Shown here: in pieces, positions 1-64,000 of the stretch
Layout of the letters: the number at the start of each line of letters is the position of its first letter
How positions within the stretch are numbered: position 1 is the first letter of the stretch
Assembly: GCA_009773415.1 (NCBI GenBank)
Contig: WSNO01000009.1
Span: 1-64,000 of the forward strand
Source of the DNA: Nitrospirota bacterium
GTDB taxonomy: Bacteria > Nitrospirota > Thermodesulfovibrionia > Thermodesulfovibrionales > Dissulfurispiraceae
Length of the DNA stretch: 64,000 bases
Direction of reading: 5' to 3'
The notes under the pieces: generated by a model
The model's input: the letters and a program-made list of their open reading frames with translations, nothing else
What the model was told of the DNA's origin: nothing
Database searches by the model: none
Translations under genes and position numbers: made by a program

Positions 1-74
1 TGGCAAGCCGACGCGGGTTCGATGCGTTCGGGCTTATTGAATACCCCTCTCATTTGGGAAATCTATTCGGTTGA

Positions 75-815
75 AAAAATGTTCGTGCAACGGACTCCTA
101 TATCAGCAGTTTTCTGACCGGACGCGGCGCGAACCGGGGTGAATGCACCAATTCATGCCGGTGGAGCTATACGCTTATGGAAGAAAAGCGTCCGGGGGAA
201 CACTTCCCCGTATTCGAGGATGACCGGGGCACCTATGTCATGAGCTCGAAAGACCTCTGCATGATCGAACATCTTCCCCTGCTCGCAGAGGCCGGTGTGG
301 ACAGTTTCAAGCTGGAAGGCCGGATGAAAGGCATCAACTACGTGGCCGGTGTCACGAAGGTCTACCGCGAAGCGATTCGTGCCCTGGGCAGTGGTGGCTT
401 CAGGGTAAATGATCGCTGGCTGCGCGAACTTGCCATGTTCAGCAGCCGTGGATACACCACCGGCATGTTCTTCGGCAGACATCCCGACGAAGACTACAAT
501 TTTAACGGCGAGGCGTACCGCATGAGCCATGAACTGATCGGTATTGTGCTGGATATGAACGACACGACCGCAAAGGTCAGCATGCGCAACCGGGTGCATG
601 TCGGCGATACGGTGGAGTATCTGACACCGGGACTTGAAGAACAGCCATTTTCGATTGTTTCGATGAAGAATGAAGAGCAACAGGATATTCAGTCGGCACG
701 CAATGAAGACACTGTTTACTTCCCGGTGCCGCGCGGTGTGCGGGCCGGAGATCTCATCAGACGTCCCAAGCAGTTCCGCAGGCCTGAAGCTGAAAAAACA
801 ATGCCAATCTCATAG
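75..815 (+). CDS. U32 peptidase-family protein, TrhP/YegQ-like, 5'-truncated
   Basis: This is the C-terminal part of a U32-family protein. The segment with GECTNSCRW, EEKRPGEHFPVFEDDRGTY and SFKLEGRMKG matches the TrhP (YegQ) branch, which acts in prephenate-dependent 5-hydroxylation of uridine 34 in tRNA. The frame is clearly U32-like from about position 96. A TGA lies in frame at 72-74, and the conserved stretch expected just upstream (FVHGALC...SGRC in relatives) is absent in every frame. The ATG at 177 would start in mid-domain, so it is not a credible natural start. The gene is either disrupted here (deletion or frameshift) or the window crosses a rearrangement or assembly joint. The C-terminal beta domain is complete up to the stop. 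Family is secure; function in this truncated state is doubtful. Confidence 0.75.
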   Translation, partial: KNVRATDSYISSFLTGRGANRGECTNSCRWSYTLMEEKRPGEHFPVFEDDRGTYVMSSKDLCMIEHLPLLAEAGVDSFKLEGRMKGINYVAGVTKVYREAIRALGSGGFRVNDRWLRELAMFSSRGYTTGMFFGRHPDEDYNFNGEAYRMSHELIGIVLDMNDTTAKVSMRNRVHVGDTVEYLTPGLEEQPFSIVSMKNEEQQDIQSARNEDTVYFPVPRGVRAGDLIRRPKQFRRPEAEKTMPIS

Positions 816-848
816 ACACACTCGTCGGGGATGGGAGGCTATACTTTC

Positions 849-1214
849 ATGGACATTAAAAAATATCAGCGTGATCTTGCCCGTTTTGCCGCTGAACGCG
901 ATTGGGACCAGTTTCATACACCGAAGAACCTGTCGATGGCGCTTGCAAAAGAATCTTCAGAGCTGCTCGAAATATTCCAGTGGCTGACCGATACGCAATC
1001 AGCAGCCATCAAGGAGCAAAAAGAGGAAATGCTCCGCGTCTCTGAAGAAATCGCCGATGTGTTCATCTATCTTGTGCGACTGGCGGACAAGCTGAATATC
1101 GATATGGAAGCCGCCGTTGCCCGGAAAATGGAGATGAACAGCGCAAAATACCCTGTCGAACTTGCAAAGGGCAATGCCGTCAAATACAATCGCAGGAAGC
1201 GGCGCTCCGGATAA
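849..1214 (+). CDS. MazG-like nucleotide pyrophosphohydrolase
   Basis: A 121-residue all-alpha NTP pyrophosphohydrolase of the MazG-like/RS21-C6 type. The family hydrolyses (d)NTPs to NMP and pyrophosphate and is thought to clean non-standard nucleotides. The signature is visible: AKESSELLEIFQW supplies the first E-x2-E metal ligands, and EEIADVFIYLVRLADKL supplies the second E-x2-D pair. The start at 849 is preferred to the ATG at 831 because GGGAGG lies about 10 bases upstream of 849. It follows the U32 fragment by 33 bases and may share its transcript. Substrate preference cannot be read from the sequence. Confidence 0.85.
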   Translation: MDIKKYQRDLARFAAERDWDQFHTPKNLSMALAKESSELLEIFQWLTDTQSAAIKEQKEEMLRVSEEIADVFIYLVRLADKLNIDMEAAVARKMEMNSAKYPVELAKGNAVKYNRRKRRSG

Positions 1215-1493
1215 TCCACCGGGCCGTTCATGAAAGCAGGCTCCGGACATGCTTGCGGGATTTTCCCGCCGGACCATTCCGTGATATAGTGTATTCATGA
1301 CGGATATGGTGCCTCTGCAGAGGACTTGTCTGGCACACCCCGGGGCGTTGCCCCTTCTCCTTTCTATTCCCTTCTTTTCCGGCTTTCCCGTATCATATTG
1401 CGCGCCGCTGTCCGGCCGGTTGCCTTCCTTGAAAGCTGCTGCCGGCTCTGCTGTGCTCTCATGCCAGAATACTGCTGTTCCGGGAGGCTCATA

Positions 1494-2789
1494 GTGAGAA
1501 AGATTTATGTGCTCGACACCAACGTGCTGATTCACGATCCGGAGAGCATCTTCAAATTCGAGGACAATCATGTTGTGATCCCTTTTGTCGTTATTACGGA
1601 ACTTGACCGGCTGAAACGGGGACATGGCGAGATTGCGTATTCCGCACGCCACGCGCTCAAGATAATCGACCAGATGCGTGAACGCGGCAATCTGGCGGAG
1701 GGAATTTCGCTCGATTCAGGTGGTACGTTTTGCGTCGAGTGTTCGGCGTCAGCCGCCGAGACGACCAACGACAACAGGATACTTTACACCGCTGTCACTA
1801 TCCATAACAGAAGCGGATTGCGGGATTCAGAAGATCGCAGCGCGGCATGTCTGTTTTCATGGAACGCCGAAGCTGATGAAACGCCGGTTATTCTGATATC
1901 AAAAGATACCGCGGTGCGCATCAAGGCAGTCGCGCTCGGCCTTCAGGCCGAGGACTATACGCATGACAAGACAACCATTTTTCAACGCTATGGGCATGTT
2001 TTGCAGGGTGAGGACCACACAAACGGCATTCATTCAACACGCTACTATAAGACAGGGGATGATGTCTACCGGCTCCAGGGCGAGGTGCGGCAGGTCAAAA
2101 TCAAAAGCGGAAAGTCGCTCGAAGGAATTGCACCGCGCAATCTCGAGCAGGAGTGCTCAATTGATGCGCTTATCAGTCCCGACATTGAAGTCGTCGTGCT
2201 GACCGGCAATGCCGGAACGGGCAAGACGCTTTTTGCCCTCGCTGCCGGACTGCACCAGACGACAAAGAGATCTCCTCTTTATGAACAGGTCCTCGTGGCG
2301 CGTCCGATTATTCCGATGGGGAAGGATCTTGGCTACCTGCCGGGAAGCATCCAGGAAAAGCTGCAGCCCTGGATGCAGCCGATATTCGACAATCTGGAAG
2401 TCATAATGGGCACACCGAAAAACATTGACAAGGACGGACAGTCAGGACGCTATCCAAGCTTTCAGTACCTCATCGATACAGGCATTGTCCAGATTGAGCC
2501 GCTGACCTATATTCGCGGGCGCAGTCTGCCGAAGCGCTATTTTATTATTGACGAGGCTCAAAATTTGCGCCCTCTTGATGTGAAAACGATTATCACCCGA
2601 TGCGGCGAAGGTACGAAGATTGTCTTTACCGGAGATCTGCAGCAGATCGACACGCCCTATCTAGACAGCATGAGCAACGGATTATCCTATCTGATCAGCC
2701 GGTTCATCAACGAAGAAAATTTCTGCTATCTGAACCTCAAGAGCAGCGTCCGCTCGCGCCTTGCGGAACAGGGCGCACGATTGCTGTAA
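1494..2789 (+). CDS. PIN domain-PhoH family ATPase (YlaK-like)
   Basis: A two-domain protein of 431 residues. The N-terminal PIN domain begins KIYVLDTNVLIHD, with the first catalytic Asp and the VITELDRLKRG helix, and is a candidate RNase. The C-terminal half is a PhoH ATPase with Walker A GNAGTGKT, Walker B YFIIDEAQNL and a sensor segment VFTGDLQQID. PIN-PhoH fusions have been reported as ATP-dependent RNA helicase/RNases in actinobacteria. The GTG start at 1494 fits the PIN boundary and has GGGAGG seven bases upstream. The frame is open further upstream, but that stretch is low-complexity and shows no homology. It converges on cysE with an 18-base gap. Confidence 0.9.
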   Translation: MRKIYVLDTNVLIHDPESIFKFEDNHVVIPFVVITELDRLKRGHGEIAYSARHALKIIDQMRERGNLAEGISLDSGGTFCVECSASAAETTNDNRILYTAVTIHNRSGLRDSEDRSAACLFSWNAEADETPVILISKDTAVRIKAVALGLQAEDYTHDKTTIFQRYGHVLQGEDHTNGIHSTRYYKTGDDVYRLQGEVRQVKIKSGKSLEGIAPRNLEQECSIDALISPDIEVVVLTGNAGTGKTLFALAAGLHQTTKRSPLYEQVLVARPIIPMGKDLGYLPGSIQEKLQPWMQPIFDNLEVIMGTPKNIDKDGQSGRYPSFQYLIDTGIVQIEPLTYIRGRSLPKRYFIIDEAQNLRPLDVKTIITRCGEGTKIVFTGDLQQIDTPYLDSMSNGLSYLISRFINEENFCYLNLKSSVRSRLAEQGARLL

Positions 2790-2807
2790 AAAATAAGTCT
2801 GATTGCC

Positions 2808-3749
2808 TTACTTGTAAATCAGCTCGGGCTTCTTGATGAAAACCTTCGTGTCCGGCGGCACCGACGCAGTAAGCCAGACGTTGCCGCCGATGACGGAACG
2901 TGCGCCGATGACCGTCTGTCCTCCGAGAATCGTTGCACCTGAATAGACAACGACATCGTCTTCGATGTTCGGATGACGCTTCTCGCTCCGCAACTTTTCG
3001 ACTTCGCTTTTCGACAAGGAAAGAGCGCCGAGCGTGACCCCCTGATAGATACGCACCCGGTTTCCGATGATCGTTGTTTCTCCGATAACAACACCGGTTC
3101 CGTGATCAATAAAAAAGCTCTCGCCTATGGTTGCTCCGGGATGAATATCGATGCCGGTTTCCCCGTGCGCATACTCCGACATGATGCGCGGAATCAACGG
3201 CACGTTCTGCCTGTAGAGTTGATGAGCCAGCCGATGGACCGTCACCGCAAAAAGGCCGGGATAACTGAAGATGATCTCATCATAGCTCTTGGCTGCAGGG
3301 TCGCCCTCAAAAGCTGCCTGAACGTCCTTTGCAAGAACCGCCCTGAGTCGGGGGAGTTCTTTTGTGAACTGCAGTGAAATCTCCTTGCCCTGCTCCTCGC
3401 ATGAGACACACGTCATGCTGCGGCGGCGGCATTCATGCCGGAGTGCGAAAGCAACCTGCTCCGCGAGCATTTCAAAGAAGGCGGCGACGGTCTGCCCGTA
3501 ATAGTAGACAAGATTCACCCTGTTTATCCGCCCCTGGGAGAAATAGCCGGGATAGAGAAGCTGGAAAGCTGTTTTCGTTATCTCAATGACAGCCGCCTTT
3601 GCGGGCATCGGTTCGGAGTCTACATGGGCAAGACTGCTCTGGCCCCCGCACGATTGAACCAGCTGTTCCACTATCTGAGGTATTTCATCGCACATCCCCA
3701 GGGACTTCTTCCGTGCCGTCTCGCACTGTTCCAGCTTGCTCTCTTTCAT
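2808..3749 (-). CDS. cysE: Serine O-acetyltransferase (CysE/EpsC-type)
   Basis: Transfers acetyl from acetyl-CoA to L-serine, the first step of cysteine synthesis. The protein has 313 residues: an alpha-helical N-terminal half and a C-terminal left-handed beta-helix of hexapeptide repeats ([26 protein letters not shown], read as consecutive repeats, then [11 protein letters not shown]). The DIHPGA and [10 protein letters not shown] motifs carry the catalytic Asp/His and the serine site. It is longer at the N terminus than enterobacterial CysE and resembles the long EpsC-like form. The ATG at 3749 has GGAGGAG upstream; a GTG at 3755 is the alternative. No partner cysK is next to it in this window. 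Confidence 0.93.
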
Positions 3750-3922
3750 ATTCACTCACTCCTCCGCATAAATGGCGTATCGTCAATGCTCTATTGTAAA
3801 GACTCCTGTTTTGCCTGCACAAGGAGTAGTGTCAGGGTGACCCCGGCTCATGTTCAGAGTCAACGGAACCAGAGGCGCCGGGGAAATAGACCGCCCGCTC
3901 CGCCCTGCATGCAATGAATGGA

Positions 3923-4708
3923 CTAAAGCGAAGCGATTATCGGATTCGACAGGACGCCGATGCCCGCAATTTCCGTTTCCAGCGTCTGCCCGGCGCGAAG
4001 ATAGACCGGAGGCTTTCGGGAGAATCCTACGCCTTCAGGGGTGCCCGTCAGGATTACCGTCCCGGGCAGCAGCGTCATGAAGCGGGATGTGTATGAGACA
4101 ATCTGCCGGCATGAAAAAATCATGTCCGACGTGTTTGATGACTGCCGGACCTCACCATCGACACGGCAGACGATATCGAGATTGTCCCCGTCAAGTCCGG
4201 TCACAATTTCAGGCCCGAGCGGACAGAACGTGTCATAGCTTTTGGCGCGCGCCCACTGGCCGTCGGAGAACTGGACAGCCCGGTTTGATACGTCATTGGC
4301 AACAGTGAACCCGAGAATGTAATCCTCAGCCTCAGCTTCCGGTATATTCTTGCCCCGTTTGCGGATAACAATCGCAAGCTCAGCCTCGTGATCGATGCTG
4401 TCAGGACTGTGAGCGGGCAGGACTATCGGGTCGCAGGGGCCGCACACCGACGTGGTCGACTTGATGAAAATCAGAGGTTCAGGCGGATACGGCAGCCCGA
4501 CTTCATCCGCATGTTTCCGGTAATTCAGACCGAGGCAGAGCACGTTCGGCGGACAGACTGGCGGCAGGTACCTGACCGCGAAAGGATCGATGCCGGCAGC
4601 CTCAGGCAACAGATTGGTAAAAGGATCCCCGTCGCAAGGGTAAAGACGCTGGTTTTCGAGAATGCCGAACAGCACCTGTTCGTTGAAGACGAACCTTACA
4701 ATCCTCAT
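3923..4708 (-). CDS. Fumarylacetoacetate hydrolase family protein
   Basis: A 261-residue FAH-fold enzyme. Members are metal-dependent C-C hydrolases, decarboxylases or isomerases acting on 2-oxo acids, such as acylpyruvates or 5-carboxymethyl-2-hydroxymuconate derivatives. Visible features are CLGLNYRKHADEVG, the HEAELAIVI metal-binding pair of glutamates, the FTVANDVSNR Asp ligand, and the conserved LLPGTVILTGTPEGVG loop. It lies about 100 bases downstream of leuD on the same strand, with a possible weak terminator between them. Substrate is not determinable; oxaloacetate-tautomerase or acylpyruvase activity is as likely as aromatic catabolism. Confidence 0.85.
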   Translation of the reverse strand: MRIVRFVFNEQVLFGILENQRLYPCDGDPFTNLLPEAAGIDPFAVRYLPPVCPPNVLCLGLNYRKHADEVGLPYPPEPLIFIKSTTSVCGPCDPIVLPAHSPDSIDHEAELAIVIRKRGKNIPEAEAEDYILGFTVANDVSNRAVQFSDGQWARAKSYDTFCPLGPEIVTGLDGDNLDIVCRVDGEVRQSSNTSDMIFSCRQIVSYTSRFMTLLPGTVILTGTPEGVGFSRKPPVYLRAGQTLETEIAGIGVLSNPIIASL

Positions 4709-4748
4709 TGCTCACCCTCCTGTGCAAGGCTGTGAACAGGGGAACAAT

Positions 4749-4771
4749 AAAAAACCGTCCCCCCGTTTTTT
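4749..4771 (-). terminator. Possible weak terminator after leuD
   Basis: An A/T-rich imperfect inverted repeat, AAAAAAC/GTTTTTT around a G-rich loop, lies 40 bases after the leuD stop and is followed by T residues on the minus strand. It has only one G-C pair, so the call is weak. Confidence 0.3.
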
Positions 4772-4809
4772 ATAGTGCTTTAGCCTGCCGATATCCCGAA
4801 GACATCACA

Positions 4810-5334
4810 TTAATACCTTAAGTCGGCAAACTCAACCCAGCCGCCAGCCTTCACCAGCGCCTTGTCGAACTCGGCAAGCCGGAACAGGAATGCCTTTGTT
4901 CCGTTCGGGGATATAATCGTCAGCATATCTTTCTCAAAATCAATTGCGATACATGCGTCTGCTCCTTTATGCTGGAAAAGCTCCTCAATCTGAGCCTCCG
5001 GCAACTCAATGGCAAGCATGCCGCAGTTGAACATGTTCTGGCGGAAGATGCGGGCAAAGCTTGATGCAATGACGACGTTAATGTCATTAACCTCAAACAC
5101 CCACGGCGCATGTTCGCGCGAGGATCCGCACCCGAAATTGGCCCGGGTGACGACGACTTTTGATGAGAAAACTGCCGGATCCTGAGAGCTGAAGCCGTCG
5201 AGCTTCAGGTCTTCAAGCATATGCGGCCTGAGCGCTTCCTTCGAAATCTCGGTCAGATACTTCGCCGGAATGATTTCGTCCGTATTGATGTCGGACCGGT
5301 CAAGAAAAAGGACTTTTCCTCCGAATGTCTTCAT
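4810..5334 (-). CDS. leuD: 3-isopropylmalate dehydratase small subunit
   Basis: Small (swivel-domain) subunit of isopropylmalate isomerase, which with LeuC converts 2- to 3-isopropylmalate in leucine synthesis. The 174 residues include FLDRSDINTDEIIPAKYL and the GCGSSREHAPW loop that binds the substrate carboxylates. It follows leuC with no intergenic base, so the two are co-translated. The family also includes homoaconitase and methyl- or dimethylmalate dehydratase small subunits. The DINTDEIIPAKYL form is seen in the LeuD-type/homoaconitase-like branch, so exact substrate is not fully settled. Confidence 0.9.
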   Translation of the reverse strand: MKTFGGKVLFLDRSDINTDEIIPAKYLTEISKEALRPHMLEDLKLDGFSSQDPAVFSSKVVVTRANFGCGSSREHAPWVFEVNDINVVIASSFARIFRQNMFNCGMLAIELPEAQIEELFQHKGADACIAIDFEKDMLTIISPNGTKAFLFRLAEFDKALVKAGGWVEFADLRY

Positions 5335-6630
5335 TTACATGCTCTCCTTTGCAAACGTTCTCGGGTCGGCGATCTTGCCTTCAAGCGCTGTGACGGCTGC
5401 GACTGCCGGGCTCATCAGATGCACCATTCCGCCCTTGCCCATGCGACCGTTAAAGTTGCGGTTCGTAGTCGAAGCGCAGACCTCTCCAGGTGCAAGCACT
5501 CCGTTGGACATGCCGAGGCATGCGCCGCAGGTCGGGTTGGTGACGCAGAATCCCGCGTCCATGAATATCCTTATGATGCCCTCATCTTCCGCATCGCGGA
5601 AAATCTTCGGCGTTGCCGGTGAGACGATCCCGCGAATCAGCGGGGAGATTTTCCTGCCCTTCAGGTATGCGGCGGCAACGCGCAGATCTTCGATGCGGCC
5701 GTTCGTGCAGGAACCGATATAGACCTGATCAACCGGGGTTCCGGCAACTTCGGACACATTCTTCACTTCGTCCGGCTTGTAACCCACCGTTACCTGCGGC
5801 TCCATATTCGTAACGTCAATGTTCAGCACTTTCTTGTAGGTGCAGCCCTCGTCAGACCACCATTTCTTGAAGTCGGCAAGCGCCGCGGCCTTGTCGGCGT
5901 ACTCTCCAGAAACAAACGGCCAGAGGTACTCTACGGTAACTTCATCGGGCATGCAGACGCCCGAAGTGCCGCCCGCCTCAATCGCCATGTTGCAGAGCGT
6001 CATGCGCGACTCCATCGACATCTTCGTTACGACATTGCCCCGGAATTCAATGACGCAGTCGGTTGCTCCTTTTACCGTAAGATGCTTGATGACACAGAGG
6101 ATAACGTCTTTGGCATACACACCTTCCGGCAGTATACCCTCGACATTCACGCGGATGGTTTCCGGCGCACGGAAACTGCAGACACCTTTCAGAATGCCGA
6201 CTTCCAAATCGGTCGTTCCGACGCCCGCAGCAAACGCGCCGAACGCGCCATGCGTGCAGGTGTGGGAATCTCCCATGATGACGGTATATCCCGGACGGAT
6301 AAAACCCTTTTCAGGGAAGATTGCATGACAGACGCCGTTGCGCCCGACATCAAAAAAATCCCTGATGCCGTGCCGGCGGGCCCAGTCACGCATGATCTTG
6401 CCCTGCTGCGCCGTTTTACTGTCCTTCGCTGGTGTCACGTGGTCAATAACAGCTTTAATTTTGCTTGCGTCAAAGACCCGGTCCTTGCCCCGTGCGACAA
6501 GATCGTTAATTGCAATAGGAGTGGTAATCTCGTGGCAAAGCACCACATCGATATCCAGCACCAAAGCCCCCGGAAACGGCTCATCCCGCACATGAGACTT
6601 GAAGATTTTTTCTGCCAGTGTCATTGCCAT
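5335..6630 (-). CDS. leuC: 3-isopropylmalate dehydratase large subunit
   Basis: Aconitase-fold large subunit holding the [4Fe-4S] cluster. The cluster cysteines are visible in YIGSCTNGR and NPTCGACLG; the GDSHTCTHG loop is also intact. At about 430 residues it belongs to the shorter LeuC/homoaconitase branch found in many anaerobes and archaea. The ATG at 6630 is preferred because GGAAGGTG sits at good spacing; a GTG at 6639 is also in frame. It forms an operon with leuD and is divergent from the LysR gene, so it is a likely target of that regulator. Confidence 0.92.
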   Translation of the reverse strand: MAMTLAEKIFKSHVRDEPFPGALVLDIDVVLCHEITTPIAINDLVARGKDRVFDASKIKAVIDHVTPAKDSKTAQQGKIMRDWARRHGIRDFFDVGRNGVCHAIFPEKGFIRPGYTVIMGDSHTCTHGAFGAFAAGVGTTDLEVGILKGVCSFRAPETIRVNVEGILPEGVYAKDVILCVIKHLTVKGATDCVIEFRGNVVTKMSMESRMTLCNMAIEAGGTSGVCMPDEVTVEYLWPFVSGEYADKAAALADFKKWWSDEGCTYKKVLNIDVTNMEPQVTVGYKPDEVKNVSEVAGTPVDQVYIGSCTNGRIEDLRVAAAYLKGRKISPLIRGIVSPATPKIFRDAEDEGIIRIFMDAGFCVTNPTCGACLGMSNGVLAPGEVCASTTNRNFNGRMGKGGMVHLMSPAVAAVTALEGKIADPRTFAKESM

Positions 6631-6681
6631 GTTCTTCACCTTCCGCTGCCGAAGTTAAAGAGTCTTTACTCTTTGAGTGTT

Positions 6682-6698
6682 CTTAGAATATCATAAAG
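6682..6698. promoter_or_regulatory. Candidate LysR operator between leuC and LysR gene
   Basis: CTTAGAATATCATAAAG is a near-palindrome with a T-N11-A core in the short divergent region between leuC and the LysR-type regulator. That position and form are typical of LysR-family binding sites. No experimental basis; the match is by pattern only. Confidence 0.4.
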
Positions 6699-6747
6699 CT
6701 ATGCCATATCAAAATTCATTCAACTCATGGAAACGATAACCAATAGT

Positions 6748-7626
6748 ATGGATTTTTACCAACTATCCTATTTTAAAAAAGTGTGTGAAATGCGGAGCCT
6801 CAGCCGTGCTGCCGAGTTGCTTCGCATTACCCAGCCTGCCGTAAGCAAACAAATTAAGGCGCTGGAGCAGGAACTCGGCGAGAAACTCTTTGACCGAATC
6901 GGCAGAAAGGTCTTTCTGACTCGTGCCGGTGACGTACTGTACGGACATGCCGACCGCATTCTCCGCTCAGTGCAGGAAGCAAGAACCGCAGTGAGCGACA
7001 TGGCATCCGAGTGCGCCGGCGAACTTATTATCGGCACGAGCGACCATATCAGCATTCACCGCCTTCCGGGTGTGCTGAAGGCATGCATCACCGCATTTCC
7101 CAGGATCGATCTCAAACTCCGCTGCCACCGATCCGAAACAATTCTCGACATGGTCGCGAAAAATCAGGTCGATCTCGGTGTGATTACTCTCCAAAAGACA
7201 TCGCCTCACATAATCAGCCGGACTATCTGGAAAGATCCCATGTCGCTGATCGTGCCCGCCGGACATCCGCTTGCATCGGTCAGGCGCGTGCGACTGAAAG
7301 ATATCCTTTCCTATGGATTGATACTGACTGAAGCAGGCACCGAGACACGGAAAATGATTGATGCCGTTATTGCGGCAAAAGGGCTGACGCCGAATGTCGC
7401 AATGGAAGTCGCATACATTGAGACTATCAAGAGTCTTGTCATATCGGGTCTCGGCATAGCGTTCCTTCCCGACAAAGCGGTTGAGGCAGAGCTGCGGAGC
7501 GGAGCGCTCATGCGCTTGCCGATAGCCGATGCCTCGATTTCGCGCAACCTTGGCGCCGTCTATCTGAAAGACAAGTTTCTGTCGCGCCCGGCTGTCGAAT
7601 TCTTGAGACTGCTCGAAAAGGCATAA
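6748..7626 (+). CDS. LysR-family transcriptional regulator
   Basis: A 292-residue LysR regulator. The N-terminal winged helix-turn-helix reads FYQLSYFKKVCEMRSLSRAA then ITQPAVSKQIKALE. The C-terminal periplasmic-binding-protein-like domain binds a co-inducer. The ATG at 6748 is chosen because family members begin one to three residues before the first helix; an ATG at 6727 would add seven residues, and neither has a clear Shine-Dalgarno sequence. Divergence from leuCD suggests control of that operon. The alcohol dehydrogenase follows 15 bases downstream on the same strand, so the regulator may be co-transcribed with it. Confidence 0.88.
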   Translation: MDFYQLSYFKKVCEMRSLSRAAELLRITQPAVSKQIKALEQELGEKLFDRIGRKVFLTRAGDVLYGHADRILRSVQEARTAVSDMASECAGELIIGTSDHISIHRLPGVLKACITAFPRIDLKLRCHRSETILDMVAKNQVDLGVITLQKTSPHIISRTIWKDPMSLIVPAGHPLASVRRVRLKDILSYGLILTEAGTETRKMIDAVIAAKGLTPNVAMEVAYIETIKSLVISGLGIAFLPDKAVEAELRSGALMRLPIADASISRNLGAVYLKDKFLSRPAVEFLRLLEKA

Positions 7627-7641
7627 GGAGAGATTGTCTCT

Positions 7642-8748
7642 GTGAACTTCACCTTTCAGTTGCCCACAAAAATATTCTTTGGCCTGGAGTGTGTTGCTAA
7701 AAACAGTGCAGAGTTTGCACAGTGGGGGACGCGTGCCCTGATCGTAACGGGCCGGTCATCTGCCCGCGCGAGCGGCGCCCTGCCAGATATACAGCAAGCG
7801 CTGGCGCAGCATGGCATAACATGGACAGTATACGATGAAATCGAGGAAAACCCTTCCCTTGCAGCCGTCGAGACAGGCGGCGCAGCTGCGAGGGACCATC
7901 GGGCAGATATGATTATCGGTATCGGCGGCGGCTCGCCGCTCGATGCAGCCAAGGCGATAGCGGTACTTGCTGTAAACGAGATGCGCGCCCGGCAACTGTT
8001 CGGCGGCAACTTTCCGGCTCCACCCCTGCCGATCATCGCAGTGCCGCTCACTGCCGGAACCGGAAGTGAAGTGACCCAGTATTCTATCCTTACCGATACC
8101 GAGCGCCGGACAAAACGGAGTTTCGCGAACCGCTGCGTCTTTCCAAAGGCAGCGTTTCTGGATGCACGCTACACCCAGTCTCTCTCACGATCGGTGACCA
8201 TCAATACCGGCATTGATGCCCTGTCTCACGCGGTCGAAGGCTATCTCTCCAGGCGCGGCAGTTTCATGAGCGACCAGCTTGCGCTCGATGCGATCCGTCA
8301 GTTCGGCAAGGCTATCGAAGCCTTGGGCAAAGACGTCCTTACAATAGAGGAGCGCGAACGGTTGCTGTATGTATCACTGCTCGGGGGCATGGTCATCGCG
8401 CAGACCGGTACCACCATGGTGCATTCGCTCGGGTATTCCCTCACCTACTTCCGTAACATTCCGCACGGGCGGGCCAACGGGTTGCTCCTGACGGAAGCCC
8501 TCCGTTTCAATCAGGCGGCAGTGCCGGAAAAGATAGCAGCCATTCTTGCTGCCCTGGGAATGAAAACACTTGATGAACTGAAAACTGCGCTGTCACAACT
8601 GCTTGGCGCAGAAAAGCCGTGCACTCCCGATGAAATTGAGACCTTCGCGAATATCGCAATCCAGGCGACAAATATCGCGAACACTCCCCGGATACCGGAC
8701 GTTGCCGACCTGAAAATGGTGTTGGCCGACTCTCTGCCTTCATCGTGA
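7642..8748 (+). CDS. Iron-containing alcohol dehydrogenase
   Basis: Group III (iron-type) NAD(P)-dependent alcohol dehydrogenase of 368 residues. The nucleotide-binding segment IIGIGGGSPLDAAKA and the second signature TAGTGSEVTQYSIL are intact. Metal ligands are recognisable: the Asp in AAFLDARY, the His in GIDALSHAVEGY, the His in TTMVHSLGYSL, and the His in NIPHGRANG. The start is GTG with AAGGAGAG about ten bases upstream. It lies 15 bases after the LysR gene. The substrate is not defined; the family includes butanol, propanediol and lactaldehyde dehydrogenases. Confidence 0.9.
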   Translation: MNFTFQLPTKIFFGLECVAKNSAEFAQWGTRALIVTGRSSARASGALPDIQQALAQHGITWTVYDEIEENPSLAAVETGGAAARDHRADMIIGIGGGSPLDAAKAIAVLAVNEMRARQLFGGNFPAPPLPIIAVPLTAGTGSEVTQYSILTDTERRTKRSFANRCVFPKAAFLDARYTQSLSRSVTINTGIDALSHAVEGYLSRRGSFMSDQLALDAIRQFGKAIEALGKDVLTIEERERLLYVSLLGGMVIAQTGTTMVHSLGYSLTYFRNIPHGRANGLLLTEALRFNQAAVPEKIAAILAALGMKTLDELKTALSQLLGAEKPCTPDEIETFANIAIQATNIANTPRIPDVADLKMVLADSLPSS

Positions 8749-9030
8749 CGGAAAGTTATTGAGGCGATAGATAAGCTGCCCCTGCTCGTTCCGACAAGAC
8801 AGACTCTCCGGCAGACCATCGCAAGAACCCGTTCCGCCGTGGACTGAAGATCTGCGCGTGCTCATGGGACGCTCGAAGGCATAATCCTCTCCGAAATGCC
8901 GGACGCGTCCGACCGTAAACAACAACAGCGCCAGTGATATGCTGCCCATGGATCACCGCTAAAACATCCATACTGATAGGAACAATCGACACAATAAGAA
9001 GCTTTTGTTTTGATAGTCGCCGGTAGTTTT
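8749..9030. other. Gene-free stretch next to decayed IS1380
   Basis: No recognisable gene, RNA or regulatory element was seen here. Several short open frames exist on the minus strand, but they have no family features and overlap one another. It is probably debris flanking the IS1380 remnant. Confidence 0.4.
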
Positions 9031-9420
9031 TCAGCTGCGTTCAGGGCATAATCGTTGATGAGCCAGTTCAAAGATATGTTTCCAGGGATACCCGCTTGCC
9101 AGCCTGAACCAGAGCAGTCGTGCCGTCTGAATAACCTGCGCCCCTCTATCTTCAGCAGTCTCAGCAACAGTTGTTGTATCTGCAGAGAGGCAAACTCGGT
9201 ATTGTGCAGGGCTTCCCAAAGCCGGAGCACCAGCCAGTATGCCGCCATGTGCAGGAACAACCGGAACTGATTGCTAAAGTGCCTTGCTCAGTGAATGTCG
9301 GTCGTCCGCCTGCCTCGTCAGAAGAAGCGCGATGTCGAACGTTATCTCGCCGCCCCGAAAATCCACCGTCGCCTTCTTTTTGCTCTTGAATCCAAAGGTC
9401 AGTTGTGTGGTACACTCTGT
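9031..9420 (-). pseudogene. IS1380-family transposase remnant, internally deleted and frameshifted
   Basis: Two ends of an IS1380-type transposase are fused. The upstream part reads CTTQLTFGFKSKKKATVDF then GGEITFDIALLLTRQADDR, the typical N terminus, and stops at TAG. Directly after it, in a different frame, comes NQFRLFLHMAAYWLVLRLW, the conserved C-terminal region. A further frame change yields IQTARLLWFRLASGYPW near the end. The DDE catalytic core is therefore missing. Clear terminal inverted repeats were not found. It is a fossil insertion, unable to transpose. Confidence 0.75.
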
Positions 9421-9537
9421 CAACAGCCAACTCCTCTTGTTTGGTGTTTTTAAGTCCTTGTAAACTCAATAATACCAATCATTGAGACAGATGTGGCTTC
9501 TTTTTTACGACTATTTATGAATTGTCTGGGTCAGATA

Positions 9538-10131
9538 ATGCGGTTCTGCACTTACAGTGTGCACTTCCTGCTGTATGCAACCGTTGCCGTTTCCACCACG
9601 CTCGGCGGATGCGCCCAGCAGCCTGAACGCTCAGCCCCGGCATCCGCAGTTGCCGCGCCGCAGCAGCGCCATGCAAGCGACACATGGAGGAACTACGTGA
9701 AGCCATCCAAAGACGAACTCAGAAAAACCCTGACGACCATGCAGTACAACGTGACTCAGGAAGACGGCACCGAGCCTCCGTTCAGGAACGAATATCACGA
9801 TAATAAAAAAGAGGGCATTTATGTAGATATTGTCTCCGGTGAGCCGCTCTTCAGTTCGGTCGACAAATACGACTCCGGAACGGGCTGGCCGAGCTTCACC
9901 CGGCCGCTCGAACCGGCCAACATTGTCGAAAAAGAAGATCGCAGCTGGTTTCAGACGCGCACCGAAGTCAGAAGCAGACATGGCGATTCCCATCTCGGCC
10001 ACGTCTTTAACGACGGCCCCAAGCCGACCGGACTGCGATACTGCATGAACTCGGCGTCACTCCGCTTTTTTCCAAAAGAGAACCTTGAGAAAGAAGGGTA
10101 CGGGCAGTATCTGAAGCTGTTTCAAAAGTGA
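9538..10131 (+). CDS. msrB: Peptide methionine (R)-sulfoxide reductase MsrB, predicted lipoprotein
   Basis: Reduces methionine-R-sulfoxide in proteins. From the ATG at 9538 the product has 197 residues. Residues 1-25 form a lipoprotein signal ending in the lipobox TLGGC, so the enzyme is predicted to be anchored outside the cytoplasmic membrane. The MsrB domain follows with [13 protein letters not shown], the His motif [10 protein letters not shown] and the catalytic cysteine in [11 protein letters not shown]. The CxxC pairs that bind structural zinc in E. coli MsrB are absent (SGEPLFSS replaces a Cys-containing loop), so this is a zinc-free form with a single active-site Cys. The Shine-Dalgarno is weak; an in-frame ATG at 9493 would spoil the signal peptide. 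Confidence 0.87.
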
Positions 10132-10223
10132 TCGTTTGTCTGAACCCGTTGTGCTGCAACGCTTTCTCCTGACCTCTTCCTCTTTTTCTCACGACTGTGA
10201 TATAGTAATCATCTTGGTAGAGA

Positions 10224-10300
<77 letters not shown>

Positions 10301-10348
10301 TTTTTTATAAACCGGAAGCCATACCCAGTTCAGGGCACCCCGGACACT

Positions 10349-10702
10349 ATGCCAGAAACACGCTGCCCATTGCCGCAATCACCTCAGGAAAAATATCCCT
10401 GCGAGCATTTCTTTCGCAGCCTCTTTGAACGAAACAAGGCGATGATACTTCATGAAGTGATGCAGGTTAAGGGACTTATCGGTCTCCTCATGAAGCACCA
10501 CAGCACCGGCATTCCCTGGTCAGCCGATGAAAAACAGCAGTTGCGAAATCATTTGAGAGAACTGGCAAAAGCTGTCCCTGCCCTGTTCATTTTTATGCTC
10601 CCGTTCGGCACCATTTTTCTGCCGCTTCTGGTTATGGTGCTCGACAGGCGTGCTAAGCCCCGGCAGGCGCAGCCCAAACAAACAGAAGTCATCAATGCGT
10701 GA
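10349..10702 (+). CDS. Small conserved-looking protein with one hydrophobic segment
   Basis: A 117-residue protein that I recognise only as a type seen in deltaproteobacteria-like genomes. It has a polar N-terminal part with a helical SADEKQQLRNHLRELAKA segment, one hydrophobic stretch (AVPALFIFMLPFGTIFLPLL, about residues 73-92) and a basic tail. This resembles the membrane-anchoring region of LETM1-like short proteins, but no function is assigned. Its stop overlaps the start of the next gene by eight bases, which implies translational coupling. The ATG at 10349 is the first sensible start after the tRNA-Pro gene. Confidence 0.6.
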   Translation: MPETRCPLPQSPQEKYPCEHFFRSLFERNKAMILHEVMQVKGLIGLLMKHHSTGIPWSADEKQQLRNHLRELAKAVPALFIFMLPFGTIFLPLLVMVLDRRAKPRQAQPKQTEVINA

Positions 10703-11147
10703 CAGAATTGTTGTTGCTGTAATAGGAGCCGGAATCGCCGACGCCGAAACAATGGCTCTCGCTGAAGATGTCGGCAGATTGATCGCGGAAAACGGAGCCT
10801 TGCTTGTCTGCGGCGGTTTGGGCGGAGTCATGGAAGCTGCTGCAAAAGGGGCAAAATCAGCAGGGGGAACTACGGTGGGCATACTGCCGCAGCCGTACCG
10901 GCATGACGCCAATGCTTATATTGATGTGCCCATAGCAACCGGCTTCGGCGAAGGTCGCAATGTGTTTATTGTCCGCACCGCCGATGCGCTCATAGCAATC
11001 GGCGGGGAGTACGGCACGCTTTCGGAAATTGCATTTGCGCTCAAGAGCGGAAAGCCGGTAGTCGGCCTGAACACATGGGATATCAGGGGAGTTCAAAAAG
11101 CCGGCTCACCTGAAGAAGCGGTCACCGCAGTTTTTGCCCTGTTATAG
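10695..11147 (+). CDS. TIGR00725-type protein, LOG/lysine-decarboxylase-like fold
   Basis: A 150-residue Rossmann-like protein with VAVIGAGIADAETMALAEDV, VCGGLGGVMEAAAKGAK and AIGGEYGTLSEIAFALKSGK. These match the TIGR00725 group related to LOG (cytokinin-activating nucleoside 5'-monophosphate phosphoribohydrolase) proteins. The glycine-rich GGxGT-E motif of LOG proteins appears as GGEYGTLSE, so nucleotide or nucleoside-monophosphate binding is plausible. It overlaps the preceding small gene and ends 41 bases before tRNA-Arg. Actual substrate is unknown. Confidence 0.82.
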   Translation: MRDRIVVAVIGAGIADAETMALAEDVGRLIAENGALLVCGGLGGVMEAAAKGAKSAGGTTVGILPQPYRHDANAYIDVPIATGFGEGRNVFIVRTADALIAIGGEYGTLSEIAFALKSGKPVVGLNTWDIRGVQKAGSPEEAVTAVFALL

Positions 11148-11188
11148 CGGCTGCAACCCTCTGGTGTGGTAAACTAACATGCTTCCAA

Positions 11189-11265
11189 GCCCCCGTAGCT
11201 CAGACGGATAGAGCACAGGTTTCCTAAACCTGGTGTCGCACGTTCGAATCGTGTCGGGGGCGCCA
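11189..11265 (+). tRNA. tRNA-Arg(CCT), integration site of the downstream island
   Basis: Cloverleaf with acceptor GCCCCCG/CGGGGGC, D arm GCTC/GAGC, anticodon stem CAGGT/ACCTG, loop TTCCTAA (anticodon CCT, reads AGG), T arm with GTTCGAATC, and encoded CCA. From the second T of the loop region onward its sequence is duplicated at 23091, so the gene was kept intact when the island inserted. Confidence 0.96.
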
Positions 11266-11286
11266 TTTTCTATACGTACCATTAAA
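11220..11286 (+). repeat. attL: 67-bp direct repeat, left copy
   Basis: The 67 bases from the anticodon loop (TTTCCTAAACC...) through the tRNA 3' end and 21 bases beyond (...TACGTACCATTAAA) are repeated without a mismatch at 23091-23157. The identity starts in the anticodon loop, a standard crossover sub-site for tyrosine recombinases in tRNA genes. Confidence 0.95.
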
Positions 11287-11554
11287 CCCAAAATTGTCAT
11301 TGGCAATAGTCCAAATCGCTCATCGCAGCCGGCGAATGTTCCGCTGTGGAGATAGTAAAAGAAGAAATTGATTCTGCGGGAACACAAAGAAGAACTCAAA
11401 AAGAAATCATTACATCCCGGATGTCTGCCGCGATCTTGGCATCCCCTGCATTAATCTGCTCGGCCTCATGCGTCGCGAACGTTGGACTTATTAAGGACGA
11501 ATCAACGTAAAACCAATAGATGCTTGATGTCTCCCTGCTTCTGAATCATACATC
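11287..11554. other. Island left end, no recognisable gene
   Basis: Between attL and the DUF499 stop there is no gene I can support. A plus-strand frame (about 11342-11510) and another short one (HYIPDVCRDLGIP...) are open but have neither a start signal nor recognisable motifs. They may be remains of an integrase or transposase, but this cannot be shown. Confidence 0.4.
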
Positions 11555-14917
<3,363 letters not shown>

Positions 14918-14929
14918 GGCCGTCTCCTG

Positions 14930-17797
14930 TTAAAACAGCTTTTCGTCTTGTTTCGCAGGTGTAACGCTGCGGTCCTGCGCCAGTCGCATGATCTCGGGCC
15001 AGCTTTGCACCAGCGCATTATAGGACAGAGCTTCCTGTGCGCGCTTCTTTTTTTCGCACAATGAAAAGAGCCGGTAGGCCAGTTCCCGGGCTACTTCGGC
15101 ATGGGAGCCGAGCTTTGCCACAAGTTTTGCCGCCGCATCTTCGCCGCCCGTTTCCAGCGCCCGTATAAGCTGATGAACGACTTCCCACGCAGTAAGACGC
15201 GGGTCTTTCTCCGGGTTCCAGTCTGCCGGCAGTTCGTCAGGCTTCAGAAGCCGCACTTTGCCCCTGCCGGCTGCGAGAATGCCCGCCTCGACCATGCCTG
15301 GCACGCTCGTGTTTTTTGCCTTGGAGAGTGTTTCAGCCACACCATACTCACCTTCTTCAAACCCCGATTGCTCAAACCACGCTAAAGCCCACCGGCTGTC
15401 GGCGTCGAAATCGCCTTCCTGCTCGGCCAGCGCCTCGTCGAGAGTCTGGTTGATCAGAGCTAGAGCGTCGCGCACTGAAAGAGGCTTGCCGTCAGCGTCA
15501 AGCACTTTGGAATAGCGGGTATATACCGCCATTCCCGGACCAATAGCGGCCTGCGCAAGGTCTACTGGCGCGATGTTGCCTGCCTGCAAATGGCGCAAAG
15601 CATCAGGAAGCTCGGCTTTGAGCGCAGCGACAAACTCGCGGCGTGTGGCAGTGGGGGCAATGCTAGGTCGTTGGCGGCAGACGATAATGATGCTGGAGGC
15701 GAGGGCGTTGGTACCCATAGCAATCATGCGACCGGAACCCTCGGTTCGTACTGGCCAAGTACCGCTGATAGCAAAACCCGCTTCAATTACGGCAGCCAGA
15801 AAAGTGTCCCAGCCGGTATTTGTCGTGCCGTCATCATCGTCGCTCTCGGACTGCTTGAAGGCATAATAGATTGTAATCGGAAACGCTGGGTGTGCCTGCT
15901 CTGCGAGGCGGTGCATTGCCTTCGTCATCCCGTTGAGGAAGAAAGCCTCTGCTTTCTCTTTACTACCATGTCGATAGGGCGTAGCCACCAGTTCCTCGGC
16001 CTTTGGCACGGCGAGCGTGGCGAAGAGATCGGGAAAGACGGACTTTAGTGATCGCCTTAGCCAGACGTAGAAAAAGTCAGACAGATCAGCATAACCGATG
16101 TTGTCATAATAGGGCGGGTCGGTGGAAACGACCTTGTCGTGGCTAATGGTCTGCGATGCAGCATCTTGTTGTTCGGCCTTCGCAGGCGCACTTGCGGGGA
16201 AAGCATCTATTGCCATGGTGCCTTTCTCTACCGCTATAGAAAAGCTACCGCCTATGTCCGCAAAAGTGTTCGCTTCAGCGAAATCCCACGTCATTGGAAT
16301 AGCTTGTCGGGCAAATGTTTCACGGAAAGCGCCGCGATCGCTCATCCAAGATGCTATCGACGATCCTATGTTTGTCATTTTTGAGACTGCAAACGCCAAA
16401 TACACTCCCACTGCCTCAGCATACGCCGTAGCGCCAGAGCCGCCTTTGTCCAGGGCTTTGCCGTCGTCAGGCAGGCCGGCTTTAATGGCATCTTGTTTCA
16501 CCCGCTCGCGCGCTTCCTGCACAAGATCGGAGAAGGTCGTCAACGCCACAAGCTGGCGAGGGGTGAAGAGGTCACGCCACTTGGTCATTCCATACTCCTG
16601 CACACGGAATCCAAGAGCTTTAGGGGGCAAGTCAGTCTCTGGCGGATACATCGGCTTTGCGCTCAACGCAACAGTTTCCATTTCAGATGTTGGAGATAAA
16701 TACACTCGCCCCCGATCACCTTCGGCGACGATAGCCATCAACCGCGCACCCATGCGTCCGGCTTTAGCTTCTGTCCGGAGATATTCAAACGGCATTGGTG
16801 TGCCCGACATCAAACATAGAAAACTGCTTCCACTGCTACCGGACTTCGTGCCTCTCTTTGCAGTCTCCGCATTCTTCGGCTTGCCCACCTTCACCGTGAA
16901 GCGGTAGCTGCCGCCCTCAATCACCGGCTCAACATAGGCTTCCTTGCCAGCCTTGGTGGAGAGCATAAAGGTCGAGGCGAGCGGAACGTCAACGTTTGCA
17001 AAGGCCGGGTTGGGGCTTTTCACAGTCCTTGCCCATAGCCAGGCGATGACGGTGAGCTTCTGTCCTTTGTATTGCTTCAGATCCGCTCGCTCCTTCACCA
17101 TATCGGCCGTAATTTCAATTTTGGGGTAAAGGTGACCTATGCGCTTTTCGGCCTCATCGCGCATCCATTTTCCGTAATAGCGCACATCTTCGGCAAGTCC
17201 GGCGGCGCCTTTGTAGCTGACGTCTTCGTATCCTTTTCCTGCCTTCCGGCTCACTGGCGGTTTGCCGGAAAATTTGGGCGGGATTTCGATCATCGCTTTA
17301 GTAATGAGCACCGCCACCGGGTTTAAGTCGCTGGCATAGCTCTCAAGCCCCAGCCGCTGCGCTTCGAGCGGCAGCGCGCCGCCGCCGGCAAAGGGGTCGT
17401 GGAAAGCGGGCAGCTTGTACCGGTCAAACAGTTCCTTTGCTCGCGGATGGTCAGCATTTTCAGCACAGGCATAGCGCCAGCTCTGCCAAATTTCGTCGCG
17501 CGCCTGCTGCAGGACTGACTCGTTGGTGGTGTTCTCCCACTTTACAAGGTCTTCAATAATGCGAAAGAGCCGCTGTCGTTCTTTCTCCTGTTGCTTCTCG
17601 GTCGGAAACAGGTCTGGATGCGACGACGGGTCATCTACCATCTGGGCAAAAATCACCGCCCGCGCCGCCGCCAATGGCCGCCGCGCCCACCACAGATGCA
17701 ACGTGGACGGATGCCCGTGGCGGATGGACTTCTCGCGTGCGCTGGCTATGTTGATGGCCTCCAGCGGCAGGGCTACTTCAATGAGTTTTTTGGTCAT
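14930..17797 (-). CDS. DUF1156 (COG1743) adenine/cytosine-N DNA methyltransferase
   Basis: A 955-residue SAM-dependent DNA methyltransferase. It opens with [20 protein letters not shown] and [14 protein letters not shown], the DUF1156 signature. The SAM motif is [19 protein letters not shown] (about 133-151) followed by ASDLNPVAV; the catalytic motif is STDPPYYDN (DPPY at 560-563), indicating amino-methylation (N6A or N4C). Relatives carry a Zn-ribbon with Cys-rich knuckles after WLWARTVK; here the corresponding residues read [10 protein letters not shown] and CLMSGTP, so most Cys ligands are gone. The gene lies 21 bases after the SecB-like gene and 12 before DUF499, so these form one operon. 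The target sequence is unknown and no separate specificity subunit is visible. Confidence 0.9.
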
Positions 17798-17818
17798 AGG
17801 GTGATTGTCATAAAACTG

Positions 17819-18265
17819 CTATGACTTGGCTTTCTTCAGTTTTTTTGTGGCTATCTGTTTTTCAGCATTTTTCTGTCGTTCCTCATATAGTGCAATAAAG
17901 TTAACAGGTGCCAGATGCAGGGGCGGAATATTTGCGCGGCGTGTCAGGTCAGCCACCGACTCACGAATGTACGGGAAAATGATTGATGCGCAGTTAATAT
18001 GCGCAACACGCTCAAGAGTATCTTTTGCAGGCGCTTTCTCAAAGACAAAAGAACCTTGCCAGGCAACGGCAAAACGAAATGGCTGTTTTTCATTGTCTGA
18101 TGAAAGCGAAACAAGAACATGGAGTGAATTCTTTTTCTGTTCGTAAGTCACTTCAATGTTTTGCGTAATCTCCACCAGCTTATTCTTTTCGGGCTTGAAC
18201 TCAGGTGTCAGGGCAAAATGGGCCTCGACCTGCCTGATCGCAGCAATTTTGAATTTATGATCCAT
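17819..18265 (-). CDS. SecB-like chaperone of a toxin-antitoxin-chaperone (TAC) module
   Basis: A 148-residue SecB homologue. The core SIIFPYIRESVADLTRRA followed by IPPLHLAPVNFIALYEE aligns with the end of E. coli SecB (LFPYARE...LNLAPVNFDALF). In TAC systems a solitary SecB-like protein binds the C-terminal addiction region of the antitoxin and protects it from aggregation and proteolysis. Here it overlaps the MqsA-like antitoxin by 11 bases, which supports that role over general export. A Lys-rich tail replaces the usual acidic SecB C terminus. It is followed after 21 bases by the methyltransferase, so the chaperone sits between the toxin system and the defence enzymes. Confidence 0.88.
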   Translation of the reverse strand: MDHKFKIAAIRQVEAHFALTPEFKPEKNKLVEITQNIEVTYEQKKNSLHVLVSLSSDNEKQPFRFAVAWQGSFVFEKAPAKDTLERVAHINCASIIFPYIRESVADLTRRANIPPLHLAPVNFIALYEERQKNAEKQIATKKLKKAKS

Positions 18266-18803
18266 ATGCGGCCTCCTGCGTGTCTACAGTAAATGCGCTT
18301 GTCTTGCCCTTGAGCCTGTCCTCTTTGCCCATCTTGTATTTATATTCCTCAAAATACGCTATATTCCCCGTCGTCTTCGAACTGCTTTCCTTCTTTTGAA
18401 TAACATTCAGAGTATGTGGATACGCATCAAGAATCCTGAGCAGATTGTCCATGCCGCGACTCTGGCAGACCTGCCCGGACTCATATCTTGCCAAACTCTT
18501 TGCTCCGCCGCCGACGATTTCCGCCAGCTCATTCTGAGTCAGGCCAAGTTTGGCACGGATGGCCTTGATCTGTTCTGCTGTCAATAGTCCGTCTACTTCC
18601 CGCTTAAATGCCTTCAAAATCTTGCCGGATTTCTTCATGGTGTTGTTATCAACAATAGCTTCGCCGCAAGCATCGCATGCATAGGTGACATAATTCGGTA
18701 TGCTTATAGACTTGCCTTTATATTCAAATGTCTCAGCACCAATCTCTTTTCTAAGGGAACCAGTACCACAAATAGGGCATTTCTGATCTTTCATGTTATT
18801 CAT
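18255..18803 (-). CDS. mqsA: MqsA-family antitoxin with C-terminal chaperone-addiction-like extension
   Basis: A 182-residue antitoxin and autorepressor. The N-terminal zinc domain has CPICG (Cys9, Cys12) and CDACGE (Cys43, Cys46) and in E. coli MqsA binds the toxin. The C-terminal HTH domain reads AIRAKLGLTQNELAEIVGGG then AKSLARYESG (about 81-110). E. coli MqsA ends near residue 131; this protein has about 45 extra residues (138-182), rich in Tyr/Lys/Glu (YFEEYKYKMGKEDR). In TAC systems such an extension (ChAD) makes the antitoxin depend on its SecB-like chaperone. It overlaps the toxin gene by 8 bases and the chaperone gene by 11. Toxin-first order is the normal mqsRA arrangement. Confidence 0.9.
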   Translation of the reverse strand: MNNMKDQKCPICGTGSLRKEIGAETFEYKGKSISIPNYVTYACDACGEAIVDNNTMKKSGKILKAFKREVDGLLTAEQIKAIRAKLGLTQNELAEIVGGGAKSLARYESGQVCQSRGMDNLLRILDAYPHTLNVIQKKESSSKTTGNIAYFEEYKYKMGKEDRLKGKTSAFTVDTQEAAYGS

Positions 18804-19122
18804 TGCCTCCGGTATCTTCTTTCAACTGAATAAGAACTGCCTGCTTTTTGTCTGCGGATAACTGAAGCTTTATATAAAGGTTATTATCTTCATCTTTATA
18901 TTTGTAAACGTCCTGCCATACCGTACTGTCTGCATATGTGGTCATTGACTTAACAAAATGGTCGGAACACAGCTTGTCAGTAATTTCCAGGATGTCGAAC
19001 TCATTCATATATCCCATAGGAACAGCGCCTCGTCGAGCCGTCTTCGTAATAATACGGGTCTTCTCGTCACTGAAAAGCTTTTTGAATTTGGTCAGCGCAT
19101 AGTGCGGTTTTCGTTTTTCCAT
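18796..19122 (-). CDS. mqsR: MqsR-family mRNA interferase toxin
   Basis: A 108-residue RelE-fold endoribonuclease of the MqsR family, which cleaves mRNA at GC(U/A)-type sites in E. coli. It begins EKRKPHYALTKFKKL, close to EKRTPHTRLSQVKKL of E. coli MqsR, which fixes the start at the ATG at 19122 (an upstream GTG/ATG extension to 19176 would run through the promoter). KSMTTYADSTVWQDVY is nearly identical to the E. coli motif. The four residues important for E. coli activity (Lys56, Gln68, Tyr81, Lys96) correspond to Lys58, Gln70, Tyr83 and Lys101, so the toxin should be active. First gene of the TAC operon. Confidence 0.9.
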   Translation of the reverse strand: MEKRKPHYALTKFKKLFSDEKTRIITKTARRGAVPMGYMNEFDILEITDKLCSDHFVKSMTTYADSTVWQDVYKYKDEDNNLYIKLQLSADKKQAVLIQLKEDTGGNE

Positions 19123-19141
19123 CCACCAGTTACCTTGTCTT

Positions 19142-19176
19142 AGTATCATTATGATACTTTTTGTTCGGAATGTCAA
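19142..19176 (-). promoter_or_regulatory. mqsRA promoter with palindromic operator over the -10 box
   Basis: On the minus strand TTGACA (19176-19171) and CATAAT (19153-19148) are separated by exactly 17 bases, a near-consensus sigma-70 promoter, 26 bases from the mqsR start. The -10 box sits inside AGTATCATNATGATACT (19142-19158), a perfect inverted repeat with 8-base arms. This is the expected form of an MqsA-type autorepressor site, although its sequence differs from the E. coli AACCT-N-AGGTT operator. No terminator is visible before the methyltransferase and DUF499 genes. Confidence 0.75.
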
Positions 19177-19182
19177 TCCAAA

Positions 19183-22100
19183 TCATGAGGGGTGACCTGC
19201 GCGCGCAAGCAACTCGCCGAAGCTGTAGTTTACACTTGTCACGCCGAAATCAGGCTCGCGCTGGAAAGGCTGGCGCAGGTAGTGAACCTTATGGGTATCA
19301 CCCATAAATTCAACAACGGCCAGAATGAAGTCATCGGGTTTGTTCAGGGAATACAGAATCTCATTCCGCGTTACGGTGATAACATCTGCTCCGGCAATGC
19401 GGCCTTTTGCCTCGATAAACCGCAATTTGCCGGTTCCGGGAACCCGGCTTTCGATATCATAGCCGAGTTTTTCGGTCTCGCGGTCAACAGGCTCAAACCC
19501 CAGAGAACGCTCGATGTCCATGATAATCTCACGCGCACGTGCGCCGGCTGCCTGCGTGTCTGTTGCAGATTGAACTGACGACGTAGCATTTTTTGCAGAC
19601 ATGACATTGAGCATTCCGGCAGGAACGATGAGCGTTCCACCGAGCACTACCGGCGGCAGTGCGGAGAGCTGCGCTTCGAGCTTAAGTTCATCCATCCGTT
19701 TATGCAGCCGGGCCTGGAGCAAGTCTGCGCGTTTGCGTGCTTCGTTTGAATTGAGGCGGGCATTGGGTTTGCCCGCCTGTTCTTGCAGTCTGAGTTCTTC
19801 AGCGCGGTGATCCCAGTAGCTGATTTCTTTGGTCAGGCGTTCTTTTGCCGCAGCTTCAGTTTTCGCTATGAGTTGAAGTTTTCCAGAACGCACCTCGGCA
19901 AGATGTTCAGGAACAACATGGGCTATCGCATACGACTGGGCTTTATGTTCCAGTTTCCGGTCGATCCATGCGCATTCAGCTCTTCCAAGAATGGCCGGGA
20001 CGTCCGGCTCGCCCTCGCGCAAAGGGCGGAAATCAAGGTAAGGCGCGTAGTGTACATGATGTATATTCCCTGCAGCATCCATCTCTATATAGAGCATGCG
20101 CTTTGACACAACGCGTCGATCACCGGCGCGGGTTATGCTTGCATCGCGAATCTCGTGCTCAAGATAAAAGAGCATGCGGGGCTCAATGCCCAGATCTCGT
20201 TCATCGACCAATACGGCACCCCGGCGCAGCAAATCGCGGTGGCGCTCAATGACAAGGTCTATTGTTGCGTCGAGCAACGGGTGACCAGGACAGACAAAGG
20301 CAGCCAGAGCCTGTCCCTGCGGATTAATCAACGCCTTTTCGAATACGATGCGCTCATAACGCGGCAAAACAGGCTCCCCGACACCAATCAACCGGTCGCG
20401 GTTTCTTACCGGTGCAGGAACATGGGTGACTTCAAATCTGCGTGCCTCACGTTGACGAACGCTGCCTCCGAGCAGTTTGAATGCCTCCAGAAAGAACGAT
20501 TCAATGTAGTGCGGTTGCAGGCGGCGCGCTTCGGCGCGTTCCATTTCCTCCCGAATGCGATAGACGCGCCCGGCGTCCATGGCGTCGTGCGCAAGGGCGC
20601 GCTCTTCGATTAAATCACGCAATTCTCCCTGATCAAACGCGCTGGCTACAACCTGTGTCAGCCGCAATCTCACTTCCGGCTGTTCACCATAGCGCACAGC
20701 TTCAACGAGCAGTTCGCGGAGTGGACGGCCATCGAAAATCATCTTTCCGAGTATGTCAAAGACCTGACCGCCGAGTGCTTTGCGTGCCTCTTCCAGTTTA
20801 TCAAGAAGCACATGGTAGACCTCTCCCTCCCGGGTTTCTTCAGCCACCAGATTCCAGAGATGGCATACTTCAGTCTGGCCGATACGGTGAATTCGCCCGA
20901 AGCGCTGTTCGATTCTATTAGGATTCCACGGGAGATCGTAATTGACCATAAGATGAGCTCGTTGCAGGTTGATGCCTTCGCCTGCTGCATCTGTCGCAAG
21001 CAATACTTTCACTTCGGGATCGTGCTTGAAGGCCTCCTGCGTTTTCATGCGGTCTTCACGTCCCATACCGCCATGGATGCAGACAACGGCTTCCTTTTTC
21101 CCCAATAGAGTACTGATTCTTTGTTCAAGATAGGAGAGCGTATCCCGATGCTCTGTGAAGATGACAAGCTTCTGGCTGGCAGATGGTTTCAGGCAGGCTG
21201 CTGTTTCTGAGCCATACGGTGCGGGATCTTCCGCTATCTGGTCCGCAATTGCTGAGGAGGTGAAGATCTCTGACAGAAGATTTGCGAGTTCCCGCCACTT
21301 TTTGTCCTCGCCGCTTCGACGCACAGCAAGCGCAAGCGCTTCAAGGGTTCTCAACGTGGCTATCTCGGCCTTAAGTTCTTCTATGGTTTTCGCAGCAGTG
21401 GCCTGATCGAGGATCTGCTCCTCAATCTCCTGAACCTCATTATCAGGGGCATCATCCAAATCCTCGACATCGTCTGCATCAAGCACCGGGCCGTACTGTG
21501 CAATGGCAGCAGGAGCCAAAGCACCGCGCTGTAAGAGTTCAAGCTCTCTCAGCCGGTTTTCAAGGCGTTCTTTCCGGCGCCGTAATGACTGATAGATAGC
21601 CTCGGGCGAGGACGCCAGACGGCGCTGAAGTATGGTAAGGGCAAAGCCGACAGTCCCGGCGCGTTTGTCGTTCTGAAGGGCTTCAGCCCGGTTGAACTCC
21701 TCACGGACATAGTCAGTAACTGCCTTGTAAAGCTGTGCTTCAGCATCGGAAAGTTTATATGAAACGGTATACGCCAGACGTTCCGGGAAGAGATGGGTTG
21801 CATCAAACGTGAGGAGATTTTCCTTTACCATACGGCGCATGAGGTCTGAAACATCAGCAACATGAACACCATCGCGGAATTTTCCCTCGAAGCGGTCGCC
21901 GTCGAGCAGTGACATAAAGAGCTGGAAGTCTTCTTCCTTGCCGTTGTGTGGCGTCGCAGTCAAAAGAAGGAAGTGACGCGTAATCGTTGAAAGCATCTGC
22001 CCGAGCTTATAGCGTTTTGTATACTTGACCTCTCCACCAAAATAGGTAGCTGACATTTTGTGGGCTTCGTCACAGACAACAAGATCCCATCGGGCATCCG

Positions 22101-22764
22101 GGGCAGTCAGTTTTGCCTGAACATCTTCATTCCTGCTCAGCTTGTCGAGGCGGGCAATAACGAGGTTGTTTTCGAGAAACCAGTTGCCGGTTCGTGCTGC
22201 TTCGAGCTTGTCATTGGTCAGGATATCAAAAGGCAGTTGAAACCTGCGATACAGTTCGTCCTGCCACTGTTCGGCAAGGCTTCCGGGGCACACAATAAGG
22301 CAACGATGCAGATCGCCGCGCACGATTAGTTCCTTGATGAGTAGTCCGGCCATAATAGTCTTTCCAGCGCCGGGGTCATCGGCAAGGAGGAAGCGCAAAG
22401 GCTGGCGCGGTAACATTGACTCATATACTGCGGTAATCTGGTGCGGTAAGGGTTCAACCATGGAGGTATGCACTGCCAGCACTGGATCAAACAGATGGGC
22501 CAGGTGTATGCGGTGAGCTTCGGACACGAGGCGGAAAAGATAGCCGTTTCCGTCAAAGCTCCAGGGGCGACCTTCTGCTACAACCTCAATTCTTGTCTCA
22601 TCGTGACGATACAGCAATTCATTGGCAATCCTGCCGGACTGGTCTTTATAGGTGAGCTCAAGCGCTTCGGAGCCAAACCACTGCACATTGACTACAGTGA
22701 TAAGGCTGTTCGGCAAAATGCCCCGAACCGTTGCATTTGGCTTCAGATCTTCAAGTTTGCTCAT
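19183..22764 (-). CDS. SNF2-type helicase with C-terminal DUF3883 domain
   Basis: A 1193-residue superfamily 2 helicase/translocase. Motifs: LLADDPGAGKTIMAGL (Lys135), VVCDEAHKMS (DEAH at 232-235), LLLTATPHNGKEEDF (about 267-280), and in the second RecA lobe LATDAAGEGINLQRAH and RIEQRFGRIHRIGQ. The long middle and C-terminal region contains coiled-coil-like segments. The last 109 residues form a DUF3883 domain; GYDIESR (Asp1103) and FIEAKGR (Glu1118, Lys1120) resemble a PD-(D/E)xK nuclease core. Helicases of this build accompany DUF1156/DUF499 genes, and the SNF2 helicase of class 1 DISARM is similar in kind. It ends seven bases before the -35 box of the mqsR promoter and is first in the gene series, so it can be expressed separately. 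Confidence 0.9.
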   Translation of the reverse strand: MSKLEDLKPNATVRGILPNSLITVVNVQWFGSEALELTYKDQSGRIANELLYRHDETRIEVVAEGRPWSFDGNGYLFRLVSEAHRIHLAHLFDPVLAVHTSMVEPLPHQITAVYESMLPRQPLRFLLADDPGAGKTIMAGLLIKELIVRGDLHRCLIVCPGSLAEQWQDELYRRFQLPFDILTNDKLEAARTGNWFLENNLVIARLDKLSRNEDVQAKLTAPDARWDLVVCDEAHKMSATYFGGEVKYTKRYKLGQMLSTITRHFLLLTATPHNGKEEDFQLFMSLLDGDRFEGKFRDGVHVADVSDLMRRMVKENLLTFDATHLFPERLAYTVSYKLSDAEAQLYKAVTDYVREEFNRAEALQNDKRAGTVGFALTILQRRLASSPEAIYQSLRRRKERLENRLRELELLQRGALAPAAIAQYGPVLDADDVEDLDDAPDNEVQEIEEQILDQATAAKTIEELKAEIATLRTLEALALAVRRSGEDKKWRELANLLSEIFTSSAIADQIAEDPAPYGSETAACLKPSASQKLVIFTEHRDTLSYLEQRISTLLGKKEAVVCIHGGMGREDRMKTQEAFKHDPEVKVLLATDAAGEGINLQRAHLMVNYDLPWNPNRIEQRFGRIHRIGQTEVCHLWNLVAEETREGEVYHVLLDKLEEARKALGGQVFDILGKMIFDGRPLRELLVEAVRYGEQPEVRLRLTQVVASAFDQGELRDLIEERALAHDAMDAGRVYRIREEMERAEARRLQPHYIESFFLEAFKLLGGSVRQREARRFEVTHVPAPVRNRDRLIGVGEPVLPRYERIVFEKALINPQGQALAAFVCPGHPLLDATIDLVIERHRDLLRRGAVLVDERDLGIEPRMLFYLEHEIRDASITRAGDRRVVSKRMLYIEMDAAGNIHHVHYAPYLDFRPLREGEPDVPAILGRAECAWIDRKLEHKAQSYAIAHVVPEHLAEVRSGKLQLIAKTEAAAKERLTKEISYWDHRAEELRLQEQAGKPNARLNSNEARKRADLLQARLHKRMDELKLEAQLSALPPVVLGGTLIVPAGMLNVMSAKNATSSVQSATDTQAAGARAREIIMDIERSLGFEPVDRETEKLGYDIESRVPGTGKLRFIEAKGRIAGADVITVTRNEILYSLNKPDDFILAVVEFMGDTHKVHYLRQPFQREPDFGVTSVNYSFGELLARAGHPS

Positions 22765-22836
22765 ACTGGTTCCTTATCGCTTCTTATATGTGTAAAAGCT
22801 AAGCTCTTGTCGTACAGTTTCCGTGACTGAAAGAAA

Positions 22837-22965
22837 TGGCAGTCAGTCTAACTGATTGGGCAAGATGTTTCACCACAAAACAAGCCCGGGAGGAGAACAT
22901 GGCTACCGACAAGAAGATAGCACAGAACCGATTGACATTACTACAGCTTGCTGAGCGGCTTCGCT
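22837..22965 (+). mobile_element. IS481-family left-end remnant
   Basis: AGGAGAAC precedes ATG at 22899, and the reading MATDKKIAQNRLTLLQLAER is the standard N terminus of an IS481-family transposase. After about 21 residues the match ends abruptly. The upstream GTCAGTCTAACTGATTGGGC resembles the terminal repeat region of such elements. No matching right end was found before attR. It is a 5' fragment only. Confidence 0.65.
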
Positions 22966-23019
22966 CCGGGCGGCCCAGGCTTCAAAACCATGGGGGTTTC
23001 CGGCAGATTTTGATAAAGC

Positions 23020-23052
23020 AAAACGACTCTAAGCCAAGCTCAGAGCCGTTTT
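23020..23052. other. Hairpin just inside attR
   Basis: AAAACGACTCT and AGAGCCGTTTT form an 11-bp stem with one mismatch around an 11-base loop. It could act as a weak terminator in either direction, or it may be a leftover of a mobile-element end. No gene lies close enough to decide. Confidence 0.45.
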
Positions 23053-23090
23053 CTGCAAATTATCAGCGCCTTGCAAAACCCTGAAGCCGT

Positions 23091-23157
23091 TTTCCTAAAC
23101 CTGGTGTCGCACGTTCGAATCGTGTCGGGGGCGCCATTTTCTATACGTACCATTAAA
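23091..23157 (+). repeat. attR: 67-bp direct repeat, right copy
   Basis: Identical over 67 bases to 11220-11286. It is the displaced 3' part of tRNA-Arg(CCT), lacking the 5' half, so it is not a tRNA gene. The flanking base to the left differs (T against G), which fixes the crossover window within the repeat. Confidence 0.95.
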
Positions 23158-23158
23158 T

Positions 23159-23986
23159 TTATAGCGTCGCCTCCAGTGCCTGCGCCGTCCGCAGGACATT
23201 GCCGAGTTCCTGCTCAGCAAGGGCATTGAATACTCTCCGGACATCGGCGCGGTCCGAGAATCGTGCAAGGCGCAAATAGTGATCATACGCAGTTGCACTC
23301 ATGGCTACAAGCATCTCCAGCACCTCTGCCACTGTTCTGCCCTTTGCCCATCGTTGCGCATCCGGGACACGAATACAGCCGGCCATTACGCCTTCACAAT
23401 GAGGACCGGCACAGACCGGAAACATTTCAGGCGGCACTCCCATCAGTTCGCTGCAGCATGTCTTCAGAGATTCTCTGGCAGACTCTCTGCCCTCTATGAG
23501 TCCTGAAAGCAACGCCTCAAAATCACCGCTGATATCTGCCCGCAGCCCCCGGAGAAAATCGAGCGTACCGGTTTCAAGCGACCATGCCATTGTCAAGAGT
23601 TCATGGGCTGCCAGCGACCCCGGAACACAAAACATGGCAGCCTCGGGCGAGCCGCCGGCAACAATCCCCTTGTAGGCAAGGATGCCGCCATCCATATTCA
23701 GGACCTCCCTGAATCCTGCGGACAGAAGCATGCCGGCTGCCGAGAGGCTGCGATTGCCGGATCTGCAATAAACAATAGTCTTTTTCCCCGCATCGAGTTC
23801 CCCGAGCCTCATCTGCAGATCGCTGAGCGGGATCAGAAGAGCTCCGGGCAGATGACCTTTCTCATATTCGGCAGGCTGCCGGACATCCAGCAGTGCATAT
23901 AAATCAGATGGCAACTGCTCAATAAGTGCGTGGACATCCGGCGTTGTAATTGACGGAGGGCGCCGGAAAAGATCAGATATCTCCAT
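23159..23986 (-). CDS. Rhodanese-domain protein with C-terminal ferritin-like helical domain
   Basis: A 275-residue two-domain protein. The N-terminal rhodanese domain has ALLDVRQPAEYEKGHLPGAL and an active-site loop TIVYCRSGNRS, where the Cys can carry persulfide sulfur. The C-terminal half is alpha-helical and resembles rubrerythrin/ferritin-like domains (ALAEQELGNVLRTAQALEA near the end), with several Cys and Glu. Rhodanese-rubrerythrin-like fusions are common in anaerobes and are linked to sulfur transfer or oxidative stress, but the exact role is unknown. ATG at 23986 is the natural start by domain boundary; an in-frame ATG at 24004 is possible. The stop lies one base from attR, so the island insertion just avoided the gene. 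Confidence 0.82.
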   Translation of the reverse strand: MEISDLFRRPPSITTPDVHALIEQLPSDLYALLDVRQPAEYEKGHLPGALLIPLSDLQMRLGELDAGKKTIVYCRSGNRSLSAAGMLLSAGFREVLNMDGGILAYKGIVAGGSPEAAMFCVPGSLAAHELLTMAWSLETGTLDFLRGLRADISGDFEALLSGLIEGRESARESLKTCCSELMGVPPEMFPVCAGPHCEGVMAGCIRVPDAQRWAKGRTVAEVLEMLVAMSATAYDHYLRLARFSDRADVRRVFNALAEQELGNVLRTAQALEATL

Positions 23987-24058
23987 GTCGATGCCTCTCT
24001 TCAATAAAATGTGCGCTCATGCCTGAGGGAACTATCGTGTAGCAAAAAAAGGCCGCTT

Positions 24059-24400
24059 CTATCCGCCCGCTTTTTTAGGTCTGAACCCCAGGTTCCCGAG
24101 ATGGATCAGAATCGCATCGCGATGATCGCCCTGAATTTCGAGCGCTTCGTCTTTCAGCGCTCCGCCCGTACCGAATTTCGACTTGAGCTGCTTCATAAGG
24201 AAGTCTTTCTCTTTCGTCCCTATCTGCAACCCTTCAATGACGGTCACCGATTTTCCGCCGCGTCCCTTCCGGTCAAGCCTGACTGTGACTTTTTGCTGAA
24301 CCGCTGAAACTGCGGTGATTTCGCCCTTTTGTATTGATGGCTCCCCTCGGGAAATATCCTGCTCGGTTGAATAGACAAGACTTGTTCGGTTGTTTCGCAT
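24059..24400 (-). CDS. SUI1/YciH-family translation initiation factor-like protein
   Basis: A 113-residue bacterial homologue of eIF1 (SUI1), which in E. coli (YciH) acts in initiation fidelity or stress inhibition of translation. The N terminus MRNNRTSLVYSTEQ aligns with E. coli SDSNSRLVYSTE, which selects the ATG at 24400 over 24415. The C-terminal domain shows KGRGGKSVTVIEGLQ, KFGTGGALKDEALEIQGDHR and the final beta strand. Divergent from the RRM gene. Function by homology only. Confidence 0.88.
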   Translation of the reverse strand: MRNNRTSLVYSTEQDISRGEPSIQKGEITAVSAVQQKVTVRLDRKGRGGKSVTVIEGLQIGTKEKDFLMKQLKSKFGTGGALKDEALEIQGDHRDAILIHLGNLGFRPKKAGG

Positions 24401-24508
24401 AGCTGATTTTACCATAGCGCGGGCGCAGTGATGCAGCATGCCGAAGTGATTATTTCCCTGAATTTTCCTGTGCTTTACAAACTGTTTTGTGCTAAGCTAC
24501 CTTAGCTT

Positions 24509-24565
24509 TGGAGCGGTATGGAAACCCGAACCTCGCAGAGGCTCTGGGGTTTATTTCTGCGCAAG
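24509..24565 (+). promoter_or_regulatory. Structured 5' leader of the RRM gene (candidate)
   Basis: Upstream of the RRM gene, AAACCC and GGGTTT enclose a smaller hairpin CCTC-GCA-GAGG, giving a compact two-part stem about 35 bases before the start codon, followed by AAGGAGGCGCT. Leaders with conserved structure are known for cold-induced bacterial RNA-binding-protein genes. No Rfam family is claimed here. Confidence 0.45.
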
Positions 24566-24580
24566 CACTAAGGAGGCGCT

Positions 24581-24937
24581 ATGGCAAAGAAAGTGTATGT
24601 GGGGAACCTTCCCTACGCAGCGAGCGATGAAGATCTGAACACCATGTTTTCCGCATATGGTGCAGTTGATTCTGCTCGCGTTATTATGGACAACACAACT
24701 GGCCGCTCAAAAGGATTCGGTTTCGTTGAAATGGCGTCTGATGATGCTGCCCAGAGTGCCGTTGCGGCATTGAACGGTTCGATGTTTAAAGATCGGACTC
24801 TCACGGTTTCCGAGGCACGTCCGCAGCAGCCGCGCGAGCGCAGAGGCTTCGGCGGTGGCGGCGGCGGTCGCCCAGGCGGTGGCGGCGGTTACGGTGGCGG
24901 TCGCCCAGGCGGTGGCGGCGGTCGGGACAGGAGATAA
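24581..24937 (+). CDS. RRM-domain RNA-binding protein with glycine-rich tail
   Basis: A 118-residue single-RRM protein like cyanobacterial Rbp and other bacterial cold-shock RNA-binding proteins. RNP2 is KVYVGNLPY (residues 4-12) and RNP1 is KGFGFVEM (44-51). The tail from about residue 85 is almost only Gly, Arg and Pro, typical of glycine-rich RNA-binding proteins. A strong AAGGAGG lies upstream. The next gene is rpsU, whose start is only seven bases after this stop; a similar rbp-rpsU pairing is known in Anabaena. Likely role: RNA chaperone in cold or stress response. Confidence 0.93.
   Translation: MAKKVYVGNLPYAASDEDLNTMFSAYGAVDSARVIMDNTTGRSKGFGFVEMASDDAAQSAVAALNGSMFKDRTLTVSEARPQQPRERRGFGGGGGGRPGGGGGYGGGRPGGGGGRDRR
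24863..24922 (+). repeat. Tandem repeat in the glycine-rich tail
   Basis: A 27-base unit beginning GGCGGTCGCCCAGG occurs at 24863-24889 and again at 24896-24922, identical, with a 33-base period. It encodes the Gly-Gly-Arg-Pro-Gly repeats and could vary in number by slippage. Confidence 0.8.
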
Positions 24938-24943
24938 CCTCCT
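24929..24943 (+). promoter_or_regulatory. Hairpin covering the rpsU ribosome-binding site
   Basis: AGGAG-ATAAC-CTCCT is a perfect 5-bp inverted repeat; its loop contains the RRM stop codon and its left arm is the only Shine-Dalgarno sequence for rpsU. A ribosome finishing the RRM gene would open the hairpin, suggesting translational coupling. Confidence 0.5.
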
Positions 24944-24944
24944 A

Positions 24945-25142
24945 TTGAATGTTAAAGTAAGCGGCAATGATGTCGATCGGGCCCTTAAAGAGCTTAAGAG
25001 AAAGCTCCAAAAAGAAGGATTATTCAGGGATGTAAAAAAGAAGAGTTTCTATATGAAACCTTCTGTAAAGGAAAAAGAGAAGCAGCGGGCAGCACGCAAG
25101 AAACGGATGAAGGCCATGCGATTTCGCCGCTCTTACTCCTGA
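24945..25142 (+). CDS. rpsU: 30S ribosomal protein S21, TTG start
   Basis: A 65-residue S21 protein: NVKVSGNDVDRALKELKRKL, FRDVKKKSFYMKPSVKEKEK and a basic C-terminal tail, as usual for S21, which acts at the initiation stage on the 30S platform. No ATG or GTG is available in frame at the right place; TTG at 24945 gives the standard length and N terminus. AGGAG lies 11 bases upstream within a hairpin. The gene is seven bases after the RRM stop and ends before a strong bidirectional terminator. Confidence 0.9.
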   Translation: MNVKVSGNDVDRALKELKRKLQKEGLFRDVKKKSFYMKPSVKEKEKQRAARKKRMKAMRFRRSYS

Positions 25143-25236
25143 AGCTTCTTCCGGTTTTTTTCTTTCTTGGAAAATATTCACACAGGCATTGTGCCAGGCA
25201 GAAGCCGGCATGATGCCTGTTGACTGTTGCATGATT

Positions 25237-25286
25237 GTTCACAAAAAGAAGAGCGCGCCTCAGGGCGCGCTCTTCTTTTTGTGAAC
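25237..25286. terminator. Bidirectional terminator between rpsU and ppnP
   Basis: Perfect 23-bp inverted repeat (arms starting GTTCACAAAAAGAAG) with loop TCAG. A GC-rich core (GAGCGCGCC) is flanked by A and T tracts, so it can terminate both converging transcripts. Confidence 0.93.
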
Positions 25287-25300
25287 CGAATGACTGACCG

Positions 25301-25615
25301 CTATTTCAGGAACGAGCAGATATAATCAGACAAGGTCTTTACGCGAACCTTGAACAGAGCATTCGCAGGCACATCAAACGAGTCGCCGCCCGTTACCGGT
25401 TTCCATTGATTCGACCCCGGCAGCAAAACATCCAGTTCGCCCGACTGGATCTCCATAATCTCGCGGTCGGCGGTCGTAAACTCATATTCTCCCGGCAGCA
25501 TAATGCCAAGGGTCTTTCGGGAGCCGTCCTCAAACTGAACGGTTCTGCTGGTTACTCCACCGCCGAAAAAGACATTCGCTGTTTTTGTTACGGTTACATT
25601 TCTGAATTCAGACAT
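25301..25615 (-). CDS. ppnP: Pyrimidine/purine nucleoside phosphorylase (DUF1255)
   Basis: A 104-residue cupin-like protein of the PpnP (YaiE) family, which phosphorolyses a wide range of nucleosides to base and ribose 1-phosphate. Family features: [20 protein letters not shown], the [17 protein letters not shown] strand pair and [16 protein letters not shown]. Full length. Single gene, ending against the shared terminator. Confidence 0.93.
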
Positions 25616-25709
25616 AAAACCTCCTGCATGTAGTGAAAAAAATTACTCTCCCGCAGTTTCCTTGAAGGCATGTGAACAGCAGAGGAGAAAGGCAAGCATT
25701 CTATCAAAG

Positions 25710-27572
25710 TTACTGAAACTCCACGACACACCAGCGAACCCGGTTCCGGCCTTCATTTTTTGCCTGATACAGAGCCCTGTCTGCGCTTTCGAGCAGAACA
25801 TCGCTCGCTGCAGCCTCCTTCGGCTTCCCGGTTGCAGCGCCGACGCTGATAGTCAAATATGGCGCAATGCTGGAATCTTCATGCGGAAGCTGCATCTCAA
25901 TCAACTTTTCACGCATCGTTTCGGCAATCTTTATAGCTCCTGCGATCTCGGTATTGGGGAGGATGGCGACAAACTCCTCGCCGCCATAGCGCGCTATCAT
26001 ATCTCCCAGACGCTGAAGCACTCCTCTCAGACACCCGGCAACGCGCTTCAGGCATTCATCACCAGCCTGATGACCATAAACATCGTTGTATGCCTTAAAA
26101 AAATCAATATCCATGAAGAGCACAGTCAGCGGCTGTTTTTCACGCGATGCGCGTCGCCATTCTGCCTCATAGACATTATCAAAATGGCGCCGGTTGGCAA
26201 CACCGGTCAGGGCATCTTCGATTGAACACCGCTTGAGCACTTCTTCTGCCTGGCGCTGCATCAGGATAGCCCACATGGTGTGCATGAAAAGACCGAGCTG
26301 AGCAATATCAGTTTCATCATACGGAACGGGTTTATTGCAGACGCCGGCTATCGCAACAATCCGTTTATGGTCGAAGACCGGAACGCTGAGATGGCGCGTA
26401 ACGGGAGGGTGCCCTTCGGGGAATCCATTTATCAGAAAGTCTGCCCCCATATCGTTGTGAATGATTGGCCTGCGCTGGCGAAAACTGTCGGTCCAGATTC
26501 CTGAACTCATTGCGGCCGGATTATGCAAAAGAGCCTCACGGGAACATTGATGGGCGGCTTCCCTCGACCAAAGCAGGAGATCCGTGCTCCCGCGATCTTC
26601 GTTTACAAAGTGAAGATACCCAAACTTGCTGCGCGTCAGGCTGACTGCCTCTTCAACAGCATGCTCTCTGATCTCCGCTTCAGACTCGTGCGTCATTTGA
26701 CTCAAATGAAGCAGTGACTCCAGTCGCTCTTCATTCAGCAGAAGGGTCTCCTGCGCCTGGCGCAGCCAGGTAATATCCTGCCCGAACACAGCGATTTTCG
26801 CCACATCGCCGTCGCTGTCGCAGATCGGATACATGGAAAGGGAGATAAATCTTCCATTGGATTCATCTTCCATCCGCAGCCCTTTTTTTGTCTTGATAAC
26901 TTCATTAATGCGGACTCGTCTTCGCTGAATATCCTCCATCGGAAGCAGATCGAAAAGCAGTTTCCCCCGAAGGATCTCTCCCGTCCTGCCGACATGCACT
27001 GCAAACGTCTGATTATGTTCCAGCACAAAACCGTGGGTATCGATTAGGTAAGCGGCTTCGGTAATCGCATTCAGCACGGCCCGAAATGTCTCCTCAGAAA
27101 GGCGAAGTGAGTCCTCTATCTGCCTGCGCTCCGTGATATCGCGGGCAATGGCATATGCTCGTCCGCGCTCGGGCTGTGGCCGGGAGTTCCATTCAAGCCA
27201 TCGGCAGGAGCCGTCTTTCCGCACATAGCGATTGACGGCGCTGAAAACAGGCATCCCCTTGGCAAGTCTTTCGGTAAGAATTCTCTTGGTTGCATCCAGA
27301 TCATCAGGATGGATGAAGTCCAGAAACGAGCGCGACAGGAATTCGGCCTCGGAGTAGCCGAGCACATTGCTAAATGCCGGGTTCACCTTCAAAAAACATG
27401 CGGCTTCGTAATCGACAACGCACATCATGTCGGGCGAGAGCTCGAAAATATTCTTGAGCTCATCCTCCGCTTTTTGGCGCGCGTTGCGTTCCTGCTGCAG
27501 CGCATGGTTCATCGCATCTGCCGTGCCAGGGCAGTTCTCCTGTTCGGTATTTATTTTCTGTTCGTCATGCAT
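25710..27572 (-). CDS. PAS-PAS-GAF-GGDEF diguanylate cyclase
   Basis: A 620-residue cytoplasmic signalling enzyme. After a short coiled coil (HALQQERNARQKAEDELK) come one PAS domain (FELSPDMMCVVDYEAA..., FIHPDDLDATKRIL) and a second (RAVLNAITEAAYLIDTHGFV). A GAF-type domain follows (YLHFVNEDRGSTDLLLWSRE, FPEGHPPVTRHLSVPVFD), then a GGDEF domain with MDIDFFKAYNDVYGHQAGD and an intact active loop RYGGEEFVAIL. It should therefore make c-di-GMP. No RxxD inhibitory site is visible. A PilZ protein lies a few genes on (31434). ATG at 27572 is preferred to 27608 because the extra residues show no family similarity. Confidence 0.9.
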   Translation of the reverse strand: MHDEQKINTEQENCPGTADAMNHALQQERNARQKAEDELKNIFELSPDMMCVVDYEAACFLKVNPAFSNVLGYSEAEFLSRSFLDFIHPDDLDATKRILTERLAKGMPVFSAVNRYVRKDGSCRWLEWNSRPQPERGRAYAIARDITERRQIEDSLRLSEETFRAVLNAITEAAYLIDTHGFVLEHNQTFAVHVGRTGEILRGKLLFDLLPMEDIQRRRVRINEVIKTKKGLRMEDESNGRFISLSMYPICDSDGDVAKIAVFGQDITWLRQAQETLLLNEERLESLLHLSQMTHESEAEIREHAVEEAVSLTRSKFGYLHFVNEDRGSTDLLLWSREAAHQCSREALLHNPAAMSSGIWTDSFRQRRPIIHNDMGADFLINGFPEGHPPVTRHLSVPVFDHKRIVAIAGVCNKPVPYDETDIAQLGLFMHTMWAILMQRQAEEVLKRCSIEDALTGVANRRHFDNVYEAEWRRASREKQPLTVLFMDIDFFKAYNDVYGHQAGDECLKRVAGCLRGVLQRLGDMIARYGGEEFVAILPNTEIAGAIKIAETMREKLIEMQLPHEDSSIAPYLTISVGAATGKPKEAAASDVLLESADRALYQAKNEGRNRVRWCVVEFQ

Positions 27573-27698
27573 TGTATGAATTATAAAGCACCGGCACGCC
27601 GCATGCAAAGGGCATCCTGAAAAGCAGCTTTCACATCCGGCATGATTACGGCTATAATTGTTGCATTATCCTATTAACTCTATCATGGGAGCGTTATC

Positions 27699-29174
27699 AT
27701 GAATCTGCCAAAATGCAAGACCAAAATCGTCTGCACCATCGGTCCGGCTTCCAACTCACAGGGTGTGCTGGAGAAAATGATCCTCGCCGGGATGAATGTT
27801 GCCCGCCTCAATTTCTCACACGGTGATTTCGAAAGCCACGCCAGTGTCGTTCAAAAAGTCCGCATGGCCGCGGCATCTGTCGGACGCCGGGTAGCTCTGA
27901 TGGCTGACCTGCCGGGCCCCAAAATGCGTATCGGCATGATTGCTGATGAGCCGATCACGCTGAAGCACGGAGACTCATTTACGCTTACAACAGAGGAATG
28001 CACAGGAACTGCTATGCGCGTTTCCGTAACACTCAAGACGCTGCCTCAGTCGGTCCGGCCCGGCAACACGCTTTTTCTGAATGACGGACTCATTCAGCTT
28101 GAAGTCTCGGCAGTTTCCGGAAATGATATTGCATGCACCGTACTGGTCGGCGGCGAGCTACGCTCGAAGAAAGGATTGAACATCCCTGGCATCAACCTTG
28201 GCATGAGCGCCTTTACCGAGCGGGACCGCCAATGGCTGGAGGTTGCAAAAAAGCTTGATATAGACGCGGTCAGCCAGTCCTTCGTCGATTCCGCGCGGGA
28301 CATTGAAGATCTTCGAGCGGCGGCGCACGCACTTGACTACAAGCCGTTCATTATTGCGAAAATCGAGCGTTTGACTGCTCTGCAAAATATTGATGAGATT
28401 CTCGCCGTTGCCAACGGCATAATGATTGCACGCGGAGACCTCGGGGTCGAAATCCCGATAGAAGAAATTGCGCTTGTCCAGAAGTCGCTCATGAAAAAAG
28501 CAAACCTGCTTGGCAAGCCGGTTATTACGGCAACGCAGATGCTCGAGTCCATGACGACCAATCCGCGTCCGACTCGCGCTGAGTCAACCGATGTGGCTAA
28601 CGCGATTCTGGACGGAACCGATTGTGTCATGCTCTCAGGCGAGTCCGCCATGGGCGAGTATCCGGTCGAAGCGGTTTCGATGCTCGCAAAAATAGGGGCT
28701 GCTGTTGAACAGGCCCGGCCCGCTCACGCGGTGCGAGAGCAAATCCGCATGTCGAGCTGCAACTCAAATCCGAAGCTTTCCGACCTCATAGCGCTGAGCG
28801 TTGAAACTGCTCTTCAATGCACTTCTCCCGCGGCGGTCTTTATTCCGACGCGCACCGGCGCTACGGCCCGCAGCATGGCGCGCTTCCGCATCCCCGTCTG
28901 GATAGTGGCGGTCAGTTCGCAGCAGGCAACCTGCCAGGGATTGCAGTTCAGCTACGGCGTCTGGGCCGAGCATGAGCCGGATCATCCGGAAAGCTGGAGC
29001 GATTATGCCAAGCAGTGGCTCTGCAGGTTCGGCGTCGATGGCAATCTGGTCATCTTCACAGAAGGCCCTTCTTCCAAATACCCGGACATGAACAACAAAA
29101 TGGAAATCATTGATCTGACCAGAGAAGTGTGCAGAGTTGCGGGGCAGGATCCAGGGACAAGCGGACAGAGATAG
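27699..29174 (+). CDS. pyk: Pyruvate kinase
   Basis: A 491-residue pyruvate kinase converting phosphoenolpyruvate and ADP to pyruvate and ATP. It shows TKIVCTIGPAS at the start, MNVARLNFSHG, MADLPGPKMRIG, the active-site lysine region FIIAKIERLTALQN, the ARGDLGVEI metal site and TATQMLESM. The C-terminal allosteric domain is present (VFIPTRTGATARSMARFR). Followed by a clear terminator. Confidence 0.95.
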   Translation: MNLPKCKTKIVCTIGPASNSQGVLEKMILAGMNVARLNFSHGDFESHASVVQKVRMAAASVGRRVALMADLPGPKMRIGMIADEPITLKHGDSFTLTTEECTGTAMRVSVTLKTLPQSVRPGNTLFLNDGLIQLEVSAVSGNDIACTVLVGGELRSKKGLNIPGINLGMSAFTERDRQWLEVAKKLDIDAVSQSFVDSARDIEDLRAAAHALDYKPFIIAKIERLTALQNIDEILAVANGIMIARGDLGVEIPIEEIALVQKSLMKKANLLGKPVITATQMLESMTTNPRPTRAESTDVANAILDGTDCVMLSGESAMGEYPVEAVSMLAKIGAAVEQARPAHAVREQIRMSSCNSNPKLSDLIALSVETALQCTSPAAVFIPTRTGATARSMARFRIPVWIVAVSSQQATCQGLQFSYGVWAEHEPDHPESWSDYAKQWLCRFGVDGNLVIFTEGPSSKYPDMNNKMEIIDLTREVCRVAGQDPGTSGQR

Positions 29175-29184
29175 CGTTCAGCTA

Positions 29185-29225
29185 AAAAAGCCACGATATA
29201 ACAAATATTGCTGTCGTGGCTTTTT
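29185..29225. terminator. Terminator after pyk
   Basis: AAAAAGCCACGA and TCGTGGCTTTTT form a 12-bp perfect stem with a 17-base loop, followed by T residues. It could also serve the converging nfo gene. Confidence 0.88.
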
Positions 29226-29275
29226 CTCTGTCGTTTTTCCTTGCCGTGAGCCGTCCGTCTTCTGAATCGTCCCGG

Positions 29276-30130
29276 CTACCGGATCATTTCCCGCACAATA
29301 TGCAGGTTTCGCGGGTCGTCTTCTTCGGTTTTCTTCGGGGTTTCCAGCACAAGAGGAGCCTCACAAAAAATCGGGTGACGAACCAGGCGGGCAAGCGCAT
29401 CAATTCCTATGCATCCTTCACCAAGATGCTCATGCCGGTCCACTCCCGCGCCAAGGGCTTTCTTTGAATCATTCAGGTGAATGAGTTTAACCGCTCCGGC
29501 ACCAAGAAGATGCACTACCTCACCCGCCAGACTGTCAAGAGATTTCTCATCGCCAATGTCATATCCCGCAGCGAATGCATGACAACTGTCCAGACAAACG
29601 CCCCCGATAAGCGGCGCCCCCACGGCTTCGATCATCTCCGCAATATCGGCGATGCGCGAGGAAATGTCGCCGCGCTCGCCGGCAGTGTTTTCGAGCAGCA
29701 GTCTGGCCTTCCACTGCTTCACCCCAGCCACCTGTCTGAGAGCCCCGACAGCACGGCGCCGGGCATTTTTCGCATCATCCTGAGACGCACTGCCCGTATG
29801 CAGCACAACATACTCAGCCCCGAGGGCATCAGCAATATCCATTTCCTGAATCAGCAGTGCCACAGACTTTTGGAGCACGTCCGGCTTCATTGCGGCAAGG
29901 TTGATGAGATAGGACGTGTGGACAAAGACCGGATTGACGTCATGACGAGCTCGCAGCGCCCTGAACTGGCGCGCCTGGTCATCCGGGATCGCAGCGGCAA
30001 ACCACTGGCGGGGATTGTGGGAAAAGATTTGCATGGTCGTACAGCCAAGCTCATGCGCACGCTCCACCGCGAGATGCACACCGCCTGAAATGGATGTATG
30101 AACGCCGATTCGGCGAGACGGACTGTTCAT
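29276..30130 (-). CDS. nfo: Endonuclease IV (AP endonuclease)
   Basis: A 284-residue TIM-barrel AP endonuclease with three zinc ions, acting at abasic sites in base excision repair. Signatures: [19 protein letters not shown], the HNPRQW motif, [32 protein letters not shown] and [11 protein letters not shown]. The ATG at 30130 gives the family's usual length; longer in-frame starts up to 30295 would overlap the divergent tyrS gene. Only 43 bases separate the two start codons, so both promoters are crowded into or beyond the coding ends. Confidence 0.95.
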
Positions 30131-30173
30131 TGCAGTTGACCTCGTTTCTGACGACATTTTATCATATACACCT

Positions 30174-31388
30174 ATGCTTACTCCGGATAAACAACTCGAA
30201 ATCATAAAACGAGGCACTACCGAGATTCTACTCGAAAAAGATCTTCTCGAAAAGCTCGCCAAATCGTACAAAGAAAACCGCCCCCTCAAAATCAAGGCTG
30301 GATTCGACCCGACCGCCCCGGATATTCACATAGGCCATACGGTTCTGATTGAAAAGCTCCGCCAGTTTCAGGAACTGGGCCATGAAGTCATCTTCCTTAT
30401 CGGCGACTTCACCGGCATGATCGGCGATCCGACCGGCAAGTCCGAGACCCGCAAGCCGCTCACCAAAAACGATGTGCTGGCAAATGCAGAAACTTACAAG
30501 GAGCAGGTCTTCAAGATTCTTGACCCGGAAAAGACTCGCATAGTTTTCAACAGCTCATGGCTTGAAACAATGTCTGTCACCGAGCTTATCAGGCTTCAGG
30601 CGAAGCTGACGGTTGCGCGCATGCTTGAGCGCGAGGACTTCAAGCAGCGTTTTCAGACGCAGAATCCTATCGGGATTCATGAGTTCATTTATCCGCTCCT
30701 GCAGGGCTATGACTCTGTCGCACTGGAAGCAGATGTGGAACTCGGCGGTACTGATCAGCGCTTTAATCTGCTCATGGGACGCGAACTCCAGAAAGAATAC
30801 GGTCAGCCGCAGCAGATTGTAGTCATGATGCCGCTACTGGAAGGCCTTGACGGGGTCAAGAAAATGTCGAAGAGCCTGAACAATTATGTCGGCATCTCCG
30901 AGCATCCGAAGGAGCAATACGGGAAACTCCTCTCTATTACCGATGAACTGATGATCAAATATTACGAACTCCTGAGCCACATCAGTCTCGATGAACTGAA
31001 TACCCTGAAACAGGGGCTCGCAAATGGCTCAGTGCATCCGAAGAAGGCAAAGGAAGCGTTTGCGGTGGAGATTGTAGAGAGATACTGGGGCAAGGATGCT
31101 GCAGTTCAGGCTAAAGAAGAATTTGACAACATTTTCCGGAATGGAGGCATTCCCGACGACGTTCCGGTGTATGAGCTGCAGTGGGATGAAGCCGAAGTCT
31201 GGCTGCCAAAGATTATGAAGCTTGCCGGCATGACCACGAGTACCGGAGAAGCTATGCGACTGATAAAGCAGGGTGCTGTCAGCGTTGGCGATGCAAAGAT
31301 TCAGAATCCTGATCTGAAGCTGCCGGCAGGCGAGTATCTCATCAAGGCGGGCAAACGGAAGTTTTCAAAAATTATCCCAAAAGCTTAA
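30174..31388 (+). CDS. tyrS: Tyrosyl-tRNA synthetase
   Basis: Class I aminoacyl-tRNA synthetase of 404 residues. The HIGH-type motif is [10 protein letters not shown] and the KMSKS loop is [14 protein letters not shown]-terminal S4-like RNA-binding domain is visible ([19 protein letters not shown]). It belongs to the TyrZ-like branch judged by the KMSKS rather than KFGKT loop. It starts at 30174, divergent from nfo. Confidence 0.95.
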
Positions 31389-31433
31389 GCACCTTCAGGA
31401 TGCCGCTCCTGAACCTCATGACTTCAACGACTC

Positions 31434-32126
31434 TCAGACGAGCAGTATTTCATTAATCTTCCCGATCAGTTTTTCCTGGGAAGTTTTTAGTTTATCAAAG
31501 AAAGCCACTGCGCCGCGCTTCTTGAGGAGTTTTCGGTCTGAAGGATTATAGTTGCCGGTCAAAACAATCATGGGAGCCTGAATCTTCGGATTGATATCCA
31601 TAAATTGCAGAATCCTGAAGGCATCTACCTTCCGGTTTTTCAGCTCACTGATAACGAGATCAACCGGACCCTGTTTCAACGCATTCAGTCCTTCTTCTCC
31701 GTCATTGACCTTCACGACGTGGTAAATGCGCTCCATGGCCTGAAGCTTGAGCTTCCAGTAATGCTCATGTTCATCGATAATCAGCACGGCCAGTTTGTAC
31801 CGCTCTCCCTCTCCGTCACTTTCAACGCCGATTTGATACTTGTCCATTATCTTTGTAAGCGCAATGGCGTGGTCCAGAGAGTGCCTGACAAACTTTGCTC
31901 CGAAGCCCCATCCTGTTATTACATAAACGACCCGCGCTTCAAGCTCCAGACGGAACTCATCAAGATCAATGTTCACGATAAGCTCATCGCCTCGGCTCAG
32001 CAACTCATCGGAAGCAATGAAAATTCCCTCCAGACTCAGATCAAGCGCCGTTGCCCTGATAATGCCGCCAAGCGTCACAGGGAAATTAACGTATGTTCTC
32101 TTTGTTCTGACTTTTTCCTTTACCAT
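31434..32126 (-). CDS. PilZ domain fused to a receiver-like domain lacking the phospho-Asp
   Basis: A 230-residue protein. The N-terminal PilZ domain (about 5-95) has a basic RTKRTY segment and DLSLEGIF, matching the RxxxR and (D/N)xSxxG c-di-GMP-binding motifs, though the first is imperfect. The C-terminal part (about 108-230) has a receiver fold: AVLIIDEHE, then VDLVISELKNRKVDAF where a phospho-accepting Asp is expected but Glu occurs, then APMIVLTGN and AVAFFDKL with the conserved Thr and Lys. Glu in this place can mimic phosphorylation, so the domain may be locked or phosphate-independent. Probably a c-di-GMP effector; partner unknown. Confidence 0.8.
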   Translation of the reverse strand: MVKEKVRTKRTYVNFPVTLGGIIRATALDLSLEGIFIASDELLSRGDELIVNIDLDEFRLELEARVVYVITGWGFGAKFVRHSLDHAIALTKIMDKYQIGVESDGEGERYKLAVLIIDEHEHYWKLKLQAMERIYHVVKVNDGEEGLNALKQGPVDLVISELKNRKVDAFRILQFMDINPKIQAPMIVLTGNYNPSDRKLLKKRGAVAFFDKLKTSQEKLIGKINEILLV

Positions 32127-32216
32127 GCCGCCTCTGCATTCACTATTATCAGCTTCATGCGATGACTAAAAGATAGCACATTTGTCAGGCAAATTGCTCG
32201 TTTCGGAGGGAAAGCG

Positions 32217-32558
32217 CTAATGATGCCCCCCTGAAGAATGCCCTCCGGCAAGGACATACACGGCTTCAGCATCTCCCTGGTTTTCGAGAAAGCAGGTCTC
32301 CTCTCCCACCAAATGAAATGCGGAACCTTCACTCAGCGTGCCGGCATAATGGCCGGTCACAAGAAAATCGCCCTTAACCGCAAGAACCATTTCCTCATGT
32401 CCGCTCCCCGCCTTGAGGCGCCTGCCGGATTCCCGCGCTTTCATGACGCCGTACACCAGATAGCAGGCATGGCTTCCGGTGTCCTGACTGCCGAGAATCT
32501 GCTCGCCGTCCCCGGCATGCGCTGCCTTGTTTTTGAGCTCATGGACTTTCAGATTCAT
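32217..32558 (-). CDS. Cupin-domain protein with His-rich C terminus
   Basis: A 113-residue single cupin. The metal-binding strand pair reads AGSGHEEMVLAVKGDFLVTG, with His and Glu ligands, followed by LSEGSAFHLVGEETCFLEN. The tail HSSGGHH could bind an additional metal. Its start overlaps the argJ stop (ATGA), so it is translated with argJ, though a role in arginine synthesis is not evident. Confidence 0.78.
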   Translation of the reverse strand: MNLKVHELKNKAAHAGDGEQILGSQDTGSHACYLVYGVMKARESGRRLKAGSGHEEMVLAVKGDFLVTGHYAGTLSEGSAFHLVGEETCFLENQGDAEAVYVLAGGHSSGGHH

Positions 32559-33745
32559 GATCGATACTCCGCATTGATTTTGATATAGTCTTCAGTCAGG
32601 TCGCAGGTCAGCACCTTTGCCGCACCCTTGCCCAATTTCAGGTTGATGAGAATCACGACCTTTTTGCTCTTCAGCCGGTCGTTAGCCTCGACATCCCTGC
32701 CGGTGGCCATCCCGTTTTTACAGACCATAAGACCGTTGAGCGAAATGTCGACTTTGCTGTCGTCAACCGCAATGCCGGAATAGCCGGTCGCGCAGATGAG
32801 CCGTCCCCAGTTGGCGTCATTTCCATAAATAGCTGTTTTTACCAGCATGGAGTTCGCAATCGCAAACGCTGCTTTTTCAGCATCAGCCTCAGTGCGGGCA
32901 TTCTGAACGACCACTTCAACCAGCTTGGTGGCGCCCTCGCCGTCTTGTACAATGAGCATCGCAAGTTCGTAGCACAGCTTCGCAACGGCGGCTGCAAATA
33001 CTGCATAATCGGCAGTTGCAGCCTGAATCGGAGCATTGCCGGCAAAGCCGTTTGCCATTATGAGCACGGTATCATTTGTTGAGGTATCGCCGTCGATCGT
33101 GATGCGGTTGAATGACGTCTTCACCGCCGCATTAAGTGCTTTTTTCAGAGCGGCTGTCCCGATGGCCGCATCAGTAATGATAAAACCAAGCATCGTGGCC
33201 ATGTTCGGAGCGATCATGCCGGCACCCTTGCAGATTCCGGTGATTGTCACGGGCTTGCCGCCTATCTTCTTCCGTATGCTCAGAATCTTGGGGAAGGTGT
33301 CTGTCGTCATAATTGCAGCGGCAACGTCGTCAAATAAAGCATTCCCTGCTGCAGCGGCCAGTTCGGGGAGTTTGGGACGAAGACGACTCATCGGCATCGG
33401 CATGCCGATAACTCCCGTAGAACAGACATACACAGCCTTTTCAGCAACCGAAAGAGCGGCGCCGACAATTTTTGCAGTCTCCTCTGCGTCTTTCAATCCC
33501 TGCACGCCGGTACAGGCGTTCGCATTTCCGCTGTTGATGACTATGGCCCGGCCCTTGCCGGACATGATGCGCTCCATATCGAGCCGCACCGGTGCCGCCT
33601 TCACCGCATTCTTCGTAAACATGCCCGCCATGACAGCATCGGTATCACTCAGGATAAGCGCAAGGTCTTTTCGTCCCGGCTTTTTAATAGCCGCTTCGGC
33701 TGTCGCAAAACGAAAACCTTTGGGGATCGGTGTCTTTTTCTCCAT
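32555..33745 (-). CDS. argJ: Bifunctional ornithine acetyltransferase/N-acetylglutamate synthase
   Basis: Transfers acetyl from N-acetylornithine to glutamate (cyclic arginine pathway). The proenzyme cleaves itself before Thr in NMATMLGFI, with the GAGMIAPNMATML motif intact. Other signatures: SGNANACTG, CSTGVIGMPMP, TIDGDTSTNDT, and the GNDANWGRLI region near the C-terminal domain. From ATG at 33745 the length is 396 residues, which fits the family; the frame is open upstream to 33829, but the extra 28 residues have no counterpart. Whether it also makes acetylglutamate from acetyl-CoA (bifunctional form) is not certain from sequence. Confidence 0.93.
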   Translation of the reverse strand: MEKKTPIPKGFRFATAEAAIKKPGRKDLALILSDTDAVMAGMFTKNAVKAAPVRLDMERIMSGKGRAIVINSGNANACTGVQGLKDAEETAKIVGAALSVAEKAVYVCSTGVIGMPMPMSRLRPKLPELAAAAGNALFDDVAAAIMTTDTFPKILSIRKKIGGKPVTITGICKGAGMIAPNMATMLGFIITDAAIGTAALKKALNAAVKTSFNRITIDGDTSTNDTVLIMANGFAGNAPIQAATADYAVFAAAVAKLCYELAMLIVQDGEGATKLVEVVVQNARTEADAEKAAFAIANSMLVKTAIYGNDANWGRLICATGYSGIAVDDSKVDISLNGLMVCKNGMATGRDVEANDRLKSKKVVILINLKLGKGAAKVLTCDLTEDYIKINAEYRS

Positions 33746-33930
33746 GACAATGCCTTTCTTAATGATTTCAACGTCGAAATCCGCACAGCCTGCAATGTCC
33801 TGCTCCATGCATCCGGCAGCACTGAACATCGCATGCTCAGCTCTTATGGGGTAATTATACAGGAAAACAGCGCCGACTCACTTCATCAAAGATGGTATAC
33901 TGACATTATTAAACTGCCTGAAAGGAACGT

Positions 33931-34338
33931 ATGGAGACATTTAAATTAGTTTTGCCGGAGCATCTGAACCATTACGGATTCCTCTTCGGCGGCAATATGC
34001 TGAAGTGGGTTGACGAAGCAGCTTATATCGCTGCGACCATTGAGTTCCCGGGCTGCAACTTCGTCACTGTCGGCATGGATAAGGTAGAATTCAGAAAAAG
34101 CATCTGTCAGGGGTCAATTGTCCGCCTCCATGCACAGCAAAGCTCATTGGGAAGGACATCAGTGACTTACCTGGTAGAAGTCCATGCACGAGAACTACAG
34201 AAAAGCAATGAAGATATAGTCTTCTCAACACACATTACGTTTGTCTGCGTCGACAACTGCGGAAAGAAAGTAGCTATTGCTGAACGGCAGAACAGCGTCT
34301 GCCCTATCCGCTCCATGCTGCAGGGGCCACCGCAGTAA
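33931..34338 (+). CDS. Acyl-CoA thioesterase, hotdog fold (YciA/BACH type)
   Basis: A 135-residue hotdog protein hydrolysing acyl-CoA. LNHYGFLFGGNMLKWVDEAA is the conserved helix region with the catalytic Asp/Glu. Full length for YciA-like enzymes. AAAGGAA lies five bases before ATG at 33931. It precedes gpmA by 28 bases on the same strand and may be co-transcribed with it. Confidence 0.88.
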   Translation: METFKLVLPEHLNHYGFLFGGNMLKWVDEAAYIAATIEFPGCNFVTVGMDKVEFRKSICQGSIVRLHAQQSSLGRTSVTYLVEVHARELQKSNEDIVFSTHITFVCVDNCGKKVAIAERQNSVCPIRSMLQGPPQ

Positions 34339-34366
34339 TCATTAAACAAGGGAGGGATGTATTGCC

Positions 34367-35110
34367 ATGTACACAATAGTTCTGCTCCGCCACGGCGAGA
34401 GCCAGTGGAACAATGAAAACCGCTTTACCGGGTGGACTGATGTTCCGTTAAGTGAAAAGGGGAGTCAAGAAGCGAAGAGCGCCGGACAGCTCATGAAAAA
34501 AACCGGGCTTGTCTTCGACGTAGCCTTCACGTCAGTGCTCAAGCGTGCCATCAAGACGCTTTGGCTTGCGCTCGAAGAGATGGACTTGATGTACATCCCC
34601 GTACATACTGATTGGCGGCTCAACGAACGCCATTACGGAGCGCTTCAGGGGCTGAACAAGGCCGAAACTGCGGAAAAGCACGGCATGAATCAGGTGAAAA
34701 TCTGGCGGAGAAGCTACGATATCCCGCCGCCGCCGCTTTTTCCTGACGACCCGAGGAATCCGGCAAAGGATCCTTGTTATGCCGATGTCAATCCTGCAGA
34801 TCTGCCGCTGACCGAATCTCTCAAGGAAACAGTCGCCCGCTTTCTCCCATACTGGCTTGAGACGATAGCACCGGTAGTAAAAAGCGGCAAGCGCGTTATC
34901 ATAGCCGCCCACGGCAACAGCCTGCGGGCTCTGGTCAAGTATTTCGACAACATTTCTGAACTCGACATCGTGGAGCTGAACATTCCGACCGGCGTGCCGC
35001 TCGTGTATGAACTTGACGATGACCTGAAACCAATAAAGCATTACTATCTCGGAGATCCCGAAGAGATACGCAAGGCAGCCGAGGCGGTCGCGAACCAGCT
35101 GAAAAAATAA
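34367..35110 (+). CDS. gpmA: 2,3-bisphosphoglycerate-dependent phosphoglycerate mutase
   Basis: Glycolytic enzyme interconverting 3- and 2-phosphoglycerate through phosphohistidine. The motif [19 protein letters not shown] contains the catalytic His; [18 protein letters not shown] and [11 protein letters not shown] complete the site. 247 residues, normal length. AGGGAGGG lies before ATG at 34367. Followed by a terminator shared with fba. Confidence 0.95.
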
Positions 35111-35141
35111 CCGGACCCCGACAAAAACGGAAGCCCGACAA

Positions 35142-35184
35142 AATAAGCGGAGGCCGGGGAATTACTCCCCGGCCTCCGCTTATT
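35142..35184. terminator. Bidirectional terminator between gpmA and fba
   Basis: Perfect 19-bp stem (AATAAGCGGAGGCCGGGGA and its complement) with the loop ATTAC, followed by T-rich sequence on the plus strand. Confidence 0.93.
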
Positions 35185-35215
35185 CTTCTATCTTCTGACT
35201 TCTGTATTCTCCCTT

Positions 35216-36193
35216 TTACCCCTGCCCTGCCGATCCGAGAACATTCGTATTCTTCGCAATGATCATCTTTTTCAGCTCTTCGCGCGCAGCACCAAGGTAC
35301 TTACGCGGGTCGAATTCAGAAGGGTTTTCTGCAAGCATCTTTCTGACAATCGCCGTCACAACAAGTCTGCCGTCACTGTCGATATTGATTTTGCAGACTG
35401 CCGATTTTGCGGCCCGCCGCAGCTGATCTTCCGGAACGCCGACCGCATTTTCCATCTTGCCGCCGTACTGATTGATCATCGCCACATAGTCCTGAAGCAC
35501 GGACGATGCGCCATGCAGGACAATCGGAAAGCCGGGGAGGCGTTTTTCGATCTCTTCGAGAATGTCAAATCGCAGCGGCGGCACTTCTCCCGGCTTGCAC
35601 TTAAACTTGTAGGCACCGTGCGATGTGCCGATGGATATTGCAAGAGAATCCACGCCGGTTTTCTTCACAAAATCCTCGACCTCATTCGGATCTGTATAGT
35701 GGGAATGCTCAGCCTGCACATCGTCTTCAATCCCGGCAAGAACCCCGAGCTCGCCTTCAACCGTCACATCGTACTGATGAGCATATTCCACCACCTGGCG
35801 CGTCAATTCAACATTTTTTTCATAGGGATGATGCGAGCCGTCTATCATGATCGAAGAAAAGCCGTATTCAATGCATGATTTGCAGAGTTCAAATGTGTCT
35901 CCGTGGTCCAGATGAAGCGCTATCGGGATCTCGCTCTTCAGTTCCTTGCGGCACATTTCGACCGCTCCCTTGGCCATGTATCGGAGGAGCGTCTGATTTG
36001 CATATTTCCGCGCACCGCTGGAAACCTGGAGGATGACAGGGGATTTGCTCTCTGCGCAGCCGCCGATAATTGCCTGCAGCTGTTCAAGATTGTTGAAATT
36101 GTAAGCGGGAATGGCATATCCTCCTGCCATCGCCTTTTTGAACATCTCTCGCGTATTGGAAAGTCCGAGCTCTGCATACAAACGTTCTGCCAT
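35216..36193 (-). CDS. fba: Class II fructose-bisphosphate aldolase
   Basis: Zn-dependent aldolase, 325 residues. It shows AIPAYNFNNLEQLQAII, the zinc-binding LHLDHGDTFE, MIDGSHHPYEKNVE, VEGELGVLAG, SIGTSHGAYK and PIVLHGASS. It belongs to the fba class IIB-like family with an insertion of moderate length. Transcribed toward the gpmA terminator and preceded by the stop of a different set of genes; pgi lies upstream in the same direction. Confidence 0.94.
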   Translation of the reverse strand: MAERLYAELGLSNTREMFKKAMAGGYAIPAYNFNNLEQLQAIIGGCAESKSPVILQVSSGARKYANQTLLRYMAKGAVEMCRKELKSEIPIALHLDHGDTFELCKSCIEYGFSSIMIDGSHHPYEKNVELTRQVVEYAHQYDVTVEGELGVLAGIEDDVQAEHSHYTDPNEVEDFVKKTGVDSLAISIGTSHGAYKFKCKPGEVPPLRFDILEEIEKRLPGFPIVLHGASSVLQDYVAMINQYGGKMENAVGVPEDQLRRAAKSAVCKINIDSDGRLVVTAIVRKMLAENPSEFDPRKYLGAAREELKKMIIAKNTNVLGSAGQG

Positions 36194-36302
36194 AGTGCAT
36201 CTCCTTCCGTCATTTAATGCGGGATCTCCCGCAGATTAATAATCAGCACCACAAAAACAAAAAGCTAAAATTATGAAATGCTGTGCCTGCATCCTGAATC
36301 CC

Positions 36303-37988
36303 CTATTCTGTTCCCTCCATCCGAATACCTGGCCCCTGTTTCCTGAATTCCTTATATGCATTAATCAACCCGTTTGTGGATGCATCGTGGGATGCCACGA
36401 TTTGATCATGAGAAAGTTCCGGCAGAATTTTCTTCGCCAGCTGCTTGCCGAGTTCCACCCCCCACTGATCGAAACTGAAGACATTCCAGATCACGCCCTG
36501 CGTAAAAATCTTGTGTTCATACATGGCGATAAGACTGCCGAGGACGCGCGGCGTAAGCTGCCTGAACAGTATGGAATTTGTCGGCCGGTTTCCTTCAAAA
36601 ACCCGGAACGGCCAGAGCCGCTTGATGTCGTCCTTCTGCTTGCCTTCCTCAAACAGGTCTGCAAGCACCTCTTCCTTGCCCTTACCAACCATGAGCGCCT
36701 CGGTCTGCGCAAAAAAATTCGAAAGGAGAATCGGATGGTGCTCCCCCAGCGGATTGTGGCTGACAGCAGGTGCAAGGAAATCCGCCGGAACAAGTCTTGT
36801 CCCCTGATGGATAAGCTGATAAAAAGCATGCTGTCCGTTTGTTCCCGGCTCGCCCCAGATGACGGGACCGGTCTGGTAATGAATGCTCTTGCCGCTGCGA
36901 TCAGCTGACTTGCCGTTGCTCTCCATATTGCCCTGCTGGAAATATGCCGGGAAACGGCTCATGTACTGATCGTACGGCAAAATGACTTCGGTCTCTGCTT
37001 CATAGAAGTTGATGTACCAGATGCCGAGCAGTGCAAGAATGACCGGGATGTTCTGCTCAAACGGCGCGGAGCGGAAATGTTCATCCATCTCGAATGCGCC
37101 GGTGAGCAGCTCCTCAAAATTCTCAAAGCCGATGTAACAGGCAATGGAGAGGCCAATGGCAGACCAAAGCGAATAACGTCCGCCCACCCAGTCCCAGAAT
37201 TCGAACATGTTCTCCGTGTCGATGCCGAATGCTCTTACCTTGGCAGCGTTGGTCGAAATTGCGACAAAATGCTTCGACACGACGCTCTCATCCCCCACCA
37301 GTTCCACAAACCACGTTCTCGCGGTAAATGCGTTGGTCATGGTCTCCTGCGTTGTAAAGGTCTTTGAAGCGATCAGAAAGAGTGTCGTTTCCGGAGCAAT
37401 CTTCTTCAGCGTTTCTGCAATGTGCGTGCCGTCAACATTCGATACAAAATGAATGGTAATACCTGCCTTCGCGTATGGCTTGAGACACTCCGTTACCATT
37501 GCCGGTCCGAGGTCGGAACCGCCGATGCCGATGTTTACAATATCAGTTATTCTTTTCCCGGTGTAACCAACCCAATTGCCGGAACGGACCTTGCCCGAGA
37601 AGTCTTTCATTTTCGCAAGCACTCTGTTCACTTCGGGCATGACATCCTTGCCGTCAACCAGAATCGGCCGGTTTGAACGATTCCGGAGCGCACTGTGCAA
37701 CACAGCGCGACCTTCGGTCTCATTGATGGCGGCCCCGCTGAACATTTTTTCAATTGCATCAACCAAATCGACCTCGCGGGCAAGCCCAAACAGCAGATCC
37801 ATAGTTTCTTCCGTAATGCGGTTCTTTGCGTAATCGAGAAGAATGTCATTGAAGCGCAACGAGAATTTGTGAAACCTTGACTCATCGGCCTTGAACAGAT
37901 CCTTCATATGCAGAGCAGTCGTCTTTTTATGGTGCTCTTTGAGCTTTGACCAGCTCTGTGTTCGTGTCGGATTCATACGTTTCAGCAT
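36303..37988 (-). CDS. pgi: Glucose-6-phosphate isomerase
   Basis: A 561-residue isomerase of the E. coli-like long type. [16 protein letters not shown] aligns with the E. coli start MKNINPTQTAAW; the ATG at 37988 has AGGAGGTGCC upstream. Signatures include [40 protein letters not shown], the active-site [19 protein letters not shown] region and [15 protein letters not shown]. The frame is open for 94 codons upstream, but this stretch has no similarity to Pgi. Confidence 0.94.
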
Positions 37989-38257
37989 GCCGGCACCTCC
38001 TGAAATACAGTCTGAGAAAAGAATACCACAGAGTACTGAGGTATGGGCTAGTTTCTTTGCCACCCAGGCAACATCGTGCTCATCCACTGTGTTACAGATT
38101 ACGAGCCGTGCCACATCCTTCAGCAATGACGGAGAGCAGACGGCACGGTATCCATACCAAGACATGGCTAAAAAAATACCCTCACCTACTGGAACTTCTG
38201 CCGCACAGATTGATATGCTACAGGCACCGCAAAAGACTGAAAGGAGGCCGTGCATCC

Positions 38258-39856
38258 ATGGCAGAGTCAAAGATTGTCTCAGCTGATGTTGCAGTTAGCT
38301 TCATCAAAGACGGCGGCACTGTAGCATTCGGCGGTTTTGTCGGCTCGGGGTTTGCTGAAGAGGTTGCTGATAAAATTGAAGAATCATTTCTGCAGTCCGG
38401 CAAACCGCGCGATCTGACCCTTGTCTATACAGCGGGGCAGGGAGACGGCAAAACAAAGGGACTCAACCACCTCGGGCATGAGGGGCTGGTCAGGCGTCTT
38501 ATCGGCGCACACATCGGGCCTGCGCCGAAACTCCAGAAGCTTGTGCGCGAGAACAAATGCCTTGCTTACAGCTTTCCGCTGGGGGTGGTCGCTCAGCTCT
38601 ACCGAGATATCGCTGCAAAAAAACCTGGCACGATAACTCATGTCGGAATCGGCACATTCATCGATCCGAGGGAAGAAGGCGGCAAGCTGAACGAACGGAC
38701 GCGCCGAGATGGAGACGATCTCATTGAATTGATAACGATAGCAGGCAAGGAATATATGTTTTACAAAACACTCCCCATAGACGTTGCTATTATTCGGGGA
38801 ACCACGTCGGACACGGACGGAAACATCTCCATTGAAAAAGAAGCCCTGACGCTCGAAATTCTGAACATCGCCATGGCGGCAAGAAACTCCTGCGGCATCG
38901 TCATTGCACAGGTCGAACGCATAACCCGGAAAGGCACATTGAGTCCTCGTCAGATCAGGGTTCCCGGAATACTCGTCGACTATGTCGTTCAGGCGAGACC
39001 GGAAAATCACTGGCAGACATTTGCTGAGCCATACAGTCCTGCATTCAGCGGAGAAATCAAGGTTCCGATGCAGTCGATTCCGCCGCTGGAGCTGAGCGAT
39101 CGCAAGATTATCGCCCGCCGTGCGGCCTTTGAGCTTGGGCTGAACACGGTTGTAAACCTCGGCATAGGAATGCCTGAAAGTGTCGCACGCGTTGCAAATG
39201 AAGAAGGCCTGATTGATGCCCTCACGCTGACGACTGAACCAGGCGCAATCGGCGGTATCCCGGCAGGGGGTCTGAATTTCGGTGCAAGCACGAACGTTGA
39301 TGTCTTGATCAGCCTTCCGGAGCAGTTTGACTTTTATGACGGCGGAGGACTTGACATCGCATTTCTCGGAGCCGCCGAAATTGATGCTGAAGGCAACGTC
39401 AATGTCAGCAAGTATGGCGCGCGCTTTGTCGGGCCAGGCGGCTTCATCAATATCAGCCAGAATGCAAAAAAGGTGATTTTCCTTTCTACCTTTACGGCTG
39501 GCGGACTCAAAATCTCCGTGCAGCACGGAAAACTCAACATTGTTCAGGAAGGCAGAGAAAAAAAACTGGTGAGCATGGTCCAGCAGAAAACCTACAGCGG
39601 CAAATACGGCATTCTCAAGAAGCAGCCGGTTCTCTATGTGACTGAACGCTGCGTTTTCGAGCTGACCGAAAAGGGAGTCGAGCTCACCGAAGTAGCGCCC
39701 GGCATTGACGTCGACAGAGAGATTCTGGCACGCATGGACTTCAGGCCAATCGTCAACAAACCTCGCCTGATGGACCCCCGGATATTTCAAACCGGCCCGA
39801 TGGGCATCAAAAGCGAAGCGGCAGCCCGTCCGGCATGCCACTCGGAGATGAACTAA
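38258..39856 (+). CDS. Fused acetate/3-ketoacid CoA-transferase (family I)
   Basis: A 532-residue protein with both halves of a family I CoA-transferase in one chain. The alpha part opens with [19 protein letters not shown]; the beta part has [18 protein letters not shown] and the catalytic Glu in [19 protein letters not shown]. The single-chain form is like propionate CoA-transferase or YdiF. AAAGGAGG lies before ATG at 38258, a strong start; the frame is open upstream to 37946 without homology. It precedes the kor operon and may move CoA between short acids and the acyl-CoA products or substrates of that enzyme. Confidence 0.92.
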
Positions 39857-39866
39857 AATGCTCTGC

Positions 39867-39899
39867 GCCGCAGCCCGCCATTTGAAGCCGGGTTGCGGC
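39867..39899 (+). terminator. Probable terminator after CoA-transferase gene
   Basis: GCCGCAGCCCG pairs with CGGGTTGCGGC, with one mismatch at the centre, then ATACTATTTT. The U tract is weak; partial read-through into kor is possible. Confidence 0.5.
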
Positions 39900-40023
39900 A
39901 TACTATTTTAGTCGCACACGATATTTAATGCAGAATTTGGCAGATACTCTTTTTTCAGCATCAATCCTGATTATATAACCGGCGATCTGCCGGACTTTTG
40001 AGATCATGCAGGTTGGAGGACTG

Positions 40024-40239
40024 ATGAAACCGACTGCAGAGAGGCAGACACTGAAGGTATCCGTCAATACAGCCTGGTGCAAGGCATGTGGCATCTGCAT
40101 CGAATTCTGCCCCAAAAAGGCTCTCGGGCAAAACGCCGATGATAAGGCAGTCTGGAAGCATCCCGACAAGTGCATTCGTTGCGGTCTCTGCGAACAGCGC
40201 TGTCCCGACTTTGCAATAGAACTTGTTGAGGAGGTGTGA
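40024..40239 (+). CDS. korD: 2-oxoacid:ferredoxin oxidoreductase, delta (ferredoxin) subunit
   Basis: A 71-residue 2[4Fe-4S] ferredoxin with WCKACGICIEFCPKKA and CIRCGLCEQRCPDFA, each a C-x2-C-x2-C-x3-C cluster. TTGGAGGACTG before ATG at 40024 sets the start. It is the first gene of korDABC and passes electrons from the TPP-containing subunits to free ferredoxin. Confidence 0.92.
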   Translation: MKPTAERQTLKVSVNTAWCKACGICIEFCPKKALGQNADDKAVWKHPDKCIRCGLCEQRCPDFAIELVEEV

Positions 40240-40240
40240 G

Positions 40241-41383
40241 ATGTCCGGAACGTTGCGGTTTATACAGGGCAATGAAGCGGTCGTGGAAGGAGCATTATAC
40301 GCCGGCCTCGGTTTCTATGCAGGTTACCCGATAACGCCTTCAACAGAAATTACCGAACTCCTTGCCGAACGACTCCCGAAAAGAGGCGGCACATTTATCC
40401 AAATGGAGGACGAGATAGCGTCCATGTGTTCGATCATAGGAGCTTCGCTTACCGGAAAAAAAGTCATGACCGCCACGAGCGGCCCCGGTTTTTCCCTGAT
40501 GCAGGAGGCTATAGGGTATGCAGTCATGGCGGAAGTGCCGTGCGTAGTGGTCAATGTGCAGCGAAGCGGACCCAGCACCGGCCTGCCGACTGCAGTGGCG
40601 CAGGGAGACGTCATGCAGGCGCGGTGGGGAACGCATGGCGACCACGCGATAATCGCGCTGACCGCCTCTAACCTTCAGGATGTATTCAAGCTCACGATAG
40701 AGGCATTCAACATGGCTGAAACCTACCGGACACCCGTTATCCTCCTGCTCGACGAGGTTGTCGGCCACATGCGGGAAAAGGTTATCATCCCAAATGAAGG
40801 AGAATTCGTGGTGCAACGGCTCATTACTTCGGTCCCGGAGGGCACCGATTACCATCCGTATCTTGCTCGCGAAGATGGTCGTCTGCCGATGAGCGATTTC
40901 GGCGGGGTGCATAGGTACAACGTAACCGGGCTTGTCCATGACATGTGGGGATTCCCCAGTAACGACCCAACCGTGGCATACAACCTTCTGCGTCATCTCG
41001 TCGACAAGATCGAAAAGCGGAGTCACGAAATCGCCCGCTATCAGGAACACCGGATTGAAGACGCCGACATTCTGATCGTCTCCTATGGCAGCTCAGCGCG
41101 AAGCGCCCTTCATATGATTGAAAAGGGGCGCGACTCCGGAATTCGCATCGGTCTGCTTGAACTGAATACGATTTGGCCCTTTCCGTATGAAGTTGTGCGG
41201 CGCGCTGCAGAAAGGACCGAAATCGTCCTTGTCGTGGAGATGAATATGGGACAGGTATATCAGGAGGTCAGGCGGGCGGTAAAGACAGATCGCGTGTATC
41301 TGGTCAACCGATTTGACGGCGTATTCATCTCACACAATGATATTGAAAAAACACTCAACGTCGTTATGGGAAGAGGGGTATAA
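40241..41383 (+). CDS. korA: 2-oxoacid:ferredoxin oxidoreductase, alpha subunit
   Basis: A 380-residue subunit containing the pyrimidine-binding/transketolase-C-like parts. FYAGYPITPSTEITELLAE, MEDEIASM, TATSGPGFSLMQEAIGYA and LLDEVVGHMREK are typical of KorA/VorB. Ribosome site GAGGAGGTGTG before ATG at 41241-equivalent start 40241. 2-Oxoglutarate is the likely substrate from the KorDABC order and the KorA-like motifs, but branched 2-oxoacids (Vor) cannot be excluded. Confidence 0.9.
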   Translation: MSGTLRFIQGNEAVVEGALYAGLGFYAGYPITPSTEITELLAERLPKRGGTFIQMEDEIASMCSIIGASLTGKKVMTATSGPGFSLMQEAIGYAVMAEVPCVVVNVQRSGPSTGLPTAVAQGDVMQARWGTHGDHAIIALTASNLQDVFKLTIEAFNMAETYRTPVILLLDEVVGHMREKVIIPNEGEFVVQRLITSVPEGTDYHPYLAREDGRLPMSDFGGVHRYNVTGLVHDMWGFPSNDPTVAYNLLRHLVDKIEKRSHEIARYQEHRIEDADILIVSYGSSARSALHMIEKGRDSGIRIGLLELNTIWPFPYEVVRRAAERTEIVLVVEMNMGQVYQEVRRAVKTDRVYLVNRFDGVFISHNDIEKTLNVVMGRGV

Positions 41384-41385
41384 AC

Positions 41386-42189
41386 ATGCCAGTCAAGGAT
41401 TATCTCCGGCTTCGTTTCTTTCCTCATCTCTGGTGCGCAGGCTGCGGCCATGGCACTATTATGGCAAGCCTCATACAGGCAATAGAAGAGCTGAATCTGC
41501 TAAAAAACAATGTAGTAATTGTCTCGGGCATCGGGTGTTCCTCCCGGCTGCCGGGATACCTCGATTTTCATACGCTGCATAGCCTGCACGGCCGCGCTCT
41601 CGCCTTTGCCACCGGCATTAAAATGGCCCGTCCTGAACTGACGGTCATAGTTCCGATGGGTGACGGTGATGCATCTGCCATCGGGGGCAACCATCTGATC
41701 CATGCTGCAAGGCGCAACATTGATTTGACCGCCGTCGTCCTGAATAATTCCATATACGGCATGACCGGGGGCCAGAATTCGCCCACCACGCCGCTTGAAG
41801 CTCGCTCAACCACCACGCCGCAAGGAAATATTGATCCAGCATTTGATCTTGTCGAACTGGCCAAAGGGGCAGGCGCTTCTTTTGTTGCGCGCTCAACCGC
41901 GTATCACGCTGCCGAATTGAAACAGATGCTTATGAAGGGCATCAGCCATCGCGGCTTTTCGTTTGTCGAAGCAGTGAGCGGCTGCCCGACGTATTACGGC
42001 CGTCGAAACAAGCTCGGTTCGGGTGTTGATCTGATGCGCATGTTCAAGGATCGAACCGTACCGATGGGGTCCGAAAAGAAGAAAAACGACCCGTCACTTA
42101 TAGAGCGGGGCATTTTCGTTGAAAAGACCCGTCCGTCCTATACAGACCAGTATCGCTATGTCACGCAGGGTGACTGCAAAGACAGCTGA
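41386..42189 (+). CDS. korB: 2-oxoacid:ferredoxin oxidoreductase, beta subunit
   Basis: A 267-residue TPP-binding subunit. WCAGCGHGTIMASLI carries the conserved GCGxG; VPMGDGDASAIGGNHLIHAA and LNNSIYGMTGGQNSPTTP form the TPP/Mg site. It follows korA by two bases. In reductive TCA-type or syntrophic metabolism this complex can fix CO2 onto succinyl-CoA. Confidence 0.93.
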   Translation: MPVKDYLRLRFFPHLWCAGCGHGTIMASLIQAIEELNLLKNNVVIVSGIGCSSRLPGYLDFHTLHSLHGRALAFATGIKMARPELTVIVPMGDGDASAIGGNHLIHAARRNIDLTAVVLNNSIYGMTGGQNSPTTPLEARSTTTPQGNIDPAFDLVELAKGAGASFVARSTAYHAAELKQMLMKGISHRGFSFVEAVSGCPTYYGRRNKLGSGVDLMRMFKDRTVPMGSEKKKNDPSLIERGIFVEKTRPSYTDQYRYVTQGDCKDS

Positions 42190-42203
42190 CCGGGAGGAAC
42201 ATC

Positions 42204-42782
42204 ATGAGCACAAAATCGTTTGTCTTTACCGGATCAGGCGGACAAGGAGTCATCACCGCAGCGATTGTGATCGGCGAAGCTGCCGCGCTGCATGAAGGGT
42301 TGAACGCCGTCCAGACGCAGGTGTATGGCCCGGAAGCACGTGGCGGAGCAACACGTTCCGACCTTATTGTTTCAAGCGATCCAATCCGTTATCCGAAAGT
42401 GATTAACCCCCAGGTGCTGGTCTGCCTTACCCAGGAAGCGTATAACAAATTTGCGCCGATAGTGCGTCCCGGTGGGCTGCTCATTGCTGATGCATCGTTC
42501 GTCAGCACCGTCAGAAAGGCAGACGCACGCCAAATCGTACTACCCATGTTCGAAACAGTGAAAAAAGAGCTTGGCAAGACGATGGCCTTCAACATCTGCA
42601 TGGTTGGATGTGTTCTTGCCTTTACCGGGATCGTCAGTAAAGATTCCGTGGTCAAGGCACTGACATCCAGAATGCCTCCCGCCCATCTGGAAATGAATCT
42701 GAAGGCATTGGATCTGGGGATTGAACTGGCAAAAGATTATGGAAACAGCGTCGCTGCCGGCTGTGGAAAAACCGCTTCGTGA
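42204..42782 (+). CDS. korC: 2-oxoacid:ferredoxin oxidoreductase, gamma subunit
   Basis: A 192-residue gamma subunit, FTGSGGQGVITAAIVIGEAA and QVYGPEARGGATRSDLI being the family hallmarks; this part binds CoA. It ends overlapping the next gene by ATGA, so the hydrolase is translated with it. Confidence 0.92.
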   Translation: MSTKSFVFTGSGGQGVITAAIVIGEAAALHEGLNAVQTQVYGPEARGGATRSDLIVSSDPIRYPKVINPQVLVCLTQEAYNKFAPIVRPGGLLIADASFVSTVRKADARQIVLPMFETVKKELGKTMAFNICMVGCVLAFTGIVSKDSVVKALTSRMPPAHLEMNLKALDLGIELAKDYGNSVAAGCGKTAS

Positions 42783-43600
42783 TACCGGCATGTAAGGTTC
42801 TGAGAAAACGTATCCGCAATGCCGACGGCGAAATACTCCGGGGCGACCTTCATACAACTCCCGGCAGCACGGAACTCGTTGTCGTGTGCCACGGGTTCGG
42901 CAAGACCTGGAACAAAAACCGACCGCTTTTTCGTTCTATCTGCGCTGCATTTCAGGCAGGCGGCGTCAACGCATTCCGTTTCAGCTTCAGCGGCCTGTCC
43001 CCGAGCGGCGGGGACGCCGAAAATTCCTCCTATTCCAAGCAAAAGTCAGACCTCGCCGCTGTCATCGCTTATTTCGCTCTGAAGTTGAAGCCGCAAACAG
43101 TCTCGGTAGTTGCGCACAGCTTCGGCAGCGTGGCGGCCATTTTGCAGTCTGCTTCAGATAAGCGCATACGGCAGCTCTTGCTGGTGGCTCCCCGCCTTGA
43201 ACCTCGAAAATCGATAATTACGAAGACTATCGAGGAGCACCGCGGCAAAAAGCTTGATCAAATCATTGAGTCTGGCGCAGAGAGCTTTCCGGTTGGGCCG
43301 ATTGTAATCGGCGGCATTGAGTACCGGTTCAGCAGAAAGTACGTTGAGGATCTTGTGCAGACCGATGTCCTTGCGACCATGGCAAAGATAGAGATTCCGA
43401 TCACGATAATCCGGGGCTCGAACGACAAACGGATTTCCGAGGAAGAAATGCTCGATGCAGTGAAACGTAATCCTCTTGTAAGCTATGTGCGTCTTGCAGA
43501 CGCGGGGCATTCATTCGGGTCACAGGCGCAGAGGAGGTCCCTGTGCGACGCTCTTTTGAGGGCGTACAACCCGCATACTCTCGAAAATCCGCCCCCATAA
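42779..43600 (+). CDS. Alpha/beta-hydrolase fold protein
   Basis: A 273-residue alpha/beta hydrolase. Oxyanion loop CHGFGKTWNK, nucleophile elbow VAHSFGSVAA, an acid in IIRGSNDKRIS and the catalytic His in LADAGHSFGSQ form a complete triad. It resembles cytosolic peptidase/acyl-esterase-like members. It overlaps korC by four bases and is probably part of the kor operon; a thioesterase or ester hydrolase function is plausible but unproven. Confidence 0.85.
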   Translation: MIPACKVLRKRIRNADGEILRGDLHTTPGSTELVVVCHGFGKTWNKNRPLFRSICAAFQAGGVNAFRFSFSGLSPSGGDAENSSYSKQKSDLAAVIAYFALKLKPQTVSVVAHSFGSVAAILQSASDKRIRQLLLVAPRLEPRKSIITKTIEEHRGKKLDQIIESGAESFPVGPIVIGGIEYRFSRKYVEDLVQTDVLATMAKIEIPITIIRGSNDKRISEEEMLDAVKRNPLVSYVRLADAGHSFGSQAQRRSLCDALLRAYNPHTLENPPP

Positions 43601-43673
43601 TTCTCGGCGCGAACTATAAGTGGTATTCAGTGGATAATTGAGCCTGTAAGGATTCCGAAGGAGGAGATACAGG

Positions 43674-43755
43674 ATGGGAAAGAAGATGAACGCACGAGAC
43701 GCTACATTGAAGGTAAAGATAGCCTTTGAAGCGGCAAAGGGAGAAAAGACGATTC
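43674..43755 (+). pseudogene. IS3-family OrfA remnant
   Basis: GAAGGAGGAG precedes ATG at 43674, then GKKMNARDATLKVKIAFEAA and KGEKTI, the N terminus of an IS3-type OrfA. The match stops after about 27 residues, where the sequence runs into a truncated antiporter gene on the opposite strand. No OrfB or right end remains. Confidence 0.7.
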
Positions 43756-43950
43756 CGAGCCAGCGAGGAAGGTCAGCACAATGGCGCCAGTGCCTGAGAG
43801 AACTTTGATCCGCGGCTGATCAGACCCCAGACTAGTTCCTATCAGCGCTCCAATAAGAAGTTGGGCAGCCATGCCGACGATAATCTCTGAAAGCGCTGTA
43901 GCTATGCGCAGCCAAATAGAGATAAGGGTCGCGATAAGGACAAGACGCAA
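43756..43950 (-). pseudogene. Truncated CPA2-type cation:proton antiporter, N-terminal fragment
   Basis: The minus-strand frame reads LVLIATLISIWLRIATALSE, IIVGMAAQLLIGALIG and GTGAIVLTFLAGSE, clearly the first transmembrane segments of a KefB/NhaA-like CPA2 antiporter. It then runs into the IS3 fragment and ends. A TTG start and an upstream MHEGWGLALLWLA in another frame suggest that the true 5' end was also shifted. The rest of the gene is missing, so it is nonfunctional. Confidence 0.72.
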
Positions 43951-44007
43951 GCCAGAGCAGAGCTAGACCCCATCCCTCATGCATACCGACGCTTCCTTTC
44001 CGGGTAG

Positions 44008-44047
44008 AAAAAACTCCTACCCTCAAATGTGATGTGAGAGTAGGAGT
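44008..44047 (-). terminator. Terminator after katA
   Basis: On the minus strand ACTCCTAC and GTAGGAGT form an 8-bp stem followed by TTTTTT. It lies about 120 bases after the katA stop and would end that transcript. The region between (44048-44165) shows no gene. Confidence 0.7.
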
Positions 44048-44165
44048 CATCAGTTCTTTCAGGACGGTTCATGGCGAACTCCATCGCCTTAAGTCATGAT
44101 TTAATTAAACAACATTATATGAACAATCCCAACACAGCGCACAGAAAACATGCGTCAAAGCAAAC

Positions 44166-45623
44166 TTATTTCGGCACCTCGCTCAGCGAAATGTTCGATG
44201 CATCAGCTACTCCCTTGCCGTATGCCGGGTCAGCCTTCAGGCAATTACCGATATGCCGAACTTTAATCTCCATCGGCGCATCTCCCAAAGCTCGCGCTGT
44301 ATTGCCAAACAGGGCTGCCTGCTGCTCCTTGGTCATCAGCCGGAAGAGTTTGCCCGGCTGCGTAAAGTAATCGCTGTCGTCCTCGCGAGCGTTCCAATGT
44401 GCAGCTGCACCGCTCAAAGCCAGCGGCGGCTCGGAGAAGTCGGGCTGCTCCTGCCACTCGCCAAAGCTGTTGGGCTCATAGCCGATAGTAGAACCGTAGT
44501 TGCCGTCCACCCGCATGGTGCCGTCACGATGATAGCTATGGAACGGGCAGCGAGCCATGTTGACCGGGATCAGATGGTGGTTCACCCCGAGGCGGTAGCG
44601 CTGCGCATCACCATACGAGAAGAGTCTGCCCTGAAGCATTTTATCCGGGGAGAAGCTGATGCCGGGCACCACGTTAGCAGGATTGAAGGCAGCCTGCTCG
44701 ACCTCGGCGAAGTAGTTCTCCGGATTCCGGTTCAGTTCGAGCACACCGACCTCTATCAGCGGCGCGTCGCTATGGTACCAAACCTTGGTCAGGTCAAAGG
44801 GGTGGTAGGGAAGTTTGGCTGCCTGCTCCTCGGTCATTACCTGCACGTACATGGTCCAGCGCGGAAAGTCGCGCACTTCAATGCTCTCGTACAAATCGCG
44901 CTGATGAGTCTCACGGCATTTGCCGATGATTGACTCTGCTTGAGCATCAGTAAGGTTCTTTATCCCCTGCTGGCTCTTGAAGTGGAACTTAACCCAGAAC
45001 CGCTCATTTTTCGCACTGATAAAACTGAACGTATGACTGCCAAAGCCGTGCATATGCCTGTATGTGGCAGGAATGCCCCGGTCGCTCATGACAATAGTCA
45101 CTTGGTGCAGTGCCTCCGGCAAGGATGTCCAGAAGTCCCAGTTATTCTTGGCACTCCGCAGGTTCGTACGCGGGTCCCGTTTCACAGCGTGGTTCAAATC
45201 GGGGAACTTGAGCGGGTCTCGCAGGAAGAAAACAGGGGTATTATTGCCCACCAGATCCCAGTTGCCCTCCTCAGTATAAAACTTGATCGCAAAACCGCGG
45301 ATATCGCGTTCGGCATCGGCAGCTCCGCGCTCACCAGCTACCGTGGAAAAACGGACAAAAAGGTCTGTCTTTTTGCCAATCTGGGAGAATATTTTTGCAC
45401 GAGTATAGTTGGTGATATCATGGGTAACAGTAAAAGATCCATAGGCTCCTGAACCTTTGGCATGCATGCGTCGCTCAGGGATTACCTCACGGTCAAAGTG
45501 AGCGAGCTTCTCCAGAAACCAGACATCCTGCAGCAGCTGCGGGCCGCGGGGTCCGGCAGTTAATACGTTCTGATTGTCGGCGACTGGAGCACCGGCATTT
45601 GTGGTCAGCATCTTCTTTTGCAT
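44166..45623 (-). CDS. katA: Monofunctional heme catalase
   Basis: A 485-residue small-subunit catalase that splits hydrogen peroxide. Distal His is in [15 protein letters not shown], Asn in [12 protein letters not shown], and the proximal Tyr ligand in [22 protein letters not shown] precedes ATG at 45623, which is chosen over 45659. A PerR/Fur-type operator is about 81 bases upstream, directly after the regulator's stop codon, so peroxide or metal control is likely. Its presence suggests tolerance to oxygen exposure. Confidence 0.95.
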
Positions 45624-45671
45624 TGCTTTTCTCCTTTCATTCAGCTTGTCTTCCGGCAAGATTGCAGGGCA

Positions 45672-45690
45672 AGTCTGCCCAGGGCAGACT
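45672..45690. promoter_or_regulatory. Palindrome in the katA upstream region
   Basis: AGTCTGCCC-A-GGGCAGACT, a perfect repeat with 9-base arms and a one-base centre, between the PerR-type box and the katA start. The tiny centre argues for a DNA operator rather than an RNA terminator, and no T tract follows. Bound protein unknown. Confidence 0.5.
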
Positions 45691-45703
45691 GAAAAACCTT
45701 TTA

Positions 45704-45722
45704 ATTAGGAATTGTTCCTAAT
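45704..45722. promoter_or_regulatory. Fur/PerR-type operator upstream of katA
   Basis: ATTAGGAA-TTG-TTCCTAAT is a perfect 19-base palindrome in the katA promoter. A variant with the same half-sites lies at the regulator's own start (46188-46205). The pairing is strong evidence that the adjacent Fur-family protein binds both. Confidence 0.8.
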
Positions 45723-45742
45723 AATACGGTAAAAAAATACTC

Positions 45743-46186
45743 TTACAGATGCTTTCTGCACTCCTGGCAGAATCCATAGCATTCCAATCGAAACCGGAAC
45801 GGTTCGAAGTCTGAGTTCTGAGCTATGATTTTAGTTAAAACAGAAAGCTCATCGCGATAATCCTCGACCTTTCCGCATCGGTCACAAATCAGATTCAGAT
45901 GATTGGAAACATTAGTATCGTAACGGTTGTCCCTGTCGTAAAACTCAATCTCATGAATCAGATTCTCCTTCTTGAGCATCGCAAGCGTATAGTAAACAGT
46001 GGACACGCTTATGCTTGGAGCTTGCATTCGAGCCCTCTGCAGAATCTCAAAAGCACGCGGGTGAGAAGAATCACCGGCAAGAATTCGTATAATCTCGCGA
46101 CGCTGGGTGGTAAGTTTATACCCCTTCTCCCTGAGTCTGTTCAGCATTCTCTCTTCAATTATCAGTGCTTTGTTTGAACCTTGCAT
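45743..46186 (-). CDS. perR: Fur-family regulator, PerR-like
   Basis: A 147-residue metal-dependent repressor (Fur family, PerR-like by its place beside katA). The winged helix reads YKLTTQRREIIRIL then SISVSTVYYTLAMLKKENL. Metal sites include HLNLICDRCGKVEDY and the C-terminal YGFCQECRKH, giving two CxxC pairs for structural zinc. ATG at 46186 is preferred because the family starts near here; an ATG at 46207 would place the operator inside the coding region. The katA gene is 119 bases downstream on the same strand. Binding of peroxide-sensing iron or manganese is by inference. Confidence 0.86.
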   Translation of the reverse strand: MQGSNKALIIEERMLNRLREKGYKLTTQRREIIRILAGDSSHPRAFEILQRARMQAPSISVSTVYYTLAMLKKENLIHEIEFYDRDNRYDTNVSNHLNLICDRCGKVEDYRDELSVLTKIIAQNSDFEPFRFRLECYGFCQECRKHL

Positions 46187-46187
46187 T

Positions 46188-46205
46188 TTCGGAATCATTC
46201 CTAAC
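46188..46205. promoter_or_regulatory. Second Fur/PerR-type operator at perR start
   Basis: TTCGGAA-TCA-TTCCTAA differs in one half-site base from the katA box. It overlaps the presumed translation start region of perR, suggesting autorepression. Confidence 0.6.
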
Positions 46206-46240
46206 ATATCAGTTAATTTTAATCTTTGATGTCCATTTTG

Positions 46241-47695
46241 TCAAGAAGCGTCAGGCCGGGGGGGCTCCTCGCCTTCGATCTCGGGCTTCGCAAACCTGAG
46301 GCGCAGCGAACGAGTCAGCAGAAATGCGCCGATCAGCCCGAACATCACCGCAAGGGCATATGCGACTACCGTTGGCAGAAAAAACACAGCAAGGGCGATG
46401 ATGCAAAAAATAATTCCTATGCTGAACAGTGATGATGATTCTGCTCGATGCAGGCGGCGTTTGCCGGTGACAGCAGCATTCAGGGCGCTTCCTGCCGTCA
46501 CTGCACGCAGAAGAACGCTCTGCCCGCTGCTCCGGAGAATCCGGCCTCGCGGTGCCCTTGGGGGGCGATGCACTGGCCTGACCTTGTTCTTGTCAGTCAG
46601 GACCACCTCGGTTGCATTCTCCAGATCCTGGAGGAACATCTCTTCTATTTGCACAGCAACGCCTTCGTCTTCAATGACGACGTCAAGCTCCCAGTTTCCG
46701 AGCCAGCTCGAAATATTTAAATTTGTCGAGCCGACACGCGCCCACAAACCGTCGCAGACCGCTGTTTTAGCATGCATCATCGGCCCGTTCCACTCAAAAA
46801 CGCGCACACCTGCTTCCAGCAGAGCCCGGTAGCTCGTTCGCGATAAATTCGCAATCCATTGAATATCGCTGCCGTGCGGCACCAACAGACGAACATCAAC
46901 CCCATCCTTCGCTGCCGAACGCAACGCCTGAAGATAGGCGCTCGTGCCGAGAAAGTACGCATCGGTCAGCCAGAGATACTCCTGGGCAGCTGCTGCAATG
47001 AGGAGATCAAGACGGTACAGACTGGCTGTTTCAGGAGAAGCAGCAATAATTCGCACGGCAACGCTGCCATCCCAATGAATGCTGTCGCGGTGTTGTGTCG
47101 TAACAGCGGCTATCTCGCCTCCCGCAAGACGCCAGGCATCAGCAAACGCATTCTCGATATGAATAACGGCAGGACCGTGAATCACCACTCCGGTGTCGCG
47201 CCATGGCTGCACACCTTTAGACGGATTCCCGACCCAGGCATCTCCGATGCAGAGGCCCGAAACAAAAGCAACCGAGCTGTCAACAGTCAGAAGTTTTCGG
47301 TGGTCACGCCGGACCCATCCAAGCAATCCCGATATCCGCGGCGGATTAGCGGCCCTGACCTCACCCCCGGCGGCACGCAGCGGATTCCACATACCGCTGC
47401 ACAGCGTATTCATCGCACCAAACCAGTCGTAGAGCACCCTTACTTTTATGCCCTCCCGCGCTCTGTCAGTCAGCAGGTCTCTGAAATGCCGTCCGGTCGC
47501 GTCATTATGGATGATGTACATTTCCAGATGGATGGTGGTTTTGGCCGCGCGTATCGCAGCCTCCCACTCGGGATAGTTTTCCCTGCCGTCTCTGAGAACG
47601 CGGAGCCGGTTTCCCTGAATCAGCGGCGCGCCGCTTGCACGAAGCAGCGCATCGTCCGGCAACATCGATTTCAGATCATTCGGATTATCGTTCAT
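46241..47695 (-). CDS. Phospholipase D-family cardiolipin synthase (ClsB-like)
   Basis: A 484-residue PLD-superfamily protein with two HKD motifs: DHRKLLTVD and HAKTAVCDG. The two-domain PLD core occupies residues about 25-370; a hydrophobic segment (IGIIFCIIALAVFFLPTVVAYALAVMF, read in two pieces, about 425-460) forms a C-terminal membrane anchor. Similar to E. coli ClsB (YbhO), which makes cardiolipin from phosphatidylglycerol and phosphatidylethanolamine. It overlaps the EEP gene by four bases, the same neighbour as ybhP beside clsB in E. coli. Confidence 0.85.
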   Translation of the reverse strand: MNDNPNDLKSMLPDDALLRASGAPLIQGNRLRVLRDGRENYPEWEAAIRAAKTTIHLEMYIIHNDATGRHFRDLLTDRAREGIKVRVLYDWFGAMNTLCSGMWNPLRAAGGEVRAANPPRISGLLGWVRRDHRKLLTVDSSVAFVSGLCIGDAWVGNPSKGVQPWRDTGVVIHGPAVIHIENAFADAWRLAGGEIAAVTTQHRDSIHWDGSVAVRIIAASPETASLYRLDLLIAAAAQEYLWLTDAYFLGTSAYLQALRSAAKDGVDVRLLVPHGSDIQWIANLSRTSYRALLEAGVRVFEWNGPMMHAKTAVCDGLWARVGSTNLNISSWLGNWELDVVIEDEGVAVQIEEMFLQDLENATEVVLTDKNKVRPVHRPPRAPRGRILRSSGQSVLLRAVTAGSALNAAVTGKRRLHRAESSSLFSIGIIFCIIALAVFFLPTVVAYALAVMFGLIGAFLLTRSLRLRFAKPEIEGEEPPRPDAS

Positions 47696-48435
47696 CGCGC
47701 CTTCACCGAAATGCGAATCTCAGCGACTATCGGGAGATGATCCGACGCAATGAGGGCAGGCCATCGCCGCGAAACATGAAGGGTCAGGATCTCCACATGT
47801 CCTGCGTAGTATATGTGATCAAGATGGAACATCGGCAGGATGCCCGGATACGTTCGCCGCCACGTCAGATGCGGAAGAAGATCAACACTTTTCAGCCGCT
47901 CAGCCAGAAGTTCCGTTGCAGGACCCTTTCGCCATTCATTGAAGTCGCCGAGAAGAATCTTCGGTCCCCGCACACGCTGGTCAGTCACAAATGAGATCAC
48001 TTTTTTTGCCTGGCGGGCACGCTCTGCTCCGGACGTTCCCAAGTGCACGTTATATAAATGAACCGGATGCCCCTCCACGAGAAGGTCTACTTGCTGGCAC
48101 AGACGGGACTCATAACCTCTCTGGCTGAGATCGCAGGTAAGATGCTTGCTTATGGGCAGCGCGCTCAGAACTGCGTTACCATAAGGATGGCCGCGATAGG
48201 TGCGCGCAGGAGCAAGTATCGGCACCATGTTCAGCCGCATGGCCAGTTCTTCTTGCTGCCCGGTCGTTTTTGTTCCCGGCCCGACAACCTCCTGCAAAGC
48301 AATCACGTCAGCCTTGAAAGGCTTGAGCACCTTGGCAATACGAGCTGCATCGGTACGGCCATCAAGTCCGCAGCACTTGTGAATATTATACGTCACAATT
48401 TTGAGCGTGATGCTTTTCTGCTTTCCGCTGCTCAC
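47692..48435 (-). CDS. Endonuclease/exonuclease/phosphatase family protein (YbhP-like)
   Basis: A 247-residue EEP-fold metal-dependent phosphoesterase. Conserved motifs: VTYNIHKCCG (Asn), DVIALQEV (Glu metal ligand), YNVHLGTSG, ILLGDFNEW (Asp/Asn) and ALIASDHLPIVAEI (catalytic Asp-His). The start is GTG at 48435, overlapping an upstream short frame by GTGA. Pairing with a ClsB-like gene mirrors E. coli ybhP-clsB; a role in phospholipid head-group turnover is therefore likelier than DNA repair. Confidence 0.85.
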   Translation of the reverse strand: MSSGKQKSITLKIVTYNIHKCCGLDGRTDAARIAKVLKPFKADVIALQEVVGPGTKTTGQQEELAMRLNMVPILAPARTYRGHPYGNAVLSALPISKHLTCDLSQRGYESRLCQQVDLLVEGHPVHLYNVHLGTSGAERARQAKKVISFVTDQRVRGPKILLGDFNEWRKGPATELLAERLKSVDLLPHLTWRRTYPGILPMFHLDHIYYAGHVEILTLHVSRRWPALIASDHLPIVAEIRISVKAR

Positions 48436-48587
48436 TTGAAAAAACCCTCACTCTCTGCGATACATCCCTCGACAATGTTCAGGCCGCTTTCTTTGTAGAG
48501 TGCGGCGGTGAGCTGTTGATGATCCGGCGCAAGTTTTTCGTGCCGGCACAAAAGAAGCCTTTGGGCGTTATGAATTGTCAGATGCAG
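48432..48587 (-). CDS. Possible short ORF, no canonical start
   Basis: Between the nucleotidyltransferase stop and the EEP start a 51-codon frame reads LHLTIHNAQRLLLCRHEKLA and LNIVEGCIAESEGFFK, ending in TGA that overlaps the GTG start of the EEP gene. AAGGAGG occurs upstream within the preceding gene, but only CTG or ATT codons are available as starts. It could be a small coupled gene, a translated spacer, or chance. Confidence 0.25.
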   Translation of the reverse strand: MHLTIHNAQRLLLCRHEKLAPDHQQLTAALYKESGLNIVEGCIAESEGFFK

Positions 48588-51190
48588 AAGCTTCGTTTCA
48601 CCAACGCGATCTCGTCCTCCTTTGTAACAACGGTCCCGCGAATTCTTTCGTCAAGAACTGCCCGGAAGATTTCTGAATACTTCGGTCCCGGCGCGATACC
48701 CAGCTGCTTCAGATCCTCACCCCTGATAAACGGCTTCATGCTGCGATGTTTCAACAGGAAATCAGAAATGGCCCGCTTCCGCTCAGCGTCACGCGCAAGT
48801 GCCAGTACAAAGAGCAGCGCTTCAGTTTCATCCTGAATCAGCAGGTGATAGACCGCAACCGGATTATGCGGCTGCAGGAGGCGCATAACGCTGTCGGCAA
48901 CGCCGAGTCCCCGAAGGATTTTTTCCTTTGGCTTTTCGGTGACACTCAGGCGTACAAGTGCGCTTTCCCGCTCGGCACGGTTCAGTCCGGACAGAAGCGC
49001 CATGATGTATAAAACCCCCTTGTCATACTTCTCGCCGAGATAGAGCATGTCGAACCAGGTTATAACATCATGCACCGACTGGAGCAGCGCTTCAAGCTCT
49101 GGAGTATAGGCAAGTCGCGGATGAATAACTCGCAACATCTCGAAGTCGCCGAGCCGGCTGAACGCTTTTGTCGGGTTTGTTTCCCTGCAGATGAGCTCCA
49201 GCTCATCGAAGAGACGCGAACCTGCAAGTTTGTCGAAAATATTCATGCGAATCGCCAGTTTGATCAGATTTTCGGTGTGCTTCGTCAGACGGAATCCGAA
49301 CCGCTCCGCAAATCGAATTGCACGGAAGGTCCGCGTCGGATCTTCAACAAAGCTCAGATTGTGAAGCACGCGCACCGCCTTCTCCTTGAGATCGCGCTGA
49401 CCTCCGAAGAAATCGATCAGGAGGCCGAAGTCCTTGCGGTTCAGGCGCACCGCCAGGGTATTGATGGTGAAATCTCGTCGATAGAGATCCTTTTTTATGG
49501 AGGAGCTTTCCACTTTCGGCAACGCAGCAGGCGATTCATAATATTCCGTTCGTGCAGTAGCGACATCAAGCTTGAAGTCTTCCTTGCTGACGACAGCGGT
49601 GCCGAAGCGCTCATGTACCGTCACCTTAGCCCCGATCTCTTCTCCAAGCCGACGCGCGAATTGAATACCGTCGCCCTCAACAACAATGTCCAGATCAAGA
49701 TTGCGTTCACGACGAAGAAGATCACGCACCGACCCGCCGACCAGATAGGCTCCGCTGCCGAGCTCGTCCGCCACAGCACCTGCGCGCTCCAGAAAGGCGT
49801 ACAGCGGCGGTGGCAGCTCCTCCCGCAAGAGCTGTGCAACATGACGCACATATCCAGCGGAACCGTCTCCGGAAGCCCGCGGCCCCGCACCGACCCGGCT
49901 TTTACGCAGATAATCCTCATAGAGCACCCGCAGGATGTCGGTTCGGGTAATGGCGCCTTTTACCCTGCCTTCCTCCACGACAGAAACAAAGCGCTGGTTC
50001 TGTTCAATCATTGACTTTTCGACCTCGGGCATATTCGCATCGGGAGCAACGGTAATAGCGTCCGTTGTTGCAAAGTCTTCGCAGTGGTTTCTGCCCAGCC
50101 CGTGAAAAAGCGCCTTTTCTACCAGTTCACGGGTGATAATTCCGATATAGGTATCTCCCTTTACAACTGGCAGTGCATTGACTCCGTATTTCGTCATTGT
50201 ACTTTCGGCTTCTTTTATTCTGCTGTCCCACTGGATTGTTACGACCGGTGCGGTCATCACATCTTGTGCCGTCTTCATCGGTCGCACGCTTTTTTCAAGA
50301 GCAGCCAGCAAACGCTCCTCAATCAGCTCAAACGGCATATCCTTGATAGTTGCGGATGCTGCTGCGCCATGCCCGCCGCCTCCAAATTCCATTAAGGCCT
50401 TGCCAACATTCAATTCAGGCACCTTGCTCCGCCCGACGAGCAAAACTTTGTCCGCCATGCCGATCATCAGCACAACAGCATCGGCATCCTCACTGTCCAG
50501 AATGCGATGCGCAAGGTGTGCAACATCGCCGAATCCCTCCATGCTCCCCCGCGCAATCTTAACGCGGACGCCCTGCAACACCACTTCTCGAAGCGATTGC
50601 ATAAGCTCGTTGAGCAGCGAGACCTCTTCCTTGCTGATCTCTTCTTTCAGAAAGCGGGATACAATGTTGAGATTCGCCCCCCTTTTCAGCAGATAGGCGG
50701 CGGCAATCAAGTCGCGCGGCGTCGTCGACGCAAACATCAGTGAACCGGTCTCCTCATATATGCCGAGGCAGAGCATTGTCGCTTCGAGCGGCGATACGAC
50801 AATCTTCTTTTTCTGAATTATCTCGGTGAAAAGAGTCGAAACCGCACCGACCGTATCAAGCACCGATAATTCACCCCTGATATCCTCCGCCGTCACGGGA
50901 TGATGATCATACACATGAACCTTCAGTCCGGGCTTTGTCAGAAGGTCCTTCAGTGGGCCGATGCGATCGGGGTGCTTGGTATCGACAATAATCAGACGCT
51001 TCACCGCAGCAGGGTCAATATCTTTCATGCGCTGAATAACGGCGGGATTAAATATCTCCACAAACTCACGAACCCGCTTCTCGAGCGAGCCGGGAAAAAC
51101 GATGATTGCGTCAGGGTACAGTTTTTTCGCTGCTATGGCTGAGGCAAGCGCGTCAAAATCGGCATTCAGGTGAGAGGTAATGACATCCAT
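48578..51190 (-). CDS. DHH-CBS-CBS-tRNA nucleotidyltransferase fusion (CCA- or A-adding)
   Basis: An 870-residue fusion. Residues 1-310: DHH/DHHA1 phosphoesterase (TSHLNADFDALASAIAA, IIVDTKHPDR, VHVYDHHPV, and FGGGGHGAAASAT). About 318-435: two CBS domains (MTAPVVTIQWDSRIKEAEST, VVEEGRVKGAITRTDILRV). About 460-870: class II nucleotidyltransferase of the CCA/poly(A) polymerase family, with GSGAYLVGGSVRDLLRRERN, the LDLDIVVEGDG catalytic pair and KDLYRRDFTINTLAV. Single-chain fusions of this kind occur in several deltaproteobacterial and other lineages. It may add A or CCA to tRNA 3' ends under adenylate control by the CBS pair; separate A- and CC-adding enzymes are possible. Confidence 0.88.
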   Translation of the reverse strand: MDVITSHLNADFDALASAIAAKKLYPDAIIVFPGSLEKRVREFVEIFNPAVIQRMKDIDPAAVKRLIIVDTKHPDRIGPLKDLLTKPGLKVHVYDHHPVTAEDIRGELSVLDTVGAVSTLFTEIIQKKKIVVSPLEATMLCLGIYEETGSLMFASTTPRDLIAAAYLLKRGANLNIVSRFLKEEISKEEVSLLNELMQSLREVVLQGVRVKIARGSMEGFGDVAHLAHRILDSEDADAVVLMIGMADKVLLVGRSKVPELNVGKALMEFGGGGHGAAASATIKDMPFELIEERLLAALEKSVRPMKTAQDVMTAPVVTIQWDSRIKEAESTMTKYGVNALPVVKGDTYIGIITRELVEKALFHGLGRNHCEDFATTDAITVAPDANMPEVEKSMIEQNQRFVSVVEEGRVKGAITRTDILRVLYEDYLRKSRVGAGPRASGDGSAGYVRHVAQLLREELPPPLYAFLERAGAVADELGSGAYLVGGSVRDLLRRERNLDLDIVVEGDGIQFARRLGEEIGAKVTVHERFGTAVVSKEDFKLDVATARTEYYESPAALPKVESSSIKKDLYRRDFTINTLAVRLNRKDFGLLIDFFGGQRDLKEKAVRVLHNLSFVEDPTRTFRAIRFAERFGFRLTKHTENLIKLAIRMNIFDKLAGSRLFDELELICRETNPTKAFSRLGDFEMLRVIHPRLAYTPELEALLQSVHDVITWFDMLYLGEKYDKGVLYIMALLSGLNRAERESALVRLSVTEKPKEKILRGLGVADSVMRLLQPHNPVAVYHLLIQDETEALLFVLALARDAERKRAISDFLLKHRSMKPFIRGEDLKQLGIAPGPKYSEIFRAVLDERIRGTVVTKEDEIALVKRSFCI

Positions 51191-51289
51191 GAGGATAGGA
51201 TACCATGAATGAAGGATGATGATTGACGAGGTCTGAACTACCTGAGGACGTCATAAGCAGCACCACACACCTTGTAACTCCCGTCCGCA

Positions 51290-51424
51290 TCAGGCGACAA
51301 GAAAACCGGGAAGACCGGAATCGCAGCGGGAATGCTCAAGCCTCAGCAGATCGGCAGCTTCCTTGAGGTTCCGCAGAAGTTCAGCTTCGCCCGCGCAAAC
51401 AGGTAAGATGCAGAATCCAATCAT
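51290..51424 (-). CDS. Small ORF after the multiheme cytochrome gene
   Basis: A 44-residue frame with a good ribosome site (GAGAGGA six bases before ATG at 51424), 41 bases after the cytochrome stop. Sequence: MIGFCILPVCAGEAELLRNL, continuing KEAADLLRLEHSRCDSGLPG. Two to three Cys, no recognised family. An overlapping frame (…FLSPDADGSYKVCGAAYDV) suggests that it might be the intact part of a frameshifted longer gene. The rest of 51191-51465 holds nothing recognised. Confidence 0.35.
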   Translation of the reverse strand: MIGFCILPVCAGEAELLRNLKEAADLLRLEHSRCDSGLPGFLVA

Positions 51425-51465
51425 CTGAAATCCTCTCCCCCTCTGCTTCACATGACAAGTCGAGG

Positions 51466-52314
51466 TCAGAGAATGTATTTAAACATCTTGGGATCCCGGT
51501 AAGCATGACACGCAGAACAGTTGGCTTTTGCTCGCTCAGGAGTCAAACGCCAGCTATGAGGCTTGTGGCAGCGCATGCAGCCTATGTCCTTTTTCCAATG
51601 CACCCCATGCTGACCAACCGAAGCCTCACTCTTGTGACATTCCGCAATGCAGGTTGCTGACCCCGGCTTTTCTTTCTTGTGCGGTTTATGACAGTAATGG
51701 CATGTCAACGACGCCATCGCTCCCTTACTGGGAATTCCGACGTGGCACTTGGTGCAGCGTGTCCGATCAAATTTCGGCAGAGGGTTCTTGATGAACGAGT
51801 GACACTTCAGACACGAAAAATCAGCACTTTCAAGGCCATGTACCGTCTTGCCCTGATGGCACTTTTCACAAGTATCCTGCGGTGAGGGGAAATCGTGCTT
51901 TGTCCCGCTGTGGCACTCCTTGCAGGCAAGCTGTTTCATTGCGACATGCCGGGCATGGCCAAATGCCCTGCTCGGAGAAACTGACCCCTGTGCCATGTCT
52001 TCAGCATGACACTTGATGCACTCCTCCCACGGCCGGTATCTGCCGTGCGTGACGCCGATTGGGTTGTTACCGGTAAGTACATAGGAGATGAGGCGAACAT
52101 TCTGCTCAATATTGCCGAGTTGGTGGCATTGCTGGCAAAGAACATCGTGATGCCTGCTTTTCAGCCAGTCAGCATGTGCACCCTTCAGCTGGTGGCACTG
52201 CGAACAGAAATCAGGGTCGGTTTGAGAGTACCGGTAATAGTTAAATCCGTAAAGAAACATGCCCATGACAATGACTGCCAGGATAAAACCCTTTATGCTG
52301 TCGGATAGCGTCAT
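51466..52314 (-). CDS. Membrane-anchored multiheme c-type cytochrome, 10 CXXCH plus one CX3CH
   Basis: A 282-residue cytochrome with one N-terminal transmembrane helix (about 8-27) and a periplasmic NapC/NirT-like front followed by a NrfA-poor, tetraheme-repeat-like body. Heme motifs: CSQCH, CQQCH, CIKCH, CKECH, CEKCH, CLKCH, CTKCH, CHYCH, CMRCH, CSACH, and CIAECH as a CX3CH. So 10 hemes are certain by motif and an eleventh is possible. It probably takes electrons from the quinone pool or passes them across the periplasm. It is downstream of an SGNH hydrolase with a four-base overlap, an unusual pairing. Confidence 0.88.
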   Translation of the reverse strand: MTLSDSIKGFILAVIVMGMFLYGFNYYRYSQTDPDFCSQCHQLKGAHADWLKSRHHDVLCQQCHQLGNIEQNVRLISYVLTGNNPIGVTHGRYRPWEECIKCHAEDMAQGSVSPSRAFGHARHVAMKQLACKECHSGTKHDFPSPQDTCEKCHQGKTVHGLESADFSCLKCHSFIKNPLPKFDRTRCTKCHVGIPSKGAMASLTCHYCHKPHKKEKPGSATCIAECHKSEASVGQHGVHWKKDIGCMRCHKPHSWRLTPERAKANCSACHAYRDPKMFKYIL

Positions 52315-52844
52315 ACGCGGAGTCCGTTATAACGCGTATTCAGGAAATTTTCGACAGCGTCCGCCCAGACAGCATAGCCTTCACTCGTCAGGTGTATGCC
52401 GTCAATGTCGAGATACGAGCGAATCAACTCGCCGTCAGGGCCAAGGAACAGGCTATGGACGTCGAGATAGTAAATGCTGAGCTTTGACGCCATTGTCCGA
52501 AGCGACTGATTGATGCTGAGGATAAGATCCGGCTCCAGCCACATCGCAACCGGCAAAATGCTCTGCACAACGATGCCTGCTCCTGCGAATTCAGCCTTCA
52601 TGCCGTGCAGAATTCGTTCATACAGCGGAAGAATGGAGTGGTAGCCGCGCCAGAGGTTATTGATTCCGGTCATAACAAAAATATAATCGGGCAAAAACAG
52701 TAATTTTGTATTCGGAAGCCGCTCCAGTAATTCCTCCACCGACTCACCGGCCACACCCAGATTGCAAACGCGGTATTCAGCAAATCGGCTCTGCCAGTCG
52801 AAATATTCCGTCAGTGAGTCGCCGATAAAAACCAGTTTTTTCAT
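52311..52844 (-). CDS. SGNH/GDSL-family hydrolase
   Basis: A 177-residue SGNH esterase-like enzyme. Block I FIGDSLTEYFDW (Ser), block II LGVAGESVEE (Gly), block III MTGINNLWRG (Asn), block V DGIHLTSEGYAVWA (Asp-x2-His) are all present. No signal peptide is obvious, so it is probably cytoplasmic. Its stop overlaps the start of the multiheme cytochrome gene. Lysophospholipase or acyl esterase activity is typical for the family; the native substrate is unknown. Confidence 0.87.
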   Translation of the reverse strand: MKKLVFIGDSLTEYFDWQSRFAEYRVCNLGVAGESVEELLERLPNTKLLFLPDYIFVMTGINNLWRGYHSILPLYERILHGMKAEFAGAGIVVQSILPVAMWLEPDLILSINQSLRTMASKLSIYYLDVHSLFLGPDGELIRSYLDIDGIHLTSEGYAVWADAVENFLNTRYNGLRV

Positions 52845-52894
52845 ACGAAAGTTTTGCCTCCCGGGCAGCCCGCCCGCCCTGCAGCGAAAAGAAG

Positions 52895-53899
52895 TTATTG
52901 ACGAACGCCAGCGAACTCCTCGAGCTTTTTGAGCCGGGGAATTTCACCAAGCGCGATGAGCGTGTCTCCTGTGGTGATGATACTCCGAAACGTGGGGTTG
53001 AACTCCATTTCACCGGAAGACCGCTTTATGGCGACAATAATTACCCCAAGCTCACGGCCAAAGCCGCATTGGTCAAGACTCATGCCGGAAATAGCCGAAC
53101 CCTCAAGGATGATCACTTCTTCCATCTGGAGAGCGATATTGCCGCTTTTTGTTGCAAATTCGATAAAATCGACCACTGCAGGCCGCAGCACTGTCTGTGC
53201 AATGCGTAGTCCACCTATGTGATAAGGAGAAACAACTTTATTTGCACCTGCACGAAGCAGCTTCTTCTCGGAACCTTCCTCTCCAGCGCGGGCAACAATA
53301 AAAAGGCCCGGGTTCAGTTCACGCGCACTCAGGACCACGTAAAGGTTTTCAGCATCCGTCGGAAGCACTGATATCAGACCACGCGCCCGTTCTATTCCGC
53401 ACTCGCGCAACAGATCATCGCGCGTTGCATCGCCTTCTATGGTAAACAGACTCTCGTCTTCAGGCATGCTCTCAGCGTTCTTTTCAATCGCAACAAACGG
53501 AATGCCGTCGGCCTTGAGTTCACGGCAGATAATTTTTCCCATGCGACCATATCCGCAGATGATGAAGTGGTTTTTCAGTTCTCGCAGTCTCTTTTCCAAT
53601 CTCTTCCTCCCGAAAATCTGTTGCAATTCACCTTCAAGGATTACGCGGGCGGCGGCACTCAGCACATACGCTACTGTCCCTACACCGATAACAATCAGGA
53701 CAATGGTAAATACAACTCCCCGCTCAGAAAGATCATGCACTTCCTTGAAGCCCACACTGGCAAGTGTAATAACCGTCATATAGAGCGAATCGAGGAAATT
53801 CCACCCTTCCAGGATCATATAGCCCCCCGTGCCGAGCGATATGACAAAAACAAGCATCGCGAATGCCATCAGCAGCTTGATTTGCAGATCACGCAGCAA
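52895..53899 (-). CDS. Potassium channel with RCK (TrkA-N/TrkA-C) domains
   Basis: A 334-residue MthK-like channel. Two transmembrane helices (about 8-30 and 62-85) flank a pore segment TVITLASVGFKEVH; the filter carries SVGF in place of the textbook TVGYG, a form common in this subfamily. An RCK domain (NHFIICGYGRMGKIICRELK, NAD/nucleotide-binding glycine motif) and a TrkA-C domain (GRELGVIIVAIKR) follow. The start is TTG at 53899 with GGGAGGA eight bases upstream; it overlaps the Mut7-C gene's end by 31 bases. Confidence 0.87.
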   Translation of the reverse strand: MLRDLQIKLLMAFAMLVFVISLGTGGYMILEGWNFLDSLYMTVITLASVGFKEVHDLSERGVVFTIVLIVIGVGTVAYVLSAAARVILEGELQQIFGRKRLEKRLRELKNHFIICGYGRMGKIICRELKADGIPFVAIEKNAESMPEDESLFTIEGDATRDDLLRECGIERARGLISVLPTDAENLYVVLSARELNPGLFIVARAGEEGSEKKLLRAGANKVVSPYHIGGLRIAQTVLRPAVVDFIEFATKSGNIALQMEEVIILEGSAISGMSLDQCGFGRELGVIIVAIKRSSGEMEFNPTFRSIITTGDTLIALGEIPRLKKLEEFAGVRQ

Positions 53900-54379
53900 G
53901 AGCGCAGTTCCTCCCGAAAAGCCGAACGAGCCGAAGATATAGCCCGAGAATGGGAACCATTCCAGTACACTTTACCACACACATGACAGTGAAAAAAAGC
54001 TGTTTGATGCAGCACGACATGCTCCGGAAGCTCATCCATCAATGTTTTACGCTCTTTCAACATGACGGTTCCATTGCAGAGCGAACATCGCAGTCGCTGC
54101 GGCAGGCGGATCAGCAATTGTTTTTTCAATGCGCACGCCACTTCCTGCAATTGACTTTCAATCTTTTCGCTTGCTATGTGAATACACTCACCGCACGCCT
54201 TCGATTGCGTGATGCCGTCGTCACGAGTGAGAAGACTGCTATTCTGCTGTTTTGCGAGACGGATGAGTGTATGCTCATCAATTTCCCTGCGAGTACGACG
54301 TGTCGTAACCGAGCAGCCGCAGCCATCGTGCAAGACGGTCCGGCATGACATCTGAAATGAAAAGGGGAATCTCAGACAT
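53869..54379 (-). pseudogene. Mut7-C (PIN-like) RNase-domain gene with a frameshift
   Basis: Two frames together make a Mut7-C protein. The first starts at ATG 54379: MSEIPLFISDVMPDRLARWL then RLLGYDTSYS, the typical N terminus, and stops at TGA after QGN. The second continues as REIDEHTLIRLAKQQNSSLL, TRDDG, then a zinc-ribbon part RCSLCNG and CHVCGKVYWNGSH. One extra base near 54290 separates them. This is a broken gene, a sequencing error, or a recoding event. Mut7-C domains are PIN-related predicted RNases. Confidence 0.75.
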
Positions 54380-54450
54380 GAGTGTCACACGTTGAAAGAT
54401 GAGGAAATGGATTTGCCTGTCGAATACATGAATGCACATATGTTCCGCAT

Positions 54451-54486
54451 AAAAAAAACAGGACAGGCGGATGACCGCCTGTCCTG
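54451..54486 (-). terminator. Terminator after rpoC
   Basis: CAGGACAGGCGG-loop-CCGCCTGTCCTG, a 12-bp perfect stem with a four-base loop, followed by eight T on the minus strand; 29 bases after the rpoC stop. Strong intrinsic terminator for the rpl-rpo operon. Confidence 0.95.
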
Positions 54487-54514
54487 CAGGAAACCTGAGA
54501 GAGCGTGCTGCCGG

Positions 54515-58624
<4,110 letters not shown>

Positions 58625-58625
58625 G

Positions 58626-61600
58626 TTACGCCTCCTTCGCCCGCTTTTTCTCGAGAAGCTCAACATCGAGACACAGACTCTGGAGCTCCTTGATTAATAC
58701 ATGGAATGATTCAGGCACGCCCGGCTCGAGTACCGGGTCGCCCTTCACGACAGCTTCGTACATGCGCGAGCGACCGCTGATATCGTCGCTTTTGACGGTC
58801 AGGAACTCCTGGAGCGTATGCGATGCACCGTAAGCTTCAAGAGCCCAGACCTCCATTTCACCGAGTCTCTGGCCGCCGAACTGCGCCTTGCCTCCAAGCG
58901 GCTGCTGTGTTACGAGAGAGTATGGTCCGATGGAACGCGCGTGAATCTTGTCCGCGACAAGATGGTGCAGTTTCAGCATGTACATGCAGCCGACCGTGAC
59001 CTGCCGTTGGAACGGTTCTCCGGTGCGACCGTCATAAAGCGTAACCTGACCCGATGGCGGCAGCTTCGCCTTCTCGAGCAGGTCCTTGATTTCTCTCTCC
59101 TTTGCGCCTTCGAAAACCGGCGTCGACACATATTTGCCGAGCGCGAGTGCTGCGCGGCCAAGATGCGCCTCAAGAATCTGGCCGACGTTCATGCGGGACG
59201 GAACGCCGAGCGGATTCAGGACTATATCCACCGGAGTGCCGTCTTTAAGATACGGCATCTCTTCTTCCGGCAGAATCATCGAAACAACGCCCTTGTTACC
59301 ATGACGTCCGGCCATCTTGTCGCCAACCTGCAGCTTGCGCTTCATGGCAATGTAGACCTTTACCACCTTGTTAACGCCGGGGGAAAGCTCGTCGCCTTTT
59401 TTCACACGCTCGATGCGCTCATGATAACGCGTCTCAAGCCACTTGATGTACTGATGAATCTCACCACTCAGGTCATCAATTTTGTTCTTGATCTCAACGT
59501 CATCAATCTTTATCTTGAGCAGATGATCGTCCTTGACGCGCTCAAGAGCGGCTTCCGTTAATTTCTTGCCTTTTGCACAAACGACTTCCTTTGTCCTGGA
59601 ATCTTTGACTTCTTCAGTAGCCTTCAGATCCTTGAGGAGTTTTCTGATGCGATCGGCGCGTCCTTCCCTGAGAATCTTGACCTCTTCATCGAGGTCGCGC
59701 TGAAGGCTGCTGATATCGTCAGCTTCGATGCTCTTGGTGCGAGAATCTTTTTCAATGCCCTTGCGGGAAAGCACCCGGACATCGACAACTACCCCCTCAA
59801 CTCCCGGCGGAACGTAGAGGCAGCTTTCCTTGACCTCTTCCGCCTTTTCTCCGAAGATTGCTCGCAGCAGCTTCTCTTCCGGCGTCAGAATGGTTTCGCC
59901 CTTCGGCGTTACCTTGCCGACCAGAATATTGCCTGCTTTCACTTCGGCTCCGGTACGAATAATGCCGCTTTCGTCAAGGTCCTTCAGCGCTTCTTCGCCG
60001 ACATTGGGAATGTCGCGGGTGATTTCTTCGGGGCCAAGCTTGGTATCACGGGCTTCCACCTCAAATTCATCAATATGAATTGAGGTATAGACATCGTCTT
60101 TCACGCAGCGTTCGCTGACGAGGATAGCATCTTCAAAGTTGTAGCCGCCCCACGGCATGAACGCAACCAGCACGTTCTGACCGAGTGCAAGTTCGCCAAG
60201 TTCGGTCGACGGACCATCAGCCAGAATGTCGCCGCGTCCGACCTTGTCGCCGACATTGACGACCGGCTTCTGGGTCATGCAGGTTCCCTGGTTGGAACGC
60301 TGGAACTTCACAAGCGGAAAGATGTCGACGCCGCCGCCGCGTTCAGCAACCCGGACAACGACGCGCGACGAATCAACGCTCTCAACAGTGCCGGCGCGTT
60401 TGGCAAGCGTGAGCCACCCGGAGTCGCGCGCGGCAGCGTGTTCCATTCCGGTTCCGACAACCGGCGCTTCCGGCCGCAGCAGCGGGACTGCCTGGCGCTG
60501 CATGTTCGAACCCATGAGTGCTCTGTTCGCGTCGTCGTTCTCAAGGAACGGAATGAGCGCAGCCGAAACGCCGACAACCTGCTTCGGCGAGACGTCCATA
60601 TATTGGATTTCCTCAGGGGTAACCATCTTGAAATCGCCGCCGACACGGGCAGATATTGCTTCACCGATCAGCTTGCCGTGTTTGTCATGCGGGGCCGCGG
60701 CTTCGGCTATCATGTGCTTTTCGCCTTCGAGAGCGGAAAGGTATTCGATATCATCGGTAACCTTACCGTTTGCGACTTTGCGGTACGGAGCTTCAATAAA
60801 GCCGTAGTCATTAATCTTCGAGTAGCTTGCAAGCGAGGTAATAAGACCGATATTCGGACCTTCCGGCGTCTCAATCGGACAAATACGCCCATAGTGCGTC
60901 GTGTGAACGTCGCGCACTTCAAATCCCGCGCGTTCACGGGTCAGACCGCCCGGGCCGAGGGCCGAGAGACGGCGCTTATGCGTAACTTCAGACAGCGGGT
61001 TGGTCTGGTCCATGAACTGGCTGAGCTGGCTTGAGCCGAAAAACTCCTTCACTGCCGCCAGGACGGGCTTTGCATTGATAAGATCGTGCGGCATCGCCGT
61101 ATCGAGCTCAGTAATCGTCATCTTTTCCTTAATAGCACGCTCCATGCGGACAAGCCCGATGCGGAACTGGTTCTCAAGAAGCTCTCCGATACCGCGAACA
61201 CGGCGGTTGCCGAGGTGGTCTATATCATCCACTTCCCCCCTGCCGGTTCTCAGGTTAAGGAGGTATCGGACGATTTCAATGATGTCAGTGTCAGTGAGAA
61301 CGCGCTTTTCAAGCGGCGTATCAAGACCGAGCTTCTCATTCACCTTCAGACGTCCGACCACGGAGAGATCATAGCGCTTCGGATCGAAAAAGAGCCCGCT
61401 AAACAGTTCGCTTGCCGCACTTTCCGTTGCCGGCTCGCCAGGACGGAGTTTCTTGTAAATCTCTTTCAGTGCCGCCTTCTGGTCGCCGACCTTGTCGGTC
61501 AGAAGTGTTTCACGCAGCGACGGCAGATAATTGACATTGTCGATGAAGAGCAGCGGCAAAGCGGTAATTTTGGCATCGACAATCTTGAAAAATACATCTT

Positions 61601-62564
61601 CCGTAATCTCCTTGTTGCCGTCCAGAATGATTTCGCCGGTTCCTGGGTCGACAACATCCGACAGAGTAATACGACCGACGATCTCAGCGCGGGAGATCGG
61701 GATTTCCTTGATGCCGGAATGCTCCATCTTCTTCAGGGCATTTTTGGTAATCTTGCTGCCTTCCTTGACAAGGATTTCCTTGCCGTCCGGCGACGTAACG
61801 GACTGCTTTACACGGATACCGCTTAACACTTCACTGAGCGGACGGAAATAGGTTTCTTTATTCCTGATTCGAATCTGCTCGACCGGATAGAAGGTCTTCA
61901 GCAATTCTTCATTGGAATAGCCAAGCGCTTTCAGAACAATAGTCGCCGGCAGTTTGCGCCGGCGGTCGATTCTTACATAGAGAAGATCTTTTGCGTCGAA
62001 TTCGAAATCAAGCCATGACCCCCTGACCGGAATGACGCGTGATGTATATAAAAGCCGGCCGCTCGCATGGGTCTTTCCCTTGTCGGGAGCAAAATAGACA
62101 CCGGGAGAACGATGCAGCTGGCTGACGATTACACGCTCGATACCGTTGATAATAAAGCTGCCGGTATCTGTCATTATCGGCATTTCGCCGATATAGACTT
62201 CCTGCTCCCGCGACTCTTTCAGAATACGGGCATTTTTTTCGTCCTTGTCCCATATATTGAGACGTACTTTTATTTTGAGCGGCGCAGCATAGGTAACACC
62301 CTTCACGATGCACTCCCTGGGTATTACTTTACTCTCCGCCAGCATATAATGAATAAATTCTATCGATGTAGTATCATTGTAATCCGTGATAGGGAATACA
62401 CTGCTGAACGCAGCCTGGAGTCCCTCATCACGACGCTTGTCGGCCGCAATGTCCTTCTGCAGAAACCGATCAAATGACTTTCGCTGAAATTCAACCAGAT
62501 ATGGCACGTCCAGCACCTGGGCCACCTTGCCAAAATTTAAGCGCTCACGTAAAAGCTTAGCCAT
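58626..62564 (-). CDS. rpoB: DNA-directed RNA polymerase subunit beta
   Basis: A 1312-residue beta subunit. The rifampicin-binding region [20 protein letters not shown] then [15 protein letters not shown] has no obvious resistance substitution. Conserved active-site parts such as [35 protein letters not shown] and the C-terminal [16 protein letters not shown] are present. It follows rplL after 101 bases that contain a GC-rich hairpin. Confidence 0.97.
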
Positions 62565-62617
62565 GGCTCTCCTAACATTACATTATCGGTGAAATGGTTT
62601 GTCCGGGGTTCGGCTTT

Positions 62618-62646
62618 CGGGGACGCCGACTCATCCGGCGTCCCCG
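62618..62646. other. Hairpin between rplL and rpoB
   Basis: CGGGGACGCCG and CGGCGTCCCCG make an 11-bp perfect stem with a seven-base loop. There is no T run on the minus strand, so it fits an attenuation or RNA-processing site of the kind known between rplL and rpoB in E. coli, not a full terminator. Confidence 0.65.
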
Positions 62647-62665
62647 CAGATTCTTGTCAAAACAA

Positions 62666-63040
62666 CTACTTGATCTCGATCTTCGCGCCCTCGGCCTCGA
62701 GCTTTGCCCTCATGGCATCTGCCTCTTCCTTGGAGACACCCGTTTTCAGCGCCTTCGGAGCGCCGTCAACGACATCCTTTGCTTCTTTAAGCCCTAGTCC
62801 GGTCAACTCGCGGACAACCTTAATGACCTGAATTTTCTTGTCGCCAGCTGCTACAAGAACAACATCAAATGCGGTCTTCTCTTCCGCTACCGGAGCCGCC
62901 GCCGCTACCGGAGCCGCCGCCGCTACCGGAGCCGCCGCGGTAACTCCGTAACGCTCCTCGAATTCCTTGATGAACTGAGACATGTCAAGAATGGTCATGT
63001 TGTCGATAAACTGAAAGACATCCTCTTTGGTAATAGCCAT
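62666..63040 (-). CDS. rplL: 50S ribosomal protein L7/L12
   Basis: A 124-residue stalk protein. N-terminal dimerisation helices, an Ala/Pro/Val hinge, and the C-terminal domain ([40 protein letters not shown]). The hinge is encoded by three copies of an 18-base unit (GGAGCCGCCGCCGCTACC as written on the plus strand, 62890-62940). Confidence 0.96.
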
Positions 63041-63086
63041 GATGCTGAATCCTCCTTAGACACTATTCATAGTTTTTATGCTGTTA

Positions 63087-63608
63087 TTATGCTGTCTTCC
63101 TGCTTTTTGCTGCTTCCAGTGCATATCCGAGCTGAGCAACCGTAGCATTGAGTGCTGCGGCCAGTTTCTGGGCCGGGGCCTGCATGACGCCCGCAAGCAT
63201 GCCGAGCAGAACCGGACGTGCCGGGAGCTTCGAAATCTCTTTGGTTTCAGCCGCAGAGAAAAGCTTGCCGTCCAATACACATCCTTTGACAACAAACTTG
63301 TCGTTCTTGACTGCAAAGTCAAACAATTTCTTTGCCGCGGCAACCGGGTCGTCATAGCCGAAGGCTATGCCGGTCGGACCGATGAGCGACTTTTCTGCAA
63401 CTTCAAAGGGAGTTCCTTTTGTGGCAAGCGAAACAAGTGTGTTCTTGCAGATCTTGTATTCGGCGCCGACTTCCTTCAGCTGCTTGCGCAGGTCGGAAAC
63501 CTGTGCAACAGTAAGACCCTTATACTCGGTGAGAACTATCGCTTTGGATTTCTGCAGACGTTCCGTCAACTCGCCAATCTGTGTAGTTTTTTTCGCTTTG
63601 GTAATCAG
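63087..63608 (-). CDS. rplJ: 50S ribosomal protein L10, apparently with a non-canonical start codon
   Basis: L10 of about 173 residues, base of the L12 stalk. The first ATG/GTG/TTG in frame is TTG at 63569, but homology runs 10-17 codons further (ITKAKKTTQIGELTERLQKS). The only strong Shine-Dalgarno, AAAGGAGG, ends six bases before CTG at 63608 and nine before ATT at 63605; ATC at 63614 is too near. So CTG or ATT is the most likely start. The body (AIVLTEYKGLTVAQVSDLRK, YKICKNTLV) is normal. An L10 leader precedes it. Confidence 0.9.
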   Translation of the reverse strand: MITKAKKTTQIGELTERLQKSKAIVLTEYKGLTVAQVSDLRKQLKEVGAEYKICKNTLVSLATKGTPFEVAEKSLIGPTGIAFGYDDPVAAAKKLFDFAVKNDKFVVKGCVLDGKLFSAAETKEISKLPARPVLLGMLAGVMQAPAQKLAAALNATVAQLGYALEAAKSRKTA

Positions 63609-63614
63609 ATTGAT

Positions 63615-63720
63615 CCTCCTTTCCCAGAGACCGTAGATGTTTTTCGTTGAAAAACTCTGTCTTCAACTGTCTCGGCAGGCGGTGGATCCCATTAAACGCC
63701 CCGTCTGATGCGACGGGACT
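63615..63720 (-). ncRNA. L10 leader (autoregulatory mRNA element)
   Basis: Upstream of rplJ the minus strand contains GCCTGCCGAGACAG, with CCGAGAC pairing to GGTCTCTGG, and an inner GTTGAA/TTCAAC stem, ending next to the AAAGGAGG. This is the layout of the L10 leader, which the L10-L12 complex binds to repress the rplJL operon. A 5' hairpin CCCGTC...GACGGG (63696-63717) completes it. Confidence 0.72.
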
Positions 63721-63748
63721 GCTACCTGCTGTCTCTGACCTTCTGAAA

Positions 63749-63763
63749 ACAGGCAAAGCCTGT
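63749..63763. terminator. Weak hairpin between rplA and rplJ
   Basis: ACAGGC-AAA-GCCTGT with short T runs on both strands. It could reduce read-through from rplA into the rplJL-rpo operon. Short stem, so low certainty. Confidence 0.4.
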
Positions 63764-63843
63764 ATTTTTAAATAAAAACAGAGAGGCCGAATAGAGAACA
63801 CTTCTCCCCTGCTCGTCTCTGCAGCCCGCGCCGCAAATAACTG

Positions 63844-64000
63844 CTATGCAATCTTCAGCTTTGTTACGTCTACTTTAATACCTGGTCCCATCGTGGATGA
63901 AACCGAAATCTTTTTGATATACTTTCCCTTCGATGTTGCCGGCTTCGCACGGCTGATGGAACGAATAACTGCGTTCACATTCTCAACCAGCTTCTCACTA
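63844..64000 (-). CDS. rplA: 50S ribosomal protein L1, C-terminal part
   Basis: Only the last 51 codons are in the window: SEKLVENVNAVIRSISRAKP, then KGKYIKKISVSSTMGPGIKV and DVTKLKIA before TAG. This matches the L1 C terminus. The gene continues beyond position 64000. Confidence 0.95.
   Translation of the reverse strand, partial: SEKLVENVNAVIRSISRAKPATSKGKYIKKISVSSTMGPGIKVDVTKLKIA

Follow-up and report, generated by a model that had tools for sequence, protein, structure and literature searches.

How does a genomic island come to lie between two perfect copies of the 3' half of a tRNA gene, when no recombinase is encoded between them? The question is raised by a tRNA-Arg locus within the window, by which we mean the whole analysed stretch of 64,000 nucleotides. 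The original prediction had left two possibilities side by side: an island relying on a recombinase in trans, like satellite or mobilisable islands, or a decayed element whose payload was kept. In this work we conclude that the locus is probably an island of the CIME type which lost its integrase by deletion and kept its payload. It is a clear but essentially ordinary decayed genomic island. The features on which the argument is built are as follows, in positions of the window.

11189-11265, plus strand: intact tRNA-Arg(CCT) (ARAGORN), the integration target and the reconstituted tRNA of the left end
11220-11286, plus strand: attL core, a 67-bp repeat composed of 46 bases of the tRNA 3' part and 21 downstream bases
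11287-11494, plus strand: DUF4411 (PF14367) toxin pseudogene (Pfam, E 2.3e-7; own-genome family search, E 1.3e-6 at 11387-11491; BLAST to genome G004; codon comparison)
11555-14917, minus strand: HmaC, 1120 aa, with Swt1-type HEPN domain and DUF499 ATPase (PADLOC HmaC, 1154 bits; Pfam HEPN_Swt1 and DUF499)
14930-17797, minus strand: HmaB, 955 aa, DNA methyltransferase with DUF1156 (PADLOC HmaB, 1588 bits; Pfam)
17819-18265, minus strand: SecB-like chaperone of a toxin-antitoxin-chaperone module (Pfam SecB, E 4e-18; PADLOC PD-T4-9_C)
18255-18803, minus strand: MqsA antitoxin (Pfam MqsA, E 4e-28, residues 8-135 of 182)
18796-19176, minus strand: MqsR toxin (Pfam MqsR, E 5e-27)
19183-22764, minus strand: HmaA, 1193 aa, SNF2/DEAD helicase with NOV_C domain (PADLOC HmaA, 1702 bits; Pfam)
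22765-23090: right inner flank, comprising the region upstream of hmaA and a short ORF (22836-23084, plus strand)
23091-23157, plus strand: attR core, a truncated tRNA-Arg copy identical to 11220-11286

The perfect 67-bp duplication of the tRNA-Arg 3' half, claimed at the outset, was confirmed by ARAGORN, by repeat search and by genome search. The two copies form a direct repeat of 100% identity with a spacing of 11871 bp, and a DNA search across all 61 contigs of the genome (2.46 Mb) returned only these two copies of the core. By our own estimate (64000^2/2 x 4^-67) the chance expectation of a 67-base match in 64 kb is about 1e-31. The identity had been said to begin in the anticodon loop, which holds for the anticodon region but not for the exact base: it starts one base ahead of the loop, with the final base of the 5' anticodon stem (tRNA position 32). 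At its other end the repeat extends 21 bases beyond the tRNA 3' end. The att core was not found in viral contigs, and the base composition of the island is no different from that of its surroundings, which supports neither side.

Genomes of the same family and order were compared at the syntenic tRNA-Arg(CCT), recognised by its neighbours, tRNA-Pro(CGG) and an LDcluster4 gene. Integrase elements of about 4.7 kb occupy this site in two genomes of the same family. The one in G018 is bounded by a 51-bp repeat of 98% identity and carries a 354-aa integrase with its stop codon a few bases from the tRNA, while in G022 the repeat is 44 bp long and perfect, and the integrase, of 395 aa, reads into the tRNA. 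Both integrases are intact and of the tyrosine type, and both repeats start at tRNA position 32 or 33, like the repeat in the window. An integrase of 394 aa in G046 and one of 232 aa at a contig edge in G005, both genomes of the same order, likewise abut tRNA-Arg(CCT). This tRNA is therefore a tyrosine-integrase site in the group, where the integrase normally adjoins it directly, and the proposal of a classical tyrosine-recombinase site is well supported by the abutting intact integrases and the alike repeat starts. It had been suggested to look in related genomes for the same tRNA-Arg repeat with an integrase; G018 and G022 have repeats with an integrase at this tRNA, but the same island with an integrase was not found, and Hma lies at tRNA-Arg(CCT) in no other genome among the 176 of the order. 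The corresponding site of a sister species (G001) has its left flank stopping at a contig edge within the LDcluster4 gene and its right flank rearranged.

The claim that no integrase lies inside the island was upheld by family matching of its genes and by an integrase HMM run over the window ORFs. None of the genes between the repeats matched a recombinase family in PADLOC or Pfam, the iterated HMM found no integrase among the window ORFs of 45 aa or more in any of the six frames, and no relaxase or T4SS match was obtained for the island genes with PADLOC and Pfam. When both island ends were searched for integrase remnants, with host, G018 and G022 integrases as queries, the matches were at chance level only, the att core aside. 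One match, APPTRFERATPGLG, was rejected as an integrase remnant: it is what the tRNA repeat is known to yield when read antisense, and reflects the att core itself. As no integrase fragment is present inside the island, we infer a past integrase from position and from the scar described below.

The DUF4411 pseudogene lies exactly where the relatives carry their integrase. Its Pfam match corresponds to the C terminus of the protein. In comparison with the G004 gene two pieces are kept: one spans residues about 32 to 53 (11319-11384), and the other comprises the last 28 residues and still ends in the natural stop codon (11408-11494). About 200 bp are gone between them and the two are out of frame. 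By register the start codon is expected at about 11226, within the tRNA repeat, and therefore the gene lost its 5' end at the edge of the repeat. Of the C-terminal 28 codons 17 differ from G004, 14 of them synonymously and 3 nonsynonymously, which argues for selection on the gene until recent times; the N-terminal piece, with 7 synonymous and 6 other differences, is less clear. In G004 the DUF4411 gene is preceded by an XRE/ImmA-like gene (named from sequence alone), which is absent in the window, and loss of an antitoxin would favour inactivation of the toxin. Since the gene in the left inner flank is broken, an arm-type integrase site there is probably gone as well. A deletion between the repeat and the toxin gene would take whatever adjoined the tRNA, which in the relatives is the integrase. 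As a counterpoint, decay of the DUF4411 gene may predate the arrival of the island.

In contrast to its left edge, the payload of the island is intact. The 11.9 kb between the repeats hold six genes, all on the minus strand and transcribed in the order hmaA, mqsR, mqsA, secB, hmaB, hmaC, and all six are defence or toxin-antitoxin-chaperone genes only. Payne and co-workers (PMC8565338) put Hma forward as a candidate defence system; in a 2026 study these genes figure as a BREX-related DUF499 system, with reference to an experiment that confirmed a role of the helicase in phage defence (PMC12839542). The helicase, methylase and ATPase genes stand together in the window and all three are full length, as in the Hma system first described, from which the window differs in having the MqsR-MqsA-SecB genes between hmaA and hmaB. 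MqsR-MqsA-SecB constitutes a toxin-antitoxin-chaperone module (PMC5105189), and the E. coli MqsRAC module protects against phage T2 (PMC9519451). Judged by Pfam, the three genes of the window would form such a module within one operon: a predicted toxin, an antitoxin with a C-terminal extension (about 47 residues past the Pfam match) and a SecB-like chaperone. Their order agrees with the known modules, whereas their position, embedded in another defence operon, contrasts with a free-standing one.

The nesting of a toxin-antitoxin-chaperone module in Hma is the more unusual side observation of this work. Among 80 other Hma loci the full set lies between hmaA and hmaB only in L139 (8653-9983) and L140 (8662-9971), both from deltaproteobacterial genomes and both in the same order as in the window (17819-19176). 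The length of the hmaA-hmaB gap varies across many Hma loci, and a partial MqsA match falls within this gap in L102. For the short ORF between hmaA and the right repeat (beginning MATDKKIAQNRLTLLQLAERL...) we obtained no accepted Pfam or PHROGs match and no plasmid match; an IS481-type transposase remnant considered at 22900-22970 was dropped, as it has no Pfam, PHROGs or plasmid match. Outside the island, a perfect 23-bp inverted repeat with a 4-base loop at 25237-25286 is probably a strong terminator.

Hma occurs in 2 of the 176 genomes of the order, that of the window and G007, a member of the same family with two Hma operons. One of the latter (contig C60; L167, L176, L177) is enclosed by tRNA-Glu(CTC) repeats, 45 bp long, perfect and separated by about 37.9 kb, and its island encodes an intact 369-aa integrase situated 36 bp from the intact tRNA. 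It resembles the island of the window in its core repeat, which starts in the anticodon region and reaches at least the 3' end of the tRNA, and in its Hma cargo, and it differs in the intact integrase beside the tRNA, where the window island has none. Strong integrase matches were also present in 3 of the 80 Hma loci from other groups (L072, L105 and L118), of which L105 adjoins tRNA-Pro and L118 tRNA-Lys. Taken together with the tRNA-Glu island, these integrase-bearing loci indicate that Hma travels on tRNA-integrating islands.

Three further observations belong to this comparison. A 71-aa C-terminal integrase fragment beyond the far repeat of contig C60 suggests a decayed tandem neighbour of the tRNA-Glu island. 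The second Hma operon of G007 (C73) shares its contig with tRNA-Arg(CCT); its assignment to that site was rejected, since the tRNA has this operon on its 5' side. In a locus from Planctomycetota (L120, 20358-20694) about 260 bp separate the end of Hma from a tRNA-Arg(CCT), the orientation being that of the window; this locus was set aside as well, no repeat partner having been found.

The preferred reading can be put as a course of events. A mobile island with the Hma operon, MqsR-MqsA-SecB inside, would have entered the chromosome at the 3' half of tRNA-Arg(CCT) through a tyrosine integrase. The enzyme would have recombined the anticodon-loop region with a matching site of the element, so that the left end regained a complete tRNA and the right end was left with the truncated 67-bp copy. 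Later a tRNA-proximal deletion would have removed the integrase, probably also the antitoxin partner of DUF4411, and the start of the toxin gene. The outcome would be a toxin pseudogene placed against the repeat and defence genes fixed in the chromosome. Both this order of events and the presence of the integrase gene in the deleted DNA appear probable to us, and loss of the integrase together with the left arm would have locked the island in place.

Such an element comes close to the CIME, or cis-mobilizable element, a decayed ICE or IME in which attL and attR are kept while integration and transfer genes are lost (PMC5704250). The island of the window likewise retains attL and attR, as the 67-bp perfect repeat, and has its cargo intact with no integrase and no transfer genes; it also sits at a tRNA gene used by integrase-bearing elements. 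It departs from the model in lacking a conjugation-gene trace of ICE or IME parentage and a tandem neighbour. The DUF4411 deletion scar would fit decay, but there is no remnant of conjugation genes or of an integrase, and in the absence of conjugation genes an ICE or IME ancestry cannot be demonstrated.

The other answer offered originally, action in trans, requires a recombinase elsewhere. According to it, the island would be a non-autonomous satellite or mobilisable island which never had an integrase, its integration and possible excision being carried out in trans by the integrase of another tRNA-Arg(CCT) element. Integrase elements specific for this tRNA do exist in the family, and as both core repeats are perfect, the core sites would be usable by a visiting integrase. 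Apart from broken pieces, however, the only tyrosine recombinases of the host genome are XerC, XerD, an integron integrase and a Mop-domain regulator, part of which weakly resembles an integrase. An intact tRNA-type integrase, and with it a compatible one, was not found in the 61-contig assembly, from which a plasmid may have been missed, and the genome has no second element with the 67-bp core. Moreover, the left core is adjoined by a broken toxin gene and not by a conserved arm region. Nor does the same integrase-less element recur in several hosts: the only other Hma-bearing genome of the order has the operon at different sites, and tRNA-Arg(CCT) is free of Hma in all the rest. With no positive evidence for a satellite, and with a truncated DUF4411 gene at the repeat edge and no intact tRNA-type integrase in the host, decay is favoured and we regard action in trans as unlikely. 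A bolder form, in which the Hma and MqsRAC island is a true satellite moving via resident tRNA-Arg(CCT) integrases, with the toxin-antitoxin-chaperone set preventing its loss, seems to us more doubtful still.

Two observations on the recombinases of the host genome may be added. Broken tyrosine integrases L006, L007 and L009 (contigs C26, C51 and C18) adjoin tRNA-Lys(CTT), tRNA-Ala(GGC) and tRNA-Ala(CGC), respectively, and integrase loss from tRNA islands looks common in this genome. The integron integrase (L005, contig C15, 78078-78671; TIGR02249, 382 bits) indicates that the genome may contain a chromosomal integron.

An origin by accretion is improbable. The two repeats would then stem from different elements integrated in tandem, and an internal deletion would have taken one element, its integrase and the middle att copy. 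Repeated use of tRNA-Arg(CCT) within the family speaks for this, as do the tandem ICE, IME and CIME structures described (PMC5704250), but only two core copies exist, identical over 67 bp as expected from one event, and no second mobile-element gene set was found. A chromosomal duplication with no site-specific recombination, to which the absence of a recombinase and nothing further points, is hardly credible, given that the repeat starts at the anticodon region, like the integrase-flanked repeats of G018 and G022, and encloses a horizontally distributed defence operon.

Understood as a decayed, probably CIME-type island, the locus would represent a case of a defence operon becoming a chromosomal fixture: the integrase of its vehicle was lost, the payload remained whole and the scar is still legible. 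The relatives show the matching intact stages, some with an integrase at this tRNA, another with Hma carried on a tRNA-Glu island that still has its integrase.
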